Shown here in pieces: positions 1 to 64,000 of a stretch of 64,000 bases of DNA. The position numbers and the translations under genes are program-made. Below the pieces are notes generated by a model. The model saw nothing but the letters and a program-made list of their open reading frames with translations, did no database searches and had not been told where the DNA came from. Each line of letters begins with the position of its first letter. Within the stretch, counting starts at the first letter, position 1. This stretch comes from Anaeramoeba flamelloides (taxonomy: Eukaryota; Metamonada; Anaeramoebidae), in the NCBI GenBank assembly GCA_027625915.1, contig JANTQA010000070.1, positions 14,575,001-14,639,000 of the forward strand. Reading direction: 5' to 3'.

Positions 1-3000
1 GCGAGTGTAATAGGAAATTCCCGAGAAGGTTGTGGTATCTGGATCGAATTTAATCCAATCTGGCAGTGGCTTCCTGTTCGCCAGCTCTGCAGAATAGCTT
101 AAATGCCCATCGTCTTCAAAGGAATCATATGGGAAGCTGTATTCGAAATGTTCCTCTATGGGAGTTTCAAAATTGGCAATGGGCTTTACGAGTTCCGGCG
201 CTGTGTTCGAAACATTGAGCATAAAGGTATCGGAGGCGCTTTTCATGCAACCATCTTGGGCAATTACCTGAATTGTGAGGGATTCGCCGCAAGCCGGAAG
301 ATCGAAGGACGTGAAGGTTTTGTTGTGCGAATGGAAATCCAACCAATCGGGGAGTGAAGAGCCATTGGCAAGTCGGCAAGAATATGAGAGTGGCTCATGT
401 CCGTTTGTTAGGAAGGTTCCGGGTGGCACCTCATATACCAATTGCTCTTCGTGCGATCCAATGACTTGGTCGTCAATGGTTTTGTTCAGGTAGGGATTGT
501 GGTTAATGACATATATTTTGAATGTCTGGCTTTGTGTGTTATTGCAGCTATCCGAGGCATAAACGCTGATGCGATTGGATTTGTTGATCAGGCTACAGTC
601 TGTGAGTGTGCCGTTTGTCTCGAATGTATGCGTCTCCTCATCAAAAAGCATCCAAGGCGGCAAATCGGATCCGTTTTCCTGCTCGCTGGCATACGACAGT
701 TCTTCATATTCGGGGTCTTGGAATGTGTCGTCCGGGAACCTGTACGAAGAGGAATCACCAATATACCAAAATTGGTTTTCCAAATTGGAGTCTATTGTTG
801 GGATTTCGTTTATGGATTCGAAATTGAAGTAGTTCGGATCCGATTGCGAACCGCAGAAGTTGATCGCGACGACTTGCAGATCCAAATCCTGGGTACACCA
901 GGGGATCTCGTCTGAATAAAAGGTTTTGTTGTTGGAAAAGAAATCCATCCAATCGGGGAGTGGCTCACCATTGGATTTTGTTGCTTCGTACCGTAATCCT
1001 GGATCGTTTGATGATCGGTCTGGATTACGAAAGGCATAAAAATTGAACGTGTATCGCCAATAGTGGCTTGTTGGGGATGATGTTTGCTTGGTGAGATCAT
1101 ACCGTATCACGGGCTCCGAGTTGGCAATTGTTAGTTGGTAGCTTTCGCTGAGAGACAGGTTACACATGCCACGTGTTGCCGTGATCTCGATCTCGTACTT
1201 GTTCCCCACGAGCTGGCAATCGTCAATGGCGCCGATATACGTTCGGTTTTCAGGAAAAAAGCTTAGCCAGGGAGGTAAATCTGAGCCGTCCTGTTGTCTG
1301 CTCGAATAGACCAAGTTTTCATTATCGGGCGCCAAGAAGGTATCCTCTGAGAATCGGTAAACCCAATTTTCATCGTAGGGCGCTTCGCTTTGATCTGGCA
1401 ATGCCCTGTTTAAGGTTGGCCGCTCCCCGTCGATTGTCAAGGTAAAGGAATCTGTAACCGTCTTTCCGCAATCGTTCGTCACCGTTATCTCGAGCAAATA
1501 TTGGTCGCCAATGATGGAGCAATCAAAGGGCACGTTCCCGTTGAAGGTATGGTTGCTTGGGTGGAAATCTAGCCACGCGTCAAGCTCGGGGTGGCTCTCC
1601 AAATTTGCCTCATAGGTGATCGTCAGCCCCTCGTCGCCAGCAGAAAAGCTGTCGTCGGGGATTTCAAATTGGAAATACTTGCTGACATGGCAAGTTTGAT
1701 CATCAATTGGGTTTGCAACCTTGGGCCTGATCGGTCCAAATGCTTGTTCGTAGATGAAGTACTTTGTGCCTATTTGCTCGATACCACTCCACAAGATTAG
1801 AAAGTGATCGGAGCTTGAGTCAAGGGCAAGGACATTTGGCTGTTTTTGGTAACGGTCCGTGATCCCATTGACAAGCAGCTCTGAGCCGATCCGTGAGTGA
1901 TCATCGGATCGAAAGAATTGTGTGTATATGCCCTCATCCGAGCCATCTTGCCCGTCGCTCATCCAGGCTACAGCAAACCGATCGCCCTGCATGCCATATG
2001 AAGAGATCGAGATGTAGTCTTTGTCGTGGGCTAAGTCAGTGCTGACACGGAACTCAGACCCGACTTTGGAATTGTCAGCCGAATTGAAGAATTGGCAATA
2101 GATATCATGGACATTGTTGGCATTGTCATGCTTACTTTTCCAAGCAACGGCAAACTGTTGACCTGTGCTTAGCATGGAGGCTACACTTGCGCCGTATTGC
2201 GAATAGCTCCTTTCGGTGTTCACCAGGAACTCGGTGCCCGTGGTTGCGCCCGTGTACCCGTCGAATCGCTGGCCATAGACATTCCGATAGCTTCCAGTGT
2301 GGAGACTATCCCAAACAACAACAAACTCGTCGCCGTTCGAGATCAGCGCAACACTAGGCGCCATTTGATCGTTGCTTGCTTCGCTGTTGACTTGAAATTC
2401 GCTCCCAACCTTGGTGGCGTTTTCGTACCCTTCAAACATTTGTCCATAGATGTCAAAATTAGACGAGTGTTCACTTTCCCAAACAATGACAAACCGGTTG
2501 CCTGGAAGACAAACAACCTTTGGGAATTCTTGATCACCAGCTGTGTTCGTGTGAACTTGGAATTCGAGACCAACTTTGCTCGCATCAGTGGAATTGAAGA
2601 CTTGCGCATAGACACCATACCCATCGCCGTCTTGTTGCAAACTTTGCCACGTAACAACAAAATAAGAAAGGTCCTTGCTTGTGTCAACCGAAGGGTAAGT
2701 TTGGCCGATTTGTGTGTACGTGTTTGCCTGGAATTGTTCAACGATTAATCCATTTGGAAACTCTGTTTTTGTTTTTTGTTTGTTAGAATGGGTTTTGTTC
2801 AGCTCAAGCTTTTGGAAAGGAGGAGAAAATCTCACAAAAATTAGAATTATAAAAATAAATTTATACCAAGTATTGCTCCATAAATATTTGTAGTTGTGCC
2901 GGATAAACTTGACCAAAGAACTACAAACTGCTCTCCTTTTAATTGGCTTGACGCTGGTGTTGCTGCATACTCATTCCAACGCACATTCACCTCATGGTCA

Positions 3001-3089
3001 GCATCAAGATATTTTTCAAAGTCACAATCCAACCGTACAAAAAGAACCAAACTCAGAAAGACTATGATTTGCAAACCTTTGATGTTCAT
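1..3089 (-). CDS. Large secreted protein with propeller-like repeats and dystroglycan-type cadherin-like (CADG) repeats, 3' part beyond window
   Basis: Two exons are visible: exon 1 at 2867-3089 and exon 2 from 2762 down past base 1. The intron 2763-2866 (104 bp) has GT...AG ends, and joining the exons keeps one frame (codon GAG across the junction). The first ~21 residues are a hydrophobic signal peptide starting MNIKGLQIIVFLSLVLF. Residues ~45-430 hold about six repeats of ~65 residues, each with an F-V-V-x-W-x-S core followed by I/V-Y-G-Q-x-F and G-x-E-F-x-V-N. These resemble the blade-like repeats of secreted bacterial and protist surface proteins. From about base 1740 down to 1 come about six CADG-type domains of ~100 residues, each with P-x-L-N-x-x-I-x-D-Q, Y-x-F-x-x-D-T-F and L-P-x-W-L-x-F. 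Pairs of cysteines in each suggest disulphides. No stop occurs before the window edge (>990 residues). Likely a surface or secreted adhesion protein; function inferred only. Confidence 0.85.
2763..2866 (-). other. Intron in the CADG-repeat gene
   Basis: On the minus strand the donor reads G|GTATAA and the acceptor AAAAACAG|AG. Removing it joins the signal-peptide exon to the next propeller-like repeat without a frame change. Confidence 0.8.
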
Positions 3090-4186
3090 TTGTTATTTCG
3101 TCAAAGAAATTATTGGGAAGATTTTGCAAAATAATGAAAAGATAATTTGAGAAAAGTCTCAAACAAGCAATTTTGACAAGAAAAAATGAAAATTAAAAGT
3201 GTCTATTTTTTTGAAAGTTTATCATAAGTTCCCTTTCTTTTATGTTCTCTTTGGAAATTTGATTTTTATCAATCTCGAAATTTTCAGATTTCCACTTTTT
3301 TTTTTAAATCTGATCATATTGGACAATTTTTGTTCTAATTTTTCTTTTCGGATTTTTTTCATTCGAACTGGAGTTAGTCTTTAGGTTTTTTAAAGTCTAA
3401 CGATGTAGGGGAAATATTGTTCAATTATGAACTATTTTTGGAATTTATTTTTAAAACTTTCTCAATTCGATTTTTACCCTTCTAAAATAGACACACAATT
3501 TTTCTCTGTTGGGCAACAATTATTTTTGAGCAATGAATTGAATTAAAAAAGACATGTATGAATATTTGTTTCTTTTGCATCAAAATTCCCTTTTTTTAAA
3601 ATTAATTGTGAAAAGAAGTTGATATTCGAAAGAACAGGAAGGTTATAGATTTTTACCAAACGACTAGGAAAATATTAAACATACCAATTACTTAATAACA
3701 GATTGTTGATAAATAAGTTGTAGGTTATTTTTATACTGTTGCAAAATTTTATTCTCAATTTTTCAAAGACCAAAATCTAACATAAAGTAACAAAATATTT
3801 CCACCATAATTGTTCTTATTTTCAAACATGTTTCAAAAAACAATAAAGCTTTTGAAGAAAAAATAATCAGAAAAGTAAATTTTTATCTAGTCAAATCCAA
3901 AAACTAAAAAACCCAAAAAAGAGTACAAAATAAATTTTATTTAGTTTGAGAAAAATCCATTCTTTTCAATTTTCATTTTTTGTTTTATTTTACTGTTTTG
4001 TTGAATCTTTGATTTGGTTGACATTTTCATGAAAAAATATTGGAGTTATTGTTATATTATTTTGTTTTAGATTTCTTTTTTTTTTGAAAGGATTTGTATT
4101 ATTTAATATTTGGTAGGTCATAGTTTCAGATGTTAAATCATATTTGATATCTTTATAGAATGTTGAGTTAGAGGATCTTGTACTGT
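3090..4186. other. Intergenic, AT-rich, no gene seen
   Basis: Upstream region of the minus-strand secreted-protein gene. It holds only short AT-rich frames and homopolymer tracts; no recognisable gene or repeat. Confidence 0.5.
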
Positions 4187-4820
4187 AGTCAAAATAACCC
4201 GTGCAAAAAAATATAATGCGTGTTTCGAAATAAAAAGAGTGTTATTTTGTTATAGTTGACCTAAACATTAACTCAATCAAAGAAACCAATAATAAACCCT
4301 AAAAAAATATGGTATTGGTTTCTTAAAGTTCTTTTATTTAAAAAGAAATGCTAAAAATGAAGGATCAAATTGGTAAATTTTATCTCAAAAAATCGAATTA
4401 AATTTTTTTGAAAATTTCATCAATCAAAAACCAAAAAATCAAAAAAATTGAATATTATGGAAAATTTACAACTATTTGCATGAATAATTTAAATTTTACT
4501 TAAAATAACCAGACCTTTACTTTCAAAATTGATTTGAACTTAGGTATACTATTTGGCAGTAGATTGGATGTTACCTTGGTACAAGAATAAAAAAAATCAC
4601 TGATAATATTTTGAAACAGTGATTATAGTTGTTTAGGCACACATTATTTTGATCACTGTAAAAATTAAAAAGTTTGGTGATTTTTCGAATATTTGGGTTG
4701 AGTAAATCCTTTCTTTAGACTAATTCTACCGTCTTTATCATTTTCTCAACAATTTTTTGACAGTTTTGCAAAAAATGAGAACATTACTTTGATCTCTTTT
4801 TGAACTTTGGTTGGAATTTC

Positions 4821-4850
4821 CGAAAAGGTCAATTATAATTGACCTTTTCG
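4821..4850. repeat. Perfect 30-bp palindrome
   Basis: Half-site CGAAAAGGTCAATTA is followed directly by its exact reverse complement. It lies in the loop of inverted repeat b/b'. It could be a protein-binding site or a cruciform-prone element; it is too AT-rich to assign a role. Confidence 0.8.
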
Positions 4851-6790
4851 TTTTTTTTTTTTTTTTACTTTTTTAAATTTATTTTTTAAGGTGAGTTGAC
4901 AAAAAAACGAATTTGTTTGGTTAGTGTTCGATTTCGAAGAATAACAGCAACAGTCTTTAGAAATAAAGAGATCAAATTGTTTAGAATTAGGAAATGGTTT
5001 TTGTTACTTTGTATCTATACTGTTATGAAACTACTTTTGAAAAAAAACTGTTCATTTTTTACAACACTATTACTGGTATTTGAATTAGAAATGGGAAAAT
5101 ATTTTCACTTCCTTAAACAGATTTTACTTTTATAAAGAGAGTTCTCAATCAAGTAGACTGTAATTTAAAAACTCTATTTGAGAAAGGAAATTGAAAATGA
5201 AGTGAAAATTGATCCCATTTGTAATTCAAATACCAGTATACAAATCTCAGCTAAGACAACAATTTTCAATTGGTTGTGTTCTCTGAATAATAACGATTTA
5301 GCCTCACATTTAAATAGGAAGTGCACAGTGATCAAAATAATGTGTGCACAACGATTATAATCCTTGTTTCAAGATATAATCAGTGCTTTTTTTTTTATTC
5401 TTGTACCAAGGTAACATCCAATTTACAACCAAATAGTATACCTAATTTCAAATTAATTTTGAAAGAAAACATCTGATATTTTCAGTAGTATTTAAATGAG
5501 GAATGTAATTTGTTGAAAAATTTTCATAATATGTACTTTATATAAAAAACACTATTTTTTTTCTGATTAATATTTTTCGAAATCTAGTGTTATAACTTAA
5601 TTCAATTAACCACTGGGATAATTTTTTTTAGAATAAAAACAATCTTAACTTTTGAATATCCAAAATATTTTTTGAAATTTCTCTGCACTTTTTTATTTTT
5701 TTTTTGAAAAATAGACTTGAGAAAATTTTGAAATCAAAGAATAAGTTAATATCTTAAATTAGAAGATTTTTCCAGAGAGTGTATTCTTTTTGTAGTTTAA
5801 CTTTTTTTCAATTTATCTTTTAAAAATAGAAAAACATTTGAGGACCAAATTAGTCCTTTTTATGAAAATTTAATCCCCATAATTTAGAATTTGTTTTAGT
5901 AAATGAGTTAAAACAAGATAGTTTATCTAAAAATATAAATAATTTCAAGTTTGAATTCAATGATTTTGACAAAAAATGTTATCAAGAAAAAGTTTAATTG
6001 AAACTTTCTTTATTTTTATTTTTTAATTTAGTTTTTTTAATTTTTATAATAGAACCTATTTGTCCAGTTTTCAATTTTTAGTTTTTTTTGTGTCATAGGG
6101 ACATATTCTCAATTTTTTTGAAATTTTTTGTTTTTTTTGATTGATAAATGGATTTATTAAAAAATTTATTCTATTTTTCGAGATAAATTTGCAATTTGAT
6201 CCTTCTTTTTTAGCATTTCTTTTTAAATAATAGAACTTTAAGAAATCAGTAGAATATTTAATTAGGGTTTATTATCAGTTTCTTTGATTGGTTGATGTTT
6301 AGGTATTCTCTAACATAAAACAAATAAACAGACTTTTTGTTTTGAAAAACGGCATTAAATTTTTTTGCACGCTTTATTTTGACTAAAGTAATATTTTAAA
6401 TATAAAAAAATGTATTTAATAAACTTATAATCAACAAAAATAACAAATATAACTATTGAAATCAGTTTTTCATTTTTTTTTTTTTTTTTTTTTTGATTAT
6501 ATAAGCGACCAAAGTTTTATAATTATCATTTTATTCTGGGTTAAACTTTTAAAAATGACAAAAAAATAACATATATACAATAAAGATTTAATTAGCTTAT
6601 ACTTTAGATCAACGTCTTATCACTTGCTTACTCTTTTAATTTTGGCTATTTTTAAATTGTGAATTGCTATTTTTTATTATTCAAAATAACTTTTTAGGAT
6701 GACGAGAGAGTTTCTTATTATTGAAATTCGAAGAATTGCGGGATAAATCAAATTAGTAAATTTCATGTAGTTCAAGTTTAACAACTTATA

Positions 6791-6989
6791 CAGTCAGTTT
6801 CACTTTTAAGGCACAAACTTGCAACGAAATTTAAGGCAAAAAAAAAATCTTAAATTAAAGCACAAAATTCAAATTCTAGTAAAAATAAATTGTAAAAAAA
6901 AAAAATTCCAAATTTTGTGCCTTAATTTGAGATTTTTATTGTGCCTTAAATTTCGTTGCAAGTTTTTGCCTTAAAAGTGAAACTGACTG
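6791..6989. mobile_element. MITE-1 copy 1 (TA-type palindromic MITE)
   Basis: First of 18 copies of one family in this window. Ends are CAGTCAGTTTCACTTTTAAG and its complement, flanked by a TA duplication (6789-6790, 6990-6991). The element is about 197 bp and nearly all stem: arms of ~75 bp around a short AT-rich centre containing CTAGTAAAAATAAATTGTAA. Each arm carries TTAAGGCACA-like motifs three times. CAGT ends plus TA target sites are typical of Tc1/mariner-pogo relatives; no transposase is encoded. Confidence 0.9.
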
Positions 6990-8823
6990 TACTAATTTTC
7001 GAAAAAAATTTCAAATTAAAAGAGTCTTTTAATCATCTAACTAATCTAAATTGAATATTTCTAACAAACCTTAAAAATATAATAATTGTATGGAAAATTT
7101 CGAGATCAAATTGATCAATTTGTTTGAGTTTGGTACTTTAAAGTTGATTTTTGGAAAATTCTGTTTGAGAGAAATTTTTTCAATTTTATTTATGTAAAAA
7201 ATTGCAGAATTTTTTACTTTTTTGTTATTTATTTTTCAGAAAAGAAAAATTGTAAAGATATTTTTTGTTTTTTGTTTGTTTTGTATTTTATTTTAATGAT
7301 TGGTATTAACTATCCCGTTTCAAATAATAACTCTTGAAATTTTGTTCATTTCTCAAAAATAAACTAATTTAAATGCTCTTTAGGCGATATTAAAATTATC
7401 ATCTATTGAGAATTATAATTAGCATATTTTTTTTGAATTCACTAAAAAAACTCGAGTTCTTGGTTGATAACACAATAGATCAACTTTTTTTTGAAAAACA
7501 ATTTGATTTAATAAAGGTTTTATAGAGTTTGGAAAATGATAATTTTAATTTTTGTTTTTTTGATTAATTGGATGGACTTTTGAACAAGTGTAATTTAATT
7601 AATCATCGTTCTAGTAAGTGGGTGAGTTATAATTTTCAAAAGTTTGATTCTTAAAAACAAGGATTTGATTTTTCAAAATGAAATTACACAATAATTTTAC
7701 TAATATTTATAATTTAAAATCCTGCCAGGGATTTTTATCATGCCAGGTATTTATATTTCACCACGATTCATATTTTATTTTGCTTTATATATGTCTCTAC
7801 GAACGAAAAAACACTAAAAATGAAAAACCGACGAAATATTTTCCATTAAAACAATTAAAAAAACTAAATGATAAAATAAAAATAAATAAAGTTTCAATTT
7901 AACTTTTTCTTGATAACATTTTTTGTCAAAATCATTGAATTAAAACTTGAAATTATGTATATTTTTAGATACACTATCTTGTTTTAACTCATTTACAAAA
8001 ACAAATTCTAAATTATGGGAATTTTCTTTTCATAAAAGGCACAAATTTGGTCTTCAAATGTTTTTTTTTAGTTTTAAATGGTAAAATTAAAAATAAAAGT
8101 TCAACTAAAAAGATAAACTTTCTTGAAAAGCATTCTAATTTAATATATTAACTTATTCTTTGATTTCAAGCTTTTCTCAACCCGAATTTTTCAAAAAAAA
8201 ATAAAAAAGTGCACAGTAATTCCAAAAAATATTTTCGATATTCAAAAGTTGAAAGTGTTTTTATTCTAAAAAAAATTATCACAGTGGTTAATTGAATTAA
8301 GTTATGAACTTAATTTCGAAAAATATTAACCAGAAAAAAAATAATACTTAATTTTATTAAGGACATATATTTTACAGAATTTAAACTATATAAAAGAGAT
8401 TATCAATTTTCCCTTCAGAAATACAATTGTTTTTTTTTTTATTTACAAAATTAAAGTCTAAAGGTAAAAAATAATAAACTCAAATAATTTAAAAGTAATA
8501 ATACAAATTATAAAACAACAAAAACAGATAACTATTTGAGAAGAAACATATTTTAATAATAAAGTTTCAAGAGATAAGAAAATAGTTTTAGATTAGTACA
8601 CAAAAGTGAATAACAAATTAATTACTTTATCAATATCGCCTAGATGAAGAAGTCTTTATGAAGACAAGAAATTCGATATAAAAGGATATTTATAAATAAA
8701 TTATGATACTAATTATTATAAGACCAGGAAATTGAAATAAAGAAAGTCTAAAAAATTATTTTTTGTTTTATTTCAATTTGTAAAAATTAAAATACTTTTT
8801 ATATTTTTGAATTTTTTAAATTC

Positions 8824-9095
8824 TGAAAAAAATCATCTATTTGGGAATTTCTGCTCGGTAATTCATATTTAGTACAAAAATAAATTAAAATAGATTTTTT
8901 GATCTTTTTAAATTTCTTAAAAAATATTCCTTTTATGGAATTTCTGTTCCATAATTTAATTTGTGTCATTTCTGTTTCATAATTCATATTCATCAAAAAC
9001 ATTACCTAAAAGTGAAAACTGATCTTGGGAATTTAAACAAAAAAAATCATCTATTTTGGAATTTCTGTTCAGTAATTCATTTTATGCAAAAAGAT
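8824..9095 (+). repeat. Degenerate direct repeats
   Basis: The block AATCATCTATTTGGGAATTT at ~8830 recurs at ~9047, each followed by CTG(C/T)TC(G/A)GTAATTCAT. A partial third unit with GGAATTTCTGTTC lies at ~8938. The origin is unknown and no gene overlaps. The rest of 8373-9500 shows nothing else. Confidence 0.55.
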
Positions 9096-9500
9096 TACAT
9101 AAAAACCCTGATCATTAAATCTGTAAATTGTTGGGATTGTGAAAAAATTACCACTGTTTTTGGAAAAGAAATTCTCAGTTTCTAAATTGGACTGAGGTTA
9201 TATAACAAGTTCATTGGTGGTTTTGATACACATTTTTCACCTGTTTTCGCGTGAAAATGTTATCCTAAAACATTTAATAACTTTTAGGTTCTGAATTTTA
9301 ATGTAAAAAATCTGAAGAAGTTTTAAAAATTGGCTGTATAATTTCAGACTTGTCTCAGTTATGTGACATATTGCAATTTATTTGATTCAAATAAAATTCA
9401 GGAATTAAGATTGCAAAAGAAAAAAATACGATTTCTTGATTGAAAAGAGTGAGACCCCAAAATATCAACAAATATGCGAAATTAATAAAAGTCTTTTGGT

Positions 9501-11129
9501 TTACTTTTGAATCAAATTTTGGTTTTCATTTGGTTCAGGATTGATTTTTATTGTTTTTTTCGACTTTTTAAAAAAGAGAAGAATTGAGGTGATTAATAGG
9601 ATGAATAAAAGTAAACTAAGTAATCCAATTATTAAAGGGAGATATTTGCCTCTTGTTTGAGTTGAATATTTGCCACTGCAGCTACTAAATTGTTCTGTTT
9701 TGGTAAAGTCTTTCGAGCTTGGGGCAAAAGGTGCAATTGTGCTATTAGGGTTGGTGGGCAAATTGGAAAAGGCATCAAAAAGAGAATGCCAACCTTGCTT
9801 TCTTCTGCCTCTGTAATCAAAGATGTAGGGCTTGTTTGGCCGCAACCATCTAAACATCATAAAGCTATCATACCAACTCGTTGCGTCACTCACGCCCCAG
9901 AAGGTGATCCCTTGACAATTTGCAAAATGGAAGCAGCCATTCACCCAATCCCGATAATAGTCGGCTTGCAACTGATAGGGGTCTGACGTTGACGATTTCT
10001 TTTCCCTTGTAAAGAGCCGTAAGCGAGAATCCAACTCTGTAATTTCAAATTTCAAGCCTAATTGATCTATTTGGCTCATGAAATCTCGGATGTTATTATT
10101 GTTTTGAAGTTGATACATGGCATGCCCCTGGATACCAACGCCGTCTAAAGGGACGTTTGATTGTGTCAAGTTTTTCAATAAAGAAAGAAAGCCTTTAACT
10201 TTTGGCGAATCTAATGAATAGTCGACAAAGGCTTCATTAATAAACAAAGTTGTTGTGACGTTGTTGGATTCCTGTGAACACTCTCTTGCGTACTGCAAAG
10301 AATAGTGAATGTACTTGTGACCCAAGATCTTTTGAAACAGGTTTCCTTCAGATCCAATACCGCCCTCAGAGTTCATGGGCTCGTTAATTACGTCCCATGT
10401 GTGAACGTGATCCTTGTAGTGCTGCATCACCGTGCAGATATGGTTTTTCAGCAATTCCTTTGCTTCCGAGACGGAAACCTGCGGAGACTTGTTTTGGAAT
10501 TTTTCCTGAAGCCTCTTGGGATAGAAGGTCCTCCACCGTGTGTCCCAAATTAAGGTATGCCCGCGAACCCTTAAGTGGTAATCGTTTGTTGCTTGCTTGA
10601 TCATTTTGTCAGCGTTTTTCCAATCGTACTCTGTACAGCTCCCATCTGATGATAAGTGGCTCCATTTTAAAAAATTTTCTGGTGTCACGGAGCTGTATTC
10701 CAAGTTAAGCAAATGTGAGTCGCACGTTTCCTCGATTCTTAGCAAGCCCCCAAAATATTTACCTGTTTCTATGGAAACCTGTCGTAATGATTTGCTAACG
10801 TTGCCCTTTTCACTTGCATTTGTTAAATAGGTTGCTTCAAATTGCGGCGGGATCAGAAGAAGACAAAAAATTAAACAAAAAATTGTGAGCAAGAATAATA
10901 CAGACCACCAGAGAAAGAAGTTTCTTTTTCTTATGCTTCTGCACTTGATTTCGTTTTTGCTTTTGCTTTTGCTCGTGGAAAACAAGAGTGCAATAGTGAA
11001 TTCTTTTTTGTGTATCGTGAGCGATTTTGCAAAAAGAATCAGATTCAAAACAAAAAAGATTAAACCAAAAAGGATAAAAATAAGAAAGATCGAAAAGATT
11101 GTTTCAAATTCTTTTGGAATTATTCCCAT
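9501..11129 (-). CDS. GH10 endo-1,4-beta-xylanase-like protein with membrane segments
   Basis: Single exon of 542 residues. Two N-terminal membrane segments lie at ~11-33 and ~71-93, then a GH10 catalytic domain (~115-460), a Ser/Thr-rich linker, and a third hydrophobic segment (~500-525) with a basic tail. GH10 hallmarks: V-T-P-E-N-F-L-K-W (149-156, Lys155), R-G-H-T-L-I-W (189-195), W-D-V-I-N-E-P with acid/base Glu250, Q-G-H at 334-336, nucleophile Glu365 in I-T-E-L-D, and I-T-F-W-G-V-S-D. Both catalytic glutamates are present, so hydrolysis of a xylan-like beta-1,4-glycan is plausible. The usual W-H-S-Q stretch reads W-D-T-R (195-198), so substrate binding may differ. GH10 is normally soluble and secreted; three membrane segments are unusual. 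The domain is most common in bacteria, fungi and plants, so transfer is possible but not shown. The Met at 11129 is the first in frame before the first membrane segment. Confidence 0.9.
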   Translation of the reverse strand: MGIIPKEFETIFSIFLIFILFGLIFFVLNLILFAKSLTIHKKEFTIALLFSTSKSKSKNEIKCRSIRKRNFFLWWSVLFLLTIFCLIFCLLLIPPQFEATYLTNASEKGNVSKSLRQVSIETGKYFGGLLRIEETCDSHLLNLEYSSVTPENFLKWSHLSSDGSCTEYDWKNADKMIKQATNDYHLRVRGHTLIWDTRWRTFYPKRLQEKFQNKSPQVSVSEAKELLKNHICTVMQHYKDHVHTWDVINEPMNSEGGIGSEGNLFQKILGHKYIHYSLQYARECSQESNNVTTTLFINEAFVDYSLDSPKVKGFLSLLKNLTQSNVPLDGVGIQGHAMYQLQNNNNIRDFMSQIDQLGLKFEITELDSRLRLFTREKKSSTSDPYQLQADYYRDWVNGCFHFANCQGITFWGVSDATSWYDSFMMFRWLRPNKPYIFDYRGRRKQGWHSLFDAFSNLPTNPNSTIAPFAPSSKDFTKTEQFSSCSGKYSTQTRGKYLPLIIGLLSLLLFILLITSILLFFKKSKKTIKINPEPNENQNLIQK

Positions 11130-12956
11130 TTTGAAAATAACAAATGGGTTTTTGTTTTTGCAACTAAAGCTGAATCACAAAAAATGAACAGATGAAATAT
11201 ATTTTTTTTCTTTTTCTTTGTGTTTCAAATAATTTGTTTTGATATTTCAGAGAAATAGCATGAATAAATATACTCCATCTGTTTTTAAAAAACTTGTTTT
11301 ATTGGTTTTGATTGTAGAAGAAAGCAATTTGAAGAAATTTATTTGATCAGTCTTTTCTAATTGACATTTGCAACCCACAAGTGAATAAATTAACTATGTT
11401 TTTATTATCTTTTTAAAATTATAGAGTGGATTCATGCCAAAAGAAATACCCGTTTAGGATCTAAGAGTTGTCAACACATAACGAAAAGAGACATTCATAT
11501 AAAAATAATTTGTAAATTCCCAATTAATGTGAAATGAAACATTTTTTCCCTTTTTATCAACATATAACTTAACAATCTCAAAAAAAGTGATGGTAGACTT
11601 ATTCTTAAAGACACTTTTGATTTCGTTCGGATAAACCAGAAAATAATTTATAAATTCTTGATCAAGAGGTGAATTTTTATAAAATCAAGTGTTATTTTTT
11701 TTATTTTGAAAAGGAATAATTAATTTACATTTATTTATATTAGTTATCTTGTGTAGTATTAAAGAATCAAGTAAATGTTTTCTTCTGTTCTTATCTGTTT
11801 TTTGTAAGAATATGTTAATAAATAGATTGCAGATACGAAAAAAAAAAAAAAAAACCAGAAAATCTTTGTTCTTTTTTCTAGAATTTAAAGGAAGAAAGTT
11901 AATCAAAGATTTTAATTTACTCTTCAAATTTAGGGTAAATTAAGGTATCTGTTTTTTTATTTTAAGAAATTAAAAGAAAATTTATTTAAATGTTGAGTGA
12001 AAAATGTTGGAAACAGAACAATAGTTGTACAGCATTTTTAAATTGGGAACATTACTGAAAATGATTTTTAATTTCACTCGTTTGTGAAATAACTAAAGAA
12101 AATAACAATAATCTACTTATTAGAATAACCATTAATGTAATTCTACCTTTTCAAAACCTTATCTCTGATACCCTAAAGCAAGTTTAAAAATGACCATTTT
12201 CAGAATTAATAGTAAACTTTACTACAACTTGGATTTTTGTTAAAATAGCATGATCTACTTTAGTTATCAACCATTCAAATGAGTATTCTACACAAACCAC
12301 AGATAAATGAACTTGTAACACCTTTAAACCTGGATTTATTTAAAAGTCACCTAGTTATCAATAGGATTTGATTTTCAATTTTACTAATGTTCCCCATTAA
12401 AAAAGCTTCCCAACCATTTTTCTGTGTCCAAGATTTTTCTCTCAACAGTAAATTTCATTTTATTGTTTAAATTAAAAAAAAGCTAATTACTAAAGGTTAC
12501 TATTTGGATTTTCTAAATTTTATTTAAAGTGATCAAAAAATACCTGTACTTTTTTTTCTTATTGTTCCATATGATATCTTATTTACTTCTCTATGTTATA
12601 CTTAAGAATAAATGAATTGTGAAATAAAAACACCTTGATGTTTTCAAGGAAATTTTGAAATTATGATCTGAAATTTGAACAAAACTTTTTATTATTTTTA
12701 CATTATTTTTTTTATAAAAATTTTTAATGATTTTTGAATGATATTTTTCTGAATTGTTGACTCTATTTTTTTCAGAAAAATATATTAGATTTAATCCTTC
12801 TTTTTTAATAATCCAACTTTCAGTTATTGATTCATTATTTGTTCATTGTTTATTGTTGGTTTCTTTGATCAATTAATATATATAAAATTTCTTTAATAAG
12901 TTTTGGGTTTTTTATATTGAACCTCGGACTAAACCAAGTCTTTACGAGTTATTTTA
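11130..12956. other. Intergenic, no gene seen
   Basis: Very AT-rich sequence upstream of the GH10 gene. About 12690-12880 shows weak similarity to 6150-6300 (shared ATCCTTCTTTTTTA and GGTTTCTTTGAT(C/T) blocks), possibly a decayed copy of the repeat unit there. Nothing else is recognisable. Confidence 0.4.
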
Positions 12957-13153
12957 CAGTCAGTTCCACTTTTAAGGCACAAACTTTCAACGAAATTTAG
13001 GGCACAAAAAAATCTCAAATTAAGGCACAAAATTTGGAATTTATTTTTTTACAATTTATTTTTACTAGAATCTGAATTTTGTGCCTTAATTTGAGATTTT
13101 TTATGTGCCTTAAATTTCGTTGAAAGTTTGTGCCTTAAAAGTGGAAATGACTG
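12957..13153. mobile_element. MITE-1 copy 2
   Basis: Ends CAGTCAGTTCCAC...GTGGAAATGACTG, TA on both sides. The centre lies in the opposite orientation to copy 1. Confidence 0.9.
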
Positions 13154-13521
13154 TAGCATCAGTAGAAATTTTACTTTAGAATTATAATTTTCTTTATTAT
13201 TAACTATTGAAAAGAAAAATAAATGATCTTTATTTTGAATAATAACTCTTATTTCCAAATTATTTGAAAATGGAAAATAAGAATAGAAAACTCAATTGTA
13301 TTTTAGTTACAATTTTATGGTAGACTTGGATAGACTGTAATCTAATTTTTTTTGTATTTTCCGCAAAAAGATCTTATATCTGTTTTAAAAACTAAAACAG
13401 AAATAGAAAGTCGCCAAAAAATATATTAAAATAAATTTCCTAATAGTTTCTGGTTCGAAGATCATTCTACACATTAGAAGGTATTTATAAAATATTTGTA
13501 AAATTACCATGTGTTTAATTA

Positions 13522-13720
13522 CAGTCAGTTTCACTTTTAAGGCACAAACTTTCAACGAAATTTAAGGCACAATGAAAATCTCAAATTAAAGCACAAAGTT
13601 CATATTCTAGTAAAAATAAATTGTAAAAAAAAAAAATTTCCAAATTTTGTGCCTTAATTTGAGATTTTTTTGTGCCTTAAATTTCGTAGTAAGTTTGTGC
13701 CTTAAAAGTGAAACTGACTG
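13522..13720. mobile_element. MITE-1 copy 3
   Basis: Full-length copy with TA flanks. It sits 55 bp before the A-B-A'-B' structure. The 368 bp between copies 2 and 3 hold nothing recognisable. Confidence 0.9.
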
Positions 13721-14326
13721 TAACAAAAAATATTTCATTAATTACACTAAACTCGTTATTATTTTTTTTTACAACTAATACTTCTTACACAAGAGTAAAT
13801 ATAAAACTGGGATCAAAAAAAAAATTTTTTTGCTCAACAAATTCAAAATTTTCTTAAATTTCTATTTTTGGTGTTTAGAAGTCTCTAGGACATCTATTTT
13901 TCGAGATATTGCCCAAAATCGATTTTTATCTACAAATATTTCAATAGTGATTTTTCACAACTATTTTGGACAATAACTCGAAAAATATAACAGCACCAAA
14001 AAAATGAAAAATTGAGATTGTTTTTATATTTTTTATATAGTGACTCCCATAGATTAAAATGAATTTTAAAGTTTTTTTTTTTAATTGTAGGTTTTAGTAT
14101 ATATAAATATTTTAAAATCTTCTACTCCTCACACGGAAAAAACTACTTAGTTACCAGAATTTATCCGAATTTTGGTACCTAAAGAGGATTTTTATTTTTG
14201 AAAAAAAAAATTTTGAAAAGATTTAAAGGTAAATTCAGGTAGCAAACATGTATACTTTAATTGATCAAATTATATATAAAAATTTAAAAAAAAATAAAAA
14301 AAAAAACTATTAATTTAATTGATCTT

Positions 14327-14400
14327 ATCAGGAATCGAACTCTGGCTAAACACTTTTCGAATTTTGAGATCTCGGTGCTCTACCGCTGAGCTAATGAGTA
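14327..14400 (-). pseudogene. tRNA-like sequence in block A (Pol III A and B boxes)
   Basis: On the minus strand, TAGCTCAGCGGTAGAGC (14377-14393) matches a tRNA D-arm/A box and AGTTCGATTCC (~14331-14341) a T-arm/B box, spaced about 50 nt. I could not close an acceptor or anticodon stem, and the T stem has a bulge, so a functional tRNA is unlikely. Probably a tRNA-derived internal promoter or a pseudo-tRNA. By eye identical to the copy at 15967-16043. Confidence 0.55.
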
Positions 14401-15966
14401 ATTATTGGATATTTTAAAATTATCAAATTTTGAAGATAATAAAATTGAATTTTTAATTGAGTAATTTTTCTAATATATTTTTTTTTTGAAAAAAAAAACT
14501 CTAAGTTTTTTCCGATTAAAAAAAAGTTTTTTTTTCATTGTAAAAAAATTAACAAATTTAAAATTGAATTGAAAAAAACTTATATAAAAAAAATTTTATT
14601 TGAAAAAATTCATTTTAATAGGAAACTCTAGTAAAAATTTGTTTTTAATTTTGTAGCATTTTTTTAATATTTTTCTACTCAAGTTTAAATTCAAAAAAAT
14701 TAAAATTTTAAATATAGGATATCTTTACGAATTATTCATTTTTATAACCTCCAATTTATCTTAAAAATTGATTTTTCAAGTTTAGAGCGCTTTATCTCAT
14801 CTAGTTTAGAAATTATTCTCCATTTTCGATTTTTCGTCAAAAAAAAAATTTTTTTTTGAAATTTTGAATTTTTCCTTTCTAAAAAAGGTCCAATTTTACA
14901 CAAAAATAAAATTTTTTTACGTTTTTAAGATCATCTTACTAGGGTATTTTTTGATCAAAAATATGATTTTGGTGAAAAAATTTGAAAAAATGAAGGTTTA
15001 AAAATTTTTTTTTTTGAAAATTTTTTTACTACACTTTTGATTTTCCCACATTTTTTTTACTCAAATATTATATAAGTAATATATTTGAAAATAAAAACGT
15101 TATAAATTTTTAAAATTGAAAATTTTTTTATTAAATTACAAAAATTTTTTTTTTATTTTTTTTCGCTTTGATCCAAGTTAAATATAAAAATACATAAGTT
15201 TAACTATATATTAGTTGATAAAAATGCTATATTAAAATCTTTTTAATATAGACAAAAAATTTTTAACAAAAAATTTTTATTTTGATTTTTTGTCAAGTTT
15301 TTAAATTTAAACTTTAAGAGAGTAAGTGGTTTTGAAATTATTTTGTATTTAAAATGGGCGTTTTTGACTTTTTTCAAAATTGAAAATTTTAAAAAATGTA
15401 TATAAAAAAAATTTTTTAAAAGTTTTTAAAATGTGCTAAAAATTGGTCATTTTAAAAAAAAATTTTTTTTTTCAACATCTCAAAAAAATGCTTTTTATTT
15501 TTATTCTCACTGAAAAACAATGTTTAAAAAAAAAATTTTTTTTTTAATAGGAAAACTCTAGTAAAATTTCAATTTTTTCTAATTTAACCTAAAAAAAATT
15601 CACATTACAAATATTTTGAAAAAAAATTATTAGAACTCAACTTATTTTATCTTAAAAATCATTTTTTCAAATTTTTGATAGTATAATCACTAGAAAAATA
15701 AAAAAAAAATGCTAAAAAAATAAAAACAAATTTTTACTAGTGTTTCCTATTAAAATGAATTTTTTTCTAAAAAAAATTTTTTTAGGTTTTTTTCAATTTA
15801 ATTTTAAATATCTTAATTTTTTTACAATGAAAAAAAAAAAATATTTTTTTCCTCGTAAAAAACTTAGAGTTTTTTTTTTTAAAAATATATATATTAGAAA
15901 AATTACTCTTTTAAAAATTCAATTCGATTATCTTCAACATTTGATAATTTTAAAATATCCAATAAT

Positions 15967-16043
15967 TACTCATTAGCTCAGCGGTAGAGCACCGAGATCT
16001 CAAAATTCGAAAAGTGTTTAGCCAGAGTTCGATTCCTGATAAG
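15967..16043 (+). pseudogene. tRNA-like sequence in block A' (Pol III A and B boxes)
   Basis: A box TAGCTCAGCGGTAGAGC at 15974-15990, B box GAGTTCGATTCC at ~16025-16036. It is the same sequence as the minus-strand copy in block A, with identical flanks of tens of bases on both sides. Confidence 0.55.
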
Positions 16044-17676
16044 ATCAATTAAATTAATAGTTTTTTTTTTTATTTTTTTTTAAATTTTTATATATAATTT
16101 GATCAATTAAAGTATACATGTTTGCTACCTGAATTTACCTTTAAAACTTTTTAAATTGTTTTTTTTCAAAAATAAAAATCCTCTTTAGGTACCAAAATTC
16201 GGATAAATGCTGGTAACTAAGTAGTTTTTTCCATGTGTCGAGTAGAAGATTTTAAATTATTTATATATACTAAAACCTACAATTAAAAAAAAAACTTTAA
16301 AATTCATTTTAATCTATGGGAGTCACTATATAAAAAATATAAAAACAATCTCAATTTTTCATTTTTTTGGGGTCTTATATTTTTCGAGTTATTGTCCAAA
16401 ATAGTTGTGAAAAATCACTATTAAAAAATTTGTAGATAAAAATCGATTTTGGGCAATATCTTGAAAACTAGATGTTTTAGAGACTTCTAAACACCAAAAA
16501 TAGAAATTTAAGAAAATTTTGAATTTGTTGAGCAATAAAAAAATTTTTTTTTTGATCCCAGTTTTATATTTACTCTTTTTTAGTGATTACAGTATCAAAA
16601 ATTTGAAAAAATGAATATTTAGATAAAATAAGATGAGGTCTAATAATTTTTTTTTCAAAGCATTGGTGATGTGAATTTTTTTTTTCTGATAAATTAGAAA
16701 AAACTGAAATTTTACTAGAGTTTTCCTATTAAATTTTTTTTTTAAACATTGTTTTTTCAGTTAAAATAAAAATAAAAATCATTTTTTTGAGATGTTGAAA
16801 AAACAATTTTTTTTTTTCAAAGTTACCAATTTTTAGTACTTTAAAAAATATTTTGAAAAAAAAATTTAGATACATTTTAAAATTTTCAATTTTGAAAAAA
16901 GTCAAAAACACCCATTTTAAATACTAAATATTTTCGAAACCACTAACCCTCATAAAGTTTAAATTTAAAAAATTCACAAAAAAAAAAAAAAACAAAATAA
17001 AAAATTTTTGAAAAAAAAAAAATTTGTCTAAGAGAAATAGATTTTTATAGTTCATTTTATCAACTAATATTCACAGTAACTTATCTATTTTTATAAATAA
17101 CTTGGATATAAGTGAAAAAAAAATAAAATAAAAAAATTTTTTTAATTTAAAAAAACAATTAAAAATTAAAAAATTGATAACTTTTATAGTTAATAATATA
17201 TTATAAATATAATATTTGAGTAAATCAAAAATGGGAAAATCAAAAGAGTAGTAAAAAAATTTTCAAAAAAATATTTTTTTAAAAACCTTAATTTTTTCAA
17301 TTTTTTTCACCAAAATCATATTTTTGATCAAAAATTACCCTAGTAAGTTGATCTTTAAAACACCAAAAAAAAAAAAATTTTTGTGTAAAAAGGTACCTTT
17401 TTTATAAATGAAAAATTCAAAATTTCAAAAAAAAGTTTTTTTGACAAAAAATCGAAAATTGAGAATAACTTCTAAACTAGAGGAGATAAAGAGCTCTAAA
17501 CTTAAAAAAATAATTTTTCAGATTATTTTGATTTTGGAATGATGAGTAATTCGTCCAGAGATCCAAAATTTATAAATTCAATTTTTTTCAATTTATACTT
17601 GTACACAATTATAAATAAGGTATGTGTAAAAAATAGATTTTTTACAGTTCTAGAGATAAATAAAGAGTTTCTTGTA

Positions 17677-17872
17677 CAGTCAGTTTCACTTTTAAGGCAC
17701 AAACTTTCAACGAAATTTAAGGCACAAAAAAATCTCAAATTAAGGCACATTAATTGGAATTTTAATTTTTACAATTTATTTTTACTAGAAGCTGAATTTT
17801 GTGCTTTAATTTGAGATTTTTTTATGCCTTAAATTTCGTTGAAAGTTTGTGCCTTAAAAGTGAAACTGACTG
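17677..17872. mobile_element. MITE-1 copy 4
   Basis: Full-length copy with TA flanks, between the A-B-A'-B' structure and the LINE. Confidence 0.9.
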
Positions 17873-17958
17873 TATTTAAGCAAATTTTAATAATAAAAAA
17901 AAAAATATCCATTTTGATTTTTAATCTCAAAGCGATTTTCAATATAAAATCGTTTGGT

Positions 17959-17975
17959 AAATACCAATACTTTTT
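17959..17975 (+). repeat. LINE target-site duplication, 5' copy
   Basis: AAATACCAATACTTTTT, repeated exactly at 25884-25900. The two copies bracket the LINE. The flanks outside (GTTTGGTAAA on the left, TTTGCCAAACGG on the right) form an imperfect inverted repeat, so the LINE seems to have landed inside a small fold-back sequence. Confidence 0.75.
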
Positions 17976-18758
17976 ATTTATTTTTTTTTTAACTTTTATT
18001 GAATCACTTTAATTTTTTTTTTACAAATGAAATCCAACATTAGTAAACTGTTCTTAAAAAACTTGCCAAAAGATTATTCTATTTACAAATTAGTACAGCT
18101 AATAAAGTTGAAAACAGGATGCTCGCCCAACATTGAAATAATACAAAATAATAAAATCCAAACAATGGACTTGCAAGACTTGCACCATTTTCAAAAAAAA
18201 AAAATGAGATAACAATTAAACAAAGACTCTCAAATAATTTTGATTTTGAAAACAGGAGAATTTCAATAGACATATATGATAAACAAAAGAAAGAAAACAA
18301 AAAGAAAAATTTTTTAAAACAAAAAAAAATAAAAAGAATTTTGATGAATATACTTCTGTATTTGTTGAACAAGAACAAAAGAAATCAGAAGATTTTCATA
18401 ACCAAAATAAAAACTTTTCCGAAAAACAAAAACAAAAAAATGAAAAAGAAAAAAATTGAAAAAGAAAGCAAACAAGAAAAAATAAAAAATAATAAAAAAA
18501 ATAAACAAAATGATCAAAATGTAAAACAAACAACAAAAAACGACCAAAATTGCACGAACTGGCAGCACTCCAAATGATAAAAAACCCCAAAACAATGATT
18601 ATTCAAACATACCAAAAAATGAAAAAAAACTTGATCAAAGATCAAAAAAAAATTTTTTTCAAAGGAACTACAGAACCACCAACAATTTACCATTTTTATG
18701 CATAATATTTCCTACCAAGCAAATTATGAGAAAATTAGCTTGGTTTTAAAGAAATATA

Positions 18759-18957
18759 CAGTCAGTTCCTCTTTTAAGGCACAAACTTTCAACGAAATTT
18801 AAGGCACAATAAAAATCTCAAATTAAAGCACAAAATTCAAATTCTAGTAAAAATAAATTGTAAAAAAAAAAAAATTCCAAATTTTGTGCCTTAATTTGAG
18901 ATTTTTTTGTGCCTTAAATTTCGTTGAAAGTTTGTGCCTTAAAAGTGGAACTGACTG
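18759..18957. mobile_element. MITE-1 copy 5 (in LINE)
   Basis: 199 bp with TA flanks. It splits the RRM-like part of ORF1. The insertion plus its TA duplication is 201 bp, a multiple of three. Confidence 0.9.
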
Positions 18958-19568
18958 TATACAATTTAGAAAACTTACACTTTTCTATGATAAATATGAT
19001 AGATTCAAGGGTACAGCGAAAGTAATTTTAAATACCGAAGAAAATTATACCAAATTAATGGATTATTCTGGAAAACTATACCTTTATCATAGAACTCTAT
19101 TTTTTAAGAAATTTGTGGATTATCGAAGAGATGCACATAAAAACAAATCAGATCCTACTAAACAAACACAATCGATATCTCAAAATTTAAATAAAAATAG
19201 AAATAATAATTGGTTTGAAGAAAATTTTCTAGTGAATCGTGAGAATATCCCTCCAAATATCTCAAATAAGTTTAATAATAATAATAATAATAATCAGAGT
19301 CAGAATAATATTGGTTATTTAGATATTGAAATCGAAAATAAAAAAATATCAAATAATCAAATAATTATTTTAAATTTGCCAAAAAAAAAAAAACTAAGAA
19401 AAGTAACCTTTTAAACCTATTCAAAGATTATAACCCAAAAAAATTATTATTTTTAATAATAAATATCAAACATTGAAATATATTTTTATCACATTTCAAA
19501 CACAATTAATAAGAGACAATTCATTGAGTTTAAATGAGATTACATTTTTAAATAACAAAATCTATATA

Positions 19569-19765
19569 CAGTCAGTTTCACTTTTAAGGTACAAACTTTC
19601 AACGAAATTTAAGGCACAAAAAAATCTCAAATTAAGGCACAAAATTTGGAATTTTTTTTTTTACAATTTATTTTTATTAGAATTTGAATTTTGTGCCTTA
19701 ATTTGAGATTTTTATTGTGCCTTAAATTTCGTTGAAAGGTTGTGTCTTAAAAGTGAAACTGACTG
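19569..19765. mobile_element. MITE-1 copy 6 (in LINE)
   Basis: Full-length copy with TA flanks; only 176 bp before copy 7. Confidence 0.9.
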
Positions 19766-19941
19766 TAAAAAAGCCTTTGAAAAAAACTCAATATAAAAAT
19801 AATTATCAAAAAAATCAAAATTTCCAAAAAAAAAATAAGGAATATGAGAATAAAATAATGAATTTAGAGAGAGAAGTTCAACAATTAAAATTAAATATTG
19901 AACAAAATAAAAACACATTAAATCTTAAATTTAATAAGTTA

Positions 19942-20137
19942 CAGTCAGTTTCACTTTTAAGGCACAAACTTTCAACGAAATTTAAGGCACACTAAAAATC
20001 TCAAATTAAAGCACAAAATTCAAATTCTAGTAAAATAAATTGTAAAAAAAAAAATTCCAAATTTTGTGCCTTAATTTGAGATTTTTTTGTGCCTTAAATT
20101 TCGTTGAAAGTTTGTGCCTTAAAAGCGAAACTGACTG
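19942..20137. mobile_element. MITE-1 copy 7 (in LINE)
   Basis: Full-length copy with TA flanks; 134 bp before copy 8. Confidence 0.9.
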
Positions 20138-20271
20138 TAAATTTAAAATTTCTCGAAGAATATAAGAATCAAAAAGACCATCATAAAAATTCTAAAAATT
20201 TAAAAAAAATCTTAAAGAAGGAACAAATAAAATACAATCTTATTATCAAAAAGAAAAAAAATATCGAAATA

Positions 20272-20468
20272 CAGTCAGTTTCACTTTTAAGGCACAAACT
20301 TTCAACGAAATTTAAGGCACACAAAAAATCTCAAATTAAGGCACAAAATTCAAAGTCTAGTAAAAATAAATTGTAAAAAATGAAATTTCAAATTTTTTGC
20401 CTTAATTTGAGATTTTTTTGTGCCTTAAATTTCGTTGAAAGTTTGTGCCTTAAAAGTGAAACTGACTG
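20272..20468. mobile_element. MITE-1 copy 8 (in LINE)
   Basis: Full-length copy with TA flanks; 70 bp before copy 9. Confidence 0.9.
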
Positions 20469-20538
20469 TAATTGAAATTGACAATGATAATAATATTGAT
20501 TTATAATAACCAAATAAATAAAAATAAAAATAAAAATA

Positions 20539-20735
20539 CAGTCAGTTTCACTTTTAAGGTACAAACTTTCAACGAAATTTAAGGCACAAAAAAAATCTCA
20601 AATTAATCAAAAAATTTGAAATTTCATTTTTTACAATTTATTTTTACTAGACTTTGAATTTTGTGCCTTAATTTAAGATTTTTTTTGTGCCAAAAATTTC
20701 GTTGAAAGTTTATGCCTTAAAAGTGGAACTGACTG
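20539..20735. mobile_element. MITE-1 copy 9 (in LINE)
   Basis: Full-length copy with TA flanks; its centre is inverted relative to copy 8, so copies 8 and 9 sit back to back. Confidence 0.9.
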
Positions 20736-21606
20736 TAAATTTTGAAAGAAAAAATTATAGTAAACCATTTTATCAACTATCAAATCAAAATCTTATGAAT
20801 TGAATACAAGAAAATTCAAAAAAATTCTTGAGTGAAGAATATTTGGAAACTATAAATATTGAATCAAATATTAATAATAAAATTCAAACCATTTCAGAAT
20901 TTGAAAATGAAAATGATTGTTCTGAACTTGTGGTTCATAACAATAAGGAAAAAAAAGTTCAAAAAAAATCTTGATTTTTTTCTTAATAAACAAAAATCAC
21001 AACTTGGAATAAATACTAAAAATAAAAATAATGAATTAATTTTAATAAATAAAAATATTAATAAAAAAATAATTAATATTAATTTAACTAAAAATAAAAA
21101 TAAAAATAAAACTGTAAAATGTAAAGGATTTTCAAAAACAACAAACAATAGATGTAAAAAATTCACTATTAATCCATCAGGATACTGTGATTTACATGGT
21201 GACCAAATGGATAACTGACTATTCCAACAAATAGTCCAAATAAAAAAAAATAGACATTTTTAGAATTATAATTAAAATTATTCTTTTCAAAAATTATATA
21301 AAAAATACAAAAAATATAAAAAATTTTAAATGGGGTTTTACTAATTCAAAAACCCCTTTAATGACCCTTTGATAATTGATTTGAATTTTATTAGTTACCA
21401 ATCAGAATTTATTAAACAAAAAATTTTATTTTTTTATTTACAAATTATTTATACAAATGATTTTATACAAAAAAATGAAGTTATGCATAATCAAAAAAAT
21501 ATTTTATTAAAAAATTTATTAAATCAAATAATTCTGTTATTAAATTGTGATTATAAGAAAAATGAGGACTTTTTAAATCTGACATTTTTTATTAAAAAAT
21601 ACAATA

Positions 21607-21803
21607 CAGTCAGTTTCACTTTTAAGGCACAAACTTTCAACGAAATTTAAGGCACAAAAAAATCTCAAATTAAGGCACAAGATTTTAAATTTTAATTTTT
21701 ACAATTTATTTTTACTAGAATCTGAATTTTGTGCTTTAATTTGAGATTTTTTTTGTGCCTTAAATTTCGTTGTAAGTTTGTGCCTTAAAAGTGAAACTGA
21801 CTG
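21607..21803. mobile_element. MITE-1 copy 10 (in LINE)
   Basis: Full-length copy with TA flanks, in the unrecognised stretch between ORF1 and the endonuclease. Confidence 0.9.
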
Positions 21804-22354
21804 TAATTTATGAATTCAATAAATGGGAATTAAAGGATTTAAAATTGATGCAAATAAAATACTGAATAAAAAAATCATTTAATTATTCATTTTTAAACTT
21901 ATATGGTGATTATAATTATTATAATACAACTCAACAATATTCAAAATTATTGAATTTAATTATTAATTTGATTAATTCAAAAAAAAATGTTTTTAAATTT
22001 GAAATTTTTGGATTTCAATTTTAAGTTTGACTTTAAGAAAAATCAAAATAACAACAAAAATAGTAAACATTTTTCGAACAAGGATAAATGTAAAAGATTT
22101 AAAAAAATACAAAATCTACCTGATGAAAATAAAATTATTTTTTTACAAAAAAATATCTCAACTTTAGAAAATTTTAATCTCATAGATAATAGACCTGTTA
22201 TCCGCTATCAAAGAAAAGGTGAAAATATGATTGAATTTTGGGATTTAAAATATAAAATTAATTTTTATATAAAAAAATTTTTAAAACAACAATTTCTATT
22301 GCCCAGGAATTTATATATTTATCATTTTCAAAATAATCAAAAAAAACTTTATTA

Positions 22355-22551
22355 CAGTCAGTTTCACTTTTAAGGCACAAACTTTCAACGAAATTTAAGG
22401 CACAAAAAAAATCTCAAATTAAGGCACAAAATTCAACTTCTAGTAAAATAAATTGTAAAAATTAAAATTCCAAAAAATGTGCCTTAATTTGATATTTTTT
22501 TTGTGCCTTAAATTTCGTTGAAAGTTTGTGCCTTAAAAGTGAAACTGACTG
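22355..22551. mobile_element. MITE-1 copy 11 (in LINE)
   Basis: Full-length copy with TA flanks, just upstream of the endonuclease domain. Confidence 0.9.
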
Positions 22552-23617
22552 TATTAAAAGGGGAAAAGAGAGAATATAACAATAAATTAATTAGCTTAAA
22601 AATTAATTCTTTTAATATTAGAGGATTAAACAATAAAACAAAAATCTCTATTTTAGAATCTTTTTTATTAAAATATAATGCTGATATATGTTTAATACAA
22701 GAATCAAAAATAACAAAAAAACCCGATTTTTTTAAATTATTTCTCAATTAACAAAAAATCTTATGGTAATAATAATAATAAAGGAGGTTTGTTAATTATT
22801 GTCAAAAATATCTTTAAAGAGTTTACTCGGGAAATTGTTATATCGGATCTTGATATGATGGGAATACAATTCACTGATTATGTAATAATAAATATTTATA
22901 AAAGACATGATAGAAATGTAGAAATTAATAAAAAATATTTAATGAATTACAAAAATATCAAAATCATAAAACAATTATTGGTGGTGATTTTAATTTAAAA
23001 GATAATGATATAAAATTTTTTTCAATTTTAAATTTTAAAATTACTCTAAACAATAAACCAAGTCGAAAAGATAATAACTTAGACTATTTCATTTCAAATT
23101 TTAATAATCTTCAATTCAGTAAATCAAAAACATTAATCAATAAAATTAGTGATCATTATGCTATTTTAAACAAATATATAATAAATAAAAATTGGGAAAT
23201 ACAAAAAATATATAAAATTAAAGATATACCTAAATTTCAAAAAACGTTTATAAACTATTTCAAAAATACCAACTACTATTTAAATGATTCAAATTTTAAA
23301 AAATTCAAAAAACAATTCTTAATAAAAGAAAGAAATGTTTTAAACATTCGAAAAGAAGATTATAAATTATATAGTTTGATCTATAAAATCTTTGAAAATA
23401 ATGAATTAATTCAAGAAATTAAAGATACGAATAGAAAGAAGTATTTAAAATTGTTAGACCAAATTAATTCGGAATTTGAAAATAATGAAAATTTTTGGAA
23501 AAAGTTGTTTAAATTTAGACAAACTTCGAGTAAAATGATTTTAAATAATAAAAATTTAGAAAAAATTATATTTCGGGTTTGTTAATTCAAAAAGTAAAAA
23601 ACCAAAAAAAATATGTA

Positions 23618-23814
23618 CAGTCAGTTTTACTTTTAAGGCACAAACTTTCAACGAAATTTAAGGCACAATAAAAATCTCAAATTAAAGCACAAAATTCAAA
23701 TTCTAGTAAAAATAAATTGTAAAAAAAAAAATTCCAAATTTTGTGCCTTAATTTGAGAATTTTTTGTGCCTTAAATTTCGTTGAAAGTTTGTGTCTTAAA
23801 AGTGAAACTGACTG
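23618..23814. mobile_element. MITE-1 copy 12 (in LINE)
   Basis: Full-length copy with TA flanks, between the endonuclease and RT domains. Confidence 0.9.
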
Positions 23815-24380
23815 TAATAAATTTTATTAAAAAATTTAAATTAAATAAAAGATTCCTATTTAATATTGAAATAGAATGAATATTCTCAATTACAAATATT
23901 AAAACAATTATTAAATATCAAAAAAATAAATCAGTCAAAGAATTTGATAAAATATATCAATATAAATCCATAAAAAATCAAAACAGTAAATATTATTTGA
24001 ATTATGAAAACTTTATTGAAACAATTCAAAAAATATTTCTAAATTGGATTCAAGACATCTCTCAGGAAAATATTAATTTTATCAAAAAAAGAAATTTATT
24101 ATTCATTCATAAATCAGGAGACGAAGGGATACCGCTGAATTATCGACCAATTTCAATTAATCAAACTCTCCCAAGATTTTTTCTTAAATTATTATATGCG
24201 GGAATACAAGATTCTTGGGACTTAGTTTCAAAAAGACAATTTGGATTTAAGAAAAAAATAGATACAAGAATTGCAGTTCTCAATTTTTTGAATGAATATC
24301 AAAAAATAAAAATGAGAAATAATAAAAAAGAAAATATCTATATAGTTACAATCGATATTCAAAAATGCTATGATTCTATA

Positions 24381-24576
24381 CAGTCAGTTTCACTTTTAAG
24401 GCACAAACTTTCAACGAAATTTAAGGCACATAAAAAATATCAAATAAAGGCACAAAATTTGGAATTCTAGTAAAAATAAATTGTAAAAAAAAAATCCAAA
24501 TTTTGTGCCTTAATTTGAGATTTTGTTGTGCCTTAAATTTCGTTGTAAGTTTGTGCCTTAAAAGTGAAACTGACTG
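24381..24576. mobile_element. MITE-1 copy 13 (in LINE)
   Basis: Full-length copy with TA flanks. It splits the RT right after D-I-Q-K-C-Y-D-S-I. The frame on the other side continues when the copy and one TA are ignored. Confidence 0.9.
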
Positions 24577-25883
24577 TACATCATTCTTTAATTTATTATT
24601 CAATCAAAAAATTTATTAAAAATGAAATTATAAAAAATATCTACTTGCATATTACTCAAAAGAAGGGATAGGTATTTATCAAGGAGATCCATTATCACCT
24701 TTATTATTTGGGTTTATTTCTCATTTTTTATTAGAAAAAATCAAATCATTAGCAATACATGTTCAAATGTTTGCTGATGATTTGATTTTGATTATGAAAG
24801 GATCAATGATAGAAATCAATTTTCAACTGGAAAAAATTTTTAAAATTATAAAAGATTTTGGAATGAATCCGAATAATAAAAAAACGATAAAAACTTGAAT
24901 TCCAATGGAAATTTTATATCTTGGTATTTGGCTAGATAAAAAAACACATTTAAAATTTAACCTTGATAAAGTTAAAAAAATTTCAAAAATCGAGTCAATA
25001 TTTTAGAAAAAAAAAATTTACTAATGGATTAAAAATTCACTTTTTTAAAGCGGTAATACATATTCAATTATTATATGGATTAGAAATATTTGATCTAACT
25101 GAAAATGATTTCAAAGAAATAGACATTTGGATCAATAAAAAGATCACTAAATTCCTTTTAAAAATTAATCCACATTCCCCAAGACTTATTTATAAAACAG
25201 AAGCAAAAATTGATTCAGTAAGGATAACAATATATAAGAGAAAATATAAATTAATTCAAAAATTAAATTTTTTAGGATTCGAAAAACTAATTAAACTTCT
25301 GCCATTTAGAGAAAAAGAAGTTGAAAATATTAACTGGAAATCAAAAACATTAAAAGATTTTGAATTAGAATTAGACAACTATCGAATTAATCAATTAAAG
25401 AATAGCCCAAGTTGGAAAGTACGAAAATACCTAAAAATCGTTACTATTCAAGAAAATATTAATAAACAACAAAAATATTTAAAATGGAAAGGCTCTACCT
25501 CAATCTTAAAACTTAGAACATTCACAAATTATTTAAACAGGTACTCTTATGTTATGAATGAAGATAAATCAAAATTTTGTAAATTATGCAAAAAAATAAA
25601 TAATTTAGATATCATTGAAGATTTAGATCATTTTCTCTGGAACTGCCCAGCCTATGAAAATAATCGTAAAATCTGGATATCTGAATTAAAAAAGATTAAT
25701 ATATCTCATATATTAAAAAACAATAATATTTCTAATATTATTAACAAAAAAGATTCCATTACTTTATTAGCCCTAGTGGAAAACAAAAGTATATGGAAAT
25801 CTTTAAAAAAATTTCTAAATCACAATTTAGGAATTCGGGCAAACAAGAGGAACTAAAAACTCCTCCCTTAAACAATAAAAAAA

Positions 25884-25900
25884 AATACCAATACTTTTTT
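25884..25900 (+). repeat. LINE target-site duplication, 3' copy
   Basis: Exact match to 17959-17975, directly after the A-rich tail. Confidence 0.75.
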
Positions 25901-26407
25901 TGAAAAATGATTTTATTTTTAAATTTAAAAAATTGTTGTTTGCCAAACGGTTTTTTGATTAAAATTGTTATTATCTATTCAGATAATCAGATATTATATT
26001 TACTCTAATCAAATTTTGTTGATAAATGTTTTGAACTCTTTATTTGTCTTTAAAATTGCAAAAACTCGATTTGTTACAACATTCCATATTTACAAATATT
26101 TATAATAATTCAAATTATTTTTGTCAGGTTAAAAAACCATTTTTGAATTTTGAGGATAAAATAAAAACATATTCACAGATTGTTAATAAAATTCTCTTTT
26201 GTAAAAATAATATTTCATCTTTGTCTTAAAATACACTTTATTTGTAAATAAAAAATTGACATTTTTTTTATATTTTGATGGTTTAACCTATGATTATTTA
26301 AATAATATCAATATTTATCAATATGTTGACTTATCATTTTATACAGAGAACATAAATAATTAATTCTTCAAAAAAAAAAAATCTTGTTATAATTATCATT
26401 GACGGAA

Positions 26408-26492
26408 GAAGTGTAAATTACACTCTTATTCTCCTTTTTAGTTAAAAATATCCAAGGAGGGAATTTGTTGTTAAATCATAGATTTCACAAAT
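26408..26492 (+). repeat. Dispersed repeat R1, copy 1
   Basis: It starts GAAGTGTAAATTACACTCT and ends AATCATAGATTTCAC. The same two blocks with similar spacing occur at 37264-37349. AGTGTAAATTACACT is itself palindromic. Confidence 0.6.
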
Positions 26493-26562
26493 GTCGAATC
26501 GAAATACACACCCAAAATTTTTTTCTGTTTAATCTGCAAAAGAAAAAAAAATTGAAAGTTAA

Positions 26563-26935
26563 AAAGGAAGTTTATAAGAAGCAATTGGTAAAAAAGCAAA
26601 AAAAAAATAAAATACTATTTTTTTAATTAAGAACTCACCAAATCACAGCAAAAATACTTTTGGTTGATTTAATTGAATTTGTTAATTGATCATGAATGTT
26701 CATTTTGGGATTTAGTTATTTAATTTTTATAAATTATTTTTCTATTTGATCTTATTTGACCTTAAACCTTTTGTCATTTTTCATCTTTACTTTTATAGAT
26801 TTTTGTTTCCAAGTTACTCATACTTTCGTGTTTCAGTGTCACAGTATTAACAAGTAACCACTTGATCTTTTTCCTTTGTAACTCTTCTCTTTCTAATATA
26901 AATTAGATTCAAACCATAGGTGAAAAAATGAAAAA
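26563..26935 (+). repeat. Dispersed repeat R2, copy 1
   Basis: Diverged direct copy of 43797-44168 (about 370 bp). Shared blocks include TGAATGTTCATTT, CAAGTTACTC(A/C)TACTTT, CGTGTTTCAGT and TTTGTAACTCTTCT. The other copy lies just upstream of the ankyrin-BTB gene, so this may be a relic of a duplicated gene flank or a repeat element. Confidence 0.65.
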
Positions 26936-27757
26936 AAAATCTTATTATTAATATTTATTTGAATTAAAACTATTTATAGTGTAATAGTAATTGTGATAGT
27001 AATAAATAAGAATAGAAACCTTTTATAATATTTTAAAATATCTCAATTTAATATTTTTCAATTTTAGAAAAAAATGGAAAAAAAAAAATTTCTATCAGGT
27101 AAAAAAACATTTTCTTTACTGGGTTTATCATTCCTACAGAATTTTTTGTAAACTTTGCAACTACAAAATTTGTAAATAGAGAATATCACAAATAAAATAT
27201 TCTAGAATTTTGACCTGTTGTCATAGAGAACTGATCAACTATATCTCGTTTTCTTTTTCCTAAAAAAATGAAAAAAAATTGATCTTCTATCTGGAAAATA
27301 AATTATATTTTTGAGGTTTCGTATTTGGATCAGAATTTTTAGACACTTTATATACATGAAAAAATAGAAAGTAGCAAGAATAATAATGCCTGAAAAAAGA
27401 GATTTTAAAGATTTTATATTATTGTTGGAGAAATACTAATCCACCTTAATAAATTTCGTTTTTTTTAAAAATCTGACTTGCTATGAAACATTTATTCGAA
27501 ATTTTAGAATTTCTAAATTAGAACTTTTAAAAGTTAAAAGATATTTTTTATTTTTAATTTTTTTATTTTTATGTTGAACTTATTTTTTTTTCGTGAAATT
27601 AATTGGTTATTGTTGTTCTTCTTGATTTATAATAATGAGAAATAAAAAAAAAAACAAAAAAATGGAATTGAAATTTTAGGAATATCTATTTTTTTTTAAA
27701 AATTTTGAAAAAATTTGATTTAAAAAAATGCTAGAGAATTTGCCATTATAAGATTTT

Positions 27758-28864
27758 TTAAAAACATCTTCTATGTACGATTGATGCACCATCTTCTTCA
27801 TATTCTTCTTTTTTAATCCACATTTGTTCGAAAGTGGAGAGCGAACTAAGAATTGATCCACCGATCCAAACAGAAAATCTTCTTTCAGGAGGAGCAACAA
27901 TTTTAATAGTCTTGCTTTCTTGGGTAAGAGTTTTTAATTCTTTTTCTAGTCTTTCAGAAATACCATCAAACAAGGTAGTACCACCAGATAAAATTATATT
28001 CTTATATAAAGTAGATTGGATACAGGAATCACATTTGTTAATTGAATCGAATACTGATTGGTGAATACCTTCTTGTTCCAGGCCAATGAAAGATGGTTGG
28101 AAAAGAGGTTCTGCAGATCTGAATCTTTCGTTACCGATGGTGATAACTTGTCCAGTTGGAAGTTCATAATTCCTTTCTAGTATAGTTGTTTCGAAGGATT
28201 TTTTCATTTCTGCATCAAAGTCAAGAGCAACATACCCCAATTTTTCTTTGATATCTCGGACATATTCTCTTTCAGCAGAAGTGGTAAAAGAGTATCCCCT
28301 TTCGGTAAGGATTTTTATCATATAGTCTATTAAGTCTCTACCAGCAAGATCCATTCGTAAAACAGCATGTGGGAGTGCGTATCCGTTATAAATTGGCACA
28401 CAATGGCTGACACCATCACCAGAATCAAGAACAATACCTGTAGTTCTACCAGAAGCATAAAGGGAAAGGACAGCTTGGATCGCAATATACGTGGCTGGTA
28501 CTTTGAAGGTTTCAAACATGATTTCGACCATTTTTTCTCTGTTAGCCTTTGGGTTGAGTGGAGCTTCAGTCAAAAGAACTGGGTGTTCTTCAGCGTTTGT
28601 TTTTAATTCGTTGGAGAAAGTATGTTCCCAAACCTTTTCCATATCCGTCCAGTTGGTTACAATCCCATGTTCTATGGGGTATTTGAGACTTAAGTATTCC
28701 CTTTTTTCAAATGCTTCCGTTCCAACAATACAAATGTCAGAAGTCGTTTCTTGGTTACGTGGTCTCCCAATAATTGATGGCATGATACATTTTGGTGCAT
28801 CGTCTCCAGCAAATCCTGATTTTATATATCCTGATCCATTATCAATTACTATTGGTTGTGACAT
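27758..28864 (-). CDS. Actin (divergent, short D-loop)
   Basis: Single exon of 368 residues (conventional actins are 375-376). Nearly the full actin chain is recognisable: [17 protein letters not shown] near the N-terminus, Y-P-I-E-H-G-I-V with the methylatable His, [22 protein letters not shown] nucleotide loop, [29 protein letters not shown], and C-terminus I-V-H-R-R-C-F. The N-terminus ([10 protein letters not shown]) lacks the usual acidic cluster. The DNase-I-binding loop is about 4 residues shorter: after R-P-R-N-Q comes [13 protein letters not shown] instead of a 14-residue G-V-M-V-G-M-G-type loop. That loop makes longitudinal filament contacts, so this is probably a specialised isoform that may still bind nucleotide. 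It lies head to head with profilin. Confidence 0.95.
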
Positions 28865-31303
28865 TATTTGAGATTTGCAAATCTTGGATTATTATTAAAT
28901 TTGATTAAAAATTGAAAACAAATGTTTGGTAATGAGAGAGAGAAAAAAAAGATTTTAATGATTTTGAGAATCGAAATTATTTGCAATAAAAATTGAATTC
29001 AAAATAAAAATAAAATTGAATTCAACAAATAAAAAAAAAAAATAAATTGTTAATGATTTTTTAGAATGTAAACCACACAAAGATTTTAAAGAAGAAAATT
29101 CAAAATTGAAAATCAAAATAGTAAAATCAAAATTGAACAAAAATTTTACTTGATTAAAATGATTAAAAAAAAAATGGAATTAAAAAAAAAATAATTATAA
29201 TTATTGCAAAATATTTCTTTAATACATTTTTTTTTAATTTCTCTTTAATAAAAATATTTGAAGCAAATTCCAAACCTAATAAGAAATAAAAATATTTGTA
29301 ACTTTGCTGTGTGTGGTTAATTTTTCTGGAAAAAGTCTAAATTTATTAACAATTAATTTAATTTTTGTTTTGGAAATTTCAGGAACATTTTTTATAAACA
29401 CATTTCTAAAAAAATTGATTAAAAATCATCAAATTCAAATTTTAAACTCAATTAATTCCTTAGGTAAGTTATGGTAAGGGTATTAAAAAGTTGTAAAGGT
29501 TCTTGAACAAATTTCTCTTTTATTCTATTTTTTTTTTTTTTTGACCCATAAAGAAGGTTAAAGGTAAATTTTGATCCAATTCTTAGCCAATGAAGGGTTT
29601 TTACAAATCGAAATTAATTAATCCTTTGTTTTTATTATGGTTAACTGACAGACTCTTTTTTTGCAAATAACTACAATTAATTTTTCTTTGTGAGGTAAAA
29701 TGGAAATTTTACTTTATTTTTTGCGTCCAAAAAATTGTTTTTTTTTCTCAATTCAAACCTGATTGTTAATAGAAAGTTTTACTTTTTAAACAGGTTAATT
29801 TTTAAAGTTGCTGTATAATTTCCTATAATCCTGACAATTTTATTACCATTTGCAAAAATAAAAATTTGTTGAGAAATTGCAAAAATTAATTTTTGCAAGG
29901 ATTTATTTCAAGAAAAATGATTAGAATTGATTCAATTCTTAAGAAAACCCAGAGTTATTCAATATTCAAATTCAACGGTTTTTACTGTGGATCTGAAAAG
30001 AAAAACCAAGATATATTATTTGGCAAATTTAAATCGTTCAATTGTCAAAGAATTTTCAGGCAATACGATCAATTTCCAAATAATTTTTGCAAAAAGTTGA
30101 ATTGCAAAATCTCTCTTATTACAAATAATCCAAAATAATAAAAAACAGAAAAAACACCAACTTATTTGTTGGAAAAAATTTTAATTTACTTTTGGGAAAA
30201 ATTTGTAATTTTTTGTCTAAAAAAAAGATCTCAATTTAATATTCCAATATTTATCATAGTTCTGAAACAAAATAATGATAAAAAGAGCAATTCTTCAAGA
30301 TTGTTAATTGTTGTCAACCTATTTTGCGGGATGTTTTTTCATTTTTGGCAGTAAACATTTTGATAATGGCTTAAATTTTTGTTGTCTCGTAAAGTTAAAA
30401 ATATTTATTATTTTATTAACTTTTTCACTTAGAAATTTGGTCTTTTAGATTCAATTAGTTCAATTCTTTACAAGAAGAAAGGTGTTGGAATTTTTTACAA
30501 AATGTAAATATCTAAAAAAAATTTTTGCAAAAAAAACATCGAAAGACTGCAAAAAAATTTCTGACAAAAAAATATAAAAAATATAAAAGAAAACTCTAAA
30601 TCCTCAATTTTGAAAATTGAATTTATTATTTTTTTTTTGAGCAAAGATAAACAGAAATTGTTTTTTTCTCTTTTTGAGATTTTTTATTTTTTTTACTGTT
30701 TTTTTTGAGTGCAGATAATTTTGATTTTCAGAAATAAAAATTTACTTTAATTATTTGAAAAGACAAATTAGTTGCATATAATTCACTAAAAGGCTTCAGC
30801 TCTCTTAAAATTTGTTCACCAAAATCCAAAAATTGTATTTGTAATTTAAATTTGAATTTTATTTGTTAAAGTTTGAAAACCTGAAAAGCAACTAGAGATC
30901 TTTAAAAAATCCAAGATTTCAATTGAAATCAAGCTTAAAAAAATCCATCAGAAAAAAAAATCGTTTATCAAAATTTGCTTTTGTGATTAAATAAATCCAA
31001 AACCCAAATAATGCTTTTTGCTTTTAATTCCAATTTTGATCAGAGTAAATACAAACCAATAGGCCAGCGAATCATTGGATTTAAAGGACTTTTATTAAAT
31101 TTAAAGAACTTTTTTGTGAATATTGATTTTTTATTTGATGAGAGGAATATAATTTCAAGACTAAACATTAAAGTAAGAATTTAATTGAAATATAAACAAT
31201 TTATTCCATCAAAAAATAAAAAAAAAATTATTCAAAAAAAAATTTGAAAATATAAAAAATTATTTTTTTTTATTCACTTTCGAAATTTCAAATTTTATTT
31301 TCA
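28865..31303. other. Divergent intergenic region between actin and profilin
   Basis: About 2.4 kb containing both 5' flanks. It is AT-rich with only short frames that look random. No clear TATA-like or shared motif could be assigned. Confidence 0.5.
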
Positions 31304-31838
31304 ATGTCAGGTTGGGACGCTTATATTACAAATTTACTTAACACTGGTTTTGTTTGTTTTTCTTCAGAATTTCTTTTTTTTTTTTTTTTTCATAATTTGA
31401 AAAGAGATCTCGGCATTTAAACATAATAAATTTTCAATTTTAACTATTTTTCTTCATTATTTTTTAAAACATTACTTTCTGATAACACAAACAATTTAGG
31501 TTGACCAAGCAATAATCACAGGTCATGATGGGAATACTTGGGCCAAGAGTTCTAATTTTAATCCTTCTCAAAATGAAATTAAATTGTTGATCTCTTGGCT
31601 TCAAAAGCCCACAAATGAGAAAACAACTCATTTTCTCAAACTTTGTAACAAAATATATCTACCAATCAAGTATAGTAATAAGACAGGTGTTTTCAAATGT
31701 GATGACCAAAGCTCTTTCATAGCAAAATTGACAAACCAAACTTGTGTAATTGGAGTAGCTAACGAAACTATTGTCGACCAAAGGTGTAACGAAGAAGTCA
31801 GAAAAATATGTGCTTATTTGAAAAAGGCTAATTTTTAA
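31304..31838 (+). CDS. Profilin, two exons
   Basis: Exon 1 at 31304-31351 (16 codons, MSGWDAYITNLLNTGF) and exon 2 at 31500-31838, joined in phase 0 across intron 31352-31499 (148 bp, GTTTGT...TTTAG). The 128-residue product has the profilin layout: N-terminal S-G-W-D-A-Y helix (Trp and Tyr of the poly-proline site), N-L-L-N-T-G, then A-I-I-T-G-H-D-G-N-T-W-A-K-S strand, V-I-G-V-A-N-E-T and C-terminal helix C-N-E-E-V-R-K-I-C-A-Y-L. Profilin binds monomeric actin and proline-rich stretches of actin nucleators, in the cytosol. Length and spacing fit amoebal profilins well. Exon 1 is too short for simple ORF calling; it was chosen for its match to the family N-terminus and phase-0 splice. An actin gene lies divergently upstream. 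Confidence 0.88.
31352..31499 (+). other. Intron in profilin gene
   Basis: Donor TTT|GTTTGT, acceptor AATTTAG|GTTGAC. An alternative donor five bases upstream would put a stop in frame, so this one is preferred. Confidence 0.8.
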
Positions 31839-32246
31839 AAGAAATCACAAGACAGACAAACACTTGATAATTTGTTCTTGATCTTTTATTCTTTACACTT
31901 TTTTTTTTTTTTTTGGTGTTATTTTCAAAGCGATTTCCAGTTGATTTTGGTTTGAATCTAAAAACCTAGTCTCACTTCTTCTTTTATCTAAATCAAGAAA
32001 TAATTTCCATTTTTTATTTTAATTTTGTTCTCAAAATAAATTTTCACAACAATAATTTTTTAATTTTGAGATTATTGTTTTTTTCAATTTTGAAGAGAAA
32101 GGATAATGGTTTGAAAATCAATTATATTAACATATAAATGTTCACTATTAATAATTTATGAATGAGATCAGAACAATAGAGTTTCCCAAAACAAAATTTT
32201 AATTTTCAATATTTTATTCCTTTTTGGCAAAATATCAATAGATTTT

Positions 32247-32613
32247 AATCATGTTTTTTTGATTAAATTATGATTATTTCAAATTAATAGTGATACCTTT
32301 TTGGGTATGTGGACAAGAATAAGGAAACTTGACAATATATTTCATGTATTTGGTAAAGATTCTATTTCAGTATTTAATAAGGATGTGAGGATAATTGGAA
32401 TAGAAATATCAAGGAAAAATTGGAAAAAACTTTTTTCAAAATAAAATAAACAAACAAATAAATCTCTATCTCGAAAGGGTTGATTAATTGGAATGAATTA
32501 TTTGATTAAAAAAATTGGATATACTGACAATTTTCCTGACTCTTGTACACAATACCCAAAAAGGTATCACCGTTAATTTGAAATAATCACAATTTAATCA
32601 TTAAAAAACATTG
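32247..32613. repeat. Fold-back element, ~95-bp arms
   Basis: Left arm ~32247-32340 and right arm ~32519-32613 are inverted copies. The shared core TGATACCTTTTTGGGTAT is followed by TGTGGACAAGA on one side and TGTGTACAAGA on the other. Spacer ~180 bp. Element ends and target duplication were not resolved. 31839-32246 and 32614-32975 show nothing else. Confidence 0.65.
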
Positions 32614-32979
32614 TAAAATTAAACAATTATTTTTAGCAAAATGCCTGTGAAAATAAAAGATAATACCTGGAATTTTAATGATTTTCAGTGGAAAAACATT
32701 TGAAATTTTTCAATAAAAACACCTTTTAAAGAGTTCAATAATCTCAGTTAAAAGACCAAAACTATAAATTTCTTTGATCTAAAATGGAAAGTTTTTTCAA
32801 TTAATTCTAGTTATTGAAAAAAAGACCTGACATGAAAATCATCCTATAACACACTTTTTAATTGTTAAATTTAAGGAAATTGTGGTGTAATATCTTTTGT
32901 TTAAAAATCAAATCCTTTTTGATTGATTTGTCATTTTTTTTGTGATAACTCATTAATAAAACAACTCAAAGTTCCTTAA

Positions 32980-34883
32980 GGGAGTAGCTACACCATAAAA
33001 CATGACGAAAATTTGAGAGAGATGAGATAAGAACATTGTATTTTAGTTGCGTGTAATCGTAGATTCTCTAAAAATTTTTTTAAAAAAATTATTTGATATT
33101 TTAATTTTAGTAATGTTAAACAATAAAAAAATTGAGATTATATTGATAAAATAGTTTTTTTTTTTTTATTATTTTTTTATTAAAACTTAATTCTGTTAAT
33201 TTGGACACAGCTTAAACAGTTGGAAAAATAACAATAACAAGATTTACATCCAATTGAGAAGTAATTTTAATTCAACAAACTATTTCATTTTTTGTCTTTT
33301 TTGTTTTTGTTTTCATTTTCAATTTTCCAGTTACAAAATCTGTTCCGTTAGATCTGGGATTATTTTTTCAAATCGATGGTTGATAGATGGTTACAGTTGA
33401 GTTTCAAAAATTGAAAAATTCACATAAAATTGGTCCATTGTATGATATCATTTGATCGATCAACAATTGTTGGTGTATTTTTAACAAAACTACCAATATA
33501 TTTTTCGTTCAAACTCTTTCATTTCAACTCGTTTCCTTATTTTGGATACACTTTTTTTGATTTTTTATTTTAAATTGATTTCTTATATTCGGATGAAAAT
33601 GATTACTTATGAAAACATTAATACTATGTTACTTAAATGTGGTTTTATATTTCGTTTGGAAAAATACAATAAATTGAGTTTTTGTTTTCCTATTTTTGAT
33701 TTTAGATGTGTCCAAATTTTTGGAATGGGGTTTAGTTTTTTTTTTTTGGGAGAAGATAATTTTAGATTCTTAGAATAAAACTTATAACTATTTTGTGGTT
33801 TAAACTTTGATAACATATAATCATATTCACTTCTCCAATTCCACCAAATCCAACGATTTAAAATCCTGACAAGTAATAATTTGATTTAATTATTCTAATT
33901 TTTGTAATCTTCTAGCTATTTAAGTCCCATTTATGTTTCCTTTTATGATTCTTTCAATATTAATGTTGTTGTTCTTTTTAAACAAAATCCATTAATCCCA
34001 AATGCCACTAATAAAAAAATATTTCTAATTGCTTTATCTTGTCAGGATTAAAAAAATCTCAAAAATGATGAAAAAATAAAAAATGTTACAATTAAATGCC
34101 ACAATAGAATGTTGAGATAAGGATGAAAGATAAGTTATTAAACATTTGAAACACTATTTTAAGCAATTCAACTCAACATTCTATTGTGGCAATTTCTTTG
34201 AGACCATAAAAAAAAAAATTTAAAAAAACTAATGAATGAAGTACATCAAATACAGCCGTTCCAACCCAACCATGAAATCTATGATAAACAGAAAATTTGT
34301 TTTCCATCTCACACTTTCATTTCTATGACAGGATTTTATGGTTGTGTGATAGCCTATTACAAACCATGAAATTTTATAAGAGAGCAAAATTTCACAAAGA
34401 AGACTAGTCCCTTAAATTTGAATTTTTCACTTCAAACCTTATCTATGATCAACAATTTCCGAAAAATTTTCAGGTTTTTGGTAGTTTGTGTGGATCCTTA
34501 ATTTCTAAACACCTAAAAATCAAAAGGCAGGACCATTTTAAAGAAATTACTAAATTGGATCTCCATTCTTGGGAATCTTTGTTTTGGATTTTTGAATTTG
34601 TTTCATAAACAACAAGATTTTTTTCTCAGTGAATCACATAAGACTTTTTAAAAAAAAACTATATCAAACCATAAAATCTGTAATAGCGTATAATAGAAGA
34701 TTTTTTTTTTTGTGTTTAACAGAGATAAAAAAGTCAATTTCTATGTCTGTCAAATTTCACGGTAGGGTTGGAACGGCTGTAATAAAAATCAATGAGTTAC
34801 AACCAAAGTAAAAAAATGTTATTTTCTGATCCTCTTCAGAATTGCAAAAAAGTGAAAAATTTTCCTTTACCGTGGCTACTCCC
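32980..34883 (-). mobile_element. TTAA-type DNA element T1, copy 1 (carries a nested MITE)
   Basis: Ends GGGAGTAGCTACACC and complement of GGGAGTAGCCACGG, flanked by TTAA (32976-32979, 34884-34887). 1,904 bp with a nested 527-bp element, about 1.375 kb without. It is an inverted copy of 42097-43455. TTAA duplication is the hallmark of piggyBac-type transposons; the terminal bases differ from the best-known elements, so family is inferred. No transposase frame is visible, so it is non-autonomous. Inside (34097-34196) a 19-bp inverted pair starts GCCACAATAGAATGTTGAG around a ~60-bp loop. Confidence 0.8.
34253..34779. mobile_element. Nested TA-type MITE-3 inside T1 copy 1
   Basis: Ends CAGCCGTTCCAACCC and its complement, flanked by TA (34251-34252, 34780-34781). 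The second T1 copy has the uninterrupted site with a single TA at the matching position (~42200), so insertion and duplication are directly visible. 527 bp; a short frame inside shows no known domain. Confidence 0.85.
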
Positions 34884-34887
34884 TTAA

Positions 34888-35408
34888 AGTGGGATGTCAA
34901 TAGAACACTCAAAAAATTGTTTGATAAAGATCAAGTAGATCCAACTTTTTTGGAAAAACAATCTAGTTTTATAAATTTTTGCAATCGAGGTATTGAAAAT
35001 GAGACTTTTATTCTAGTTTTTTTGATTGACTGAAACGTGTTTTGAACAAGTTTAATTTGATTAATCATCATTTTAATAATTGGAGAACGATAATTTTCAA
35101 AAGTTAGTATTAATAATAAAAGAAATTCTATTACACTAACACATTAATATTCCAAATAGTAACAATAAAATAGCTTTTTTAGGGATTATTACTAGGCCAG
35201 GTATTTTTTTAAAGATTATACAACAATTTTTTCAACTTTTTCCTTTCGGAATATCCTGTTAAAAAAAATGAGTTTAATAACTCATAATTTTCATACCAAA
35301 TCTATAAACACAAAATAAATCCAGAAATTGTTACAAATATTTTTTACAGTTACTTTTAAAAAGTTTTGAAATGTTTTATTATTGTTTGAATTTATACATA
35401 AAAATCCC
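34888..35408. other. Spacer between two TTAA elements
   Basis: It holds a short open frame (to 35033) reading R-T-L-K-K-L-F-D-K-D-Q-V-D-P-T-F that resembles nothing I recognise and could be a gene scrap. Nothing else is seen. Confidence 0.35.
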
Positions 35409-35412
35409 TTAA

Positions 35413-35877
35413 GGATTACAATCCCTGAAATTTGAAAAAAGATTATCTTTTGTAGGGTGTACTGAGTTGATTTGGTTCTTAGTTGATCGATCTTGCGCTT
35501 GGTATGGATTTTAATAGGTGTTCAGGAATAACTTTTGAATTTTGGGTTGTAGAAAAGAATCTTGATTTACTTTTTTGTCAATTAGATAAATGAAAAAAGA
35601 AAATTTTTTAAAAGCTCCCAATAAAACCAAACTTAATTAAAAATTTCATTCAAAAACCTACAAACCATATTTTTTTATAACTTAAGTACCAGCCAATTAA
35701 TCTTAAACTCTTCAATTCGGATTTCGGAAAAAAAAAAAATAAATTGTCAAAAATTGACATTTTAAACCACTATTAAAATCCATACCAAGCACAAGATTGA
35801 TTAACTAAGAACCAAATTAACATGTGGTAACAAACGACACAAGATAATCTTTTTTCAAATTTCAGGGATTGTAAACC
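35413..35877. mobile_element. TTAA-type DNA element T2 (465 bp)
   Basis: Ends GGATTACAATCCCTGAAATT and complement of GGTTTACAATCCCTGAAATT, flanked by TTAA (35409-35412, 35878-35881). Inverted arms extend ~105 bp each (35413-35520, 35770-35877). No coding capacity. It is a second, sequence-unrelated TTAA family. Confidence 0.8.
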
Positions 35878-35881
35878 TTAA

Positions 35882-36733
35882 AGGTGTAATATTTTGTAAA
35901 AATACAATGAAATCTTGTCAAGATCTGGAAAAATTTTTTTTTTTTGTAATTTGTGTTTTGGCTTATGAAACGGAAGAGTTAAACCTCATTTCAACAATTT
36001 ATTGGTTTGAGTCTCTTTTTTGAAATCCAAAATTTGCCTGTTTCAAATATAAAATAAAAAAAAAGTAATCTATTACTTTGATTTATAATAAAGATAAATA
36101 ATGAAAATGGGAAAACGTATTTTTTGTTTATTGTTGGAAAGTATTGATTTCTCAAGCATATTTTTTATTTGGTGTTTCTTTTTCTTAGATTAATATTTTA
36201 AATTAAATCTCAGCCAATAAAACTAATTGTAGTATAGGTGATTAAATAAATGAATATTTCGTAAAAATCTTAACTTCAGTTAATCAATTAAATTGAGATC
36301 TATTAAGTAAAAAATTTTTTTTTTGATGTTGGTTAAAAGTTGTTTTCTCTATTTTCAAAAAAAGAAAAGAATTACAAAAAAAAATTTCATATTAGAAAAA
36401 TTTTTTTTAACAAATGACTTGGTCTTATTTACTAGAATCCTTATTACATTTTAAATCATTTTTGGTAGAAAAAAATTGATTTTGAATTTTGAGGATAAAA
36501 TTAACAAATTTCCCAAATATCTTCAAGAAAAGTTTATTTTGAAAAATGGAATTACATCTAATAACAAAAGCAAAATTTCTGGGTAAAATTTTTAAATGAC
36601 TTTAAAAACTTTAAATTATTATAACTATCCTTCTTAAAAAAAAAATACTATTATTTTTTAATCTGTTGAATATATCAATTTTTTGGTTGACTAAAAGTTT
36701 TATCTCAAAATTGAAAAAAAATCTTTATATATA
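35882..36733. other. Intergenic, nothing recognised
   Basis: AT-rich sequence without a convincing frame or repeat. Confidence 0.4.
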
Positions 36734-36735
36734 TA

Positions 36736-37247
36736 AACTATCTTTCATAATAATTGGCCCATTAAAAATCAAATTTTAAATAAAACTATTTTTAATAATT
36801 GAAGTTATCTATTATAATATAAAAATTTAGATTTTAATATTCAATACTATAATCAAGAGATATTTATTTTTTGTCTAAAAATAAAAGAAAGAAAAAATAA
36901 AAAAAACTGTTAAAAAAAATTAGGCCATTTATTTTGAATGAAGCATTACATGAAAAATAGACAATTTAAATAAGTAAAAAAACCCATTTATCGATTCTCC
37001 TTCCATTTAAATAATTAAATCTAATCTCTTTTTCATATTTGAAACCAATTTTTTTATTAAACCATCTGTTACCTCTTTCCAATTTTTCATTTTCATTTTC
37101 CATTTTAACAAAACAGTGTTAAAAAATAAGAAAGAGAAAAAATGATTTATTAGTAAACTTTTCATTGTGAGAGGAAAAACTTCAAAACTATACAAAAGCA
37201 ATTCATTATTCAAATGTAAGGTGGGCCATTTATTATGAAATTTAGTT
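36736..37247 (-). mobile_element. Tc1/mariner-derived MITE-2, copy 1
   Basis: 512 bp, ends AACTATCTTTCATAATAATT and complement of AACTAAATTTCATAATAAAT, flanked by TA (36734-36735, 37248-37249). Inverted copy of 41198-41712. The middle still encodes the tail of a Tc1/mariner transposase (next entry), so this is an internally deleted DNA transposon. Confidence 0.85.
37010..37120 (-). pseudogene. Tc1/mariner transposase C-terminal remnant (MITE-2 copy 1)
   Basis: The minus strand reads N-W-K-E-V-T-D-G-L-I-K-K-L-V-S-N-M-K-K-R-L-D-L-I-I, then a stop, then M-E-G-E-S-I in the same frame. The pattern W-x2-V/I ... L-V/I-x2-M-x-K-R-L-x2-V/I-I-x3-G is that of the last ~40 residues of Tc1-type transposases. 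Only this tail survives; the DDE core is absent. Confidence 0.6.
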
Positions 37248-37263
37248 TATATTATTATTAACG

Positions 37264-37349
37264 AAGTGTAAATTACACTCTAGTTGTCCTTGTGCTTAAA
37301 TTCCCTTTCAGAAATTTAAGCTTAAAATCATAGATTTCACGATTATTAA
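37264..37349 (+). repeat. Dispersed repeat R1, copy 2
   Basis: GAAGTGTAAATTACACTCT...AATCATAGATTTCAC as at 26408-26492. It starts only ~15 bp from the MITE-2 end. Confidence 0.6.
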
Positions 37350-37675
37350 TTAATGAAAATAACATTAAACTGTTTTGATTCGAAATTAATTCATAGGGGT
37401 TTTTTTAATTTAATTTTTTTTGAAATATTAATCTAATATTTTCATAGGAAAGACATACCCATAAAAAATGATCAATATTTTCTATTATTTACTTTTGTTT
37501 ATATTTCAAACGTAAAGGGCAAAATTGATTTGTGTTTTTTATTTATAACAGTAATAACTATTTAATAGTTAGTAAATTTCCTGAATTTTAGAATTTTTAA
37601 ACTTGATGGATAGTTTAGATATTTTTGATTTTTGGTTTATTATTTTTAAGTTGTAATTTTATGGAGTGTTTTCAA

Positions 37676-37960
37676 GTTCCGTAGATTGCCGTCAAGTGCC
37701 GTCATTGCCTAGGTTATCCAGAATTCAAAAGAATAGAGTAAAATTTAAGATTTAACTCAATTATTTTAAATTATGGAAAACCTAACAACAGTTTTCTTGA
37801 GGTTTTCAGTTTTATCGGTGAACTGTTCTAGGGTTTTTTTTTTTTTTACTTTTGGAAATAAACCGAAAATTTAATAAAATTTTCTGTTTATTTCTAAAAG
37901 CAAAAAAAAACCTAACGACATTTTCAACTCTTGGAATTCAATAATTCATTATAAGTGTAT
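37676..37960. repeat. Fold-back repeat R3, copy 1
   Basis: It contains CCAGAATTCAAAAGAATAGA and a palindromic core at 37855-37894 (GAAATAAACCGAAAATTT then its near complement). Related copies are at 46728-47210, ~63013-63060 and the right window edge. 37961-38420 shows nothing else. Confidence 0.6.
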
Positions 37961-38422
37961 TTTTATAGATTTTCTTTTTTTTAATTCAATTAAATCTTTT
38001 TAAATGCAAGTTAATTTTATTGTTAGTTCGTTGATTAAATTTTATTAATTTTTCTAATAAAAGAAGAGATAAATTTTTTAATTTTCTTTTTAATTTTTTT
38101 TTTCTATTAATAGAAATTGTTATATTTTCAATTTTAAATTCTGTTTTGTAAATAAGAATTGGTATATTTCTGTTTATTTTGCATATTTCAGTAATACATG
38201 AATTAATCCAAGAATTGAAATAATTTATTGTTTTTATTTGATAATTAAAAATTTCGAATCATTTTATAAATTGACTTAATATAAAAGATTTAAATAATCT
38301 AATTTTCAACTATTATTCAGAGACTGGTTATTGAATAATTGTTTACAGTTATTATATGTTTCTTTAGATTTTTTTAAATTATAAACTAAATGTACAATTT
38401 TATCTAAATAAATACCCAAATA

Positions 38423-38619
38423 CAGTCAGTTCCACTTTTAAGGCACAAACTTTCAACGAAATTTAAGGCACAATAAAAATCTCAAATTAAGGCACAAAAT
38501 TCAGATTCTAGTAAAATAAATTGTAAAATAAAAAATTTCGAAATTTTGTGCCTTAATTTGAAATTTTTTTGAGCCTTAAATTCCGTTGAAAGTTTGTGCC
38601 TTAAAAGTGGAACTGACTC
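38423..38619. mobile_element. MITE-1 copy 14
   Basis: TA flanks; the last base differs (GACTC instead of GACTG). Otherwise full length. Confidence 0.88.
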
Positions 38620-38675
38620 TAAAGTGATTTATTTTTTTAAGGGTCAAGTCATTTCGGTGAAATTTTTTTTTTAAA

Positions 38676-38852
38676 ATGAAAAAACTTTTTAGTAATTTTT
38701 ATGAGGATCCAACACCAATGAAAAACCAATCAACATATGATGTACGATCGATTAACAAAATTCAACGACCATCGACGCTGACATTTTTAAAAAAGCGCCA
38801 AAGAGTAATACTCAATTTCCAATTAGAATGGTTAGAAATCTACAATTTTTAA
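38676..38852 (+). CDS. Possible small protein, 58 residues
   Basis: An ATG-started frame begins M-K-K-L-F-S-N-F-Y-E-D-P-T-P-M and ends N-F-Q-L-E-W-L-E-I-Y-N-F. Its stretch is visibly GC-richer than the surroundings (CGATCGATTAAC, GACCATCGACG), which is why I list it. No family is recognised; it may be a scrap of a larger gene or chance. It starts 56 bp after MITE-1 copy 14. 38853-39686 holds no gene; a small GC-richer patch at 39255-39300 is unexplained. Confidence 0.25.
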   Translation: MKKLFSNFYEDPTPMKNQSTYDVRSINKIQRPSTLTFLKKRQRVILNFQLEWLEIYNF

Positions 38853-39686
38853 AATAAATGTGTCAGTTTTGAAGTGTAGCTCTTTGGTACTTTTTGAGAT
38901 CTTGGTGATTTTTTTTTTTTCATTGTTAACTATTCTCAAATAAGTTATTTTTAACTTAAGAATATTACATAATCCTTACTTGGTCAAATTTAGAGTGTTT
39001 TAAAATAACCACAAACCAGATTAAATCTAACTAAATTGATTGCCAAATTCAAGAAAGCAATTTGTTTTCAATTAAAGAAATTTAACCCTTTGGAAATAGA
39101 AAATGAGAAATAATTGAAATATTTTTTTTAAATTTTGATTTTTTGAGAATTGAAAATGTTTTTAAACTTTTTGAATTTGTTGCCCAAGAAGATCCAAAGA
39201 ATTTTTTTTTTGTTATTTGAATTTTGTAAACCAAAAGAAGGACTATTTTACAATACCCCTTTTTGGTCCCAGGCCACCCCCTGAGTGTGTAGTACATTCA
39301 GGGTAAAAGACTAGATCCTTAAGTTTCTTTTAAGAATTTAAAAAATTGAAAAGTTCCATGATGTATTAAATCTTTTTTTGGAAAGCTGAATGAAACTTTT
39401 GTTTCATTAGTTTTGCAACAAAGAGTACTATCTATCATATTTTTTAGAACAAAGGGAATTTCAATCATGATTATTTTTTTAATTAATCTCAGAAAAAATA
39501 ATAATACAAATTACAATGTTAATTATGAATATAACATAGGAAATAAAACATGTTTTATTCTTTTTTATTATTTCGTCCTGATATTATGCAGCTATATTTT
39601 ACCATTTGTACAATATCAATTCTTTATCCAAATTGTTTCCTTTTAGATTATTAGTGTTGTTATTGAAAATTTTTATTTTTAAGTAA

Positions 39687-39884
39687 TGGTAGTTCCACTT
39701 TTTAGGCACAAACTTTCAACAAAATTTAAGGCACAACAAAAATCTCAAATTAAAGTACAATTTTTGAAAATGATTTTTTGCACAAATTATTTTATTAGAA
39801 TTGGGAATGTTGTGTCTTATTTTAAAAATTTTTTTGTACCTTGATTTTTGTTGAAAGTTTGTAACTTAGTTGTGGAACTAGCAG
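39687..39884. mobile_element. MITE-1 copy 15 (decayed)
   Basis: Same layout as the other copies but with many substitutions and eroded ends (GGTAGTTCCACTTTTTAGGC at the left). The oldest-looking member in the window. Confidence 0.75.
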
Positions 39885-40140
39885 TAATTATCAGTAAATC
39901 TTGAAATTTAAAATATTAAACATTAGTTTTTTTTTGCAAGTTTGAAAAATTGGAGTTATTGGTTACTTTATTATTATTAAAATTATGTTCTATTTTTAGA
40001 TTTGCTATGAAACTAAAAAAATAACATATGATAATTTTTAATTGAGATCTAAAGTAAAACAACATAATAATTTATTGTTCAATTATATTTATAATAGATT
40101 TTCAGAGACTATTTCAACCATGCAGAACCAATATTAAATA

Positions 40141-40338
40141 CAGTCAGTTCCACTTTTAAAGCACAAACTTTCAAGGAAAGTTAAGGCTCAAAAAAATCTC
40201 AAATTTAGGCACAAAATTTGGAATTTTTTATTTTTACAAATTATTTTACTAGAATCTGAATTTTGTGCCTTAATTTGAGATTTTTATTGTACCTTATATT
40301 TTCATTGAAAGTTTGTGTCTTAAAAGTGGAACTGGCTG
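40141..40338. mobile_element. MITE-1 copy 16
   Basis: TA flanks; more diverged than the LINE copies (several changes in both arms) but full length. Confidence 0.88.
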
Positions 40339-40473
40339 TACTTTTAATTACAATATACTGTCATTATAGAAAAATCTATGGTTAAGCTAATGCTTTTACT
40401 TTTATCTTTATACCTGTGATTGTTTACTAATTTTTTTATTTTGTCAAGATCAATTAATATTACTACTTGACTA

Positions 40474-40597
40474 ATTAATTTTATAGAGACGTTGTGGCCA
40501 TGTAACACCAATGTGATTTGGTTAACATCCAATTACAACATACTTTGATTTCTGACTTCTCCTTTGTAGACGCTAATTCCTTAAATTGGAACATTAA
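40474..40597 (+). repeat. Dispersed repeat R4, copy 1
   Basis: It contains AGAGACGTTG, CCATGTAACACCAATGTG, ACAACATACTTTGAT and GACTTCTCCTTTG in order. Copies at 43540-43640 and 52086-52180 keep the same order. Nature unknown; no clear ends. 40598-41195 shows nothing else. Confidence 0.6.
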
Positions 40598-41197
40598 AAT
40601 AATTTTATATCATGATTGAAATTTTTTCTTGAATTTTTCAATTATTTTGATTTGAATTTTTTGTAACTTTTTCTTGATTCAGAGAATTCAATCCCCTTTT
40701 AGGATAACCTTAGAAATAGTATTCTTTGATTTGACTTGGTTCGATGATAGGAATATTAGAAAATTGAAATTTTGAAAGAAAATTTAATTAAAAAAATGTT
40801 TTCGAAAATAATAATAAATAGTAATGGGGCCAGACATTCAAGTTTAAGAAATTTTATGGATTCACCCAAATTAAAAAGACAATGAATAAACAGTGCGAGA
40901 AAAATATACTATTATCAATTTTTTTTTTTTCTTTATTCTTGATTTCAACAAAAGTATTGGGGAAAGGATATCTTTCTTTTTGGTCTTTCTAAAAGAAAAG
41001 ATTAGATTAAAATGTACACCTTTTCCGGTATATTTTTTTGATTTATTCTTGGATTAATTTCAAAAATATTAATAAACAGATTTCTAGATCCAAAAAAAAA
41101 TTTAATAAAACCTAAATTTTAATCAAAAAAAAACTGTTCCAAAAAATTCAAGATGCAAATCTGATTTATTTTTGTTTTGTATTTCTTTTCACAAATA

Positions 41198-41712
41198 AAC
41201 TAAATTTCATAATAAATGGCCCACCTTACATTTGAATAATGAATTGCTTTTGTATCGTTTTGAAGTTTTTCCTCTCACAATGAAAAGTTTACAAATAAAT
41301 CATTTTTTCTCTTTTTTATTTTTTCAAAAGTGTTTTGTTAAAATGGAAAATGAAAATGAAAAATTTGAAAGAAGTAACAGATGAATTAATGCAAAATTTG
41401 GTTTCAAATATGAAAAAGAGATTAGATTTAGTTATTTAAATGGAAGGAGAATCGATAAATGGGTTTTTTTACTTTTTTAAATTTTCTATTTTTTATGTAA
41501 TGCTTCTTTCAAAATAAATGACCTAATTTTTTTTTAACAGTTTTTTTTATTTTTTTTTTACTTTTATTTTTAGACAAAAAATAAATATCTCTTGATTATA
41601 GTATTGAATATTAAAATCTAAATTTTTATATTATAACAGATAACTTCAATCATTAAAAATATTTTTATTTAAAATTTGATTTTTAATGGGCCAATTATTA
41701 TGAAAGATAGTT
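41198..41712 (+). mobile_element. Tc1/mariner-derived MITE-2, copy 2
   Basis: 515 bp, TA flanks (41196-41197, 41713-41714), inverted relative to copy 1. It keeps the same transposase tail at ~41340-41470 on the plus strand: L-K-E-V-T-D-E-L-M-Q-N-L-V-S-N-M-K-K-R-L, then D-L-V-I, stop, M-E-G-E-S-I-N-G-F. Confidence 0.85.
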
Positions 41713-42096
41713 TAGATTAACGAATGATGTTATGGTTTCAAAGTTTCAATACCCTGTGGTACTCAAAAATTGAATTTTCAGTCTGATTCTCACAATTATA
41801 ATTTTTCAAAATAGTAAAATGTGCCGACTTCCTTAAGAAAGATATTTCACAGTTTTAAATCTTTCGATTGATCACCTAACCCTTAAATTAGTCTTAAAAA
41901 CAGTTTTTTTCTCAAATTTTTGAATATCAGACTACTTATATTGGATTTAGAAACAGAAAAAATATTCATTTTTTTTTCAATTTCCTTTTAAGAACAGAGA
42001 TTGTAGATCAAAACCACAAATTCCAATCTATTTCTTTGAGAACTCAATTTAAATAAAAAAAATATCTCAGGAAAGCGAATATTTTATTCCCATTAA

Positions 42097-43455
42097 GGGA
42101 GTAGCCACGGTAAAAGGAAAAATTTTTCACTTTTTTGCAATTTTGAAGAGGATCAGAAAATAGCATTTTTTTACTTTGGTTGTAACTCATTGATTTTTAT
42201 TATTTGAAGTACTTCATTCATTAGATTTTGTAAATTTTTTTTTTCAGAGTCTCAAAGAAATTGCCACAATAGAATGTTGAGTTGAATTGCTTAAAATAGT
42301 GTTTCAGATGTTAAATGACTTATCTTTTGTCCTTATCTCAACATTCTATATTGGTATTTAATTTTTTCATTTTTTATTTTTTCTCATTTTTGAATTTTTT
42401 TAATCCAGACAATTAAAAGTAATTAGAAATATTCTTTTATCAGTGATATTTGGGATTAATGGATTTTGTTTAAAATGAACAACAACATTACAATCAAGAG
42501 AACCACAAACAAAAATACAAATGGGGTTTAATAGCTGAATGATTCCAAAAAATAATAGTTATCCCAAAACTTATATAGTTCGGGTTTTAAATAGTTGGAT
42601 TTAGTGGAATTGGAGAAGTGAATATGATTATATTTTATTAAAATTTCAACCACAAAATAGCTAGAATTTTTATTCTATAAATCTAAAATTATCTTCTCCC
42701 AAAAAAAAAAAAAAGAGTCCCATTCCAAAAATTTGGAAACATCTATAATCAAAAATATGAAAATAAAAAACTCAATTTATTATATTCTCCCAAAGGTAAT
42801 ATAAAATCACATTTAAGTTAACATAATATTAATGTTTTTATAAGTAATCCTTTTCATCCAAATAAAAGAAAACAATATAATACAAAAAAATAAAAACCTG
42901 TTTGTCCGAAATAATAAAACGAGCGGAACAAAAAATGTATTGGTAAATTTGTTAAAATCACACCAACAATTGTTGATCGATCAAATGTTAAGATATAATA
43001 GACCAATTGTATGTGATTTTTCAATTTAAGAAACTCAACACTAACATTTTATCAACATTTTTGAAAAAATAATCCCAGATCTTAAGAAATAGATTGTGTA
43101 ACTCGAAAAAAGGAAATGAAAACAAAAACAAAAAAAACAAAAAATGAAATAGTTTCTAGAATAAAAATTAATTACAAATTGAATGTAAAGTCTGATATTG
43201 CTATTCTTTCGACTGTTTAAACTGTGTCTAAAATTTAACAGAATTAAGTTTTACAAGAAAAATTAAAAAAAAAAAACTATTTTATCAATATATTCTCTTT
43301 TTTTTTATTGTTTAATATTACTAAAAAATAAAATTATCAAATAATTTTTTTAAATAAAATTTTTAGAGAATCTACGATTATACGCCACTAAAATAAAATA
43401 CTCTTATCTCATCTCTCACAAGATTTTTATCATGCCTTATGGTGTAGCTACTGCC
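42097..43455 (+). mobile_element. TTAA-type DNA element T1, copy 2
   Basis: 1,359 bp, ends GGGAGTAGCCACGG and complement of GGCAGTAGCTACACC, TTAA on both sides (42093-42096, 43456-43459). It lacks the MITE-3 insertion of copy 1 and so shows the empty site. No transposase frame. Confidence 0.8.
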
Positions 43456-43539
43456 TTAAGAATTCAAAAACCAGTAATTCAACCATCGTTTTTGATTTGC
43501 CAATAAAGGGTAATATTACTGAATTACAAATCTGATTTT

Positions 43540-43640
43540 TAGAGACATTGGAACCATGTAACACCACTGTGGTTAAAAACACTCAATAACAAAATACTTT
43601 ACTTTTTGACTTCTTATTGGCAGAGGCTAATTCCAAACAC
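43540..43640 (+). repeat. Dispersed repeat R4, copy 2
   Basis: AGAGACATTG, CCATGTAACACCACTGTGGT and GACTTCTTATTGG in the same order as copy 1. Confidence 0.6.
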
Positions 43641-43796
43641 GTGTGCAAAAATATATGTCTTCATATTTTATATTTTTGAGAAATTTTTTAGTTTTCTTAG
43701 AACTTTCAAATATCAAGAAACTAATTTGAAGTTGTAAAAAATCGTAACCAAAAGATAAAATTTGAAAAGAAAATTAAAACAAATTTAAATTTGAAG

Positions 43797-44168
43797 AGGG
43801 TTTTTAAGCAGCAATTGTTAAAAAATAAAAAATAAAAAAAAAAAAAAAAAGCTATCTTTGATTAAGAACACCCAAAATCACAGACATGATACTTTTTGTT
43901 GATTGAATAAAATTTTGATAATTGATCTTGAATGTTCATTTGGCGATTCATTTTTTAATTGTTGAAATTTCCATTTTTTTTTTGATCTTGTTTACCTTAA
44001 ACTTTTGTTATTTTTTTATTTTTGCCTTTGCTTTTTCATTTTTATTTTCAAGTTACTCCTACTTTTCGTGTTTCAGTATCTCAGTTTTAACAATTAACCA
44101 CTTGAACTTTTTACTTTGTAACTCTTCTTCTTGATATAAAGAAGACTCAACCAGAGGAAAAATAGGAA
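43797..44168 (+). repeat. Dispersed repeat R2, copy 2
   Basis: Direct copy of 26563-26935. It ends ~275 bp before the ankyrin-BTB coding region and may include its upstream flank. Confidence 0.65.
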
Positions 44169-44444
44169 AAATTTTTCAAAGTTTTTTCAATCTTCTTTTA
44201 GACTCGGTTTTAAAGAAGTTTGTTTTCTGTTTCCTTTGTAAAAATCCCATTATCTGAAATTTTGCTTTCGAAAGGAATTACTCAGCACAAAATATGAGTT
44301 TCTTTATTTCAATTTCGAAAATTCATAATCAAGCCACTTATTTGAAAGTACACTTACTGTTCCATTTTTGGTGGACAAATACAACAAATTTTATTTTAAC
44401 AAAATGTCTCCCAAAGGTCAAACATTAATTCGGGAACCATTTTT

Positions 44445-46336
44445 TTGAATCATCTTCTTTTCTTTGAAATGGTATATCGGGTAACAAGTAACGGTGTTTT
44501 ATACAAGTGTCACGTTAATACAACCAATTTACGAAGAAATTACATCACCCACGAAGGGAGACCCAACCACAACTCTAATCGCTTCTCTCATCCTAACTCT
44601 GATCATAACTCCCTTAGTGGCATGAATAATAATTATGATCAGAGCGATAATAACAAAAAGAAATCTACAACACAAAATTATCACAATAAAAAATTGAATT
44701 ATTTCTGCTCACAACCTTGGGTCAAAACGAAGATTTTGAGACAAGCACTTCTCCAAGGAGAAGATCCAAACAGAGTTTCAAATACTGGAAACACTGCCTT
44801 ATTGCTTTTGTAGTTCCAGTTATGTGTCACCAATAAAAATTCAAATTTGTTTAAAATTTGGAGCTGATCCAAACCTTGTGTGTCAAAGGGGGTTCTCATG
44901 TCTTGACAACCTTTGCTTAAATCCAATGGTATTAAAACAATCAATTTGTGTTTTGATTCGTGGAGGGGCACATGCAAATAACATAGCAATTGATCCACAA
45001 ACTCAAGAGCAAACATTTGAAACCCAAATAATGCCACTTTTGTCTCAGATATACAAAAACGGAAATGATTACTATGCAGACTTTAATTTACCTGAGTCTG
45101 AGTCTGAGTCTGAGTCTGAGTCTGAGTCTGGGTCTGGGTCTGGGTCTGGGTCTGAGTCTGGGTCTGGGTCTGGGTCTGGGTCTGGGTCTGGATCTGGGTC
45201 TGAGTCTAAATCTGGGTCTGGGTCTGAATTTGAATCTGATTCTGAATCTAAATCCGTTTATGAAAAAGAATCAAAGTCTGCAGAAGAAAAAGAAAAGGAA
45301 AAAGAAAAAGAAAAAGACCAAATATCTGAACAAAAACAAAAATCTAAAAATTATCCCCTGGAAACTATTGAGGATAAAGTAAAAAATGTTTCTAAAGAAA
45401 AAGAAAAAGAAAAAAAAATTAAATATCAAAGCCAACAAAAAACCTGTAATTTTCCAATAGAAAGAGACAATTTTGAAGAAAATCCAATTCTATCTTTTGT
45501 ATAAATTTTTTCTATTTTTCTGTTTATTTATTTGTTATTCCTTACAACGGAGTTTATTTCAAATATACTATTTTTAAACCCAATAGGGGCCTTTACAAGA
45601 GATGAGTGTAATGGCAGCTCACATGAATCTATTGAGCCTTTATGAAGACTTTCGGAATTATTTTAAACGACAGGAATTTTGTGATTTCACGATCCAGGGC
45701 CAAGGGGTACATTCGTTAATTGTTGAAAAACGAACAGGGATCAAATGTGACAAATTAAAAAAAAAACTTGAAAAAATAGAAAAAAATGAAACAAGGAAAT
45801 TTTTAAAATGGGTGTATGGATATTATGACATAATTAAAGAGAGTGCAACCAAAAAAGAACTCAAGAAATTTGAAATAAATAATATATATGCTGATCTTGT
45901 TTGTACGAAATTAGATATTGATCGTAAAATACGCCAAAAGTTATTGAACATCTGCTTGAGAGAACTTTATCATGATGAATCATCAAAAAAATTTTTCATT
46001 AATTTTGGAAAGAAAACTCAGATTAAGGCACACACCGAAATTGCCCAGGCAAGAAGCGGCTTTTTCAGAACGATTACCAAAGATTGGCCTAAGGGCGAAC
46101 CGTATATTATCACAGACAATACCGGTGCAGCTCCTGAAGTTGTTCAAGTATTAGTTAAATATTTCTATTATGGCGACCTTCAATCCAATAATCTGTTTGA
46201 TGATTATAATGATGAACATTTTTTGTCATGCTTCAATTTTTATCAATTAAACAAAAAATCTGGTTTTGGTGCCCAAATAATGATGGAAAATTTAAAGCAT
46301 AGCATTACTGAAAATTTGAATTCGAATGAGAATTAG
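44445..46336 (+). CDS. Ankyrin-repeat and BTB/POZ protein (two exons, one apparent frame change)
   Basis: Exon 1 ends at 45498 and exon 2 runs 45587-46336, joined in phase 0 across an 88-bp GT...AG intron (45499-45586). N-terminus: Asn/His-rich, then ankyrin-like repeats (L-R-Q-A-L-L-Q-G-E-D-P-N-R-V and L-K-F-G-A-D-P-N-L-V), a Ser-Glu/Ser-Gly repeat (45093-45230), a Lys/Glu-rich stretch, then a split BTB: Y-F-K-R-Q-E-F-C-D-F-T-I ... and A-R-S-G-F-F-R with L-V-K-Y-F-Y-Y-G. Such proteins usually act as ubiquitin-ligase adaptors or scaffolds. At ~44800-44815 the frame moves by one base in a short T run (the first part ends in a stop, the second continues C-S-S-S-Y-V-S-P): either an assembly error or a recent lesion. 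The start is uncertain: another ATG at 44403 is out of frame by a similar shift in a T7 run. Confidence 0.75.
45093..45246 (+). repeat. Hexanucleotide repeat GAGTCT/GGGTCT
   Basis: About 25 in-frame six-base units encoding Ser-Glu then Ser-Gly dipeptides in the linker between ankyrin and BTB parts. Likely length-variable. Confidence 0.85.
45499..45586 (+). other. Intron in ankyrin-BTB gene
   Basis: Donor TCTTTT|GTATAA, acceptor CCAATAG|GGGCCT. Both flanking frames stay open and in phase 0. Confidence 0.75.
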
Positions 46337-46727
46337 TAGACAAATAACAATAAAAATAAAAATGAAAATGAAAATGAAAATGAACTCAATCACATTGATT
46401 ATGTTGATAGTGATGTTTGCATACTTGTGAATGATGGTCTTAATCTGCCTGTTGCAATACTCGTAGCCTTCGGTGAGATTTTATAATTATATTATAAACT
46501 GTCAAGATCTTCACAATTATCATTAGCATTTCTATTTTCATTATCATTTTTATTTCCATTATCATTATCATATAAAGTTTTTTGGTAGAAAATTTAAAAT
46601 TACAAATAAATTTTATTTCACAAAAGATATTCAACAACTTTAAGAAATCTATTATTTGCATTCTTGTAAAATTAATCATCAAAAAGTTAAAACTTTTTTT
46701 TTTTATTTTTATTTTTATTTTTTTTTA

Positions 46728-47210
46728 ACGGAGGAGTTGTTAATCCCTCATATTTGCCGTTAGGTTTATTTCTCAAATTAAAAAAAGACGCCTTTGGCTT
46801 TTCCAGAATTCAAAAGAATTGAGTAAAATCTTTGATTTTTCTCTATTGTTTTGAATTATGGAAAAACTCCGTTAGGTTTTTTTGAGTTTTCTATTTATTT
46901 GGAAAATCAATAGATTTTCGTTAGGTTTTTTTTACTTTCCGAAATAAACCGAAAATTTATTAAAATTTTCTGTTTATTTCAAAAAGTAAAAAAAACCTAG
47001 AACACTTTACAAATAAAATAGAAAACCTCAAAAAAACCTAGAACACTTCTAAATAATCAGAAAACTCAAAAAAACCTAACGGTGCTTTTTTTATTTTAAT
47101 TTAAAAATATAAAGTCAAATCAAAGATTTTACTCCATTCTTTTAAATTCCAGAAAATTTAATAAAGTTTTTTTATTTAATTTGAGAAATAAAAAGAAAAT
47201 TTTCAAAATT
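46728..47210. repeat. Fold-back repeat R3, copy 2 (longest)
   Basis: Outer arms (TTTCTCAAATTAAA...CCAGAATTCAAAAGAATTGA and its complement) enclose several copies of AGGTTTTTTT(T/G)A and a palindromic core at 46941-46980. Non-coding. 46337-46727 holds only GAAAAT-type simple repeats. Confidence 0.65.
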
Positions 47211-47730
47211 TTCAATTTCAAAAATTATTAAAAAAAAACTAGTTTTATAAAGTAGGTAATTTTGTTGAATCGCCCTTATTCAATATAATAAAAAAAAGTG
47301 AGAACTTTTTTAAAACTTTTAAAAAGTTTTCAATTTTTATAAAATGAAGCTTCTCCCTTTCAAAGTTATACCTAGACTGGAATTTGAAAGAAAGTATCAG
47401 ATTCTTTTGAAAAGTATTTTTTACTTTATGAAAACATCAAACTTTTAAAAAGTTTTATTGCTGAGAAAATCAATAAAAATTATAACTTTCAAATTTTACA
47501 AAATGACTATATCGAAATTAGCTTAATTATGAAATAATTTCCTAAAAAAAAAGAGGTTAGTTCACATGTTTCTTTGAAAAGTCACTCTTTGATGTTGAAA
47601 AATAAAAAGAAAAAGAAAAATGAAGTTGAAATTATATCCAATTTAATAATCCAATACTGAGAAGGAAACCTGTTTTTTTTTGTTTAAAAGTAAATACTCA
47701 CTTCTAGATTAAAATGATGAAGACTTGGGT

Positions 47731-47736
47731 ATATAT

Positions 47737-47806
<70 letters not shown>
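47731..47806. repeat. Compound microsatellite (ATACAC/AC/AT)n
   Basis: Uninterrupted ACAC... then ATAT... run. The region 47211-48589 otherwise shows no gene; a 64-codon frame at 48266-48460 resembles nothing. Confidence 0.95.
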
Positions 47807-48589
47807 GGTATAATGTCATTCTTTTGATCATTCTGGAAAAAATTGACCTATATATTATAATGGTAAAAACTATTTAATAAAAGATGCTATTTGAATAGAA
47901 AATTTTCTACTATTTTTTTTTACTTATTTTTGACTGATCCTATAAAGGTATATGAAACTAAAATTACCCATACTTGGTAAATACCTATTTTTTCAATCTT
48001 AAAGTGAATTTTCAGCAGATTAGGAAAAAATAAAAGAATTAAAAAATCAATTTTTACCCATGTTTTCAATTAAAAGCTCTTATTTGATTCAATTGATCAT
48101 AACTAAATTTTGATTTGATGTGTTTTTTGAAATTTTATTTGGATTCCAATCATCACTAGAATTTTCGGACATATTTTTTGTTTTACAAATGAAGGAAAAA
48201 AAGACTTTATTAAAAAATTTGAAAATTAAAAACTTTTATTTCGATTTTAACAATTAAAAACTATTTTGATAATTTTTTTCCAGAATTTTTCACAAGAAAC
48301 TTTGGTTCGAATATCCAAACAAAATAAAAAAGAACAAATAAAACAATTATACAATGATATTTACTATTCTGGGTCTTGGAGAAATCTCTTTTTTTCTTTT
48401 TCTGAAAAAACGATAAAAAACTCAAGAAATGAAAATAAAATTGAATCAAGTAACGATTGAAAAAAATGTAATAAAGTCTGTAAAAAGGTGTCTTGATTTG
48501 TTAATTGAAATTAAAGATAAAAAAATAGTGAAGAAATTTGAGTTTAAAAAAACATTTTTTCTCTAATTTAATATTTTTTTCCTCAAAAA

Positions 48590-50413
48590 ATGTCCAATTC
48601 ATCCTCTGTTTATCTAACCGGAAAAAAAGGTTTCAGTTTCGTTACTCAAATAAAGAACATCAATTTACCCAAATGGTCCGAAAGCTCAATCAAAAAAACC
48701 CAAACAATAAAAAAGATCATCTGTGGAAGTCATCCTCATTTTCTTGTTTGGAAAAAGCCAAACAAAATTGGAGTTTTATCAAAAAGACAAGAAGAAAAGG
48801 AAATACCAATTACCCAAAAACGAAACAATCAAAGAAATTGCTTCAAGTCGCTATACCTATCTAATTTTAACTGAATCAGGAAAGGTCTGGTCTTTGGCTA
48901 ATAGTAACCGTTATAAAGAAGTACCTCTTTTTGATGCAGACCAAAGTACTCTTGAAGAAATCAGGTGTGTGACCTTTTTCGAAGAAAAGAAATTGTTTGT
49001 TAATTCACTGAGAATGGGATCTGCTTCTTGTTATTATCTTTGTAATGGTGACCGATTGTATGCCTCAGGATTTAACTCTGATGGTAGGCTGGGTACTGTA
49101 AAAAAGAAACGTGAGAACCTATGCCTGTCTCTGCCCAAGACAAGGTCAGCAAAATCTTTGCAGGAATCTTTGCAATGAGTTTCTTTTTCATAACAAGCAA
49201 AGTTGATCTTTTGTATGCCTGTGGAAGCAATTATTATGGGCAGTTAGGTATTGGCTCTACTGTAGAGCAAATTAAACCCACTGTTGTTCAAAATATTAAA
49301 GGATCCAAGATCCTGACTGTAAATTCAAGTATTTCCTTCTCAATTCTAATCACAAATGAGGGGCAAACCTATAGCTGCGGCAACAAGAAAACAAATGGTC
49401 ATGGTGCGCAAAAAAACATTTTTACCTTAATACCACAACTAAAGGAGAAGAAAGTTATCCAATTGGCAACAGGATCAAACGGAACCTTGGTTTTGACAGA
49501 CCAAAACGAATTGTATGGGTGGGGTTATAATGAAGACTTCTACTACCCAACAGAAGAAGACAAGATCAACCCGAAATACCCAACAAAAATCAGTCTTCCT
49601 GGTTTTTCTCGAAATTATTTGGGCTCAAAAGACATGATCCAAATTGCCTGTGGATCAAATGTAAGCTTTCTTTATCTTGATTTCAAAAATACACTTTCCA
49701 AAGATTTAAGGCTATTATTTGAATCCCAAAAATTTTGTGATTGTGAAATTGGAACCTTGGGAAACCAAATCCCAGTTCATAAGGCAATTGTTGAATTCAG
49801 AACCAAACTAACAATTGATCAAATCCAAAACAAATTATTTGGAGAAAAATCAATCAATAAAGAACAAACATTGAATTATCTGAAATGGATTTATTATGAT
49901 GAGATTTCAGATCTGGAAAAACTTGAACAAATTTTTAATTTGTTGGAATTAACTTTCCCTCCATCTGTCGATAATACACTTGAAAAGGATATTGCCCAAC
50001 TCTACAAGGATGATGATTCAAAGGATTTTAAAATTTTGGTAAAAATTGAGGATGATAATCCAGATAAGGATATTGACGATGAAGAGGAGGAAGATAAAGA
50101 AGGAAAATATGAAGAAATACCAGTACACAAATTCATTTTATTGGCCCGAAGTGGCTTGTTTCGTGCAATGTTTGATTATGTCAATGAAAAAGATAACACA
50201 AATAAAGTTCAAGATTATACGAATAAATCAATCAAAAGCTTGAAAATTTTAATCAAATATTTTTATACCAATTCAATTGAAATGACAGCTGACCAAAACC
50301 CAGAATTAATTGTTGATGAATTATCTGATGCTGTTGAATATTATCAATTAAATGATCAATGTAATTTTGAATCTCAATTATTGAAAATTAAAAAGCAATT
50401 TGAACTTAATTAA
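48590..50413 (+). CDS. RCC1-repeat and BTB/POZ protein with two compensating frame changes
   Basis: It starts MSNSSSVYLTGKKGFSFV, a usual start for RCC1-type proteins. RCC1 repeats follow: L-T-E-S-G-K-V-W-S-L (~48870), L-Y-A-S-G-F-N-S-D-G-R-L-G, L-Y-A-C-G-S-N-Y-Y-G-Q-L-G-I-G, T-Y-S-C-G-N-K, L-Y-G-W-G-Y-N. Then a split BTB: L-F-E-S-Q-K-F-C-D-C-E-I ... P-V-H-K-A-I-V-E-F-R-T, an acidic insert (D/E-rich, ~50070-50110), P-V-H-K-F-I-L-L-A-R-S-G-L-F-R-A-M-F, ending at 50413. RCC1 blades form a propeller, BTB dimerises or binds cullin-3. The frame moves +1 near 48800-48825 and back near 49112-49118; the ~100 residues between are good RCC1 sequence in the shifted frame. So the gene is either newly damaged or the assembly has two indels. 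Confidence 0.8.
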
Positions 50414-50600
50414 TTTGGTTTTTTGTTTTCAGTAACCCAAATATTAATAAAACTTTAAAAAAAAAAAAAAATATCAGAAATAAAATATTTTTGAATTTTT
50501 TAGAAATCGAAAAAAGATTGACAAAACAACTTGAAAAGAGTAAACGATAACTTTAAAAAAATAAAACTTATTTTTAATGAACAGAAATTATTCAATGACA
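50414..50600. other. 3' flank of RCC1-BTB gene
   Basis: AT-rich with an A-run; nothing else is seen. Confidence 0.4.
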
Positions 50601-50626
50601 TAAAATAAAAAATGTTCAAACCAATA

Positions 50627-51500
50627 CATATTAGCCAATTATTCTATGGATTCGTTATTTTTAGTCTAAACTCAAAAAATGCTTTGGCACAATTGATGTT
50701 TGGATAAATAAAACTTCAGAAAAATTTTGCAAAAAAAATGTTGAATGCGATGGTGGTTGTTTCCTTTTATATCTAATTTTTTTGGATCACCATCATAATT
50801 TGTTTTAATAAAGTGATCTAAATATTTGAACAAAGAATAGATCAAATGAAATAGGCTACTTTATTAAGTTTTAATTTAGAACTTTGCCGATTTTTAGGCT
50901 TTATCTCTAAATTTCTGAGTTTTTTAAGAATAAAAAATTTGCTTTTTAAAATTTTATTTCGTTTTACATATTTTGATTTGATTTTTTTAAAAATTTAATA
51001 TTGTTTTTTCAATTTTTGCAACTTTCCCAAATCTTGTTTTTTGTAAAATCTCAGTTCAAGACACCAACTAGACATCAAAATCCCCAGTGCAAGTTACCAC
51101 TCCACAGATTGTATGGAAAGTTAGATTTGTTTCACTTTGATTTGGTTTCAAATTACATCAGTTGCGATTCAGTTCTCTTGGGTTTGAATAAGTCTAGTTC
51201 AATTTGTTCAAGATCTGATCAAGTTAGTTAAAGATTTAATCATGCACATATCTGCCAATTTTTATAATGATTTAATCTAACTGTTTTTATCTTCCACCAA
51301 ACATTCATCTGTAAAACAAAAAGAGAAGTAACTCAAACAATTTGAAATGGGGAAATTTGGAAAAGATAAAAAGTATAAAAAATAAAGCATTCTAATTTAG
51401 AAATTATTGAAGATATTGATCATTTTCTATGGGACTCGTGTCGTAGATTTCTCTATAATTTAAGTATGTTGTAATTGGGTGTATATGATATTAGTGAACT
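50627..51500 (+). mobile_element. Decayed LINE 3' fragment
   Basis: CAATTATTCTATGGATT...TTTGGATAAATAAAAC (50637-50715) parallels the LINE at 25068-25142, and AATTTAGAAATTATTGAAGA...GATCATTTTCTATGGGA (~51395-51435) parallels 25600-25640. Heavily mutated. 51000-51230 between them is GC-richer and unexplained. Confidence 0.6.
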
Positions 51501-53707
51501 ATTCCTTAAATAACTCTAACAATCCTATTATAAATCTTATTAAATATTAAATTATTAGATTTCTTTACTAATGATCACTATTAAAAAATGATAATTTTGG
51601 AAATTTTTTTTTAATTCCCTTTCCCAAATTTAAAAATAGAAACTCAAAATAATAGTATTCCGAGATCTGATAATTCAATTTTAGAACAAACAAAAGTAAC
51701 TTTTTTTTATTTTTTTAATTCCAAAGATTAACTTTATAATAATTAACATAAAAACCCTAAAGAAAGACAAGCATTGTTTCCCTTTTTATAAATTTAGTTC
51801 ATATATCAATATATTTTTGATATTTTATAATAATTTGCCATTAGAATTGATTGGTCAATTCGTTTATTCATAAAAAAATGGGATTTTTAAGCAACTAATC
51901 TACATTTTGCCATAAATTTAAGAAAGATATTTTGCAACTTTGAATTCTAAATATTGATAATTGGACCTTTAAATTTGTAACAAAATACAGATTTTTTTCT
52001 GAAATTGTTGGAGTTTTTACGAATACAAGGATCATTTTTAATTGATGAGGATCAACAAAAATACATACTTGACTAATCGAATTTTTTTAGAGACATTTAA
52101 ACTATGTAACACGAATGTGGTTAGGTCCAATAACAACATACTTTAATCTGAGACTTCTCCTTGGTTGAGGTTAACCCCTTAAAAAGTAAAATGTTTCCAT
52201 AAATCTTTTGTTTACTTTATTTTCGGAAATCCAAAAACAAAATTTATATGAACGATTTTTTTCTTCAATTAATAATGAAAATTTAAATTAATTCCCTAAT
52301 TTAATATTTTTTTGTCAAAAAAATTATTAGTTTAATTTTGTTTTGGACAAATCCCCAATACTGGTATTGGAATTATAAACGGGAAGAATTTTCACTCACT
52401 TTTCCAGATATTTTTCTTTTATAAATAAGAGTTTTTCAAAAAAGTCGGTTGCTGTTTCCGTTTCTATTTTTATAAAGGATATTGAAAATCAAGTGAAAAT
52501 CTTTTGCATTTCTAATTAAAAGAACAGTAGAAATATCTAATAAAGATGTTGGAAAAACTATCTGGTAAAATCATTTATAAATGGCAATTAAAATTAGCTT
52601 ATTCATCTGTTTGAAGCACTTTGTGTCTAAACTCAAAAAATGTTGAGAAGAACCTTTTTTTCAATGATAGTAACAGATCGAAAACCTCATTTTTTATTTC
52701 TAATTCTTTGAATCAAATTTAGCGTTTAAACAAAAATCAAAGAATTGAATATTTTTATGGTGACTCATGAAGGTTATTAAAGATCTGTATTCATTTAAAA
52801 ATTATGATTTGATTAATTATTATATTTGACCAACATTGTTAGAACTCATTGAAAAAGTGTTTTCTCTTACAAATTAATGTAAATTATTAGGATTAAGAAT
52901 AAAACTTTTAGCGATTTTAAAAAAATTTCAATTTCCCCAGATGTAGATAATCAAACTTTGGATTTTTTTTTGTAAAATGAAAAAACAGTTTCTAATAACA
53001 AATTAATTCCCTAAACTATTCTAATTTGAAATTTAGATTTTTTGAGAAGAAAGGAACACATTACTCTTTATTGTAATGTTCATATCCTTTTCACACAATA
53101 AAACTTGATATATGTTTAAAAAAAAAAAAAAAAAAAAAAACAAGAATTTTCAAATCTTAAAAGAGAAAAGTTCCAAAAAATTTTTTATCCGATTCATTTT
53201 ATCAATACCTTGACGAATTCACAGACACAATTTATTGACTGGAAGATAGGTATACGAAATATCAATTTATTGGAATACAATAAGAATTATTTTTAAAGAT
53301 CAAACTTTTTTATTTTTTGAAAAAAAATACCCTCTAAATAAGAGATTACTATTGTTTGAATACGCTCTCCGAAATTTTTCATTTTATTCGTTAAAGAAAA
53401 TTTCCAAAATTGAATGAATTCATTTTACAAGAAAAAAAAAAACAATTAATAAAATCCATAACAACTCTTTTTTCACTATAGGATTCAAATAGACTTCAAC
53501 TAACCTAATAATGTAGTAATATCCAAAAATTATTCGTACTTGAAATTATTTGATAATTTTATAATAAAAGGGAATAACAAATTAAACAATGTTTCTTTCA
53601 TTCTTAAAGGAAAAAATTTTGAATTTAAATTGTTTACTCGGATGTTAAGTTCATTTTTTTCTTTTGTTTATTTTTTTTAATTAATATCCTATATTTATCT
53701 ACGAAAC
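51501..53707. other. Intergenic with repeat relics
   Basis: No gene recognised. GTCTAAACTCAAAAAATG at ~52626 repeats a block of the LINE fragment at ~50668, so another LINE relic is likely around 52590-52860. A 22-base A run sits near 53118-53141. Confidence 0.4.
52086..52180 (+). repeat. Dispersed repeat R4, copy 3
   Basis: AGAGACATTT, CTATGTAACACGAATGTGGT, ACAACATACTTTAAT and GACTTCTCCTTGG, in the order of the other copies. Confidence 0.6.
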
Positions 53708-54583
53708 ATGAAAATTTTATTATCCATCTTAGTTTGCTTACTTTTTGCACAATCTTTTTGCCTTCCTGGGATACATTTAAAGGCCCAGCAATCGGAATAC
53801 CAAAACGAAACTGATAGTACCATGGAAACCAAAGATCCATCTGATTGTTGTACATCCTGTGGATTAGATTTGTAAATTGATTTTGCTTTCTTTTTTGATC
53901 TTTTTTTTTTAATTTTTATTGAATTTTTTCATTTGTAGTAATGAATTGTTTTTATTTTTCTAAAAAATAATTTGTGGTTTTAAAAAAATAGGTCGCTTAT
54001 AGACTGTTGTTCATGTTCTGGATTTACATGTAATTATTGCGAAAGTGGAGAGTGTGCTGTTAATGACTATGGCAATTGGTATTGTAAACATGATTATACC
54101 ACCGTAATAGTAATTGTGGTCGTGATTGTTGCTGTGTGTTTCCTTTGCTGTATATCTGTATGTTTCTGCAGAAGGAAAAAAATCATGTACTTTAAAAGTG
54201 ACCAAAATAATATTACCATCGAAAATAATAATAATGTCGATAACAACAAAGATATTGGTATGAAACAATTTGATCATGAATCAATGGGACAACAAAGTAA
54301 TTACCAATCATCGAGGGGCCACAGTAATTCCAATCTAGGTAATAATACAATGGGTATGAATAATAATAGGGGTATGAATACTGATATGGGTATGAATAAT
54401 AATATGGGCATGAATAATAATATGGGTATGAATAATACAATGGGTACGAATACTAATATGGATATGAATACTAATATGGATATGAATACTAGTATGGATA
54501 TGAATAATGGTAAGGGTATGAATAATAATTATAATTCAGGAATGAATGAGAATTTTAATGAGAATAATATTAATAATTTATAA
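53708..54583 (+). CDS. Cysteine-rich single-pass membrane protein with Met/Asn-repeat tail (two exons)
   Basis: Exon 1 at 53708-53871 and exon 2 at 53992-54583, joined across a 120-bp intron (53872-53991, TT|GTAAAT...AAATAG|G). The split codon becomes TTG and the frame continues; product 251 residues. N-terminal signal peptide (MKILLSILVCLLFAQSFC). Short ectodomain with N-E-T glycosylation site and clustered cysteines: D-C-C-T-S-C, D-C-C-S-C-S-G-F-T-C-N-Y-C. One membrane segment (V-I-V-I-V-V-V-I-V-A-V-C-F-L-C-C-I) and basic stop-transfer C-R-R-K-K. The cytoplasmic tail is Asn-rich with about a dozen G/D-M-N-x-N/T-M units. No family recognised. Topology suggests a small surface receptor or adhesin; the tail looks intrinsically disordered and repeat-expanded. 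Confidence 0.75.
53872..53991 (+). other. Intron in cysteine-rich membrane protein gene
   Basis: GT...AG ends. Splicing removes the stop that otherwise ends exon 1 two codons later and links two matching cysteine motifs. Confidence 0.75.
54344..54540 (+). repeat. Coding Met-Asn minisatellite
   Basis: Imperfect 18-24-base units of the form GGTATGAATAATAATATG encode M-G-M-N-N-N-type repeats in the cytoplasmic tail. Confidence 0.8.
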
Positions 54584-54883
54584 AATAAAATCAATTAAAA
54601 GTTAATTGTGTTTGAATAATCAAGGTATCCACAGAACAGTGTTAAAAAATTCGATTTTTATTTATTCAATGATTAAAATTCCCCATCCTCCCTTTTTTTT
54701 TTTTTTTTTTTTTTTATCATTCATGATTGTCTTTTAGTGTTCAGCAATATTAATTTCCTTGAATCATTATGATGATAATTAGGTTTAAAAAATAAAAATT
54801 CTCATCTAATTACTTTATAAAAAAATTTTTTTATAGTTTTTTTTTTTTATTTCTTGTTGGGATCTTAACATGGATTTGTGTTA

Positions 54884-55079
54884 CAGTCAGTTTCACTTTT
54901 AAGGCACAAACTTTCAACGAAATTTAAGGCACAACAAAAATCTCAAATTAAAGCACAAAATTTGGATTCTAGTAAAATAAATTGTAAAAAAAAAAATTCC
55001 AAATTTTGTGCCTTAATTTGAGATTTTTTTGTGCCTTAAATTTCGTTGAAAGTTTGTGCCTTAAAAGTGAAACTGACTG
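54884..55079. mobile_element. MITE-1 copy 17
   Basis: Full-length copy with TA flanks and clean ends; among the least diverged. Confidence 0.9.
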
Positions 55080-55277
55080 TAGTTTAAATTAACAAATATA
55101 GCTTATTTCTACAAAAATTATTGTACATAACACTGGAAACAAATCCCTAGTTTCATTTTTAATTTAGTATTTAGTAAATAATTGAAAAATAGTGTTTTTT
55201 CTTATAATGTTAGAATCCCAAAAAATCAACAGAAAAGAAAACAACTTCCAATACATTCAACTCATGGGGATGTAATA

Positions 55278-55279
55278 TC

Positions 55280-55324
<45 letters not shown>
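55278..55324. repeat. (AT)n microsatellite
   Basis: Near-uninterrupted AT run of ~47 bases. Confidence 0.95.
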
Positions 55325-55327
<3 letters not shown>

Positions 55328-57615
55328 GTTTTTACTTGTTTATTTATTTTTTTTTGTATCTTTAATTTTATGCTTTATTTTCTCTTACTCTGGGTCTTAT
55401 TTTAACAATAAAGAATTTTTCTTTTAATTTTTCAAAGAAAAGATATCAATGAGCTATAATCTTGTCTACCTTATAGATAGTCGAAAAAAAAAAATCTATA
55501 TAAATATCGAGCTTCAGATAAAGAGGGGCGATTTTGTTGAATCACCTCTCTTTAATAACAATAATAAAAATAAAAAAAAAGTTTTTTTTTTTTGAATTTT
55601 TTGTGTGTCAAAAGGTAATAATAAGAAATAAATAAAATTTTTATAAAATTTACCTATTTTTTATCAAACTCAATAATTCCCATTTTAAATAATATTATAA
55701 TTTATTCTTATCTGAAATTTTATGGAATATATCAGAGTAAAAAAAAAATTATTAACTTTGAAATTATGACAAAATAAATAATGATTCTATATTTTGTATG
55801 ATATCAAAGATATTATTTCAGTTAATTTTTTTCTTTGAATTCATTCTTTAATAAAAATTTTTGATTTTTTTTTATAGAACGAGCAGTTCTAAAAAAATAT
55901 TAATTGATATGTTCAATAATTTCAAAGTTTGAAAGATTTTTTTACATAAATTGGAAGAGATTCTTTTTTATTTAATAACTATTATCAACATAATAATACC
56001 TATTTATGTAATTTGTGAAATTTCTTAGTTTTAAGATACAAGTAGAACTATTCTATTTTAAATATTTTTTTTTAGAGAGTTTTTTTTATATTTAAGGATT
56101 TCCTTTTCATTGAAAGAGATTGAAAAAAAGTGTGTATGTAAAATAAAGATGACAAAAAATGTTTTTTTTTTTTTGTCCAATTTCTTCAGATTGAAAATTC
56201 TCTTTGAGAAAAGTGAAAGCGAAATAACATACTGTTAATTTCCAAATAAAAAGATCAAAATTTTCATTCACCTTTCCAAAAAAAACTCACTTCTCAATAA
56301 TTATATAAACCATCAAAGCCCACAATTCTAAAAGACATCAAATTAATAATTTAGACTTCTTTTTGTTAATTAAAAATTTGAAATGTCCATGATTCTAAAA
56401 TATTTTTTTAGAAAGTTGTCTGAAAAATTTTGTTCCATTTATTTGACAAAAAATAGTAATAACTCAACACTCTCAAGTGTGGGAATGTAGTACTTAATTT
56501 GAATATTTTTCCTTAAAAAATACAACTCCTTTTTTTCTGTACTGAGTAAAACACACACCTCACCAAGACAAATAAATCTTAAAACCAAAATTAAAAGTAA
56601 ACTAAACTTCCTAAAAGTCGAGAAATGAAAATTCACTTTTTTATTATTATCATTCAATCAAAAAAAGATTATATCTAATAACTATCATTCAGTTAATTTA
56701 TAAATAGATTTCTCCATATGTGTATTTGTAATTTTTAAAACCCACTTTGCCAATAAATAATCTCAAAAAGTAAATATTCGTAATGAAAATGAGGTCCAAA
56801 TCCCCGAGTTTTTTTATTGATTTTATTTTGAATGAAAATTTTACTTCAAAAAAAGAAATTAAATCCTGTTTTCCAGTTTTACACTTTACTAAATACTTTT
56901 TTCTCATTTTAGTATTTGATATTGAAATGGTGATTTTCCAAAAAATTAAAATATATAAATACCTTCTTATTTTTCGAAAATTCTAATATTTTAAGAAATA
57001 TAGTTTTTCAAAACAAATCTATTTTGTGTACATCTCCTATGATCAAAAAGCAGATTACTTAAACTTTTTTAACCTTGTTAAATTCAAATTTTAAAAAGTT
57101 ACCCCTCCTTCATTCAATTCCAAATTAATAGATTTTTAATTCTGTTTTCACTTGAAGCAAAAAATTTTTTCAGTTTTTTCTCTTGATGATTATTTTTCTT
57201 TATTAGTTTATTGATCAACAATTCCCATTTCAATTTTTAATAATAACACAAAAAAGTTGGTCTTATTTTTGGTGTTAATTACTGGAAATGAGAAAAAATA
57301 AAAAAGATAGAAATTGTAGCAACAGAAAGCTGTGATTATTTACTAATTACTCAACAAACTTGAATAATAGTGTACCAAACCAAAACATGGCCTATTAAAA
57401 CTTCATGGTCTTATGGACTTTTACAAAAGAACAAAAAATTCAAACACAAAAAAAGCGATCATTTTTTCAAAGAATTCAAGATTTTACTTCTTTATTACAA
57501 GATCGTAATCACTTCAACCAACACAAATATTTGACATTTAAGCAACCTGTTTCGAATCCACTTGGTGCCTACATTCTTAGGTAATAATTTTTCAAAACAA
57601 AGATTCTAATACAAT
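55325..57615. other. Intergenic, no gene seen
   Basis: AT-rich. GGCGATTTTGTTGAATC at ~55528 also occurs in related form near 47258. No other feature; the last few hundred bases must include the promoter of the EF-2-like gene, but no motif could be assigned. Confidence 0.4.
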
Positions 57616-60147
57616 ATGATAAGCGTTGCAGTTGAACAAATCCGTGAAATGATGGACATAAAGCCCAACATTAGAAACGTGTCTGTCGTTGGTCAACTGG
57701 GTCATGGGAAAACAGTGCTGTTTGATTATTTAATTTCGAAGTCTGGTATTATTTCTGAAAAAATGGCAGGCAAAGTAAGATTCATGGACACAAGACAAGA
57801 TGAACAAGAGCAATGTCTCACGATCAAGTCCACTGCTGTTTCTCTAGTTTATGAAAAGAAAAAAGAAGACGAAATCCCAGTGGACGCTGACGGGCGTGCC
57901 TTTCTTCTTAATCTGATCGACACGCCAGGGCATGTTCAATTTGCATCTGAAGTCAGTGCCGCACTCCGTGTCACCGATGGTGCGCTAGTTGTTGTTAGCT
58001 GCGTTGAAGGTTTCGGTGTGCAAACCGAAACGGCCCTAAGACAAGCGCTCGCTGAAAGAGTCAAGCCCGTTGTCATGCTTAGCAAGGTTGATCGCGCACT
58101 TTTGGATCTTCAATTGGCACCAGAGGAGCTCTACCAAAGATTTGTCAAGGAAATTGAATCTGTGAATGGGGTCATTGCCGCATATGAGGACGAGCTTTTA
58201 GGCCGTGTGCAAGTGAGCCCCGAAGCAGGGACCGTTGCCTTTGGATCTGGTCTTCAGGGATGGGGTTTCACCTTGAATCACTTTGCCAAATTATATGGTT
58301 CCAAATTTGGCGTCAAGCCTGAAAAGCTTGTTACCAGGCTATGGGGAGACAAATTTTGGGATCCCAAAAGAAAGAAATGGGACAAGAAGCCCACCGACCA
58401 AAAAAACAAACCTTTGCAAAGAGGCTTTTGTCAATTTGTTCTGGATCCAATTTACCAATTATTCCGAGTCATCATGTCGGGTGATCACGAAAAATCCCTC
58501 AAACTCATCCAAAAGGTAGGTGTCCAATTACGTGGAAAGGAAAAAGAAGAAACAGTCACAGGAAAGGCACTCTTACAAACTGTGATGAGAAAATTCCTTC
58601 CGGCTGCTGACGCCCTACTGGAAATGCTGGTTCTCCATTTACCCTCCCCGGTCACCGCGCAAAGGTACCGAGTCAAAAATTTATACGAAGGACCAATGGA
58701 AGACGAATGTGCTAAGGGCATAGCCAGCTGTGATCCAAAGGCGCCACTGATGGTGTATGTCAGCAAAATGGTACCGGCCCCCGATAAGGGAAGATTTTAC
58801 TCCTTTGGTAGGGTCTTTTCCGGCACATTAAAGGGAGGGCAAAAGGTCAGAATCATGGGGCCAGATTACACCCCAGGCAAGAAAAAGGGTTTATTTATCA
58901 AACCCATCCCAAGAGTTGTTGTCATGATGGGGAACTACGTCGAAAAGGTCAGCGATTGCCCGTGTGGTAGCATTATCGGTATTATCGGTATTGATAAATA
59001 TTTGTTGAAAACGGGAACAATTTCCACATCTGAAGAAGCCTATAGCATCAAGGCCATGAAATTCTCCGTCTCTCCTGTTGCGTGTGTCGCTGTGGAACCC
59101 AAGAATGCCTCTGATTTACCAAAGCTTATCGAGGGCTTTCGAAGACTGTGTAGATCTGATCAATGTGTCAAAGCCTTTACTGAAGATTCTGGTCAACATA
59201 TCGTCGCTGGAGCTGGCGAATTCCATTTACAAGTCTGTTTAAAAGACTTTGAAGAAAATTACTGCCAAGGTGTCCCACTTACCAAATCCAAGCCATTTGT
59301 CTCCTATCGCGAAACTGTTACAAAGGAATCCTCTCAAATGTGTATAACCAAATCTCCCAATAAGCATAACATCTTATTTGTCAAAGCAGAACCGCTCCAT
59401 ATTGATCTATGTATTGAGATTGAGAATGGTGACGTGGGATCCAAGCAAAGGTCAAAGATACGCTCAAGATATCTAGCTGAAAAATATGACTGGGATCTTG
59501 GCTATGCCAGAAAAATTTGGGCCTTCGGTCCCGAATCGGTAGGGGTCAATATCTTGGTTAATCAAACGAAGGGTGTCAAATATCTAAAAAAAATTAAGGA
59601 TTCCATCGTTGCAGCATTCGAATGGGCAACCCAAGCAGGTGCCCTTTGTGAAGAAAACATGAGGGGCATCAGATTCAATCTCCATGATGCAAAAATTCCC
59701 CACCGAGCTCTTTCGAGAGGTGGGGGGCAAATAATTTCAACAGCTAGAAGATCCTTTTATGCGTCGCAATTGAGCGCTATGCCAACCTTGATGGAGCCAA
59801 TCTACCTTTGTGAAATCCAATGTTTAGAGTCTGCCATTGGCAGCATCAAGGATATACTTTCCCAAAGAAGAGGCCAGCTGATATCTGTCGAAAACTCATC
59901 CAGATCCCCAATCCACACAATCAAATCTTACCTGCCTGTCATAGAATCCTTTGGCTCCACTGAAGCCATTAGATCAAAAACCAATGCAAAGCAATTGCCT
60001 CAATATGTCTTCCACCATTGGGAAACCATGCAAGGAGAATACTTTGAAGAAAACGGGATCCTTTCTGATACGATCAAAGAGAATAGACTCAGAAAAGGTC
60101 TTGAGGCAACAATCCCCCCTTTAGAAAAATATACTGATCAACTATAA
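57616..60147 (+). CDS. EF-2-like translational GTPase lacking the diphthamide histidine
   Basis: Single exon, 843 residues (animal eEF2 is 858), colinear with eEF2 throughout: M-I-S-V-A-V-E-Q-I-R start, T-I-K-S-T-A switch I, D-T-P-G-H (102-106), F-G-S-G-L-Q-G-W, L-P-S-P-V-T-A-Q, K-M-V-P-A-P-D-K-G-R-F-Y-S-F-G-R-V-F-S-G, A-G-A-G-E-F-H-L, S-K-S-P-N-K-H-N, C-E-E-N-M-R-G-I-R-F and R-G-G-G-Q-I-I. Changes at key sites: P-loop A-H-V-D-H-G-K-S is G-Q-L-G-H-G-K-T (26-33, Asp29 lost); the eEF2-kinase Thr is Met57; N-K-M-D is S-K-V-D (156-159); the domain IV tip L-H-A-D-A-I-H-R-G-G-G is I-P-H-R-A-L-S-R-G-G-G, so Ser700 replaces the diphthamide His. GTP may still bind but translocation fidelity and regulation should differ. 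Closer to eEF2 than to EFL1 or Snu114 by motif order. Most likely a paralogue beside a normal eEF2 elsewhere. GC-rich codons suggest good expression. Confidence 0.93.
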   Translation: MISVAVEQIREMMDIKPNIRNVSVVGQLGHGKTVLFDYLISKSGIISEKMAGKVRFMDTRQDEQEQCLTIKSTAVSLVYEKKKEDEIPVDADGRAFLLNLIDTPGHVQFASEVSAALRVTDGALVVVSCVEGFGVQTETALRQALAERVKPVVMLSKVDRALLDLQLAPEELYQRFVKEIESVNGVIAAYEDELLGRVQVSPEAGTVAFGSGLQGWGFTLNHFAKLYGSKFGVKPEKLVTRLWGDKFWDPKRKKWDKKPTDQKNKPLQRGFCQFVLDPIYQLFRVIMSGDHEKSLKLIQKVGVQLRGKEKEETVTGKALLQTVMRKFLPAADALLEMLVLHLPSPVTAQRYRVKNLYEGPMEDECAKGIASCDPKAPLMVYVSKMVPAPDKGRFYSFGRVFSGTLKGGQKVRIMGPDYTPGKKKGLFIKPIPRVVVMMGNYVEKVSDCPCGSIIGIIGIDKYLLKTGTISTSEEAYSIKAMKFSVSPVACVAVEPKNASDLPKLIEGFRRLCRSDQCVKAFTEDSGQHIVAGAGEFHLQVCLKDFEENYCQGVPLTKSKPFVSYRETVTKESSQMCITKSPNKHNILFVKAEPLHIDLCIEIENGDVGSKQRSKIRSRYLAEKYDWDLGYARKIWAFGPESVGVNILVNQTKGVKYLKKIKDSIVAAFEWATQAGALCEENMRGIRFNLHDAKIPHRALSRGGGQIISTARRSFYASQLSAMPTLMEPIYLCEIQCLESAIGSIKDILSQRRGQLISVENSSRSPIHTIKSYLPVIESFGSTEAIRSKTNAKQLPQYVFHHWETMQGEYFEENGILSDTIKENRLRKGLEATIPPLEKYTDQL

Positions 60148-60309
60148 ATTAATTTAGTATATAAAGATGTTCTATAATAATTTTGTTAGTTTAATTTTTG
60201 CTTTGATTTTTATTTTTTTTTGTAATTTCTTGTTTTATTGTTTGATAAAATTTTCCTTTCAACTATTTTTTTCATAAACATTATCAGTAATATCAGAATA
60301 TTAATGTCA

Positions 60310-60569
60310 CCCTAATAAAAAAAATTTTTTATAACATCTATATAAACATTTTATAACAAAATTTCCTTTAACAAGATAATTTTTTCGATATTTTTTGAAA
60401 AAAATATTATTATAACAGGCTTATAACATGTTACAAATATTATAACACATTTTATAACAAACATTTGTGTTATAAAAGTTTTTATTATAAAATTTTATAA
60501 CATTTTAAACGTTTATAACACCTTTACAAGACGTTTATAACATGTTTTAAAAAACTTTTTTTATTAGGG
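60310..60569. mobile_element. MITE-4, CCCTAATAAAAAAA termini, TTATAACA-rich
   Basis: 260 bp; CCCTAATAAAAAAA at the left and TTTTTTTATTAGGG at the right form inverted ends. Inside, TTATAACA or a close variant occurs about nine times. Flanks CA/CA could be a 2-bp duplication but this is weak. It lies ~160 bp after the EF-2-like gene. Confidence 0.6.
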
Positions 60570-63012
60570 CAAATCAACAAATTAGTGATTAAATTTTCTT
60601 TTATACTAGAATGTATATTATCAATGATTTTTTGTTTTTTTTTTTGATAATTTGAAAATATTTTTTTGATAAAAATATCAAATACTCTTGATAAATTCAA
60701 AATTTGAAGATAATCTAAAAAAAAAAAAAAAAAATTCTTTAAAATAAGGTATTTTCAAAAAAGTAGGGCATTTTTTTACATTTCAATAAAAAATCATCTT
60801 TGTTAGTGGAAGTATTTGTTAATTGATATTATTAAATTAAGTTTAATATTAATATCGATTATTTCACTGACTATAGTATTTATTTTAAAATATGTCGGTT
60901 GAAACATCTAGAAAAAATGAAAAAAAAAAAAAAAAATAGAACTTTTTATGGTGAAAATAATGTACAGACCAATTCCAATAAAAAACTCGACATTTGAAAA
61001 GAGTATCAATGATTTTTTAAACATAAAAATACAGTTACATGTTTTTGATTCTATTTGAAAACTTTTTTGAGATCAAAAAAGTTATGAAAACGATTTTTTC
61101 GATCAAAAAGAAAATAATAAACACCAATTTTCACGTAAAAAATATCAGATTAAACCGAGATAAGAAATTTTATTATCTTTGATTTATGTAATACAATACT
61201 AAGAAACATATTGAATTATTATCCCGGACTGATAAATGATATTTAATGATTTTATATGTTTAAATACTTTTTTGAAATTTGGGTTTAAAAGATATATTTT
61301 ATAATAAATTTACGCTTATTTATTGGAAATAGTTTTGTATGTTTTAATTTTTTTCGAAAACAATTAATTTCAATATCTTAATAAATATTCAAAAAATATC
61401 TTTAAATGTTGAAACTGGTTCATTTCTATTGTTAGGTTATGAAAAGATAAATTTTATTCTTTTGTGGCGTGTTGGTGTATAAAAATAAACACTCAATATT
61501 TTTGACTTTTTTTTTTTTTTATTTTTATTATATAGTAATGTTTTTTTCTATTTTTTTTCAAAAAAAATTAGGAAAAAAAAATAAAAGGAAATAAAGAAAA
61601 AAAATTTATTAAAAGATCTCAATTAGAAAACAAAAATTTCTTGAAATAGAATAATACAAACTTGAAATTCCAAGTAAATTAGCTCTTGATATGTTGGATA
61701 AATTTAATTATTTTTCGAAACTTTTGCTTTTTTCTTTTTTTTTTCGATTTATTTTTAATACTTAATTGTTTTGGAATTGTTTTTTTATTGAAAAGTTTTT
61801 AATTGATAAATAAATTCGTGTAATTTCATTCAGTTTCCAAAATAAAAAATATTTTATTCTTTAATTTTTCTTTTTCTTACTAATATTTCTTTTCTTTATT
61901 TTTCTTTTGAAAGACATTTTCAACTTCTTTTTTATTGTGTTTGAAAAATTCTTCCATTAATAAATCTATCAACTTGGGAATGTTTGCCTATTTTTAATAC
62001 CCCTTTACTAATTCTCAGATTTTTTCACATAATTTCTGGTAAAAAATAGACTAGTGTTTTTTCATGATTGAAAAAAGACTAAAAAATAATTGATTTTCAA
62101 AATTTCTGAATTTTTTCCTTTTATCCTTTTGGAAAAAAAGTGAAACAGGAAAAAAAATGAAATGGGGTTTTTAATTTGGAACATTAAGAGAACTTGAATA
62201 TGAAAATTAAGATAAATTAAAAAAAGAATAAATAAATAAATAAAGACAAAATGAAGAATTCAGTACAATAACAGTTATTTTTTAATAAAATCTTTTGGTA
62301 TGATTTTTTCTTTGATTGGTCAATTATTCAAAATATTGTTCAAAAAATGACTATTTTTGAGATCTCCAAAACCATCTTTAACACTTTCAATCTGAAAGTA
62401 GATTGAAATTGTGTATTAATTGGTTTGATTAAAAATAATCTAATGGGTTATTATTTGAAGGTTATTTGTATATTTCTTTTATTGATTTTACTTTTTGTTT
62501 CTATTTAGGTTTACAATTAAAAACTGTGTTGAAATTTTTTTTCCCTGTTTCACTTTTTTTGCAGATAGGTTTGATTTTTTTAAAGTTTAAAATAATTATT
62601 GTTTTTTATTAATAAAGCAGATTTGTTTTAATCCAAGTTATTCCAAAATTTATTGAGTTTTATCTTCAAGTGAATTTTAGTACACTTCCTTCAGAGACAC
62701 TAAGATTTCTTTCTTATTCGATCATAATTGGTTTTTTTTTTTTTAATATAATTGGAATATATTGAACTTTGAACTTTTCAAAAATGAGAAAAATGGATCA
62801 GAACTTTTAAAAACAACAATTCACATCTAAAAAGTACACTAAAAGTTGATTTTGTTTTTTTAGTATTCAGATTTTTATTTTGTTTTGCTATTTCCAGATG
62901 GGGTAAATTTTTTTTGGATTTGCTATTGAATTTACTATATTGTTTTTTTTTAGTTTACTAGAGACTTAAATCTTTCGAATTAAACAAAAAATAAATAAAT
63001 AAAATAAATAAA
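60570..63012. other. Intergenic, no gene seen
   Basis: Extremely AT-rich with many homopolymer tracts; no frame or repeat I can support. Confidence 0.4.
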
Positions 63013-63060
63013 ATTTTCCAGAATTCAAAAGAATAGAGTAAAATCAGGGATTTTACTATA
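63013..63060. repeat. Fold-back repeat R3, partial copy 3
   Basis: CCAGAATTCAAAAGAATAGA followed by GTAAAATC, as in the other R3 copies. Confidence 0.55.
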
Positions 63061-63164
63061 TTATTTCACATCTAAGAATATCTAACTTTTTTTTATTTTT
63101 AATTAAACAAATAAAGTGCCTATTTATTTAGTTATCTGTTTTAACAAAAATTAACAAAAACATA

Positions 63165-63355
63165 CAGTCAGTTCCACTTTTAAGACAGGACTTTGAACCA
63201 AATTTAAGGTACAAAAAAATCTCAAATTAAGTCACAAAATTCAAATTCTAGTAAATTAAATTGTATAAAAAAAAATCCAAAAAATGTGCTTTAATTTTGG
63301 ATTTTTATGTGCCTTAAATTTCGTTCAAAGTTTGTCTTAAAAGTGAAACTGACGG
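63165..63355. mobile_element. MITE-1 copy 18
   Basis: 191 bp, slightly shortened and diverged (ends CAGTCAGTTCCAC...GAAACTGACGG), TA flanks. Confidence 0.85.
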
Positions 63356-63721
63356 TAATGGATGTAAGAGAAAATTAATTTTCTTCCTTCAAATTAGAAA
63401 AAAAAAATAATTTTTCTTTTTTATTTTTCAATACTTTGTTATCTATTTTTACTTTTTTTTTATATTTTTTATATGTTCTTCATTTAATTTTCGAAAATTA
63501 CAGCAAGTTTAAAATACTTCAATAACTGTTTTTAAATACTCGAATTGTAAAGAATCTTTGGAATAGAAGACATAAAGTTAGTCACTTCAAAATCCTCTCA
63601 TTACGAAATTAAGTGTGTTTTTTAATCTTTAATCATGCATAATAAATCAAAAACTATAAAGTATAAATATATCATGATTACATTTGTGTAGTTGACTTCC
63701 AAAAAAAAAAAAAAAAAAAAA
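63356..63721. other. Spacer with A23 run
   Basis: No gene. It ends in a run of ~23 A directly before the LINE fragment. Confidence 0.4.
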
Positions 63722-63950
63722 TAGAACTTTTTCTGGAATTGCCCAGCTTATGAAAAGAATCTTAAAATCTGAATATCTGAATTAAAAAAAAATTAATGTA
63801 TCGAGTATATTAAAAACTAATATTATTACTATTTTTGATATTATTAGAGAAAGAGATTCATCATATTTATTAGCCTTTGTGAGTAATAAATATATTTTTA
63901 AGTCTTTAACGAAATTTCTAAATAATAATTTAGGAATTCAGTCAAGTGCG
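63722..63950 (+). mobile_element. Second LINE copy, 3' fragment
   Basis: It parallels LINE bases 25630-25850: F-x-W-N-C-P-A-Y-E-K-N-L-K-I then I-S-E-L-K, and GAATTCAGTCAAG for GAATTCGGGCAAA at the end. Mutated with at least one stop; the 5' part is missing. Confidence 0.8.
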
Positions 63951-64000
63951 GTAGAGTGCCTAAGTTTTCTGTTTTATTTGTTAAATCTATCGATTTTCGT
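63945..64000. repeat. Fold-back repeat R3, partial copy at window edge
   Basis: GTCAAGTGCGGTAGAGTGCCTA resembles 37692-37713 and AATC(T)ATCGATTTTCGT resembles 46907-46921. It continues beyond the window. Confidence 0.4.

Follow-up and report, generated by a model that had tools for sequence, protein, structure and literature searches.

An eEF2-like gene without the diphthamide histidine, beside canonical eEF2, in the genome of Anaeramoeba flamelloides

Introduction

What is the role of a gene that has kept the full length of the elongation factor eEF2, and that carries a serine where the histidine converted into diphthamide is expected? The question is raised by a gene, named W hereafter, located at 57616..60147 on the forward strand of the window, that is, the whole stretch of 64,000 nucleotides of Anaeramoeba flamelloides DNA that was analysed. 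An earlier note on this DNA had seen in it a retained specialised translocase or ribosome factor. We have placed W in the context of its host genome (254 Mb in 76 contigs), where the window occupies C70:14575001-14639000 and where the search of the eEF2 family gave 39 matches that manual reading reduced to 19 loci; the family counts given below are lower bounds. Besides W, we distinguish type A, the canonical eEF2 of the host, and types C and D, two further eEF2 types that bear the histidine.

The site itself is well documented in yeast. At the tip of domain IV, the triad formed by H583, H694 and diphthamide-699 contacts a codon-anticodon-like helix (PMC4896748). Substitutions of His699, as well as H694N, reportedly result in -1 frameshifting (PMC6193676), and eEF2 with H699N reaches normal levels and sustains growth, which is impaired at high temperature (PMC11651573).

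A full-length eEF2 frame with altered motifs

W is an intronless frame of 843 codons followed by a stop, which opens with ATG and is free of internal stops. Its best match in the PDB is a mammalian eEF2 chain (9b0s, which we take to be human), aligned from residue 5 to residue 843 of 843 with 1073 bits; the full-length colinearity with eEF2 described in the earlier note is confirmed. The best Snu114 chain reaches 553 bits, EFL1 409 bits and EF-G chains at most 148 bits, and the EF-G and EF-G2 models score W far below the aEF-2 model. The Pfam domains follow the order found in eEF2 (EF-Tu GTP-binding domain, domains II, III and IV, C-terminal domain), while the Pfam EFL1 domain scores 24.3, under its cut-off of 30.9.

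The nucleotide-binding motifs, all on the forward strand, have been altered rather than destroyed. The P-loop reads GQLGHGKT (aa 26-33, 57691..57714) instead of the canonical AHVDHGKS, with Asp29 replaced by Gly (GGT for GAT) and GxxxxGK(S/T) intact. The G4 motif has become S-K-V-D (aa 156-159, 58081..58092) by replacement of Asn156 by Ser (AGC for AAC), so that both losses announced for the G domain are real. Switch-I Thr69 (57820..57822) is conserved, as is the G3 motif D-T-P-G-H (aa 102-106, 57919..57939), where the next V-D reads V-Q (D108Q). As GxxxxGK(S/T), the switch-I threonine and DxPGH are retained, GTP binding is likely, and probably survives in W. The eEF2-kinase threonine is indeed missing, with Met57 in its place (57784..57786); this loss is not peculiar to W, for methionine is also found in all five D copies of the host, and we have discarded it as a hallmark of the gene.

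At the tip of domain IV, motif alignment delimits the loop AKIPHRALSRGG (aa 692-703, 59689..59724), altered at seven of the nine sites where A, D and the mammalian chain all agree; C is altered at three of the nine. The L-H-x-D-x-x-H stretch has been replaced, as had been claimed (L694I, H695P, D697R and H700S). Codon comparison places Pro695 (59698..59700) at the second histidine of the triad, His694 of yeast, and Ser700 (59713..59715) at the diphthamide histidine, His699 of yeast and presumably position 715 in the human numbering. His584 (59365..59367), equated by alignment with yeast His583, is the sole triad histidine retained, the two others being lost. Codon 700 is TCG, where five host copies (two of the five A copies, C, and two of the five D copies) have CAT. 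All three bases differ, which makes a base-calling slip improbable, and a sequencing error at this codon was discarded on that account. At the protein level the tip histidine is present in all five A copies, in C and in the four unbroken D copies; in the broken D copy, L017, it lies in the second piece. The existence of an eEF2-like gene without the diphthamide histidine is therefore confirmed, and, to judge from Ser700, W itself cannot be diphthamidated. Next to this position, the RGGGQ ending common to the mammalian chain, W and C has become RGGAQ in all five copies of type A and RGENQ in type D.

The eEF2 family of the host

Among the matches listed, W is represented by one copy. Type A has at least five intronless copies (L002-L006), 99.2-100% identical to one another, with tip HADAIHRGGAQ; type C has at least one copy, with one intron and tip HTDAIHRGGGQ; type D has at least five, with an intron at a common place (around residue 131) and tip HADSIHRGENQ. 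Among the latter, L016, L018, L026 and L027 are unbroken and L017 is split by a frameshift; a further EF2 copy, L019, is decayed and contains stops. A second EF-2 with the canonical histidine, for which the earlier note had advised a search, is thus present, in at least five A copies and in types C and D, which rules out W as the only EF-2 of the genome. With 52-53% identity to W, the D type constitutes a second diverged, histidine-bearing eEF2 family in this host.

The host also has at least three copies of Snu114 and two of EFL1, labelled after the best PDB match of one locus each, the remainder being named by likeness. The P-loop of host Snu114 reads GHLHHGKT, without the aspartate, and its tip histidine is missing as far as can be judged by eye. 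A very diverged EF2-like locus, L023 (G000:C34:6956000-6965000; 25-28% identity), has lost the NKxD region and has no diphthamide histidine; no P-loop exon was matched within the stretch fetched around it, and it is possibly a pseudo-GTPase.

Anaeramoeba genomes are described as A+T-rich, that of A. flamelloides with more than 1100 ribosomal protein genes (PMC11550330). We observed the same tendency for uL3 (L035-L038 and further places), with nine full-length matches, eight of them equal in score, and another match in two pieces with stops: this gene is amplified in the host. A comparison of uL3 with PDB chains gave no placement of the host. The five-copy A-type eEF2 fits a uL3-like amplification pattern; the one-copy W does not.

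Descent of W

Identity of W is highest with A (74%), followed by C (64%), the mammalian chain (56%) and D (53%). A first tree, of 12 rows and without the broken D copy L017, was rooted on mammalian eEF2; it unites W, C and A in a clade with support 100/100, in which W and C are sisters (98/94). A tree of 13 rows, which takes in two Snu114, two EFL1 and L023 and leaves out four A copies, one D copy, one Snu114 and L019, recovers the A, C, W clade (96/99) and again the pair formed by W and C (98/95). The possibility raised by the earlier note that W could fall inside Snu114 or EFL1 was submitted to AU tests on the latter tree, and both groupings were rejected (p 0.011 and 0.003, respectively); descent of W from either family was discarded as a consequence. 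We conclude that W is a single-copy in-paralogue of the eEF2 of its own host, neither Snu114 nor EFL1.

The position of W with respect to C is less firm. A clade of W with A is not rejected (AU p 0.097), both W and C being long branches, and site patterns are divided: 20 sites associate W with C against A and the mammalian chain, 14 associate W with A against C and the mammalian chain, and 8 associate A with C against W and the mammalian chain. C is the probable sister paralogue of W. Introns are absent from W and A and occupy one common site in C and D, a distribution that several histories could explain. As the mammalian chain is the only eEF2 from outside the host in these trees, the age of the duplication is bounded only by the split from animals; dS between W and A (about 0.73) is not saturated, which suggests that the duplication was fairly recent. 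Region by region, the smallest dS values are those of G' (0.44) and domain II (0.57), which makes some gene conversion with A possible there; the longest identical DNA tract between W and A measures 43 bases. No relatives were found in viral_contigs or in genome_contigs, the latter scanned once.

Exclusion by descent does not settle function, and W might act as a ribosome or RNP factor other than a translocase, as happened earlier when Snu114 (in the spliceosome) and EFL1 (in 60S maturation) arose from eEF2. Host Snu114 has likewise lost the P-loop aspartate and, by eye, the tip histidine, and the tip and domain V of W have been remodelled to the point that windows there are 36-49% identical to the mammalian chain. 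W retains 74% identity with canonical eEF2, however, and has no added domain, in a host already provided with three Snu114 and two EFL1 copies, and the rejected groupings, while they bear on descent rather than on function, go in the same direction. We consider this explanation quite doubtful, and keep to an eEF2-like function in what follows.

Selection, codon use and the location of changes

When NG86 distances are simply divided three ways, the W branch has dN 0.115 and dS 0.559, hence dN/dS 0.205 (bootstrap 0.157-0.268, 832 codons); the same procedure gives 0.274 for the C branch. Values among A copies are 0.005-0.03 and among D copies 0.03-0.06, far below that of W, which is thus much less constrained. 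When A was allowed to drift neutrally to 218 amino acid differences, under an AT-biased mutation scheme of our own choice, at least eight stops appeared in all 200 runs (mean 16.8); W has none. W is fast-evolving, yet it has been under past purifying selection, and we reject on these two grounds a pseudogene long in decay. Were only its latest changes neutral, the probability of meeting no stop would be 0.14 for 20 changes and 0.04 for 40, with no such case in 200 runs for 60. The last 20 changes or so may therefore be neutral, and a very recent decay of W is compatible with the data.

This leads us to another explanation, in which W is a redundant duplicate whose constraint has been relaxed and whose decay is at an early stage, the motif losses being the first changes of an unneeded copy. 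Its protein branch is long (0.28, against 0.026 for the stem of A), its codon adaptation index is low, decayed EF2 copies (L017 and L019) are present in the same genome, and five canonical copies could render a single W dispensable. Yet its frame is fully open, with a single in-frame insertion of two codons relative to A, where the decaying copies of the same genome display frame damage, by frameshift in L017 and by stops in L019; the dN/dS value and the stops met in every neutral run speak in the same sense. Finally, the changes are clustered in motifs, and in windows of G' and domain II identity to A stays at 79-91%, a figure to which gene conversion may have contributed. Early decay thus appears doubtful, and retention of W the better reading.

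The third-position GC content of W is 0.41, where the composition of intergenic DNA predicts 0.21, a difference in favour of a retained gene; its 2-kb flanks have 22% and 19% GC. Its codon adaptation index, computed with the A copies themselves as reference set, is 0.373, to be compared with 0.77-0.79 for these copies and with a neutral expectation of 0.332; the GH10 gene of the window and the D copies are likewise low (0.33-0.40). High expression of W is unlikely with a codon use so remote from that of the canonical copies. A visual, positional comparison of upstream sequences revealed no motif common to W and the A copies.

The location of the changes distinguishes W from its relatives better than their number. 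A, C, D and the mammalian chain agree at 350 sites, of which 48 are changed in W; a similar count of sites gives 41 changed in C alone and 73 in D alone, so that W is not the most diverged. With A, D and the mammalian chain as reference, W is altered at 20 of 57 motif sites and at 62 of 370 others (Fisher p=0.002), and C at 10 of 57 and 64 of 367 (p=1); a direct comparison of W with C inside motifs is borderline (p=0.055). When the reference is formed by A, C and the mammalian chain, the figures are 15 of 54 against 56 of 393 for W (p=0.016) and 7 of 54 against 89 of 392 for D (p=0.11). The motif ranges used throughout are standard, and were set after inspection of the alignment. The changes of W are concentrated in the motifs of the tip and in those that bind the nucleotide; those of C are not, and the concentration seen in W is not plain chance.

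The diphthamide pathway in the host

The earlier note had mentioned that parabasalids, presumed relatives of the host, are reported to be without diphthamide synthesis genes, hinting that the same might hold here. The genome says otherwise. Genes of the Dph1/Dph2 family occupy four places, all with open frames: two read as DPH2, among which L013 passes the DPH2 equivalog cut-off, and two as DPH1, a reading of our own for genes that pass the Dph1/Dph2 domain model and fail the DPH2 model. DPH5 is found at two loci (314 bits for a cut-off of 114) and DPH6 at two, above the Pfam cut-off, with 169 bits where the archaeal NCBIfam model has its cut-off at 197. One locus associates DnaJ with a CSL zinc finger, a combination that we take to denote DPH4; the CSL search of the host genome gave no separate match for DPH3. 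A host devoid of diphthamide synthesis was discarded in view of these genes: with DPH1, DPH2, DPH4, DPH5 and DPH6 it very probably makes diphthamide, and this is the most likely reading of its genome. The modification would be carried by A, and perhaps by C and D.

With diphthamide in the cell, W could also be viewed as a backup eEF2, immune to the toxins by which bacterial prey or symbionts ADP-ribosylate this residue. Ser700 cannot be diphthamidated, yeast cells with H699N eEF2 grow in the presence of diphtheria toxin (PMC11651573), and Anaeramoeba is described as living with bacterial symbionts (PMC11550330). A single change of the histidine would suffice for that purpose, however, and the changes in G1, G3, G4 and domain V would stay unexplained. 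We find this view very improbable, and return below to a factor that serves in translation.

Surroundings of W in the window

Just downstream of W, a repeat of about 590 bp (60741-61336) is present in high copy number: a first look at the genome gave 14362 candidates, and among the 40 that were scored the full-length matches were 80-84% identical. The downstream flank of W led to no homologous region in the genome, only to this high-copy repeat. Further away, a broken LINE-like element lies at 22932-25853 on the forward strand, where one of three scanned pieces matches a reverse transcriptase (RVT_1, 8e-8). On the reverse strand are an intronless gene for a GH10 family glycoside hydrolase (9501-11129; Pfam 2e-63), perhaps laterally acquired, and an open frame of 990 codons that crosses the edge of the window (1-2970) and contains He_PIG putative Ig repeats; the first 2 kb of the window, in the stretch of this frame, have 48% GC.

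A second eEF2 with its own use?

The explanation that we favour, and which we hold to be about evenly balanced between right and wrong, is that W is a ribosome-binding EF-2 of conditional, specialised or slow action, impossible to diphthamidate, that works beside canonical eEF2. The eEF2 gene of the host was duplicated after the lineage split from animals; one product, W, stayed intact and selected, and its remodelling affected the nucleotide-binding loops, the tip of domain IV and domain V. It would probably still bind GTP and the ribosome, the latter in view of its colinear fold and conserved domains. Hydrolysis of GTP, or translocation, would be slow or different: D29G and N156S suggest a weakened GTPase, and analogy suggests slow translocation. 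The single copy and the codon use would point to conditional use. As a point against this explanation, S-K-x-D and the loss of the P-loop aspartate may leave the GTPase nearly normal. From the tip losses and the growth of the yeast mutants, W could still translocate, with less accuracy. In sum, the open, retained paralogue seen by the earlier note stands; its specialised function is what we infer.

Bacterial EFGII and Bacteroides EF-G2, taken together here as analogues, may not form one subfamily; both differ from W in being bacterial, the outcome of a separate duplication, and we know of no diphthamide in bacteria that these factors could have lost. The likeness is that of a second translocase paralogue, W standing next to diphthamidated eEF2 much as they would stand next to EF-G. 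The P-loop aspartate reportedly binds a monovalent cation in translational GTPases; EFGII, with its divergent G domain, has a glycine there, and can replace EF-G while translocating slowly (PMC4342817). Bacteroides EF-G2, as reported, is a paralogue that allows translation without GTP and that responds to carbon limitation by strong induction, and by analogy we see in it the closest working counterpart of W (PMC10294740). A more specific form of the explanation, a permanently diphthamide-free second eEF2 that translocates slowly or without normal GTP hydrolysis in special conditions, seems to us doubtful.

Other known systems resemble W in part. With canonical eukaryotic eEF2 it has in common the full-length domain order, its identity to the host copies, DxPGH, the switch-I threonine and GxxxxGK(S/T); it departs from it by the absence of the diphthamide histidine and of the equivalent of His694, by glycine at the P-loop aspartate and by SKxD in place of NKxD. 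Snu114 and EFL1 (Ria1) are eEF2-derived GTPases too, and the host Snu114 is without tip histidine and P-loop aspartate; they are ancient paralogues (PMC4342817), whereas W groups apart and is without their extensions: host Snu114 has an acidic N-terminal extension where W starts like eEF2, and the domain insertions of EFL1 are missing from W. The archaeal EF-2 paralogues, like W, miss residues needed for diphthamide; they are described in archaea without dph genes (PMC10307638), while the host of W retains dph genes and canonical EF-2, the duplication having occurred within its lineage. Lastly, multiple eEF2 versions, often far apart in sequence, are reported within single protists such as Naegleria (PMC4342817), in a passage that is silent on the diphthamide histidine, so that they are likened to W by description only. 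In the open-licence literature we found no report of a eukaryotic eEF2 in-paralogue of the kind of W; since diverged duplicates are reported in protists, W-like genes may exist unnoticed.

If the explanation is true, W would be a eukaryotic counterpart of EF-G2, and a natural experiment on the roles of diphthamide and of the P-loop aspartate. Its pattern differs from that described in archaea, in which paralogues of EF-2 that miss the site go with the loss of DPH genes (PMC10307638). Here a modifiable and an unmodifiable eEF2 would coexist in one cell with the modifying enzymes, which would allow the two to be compared on the same ribosomes.
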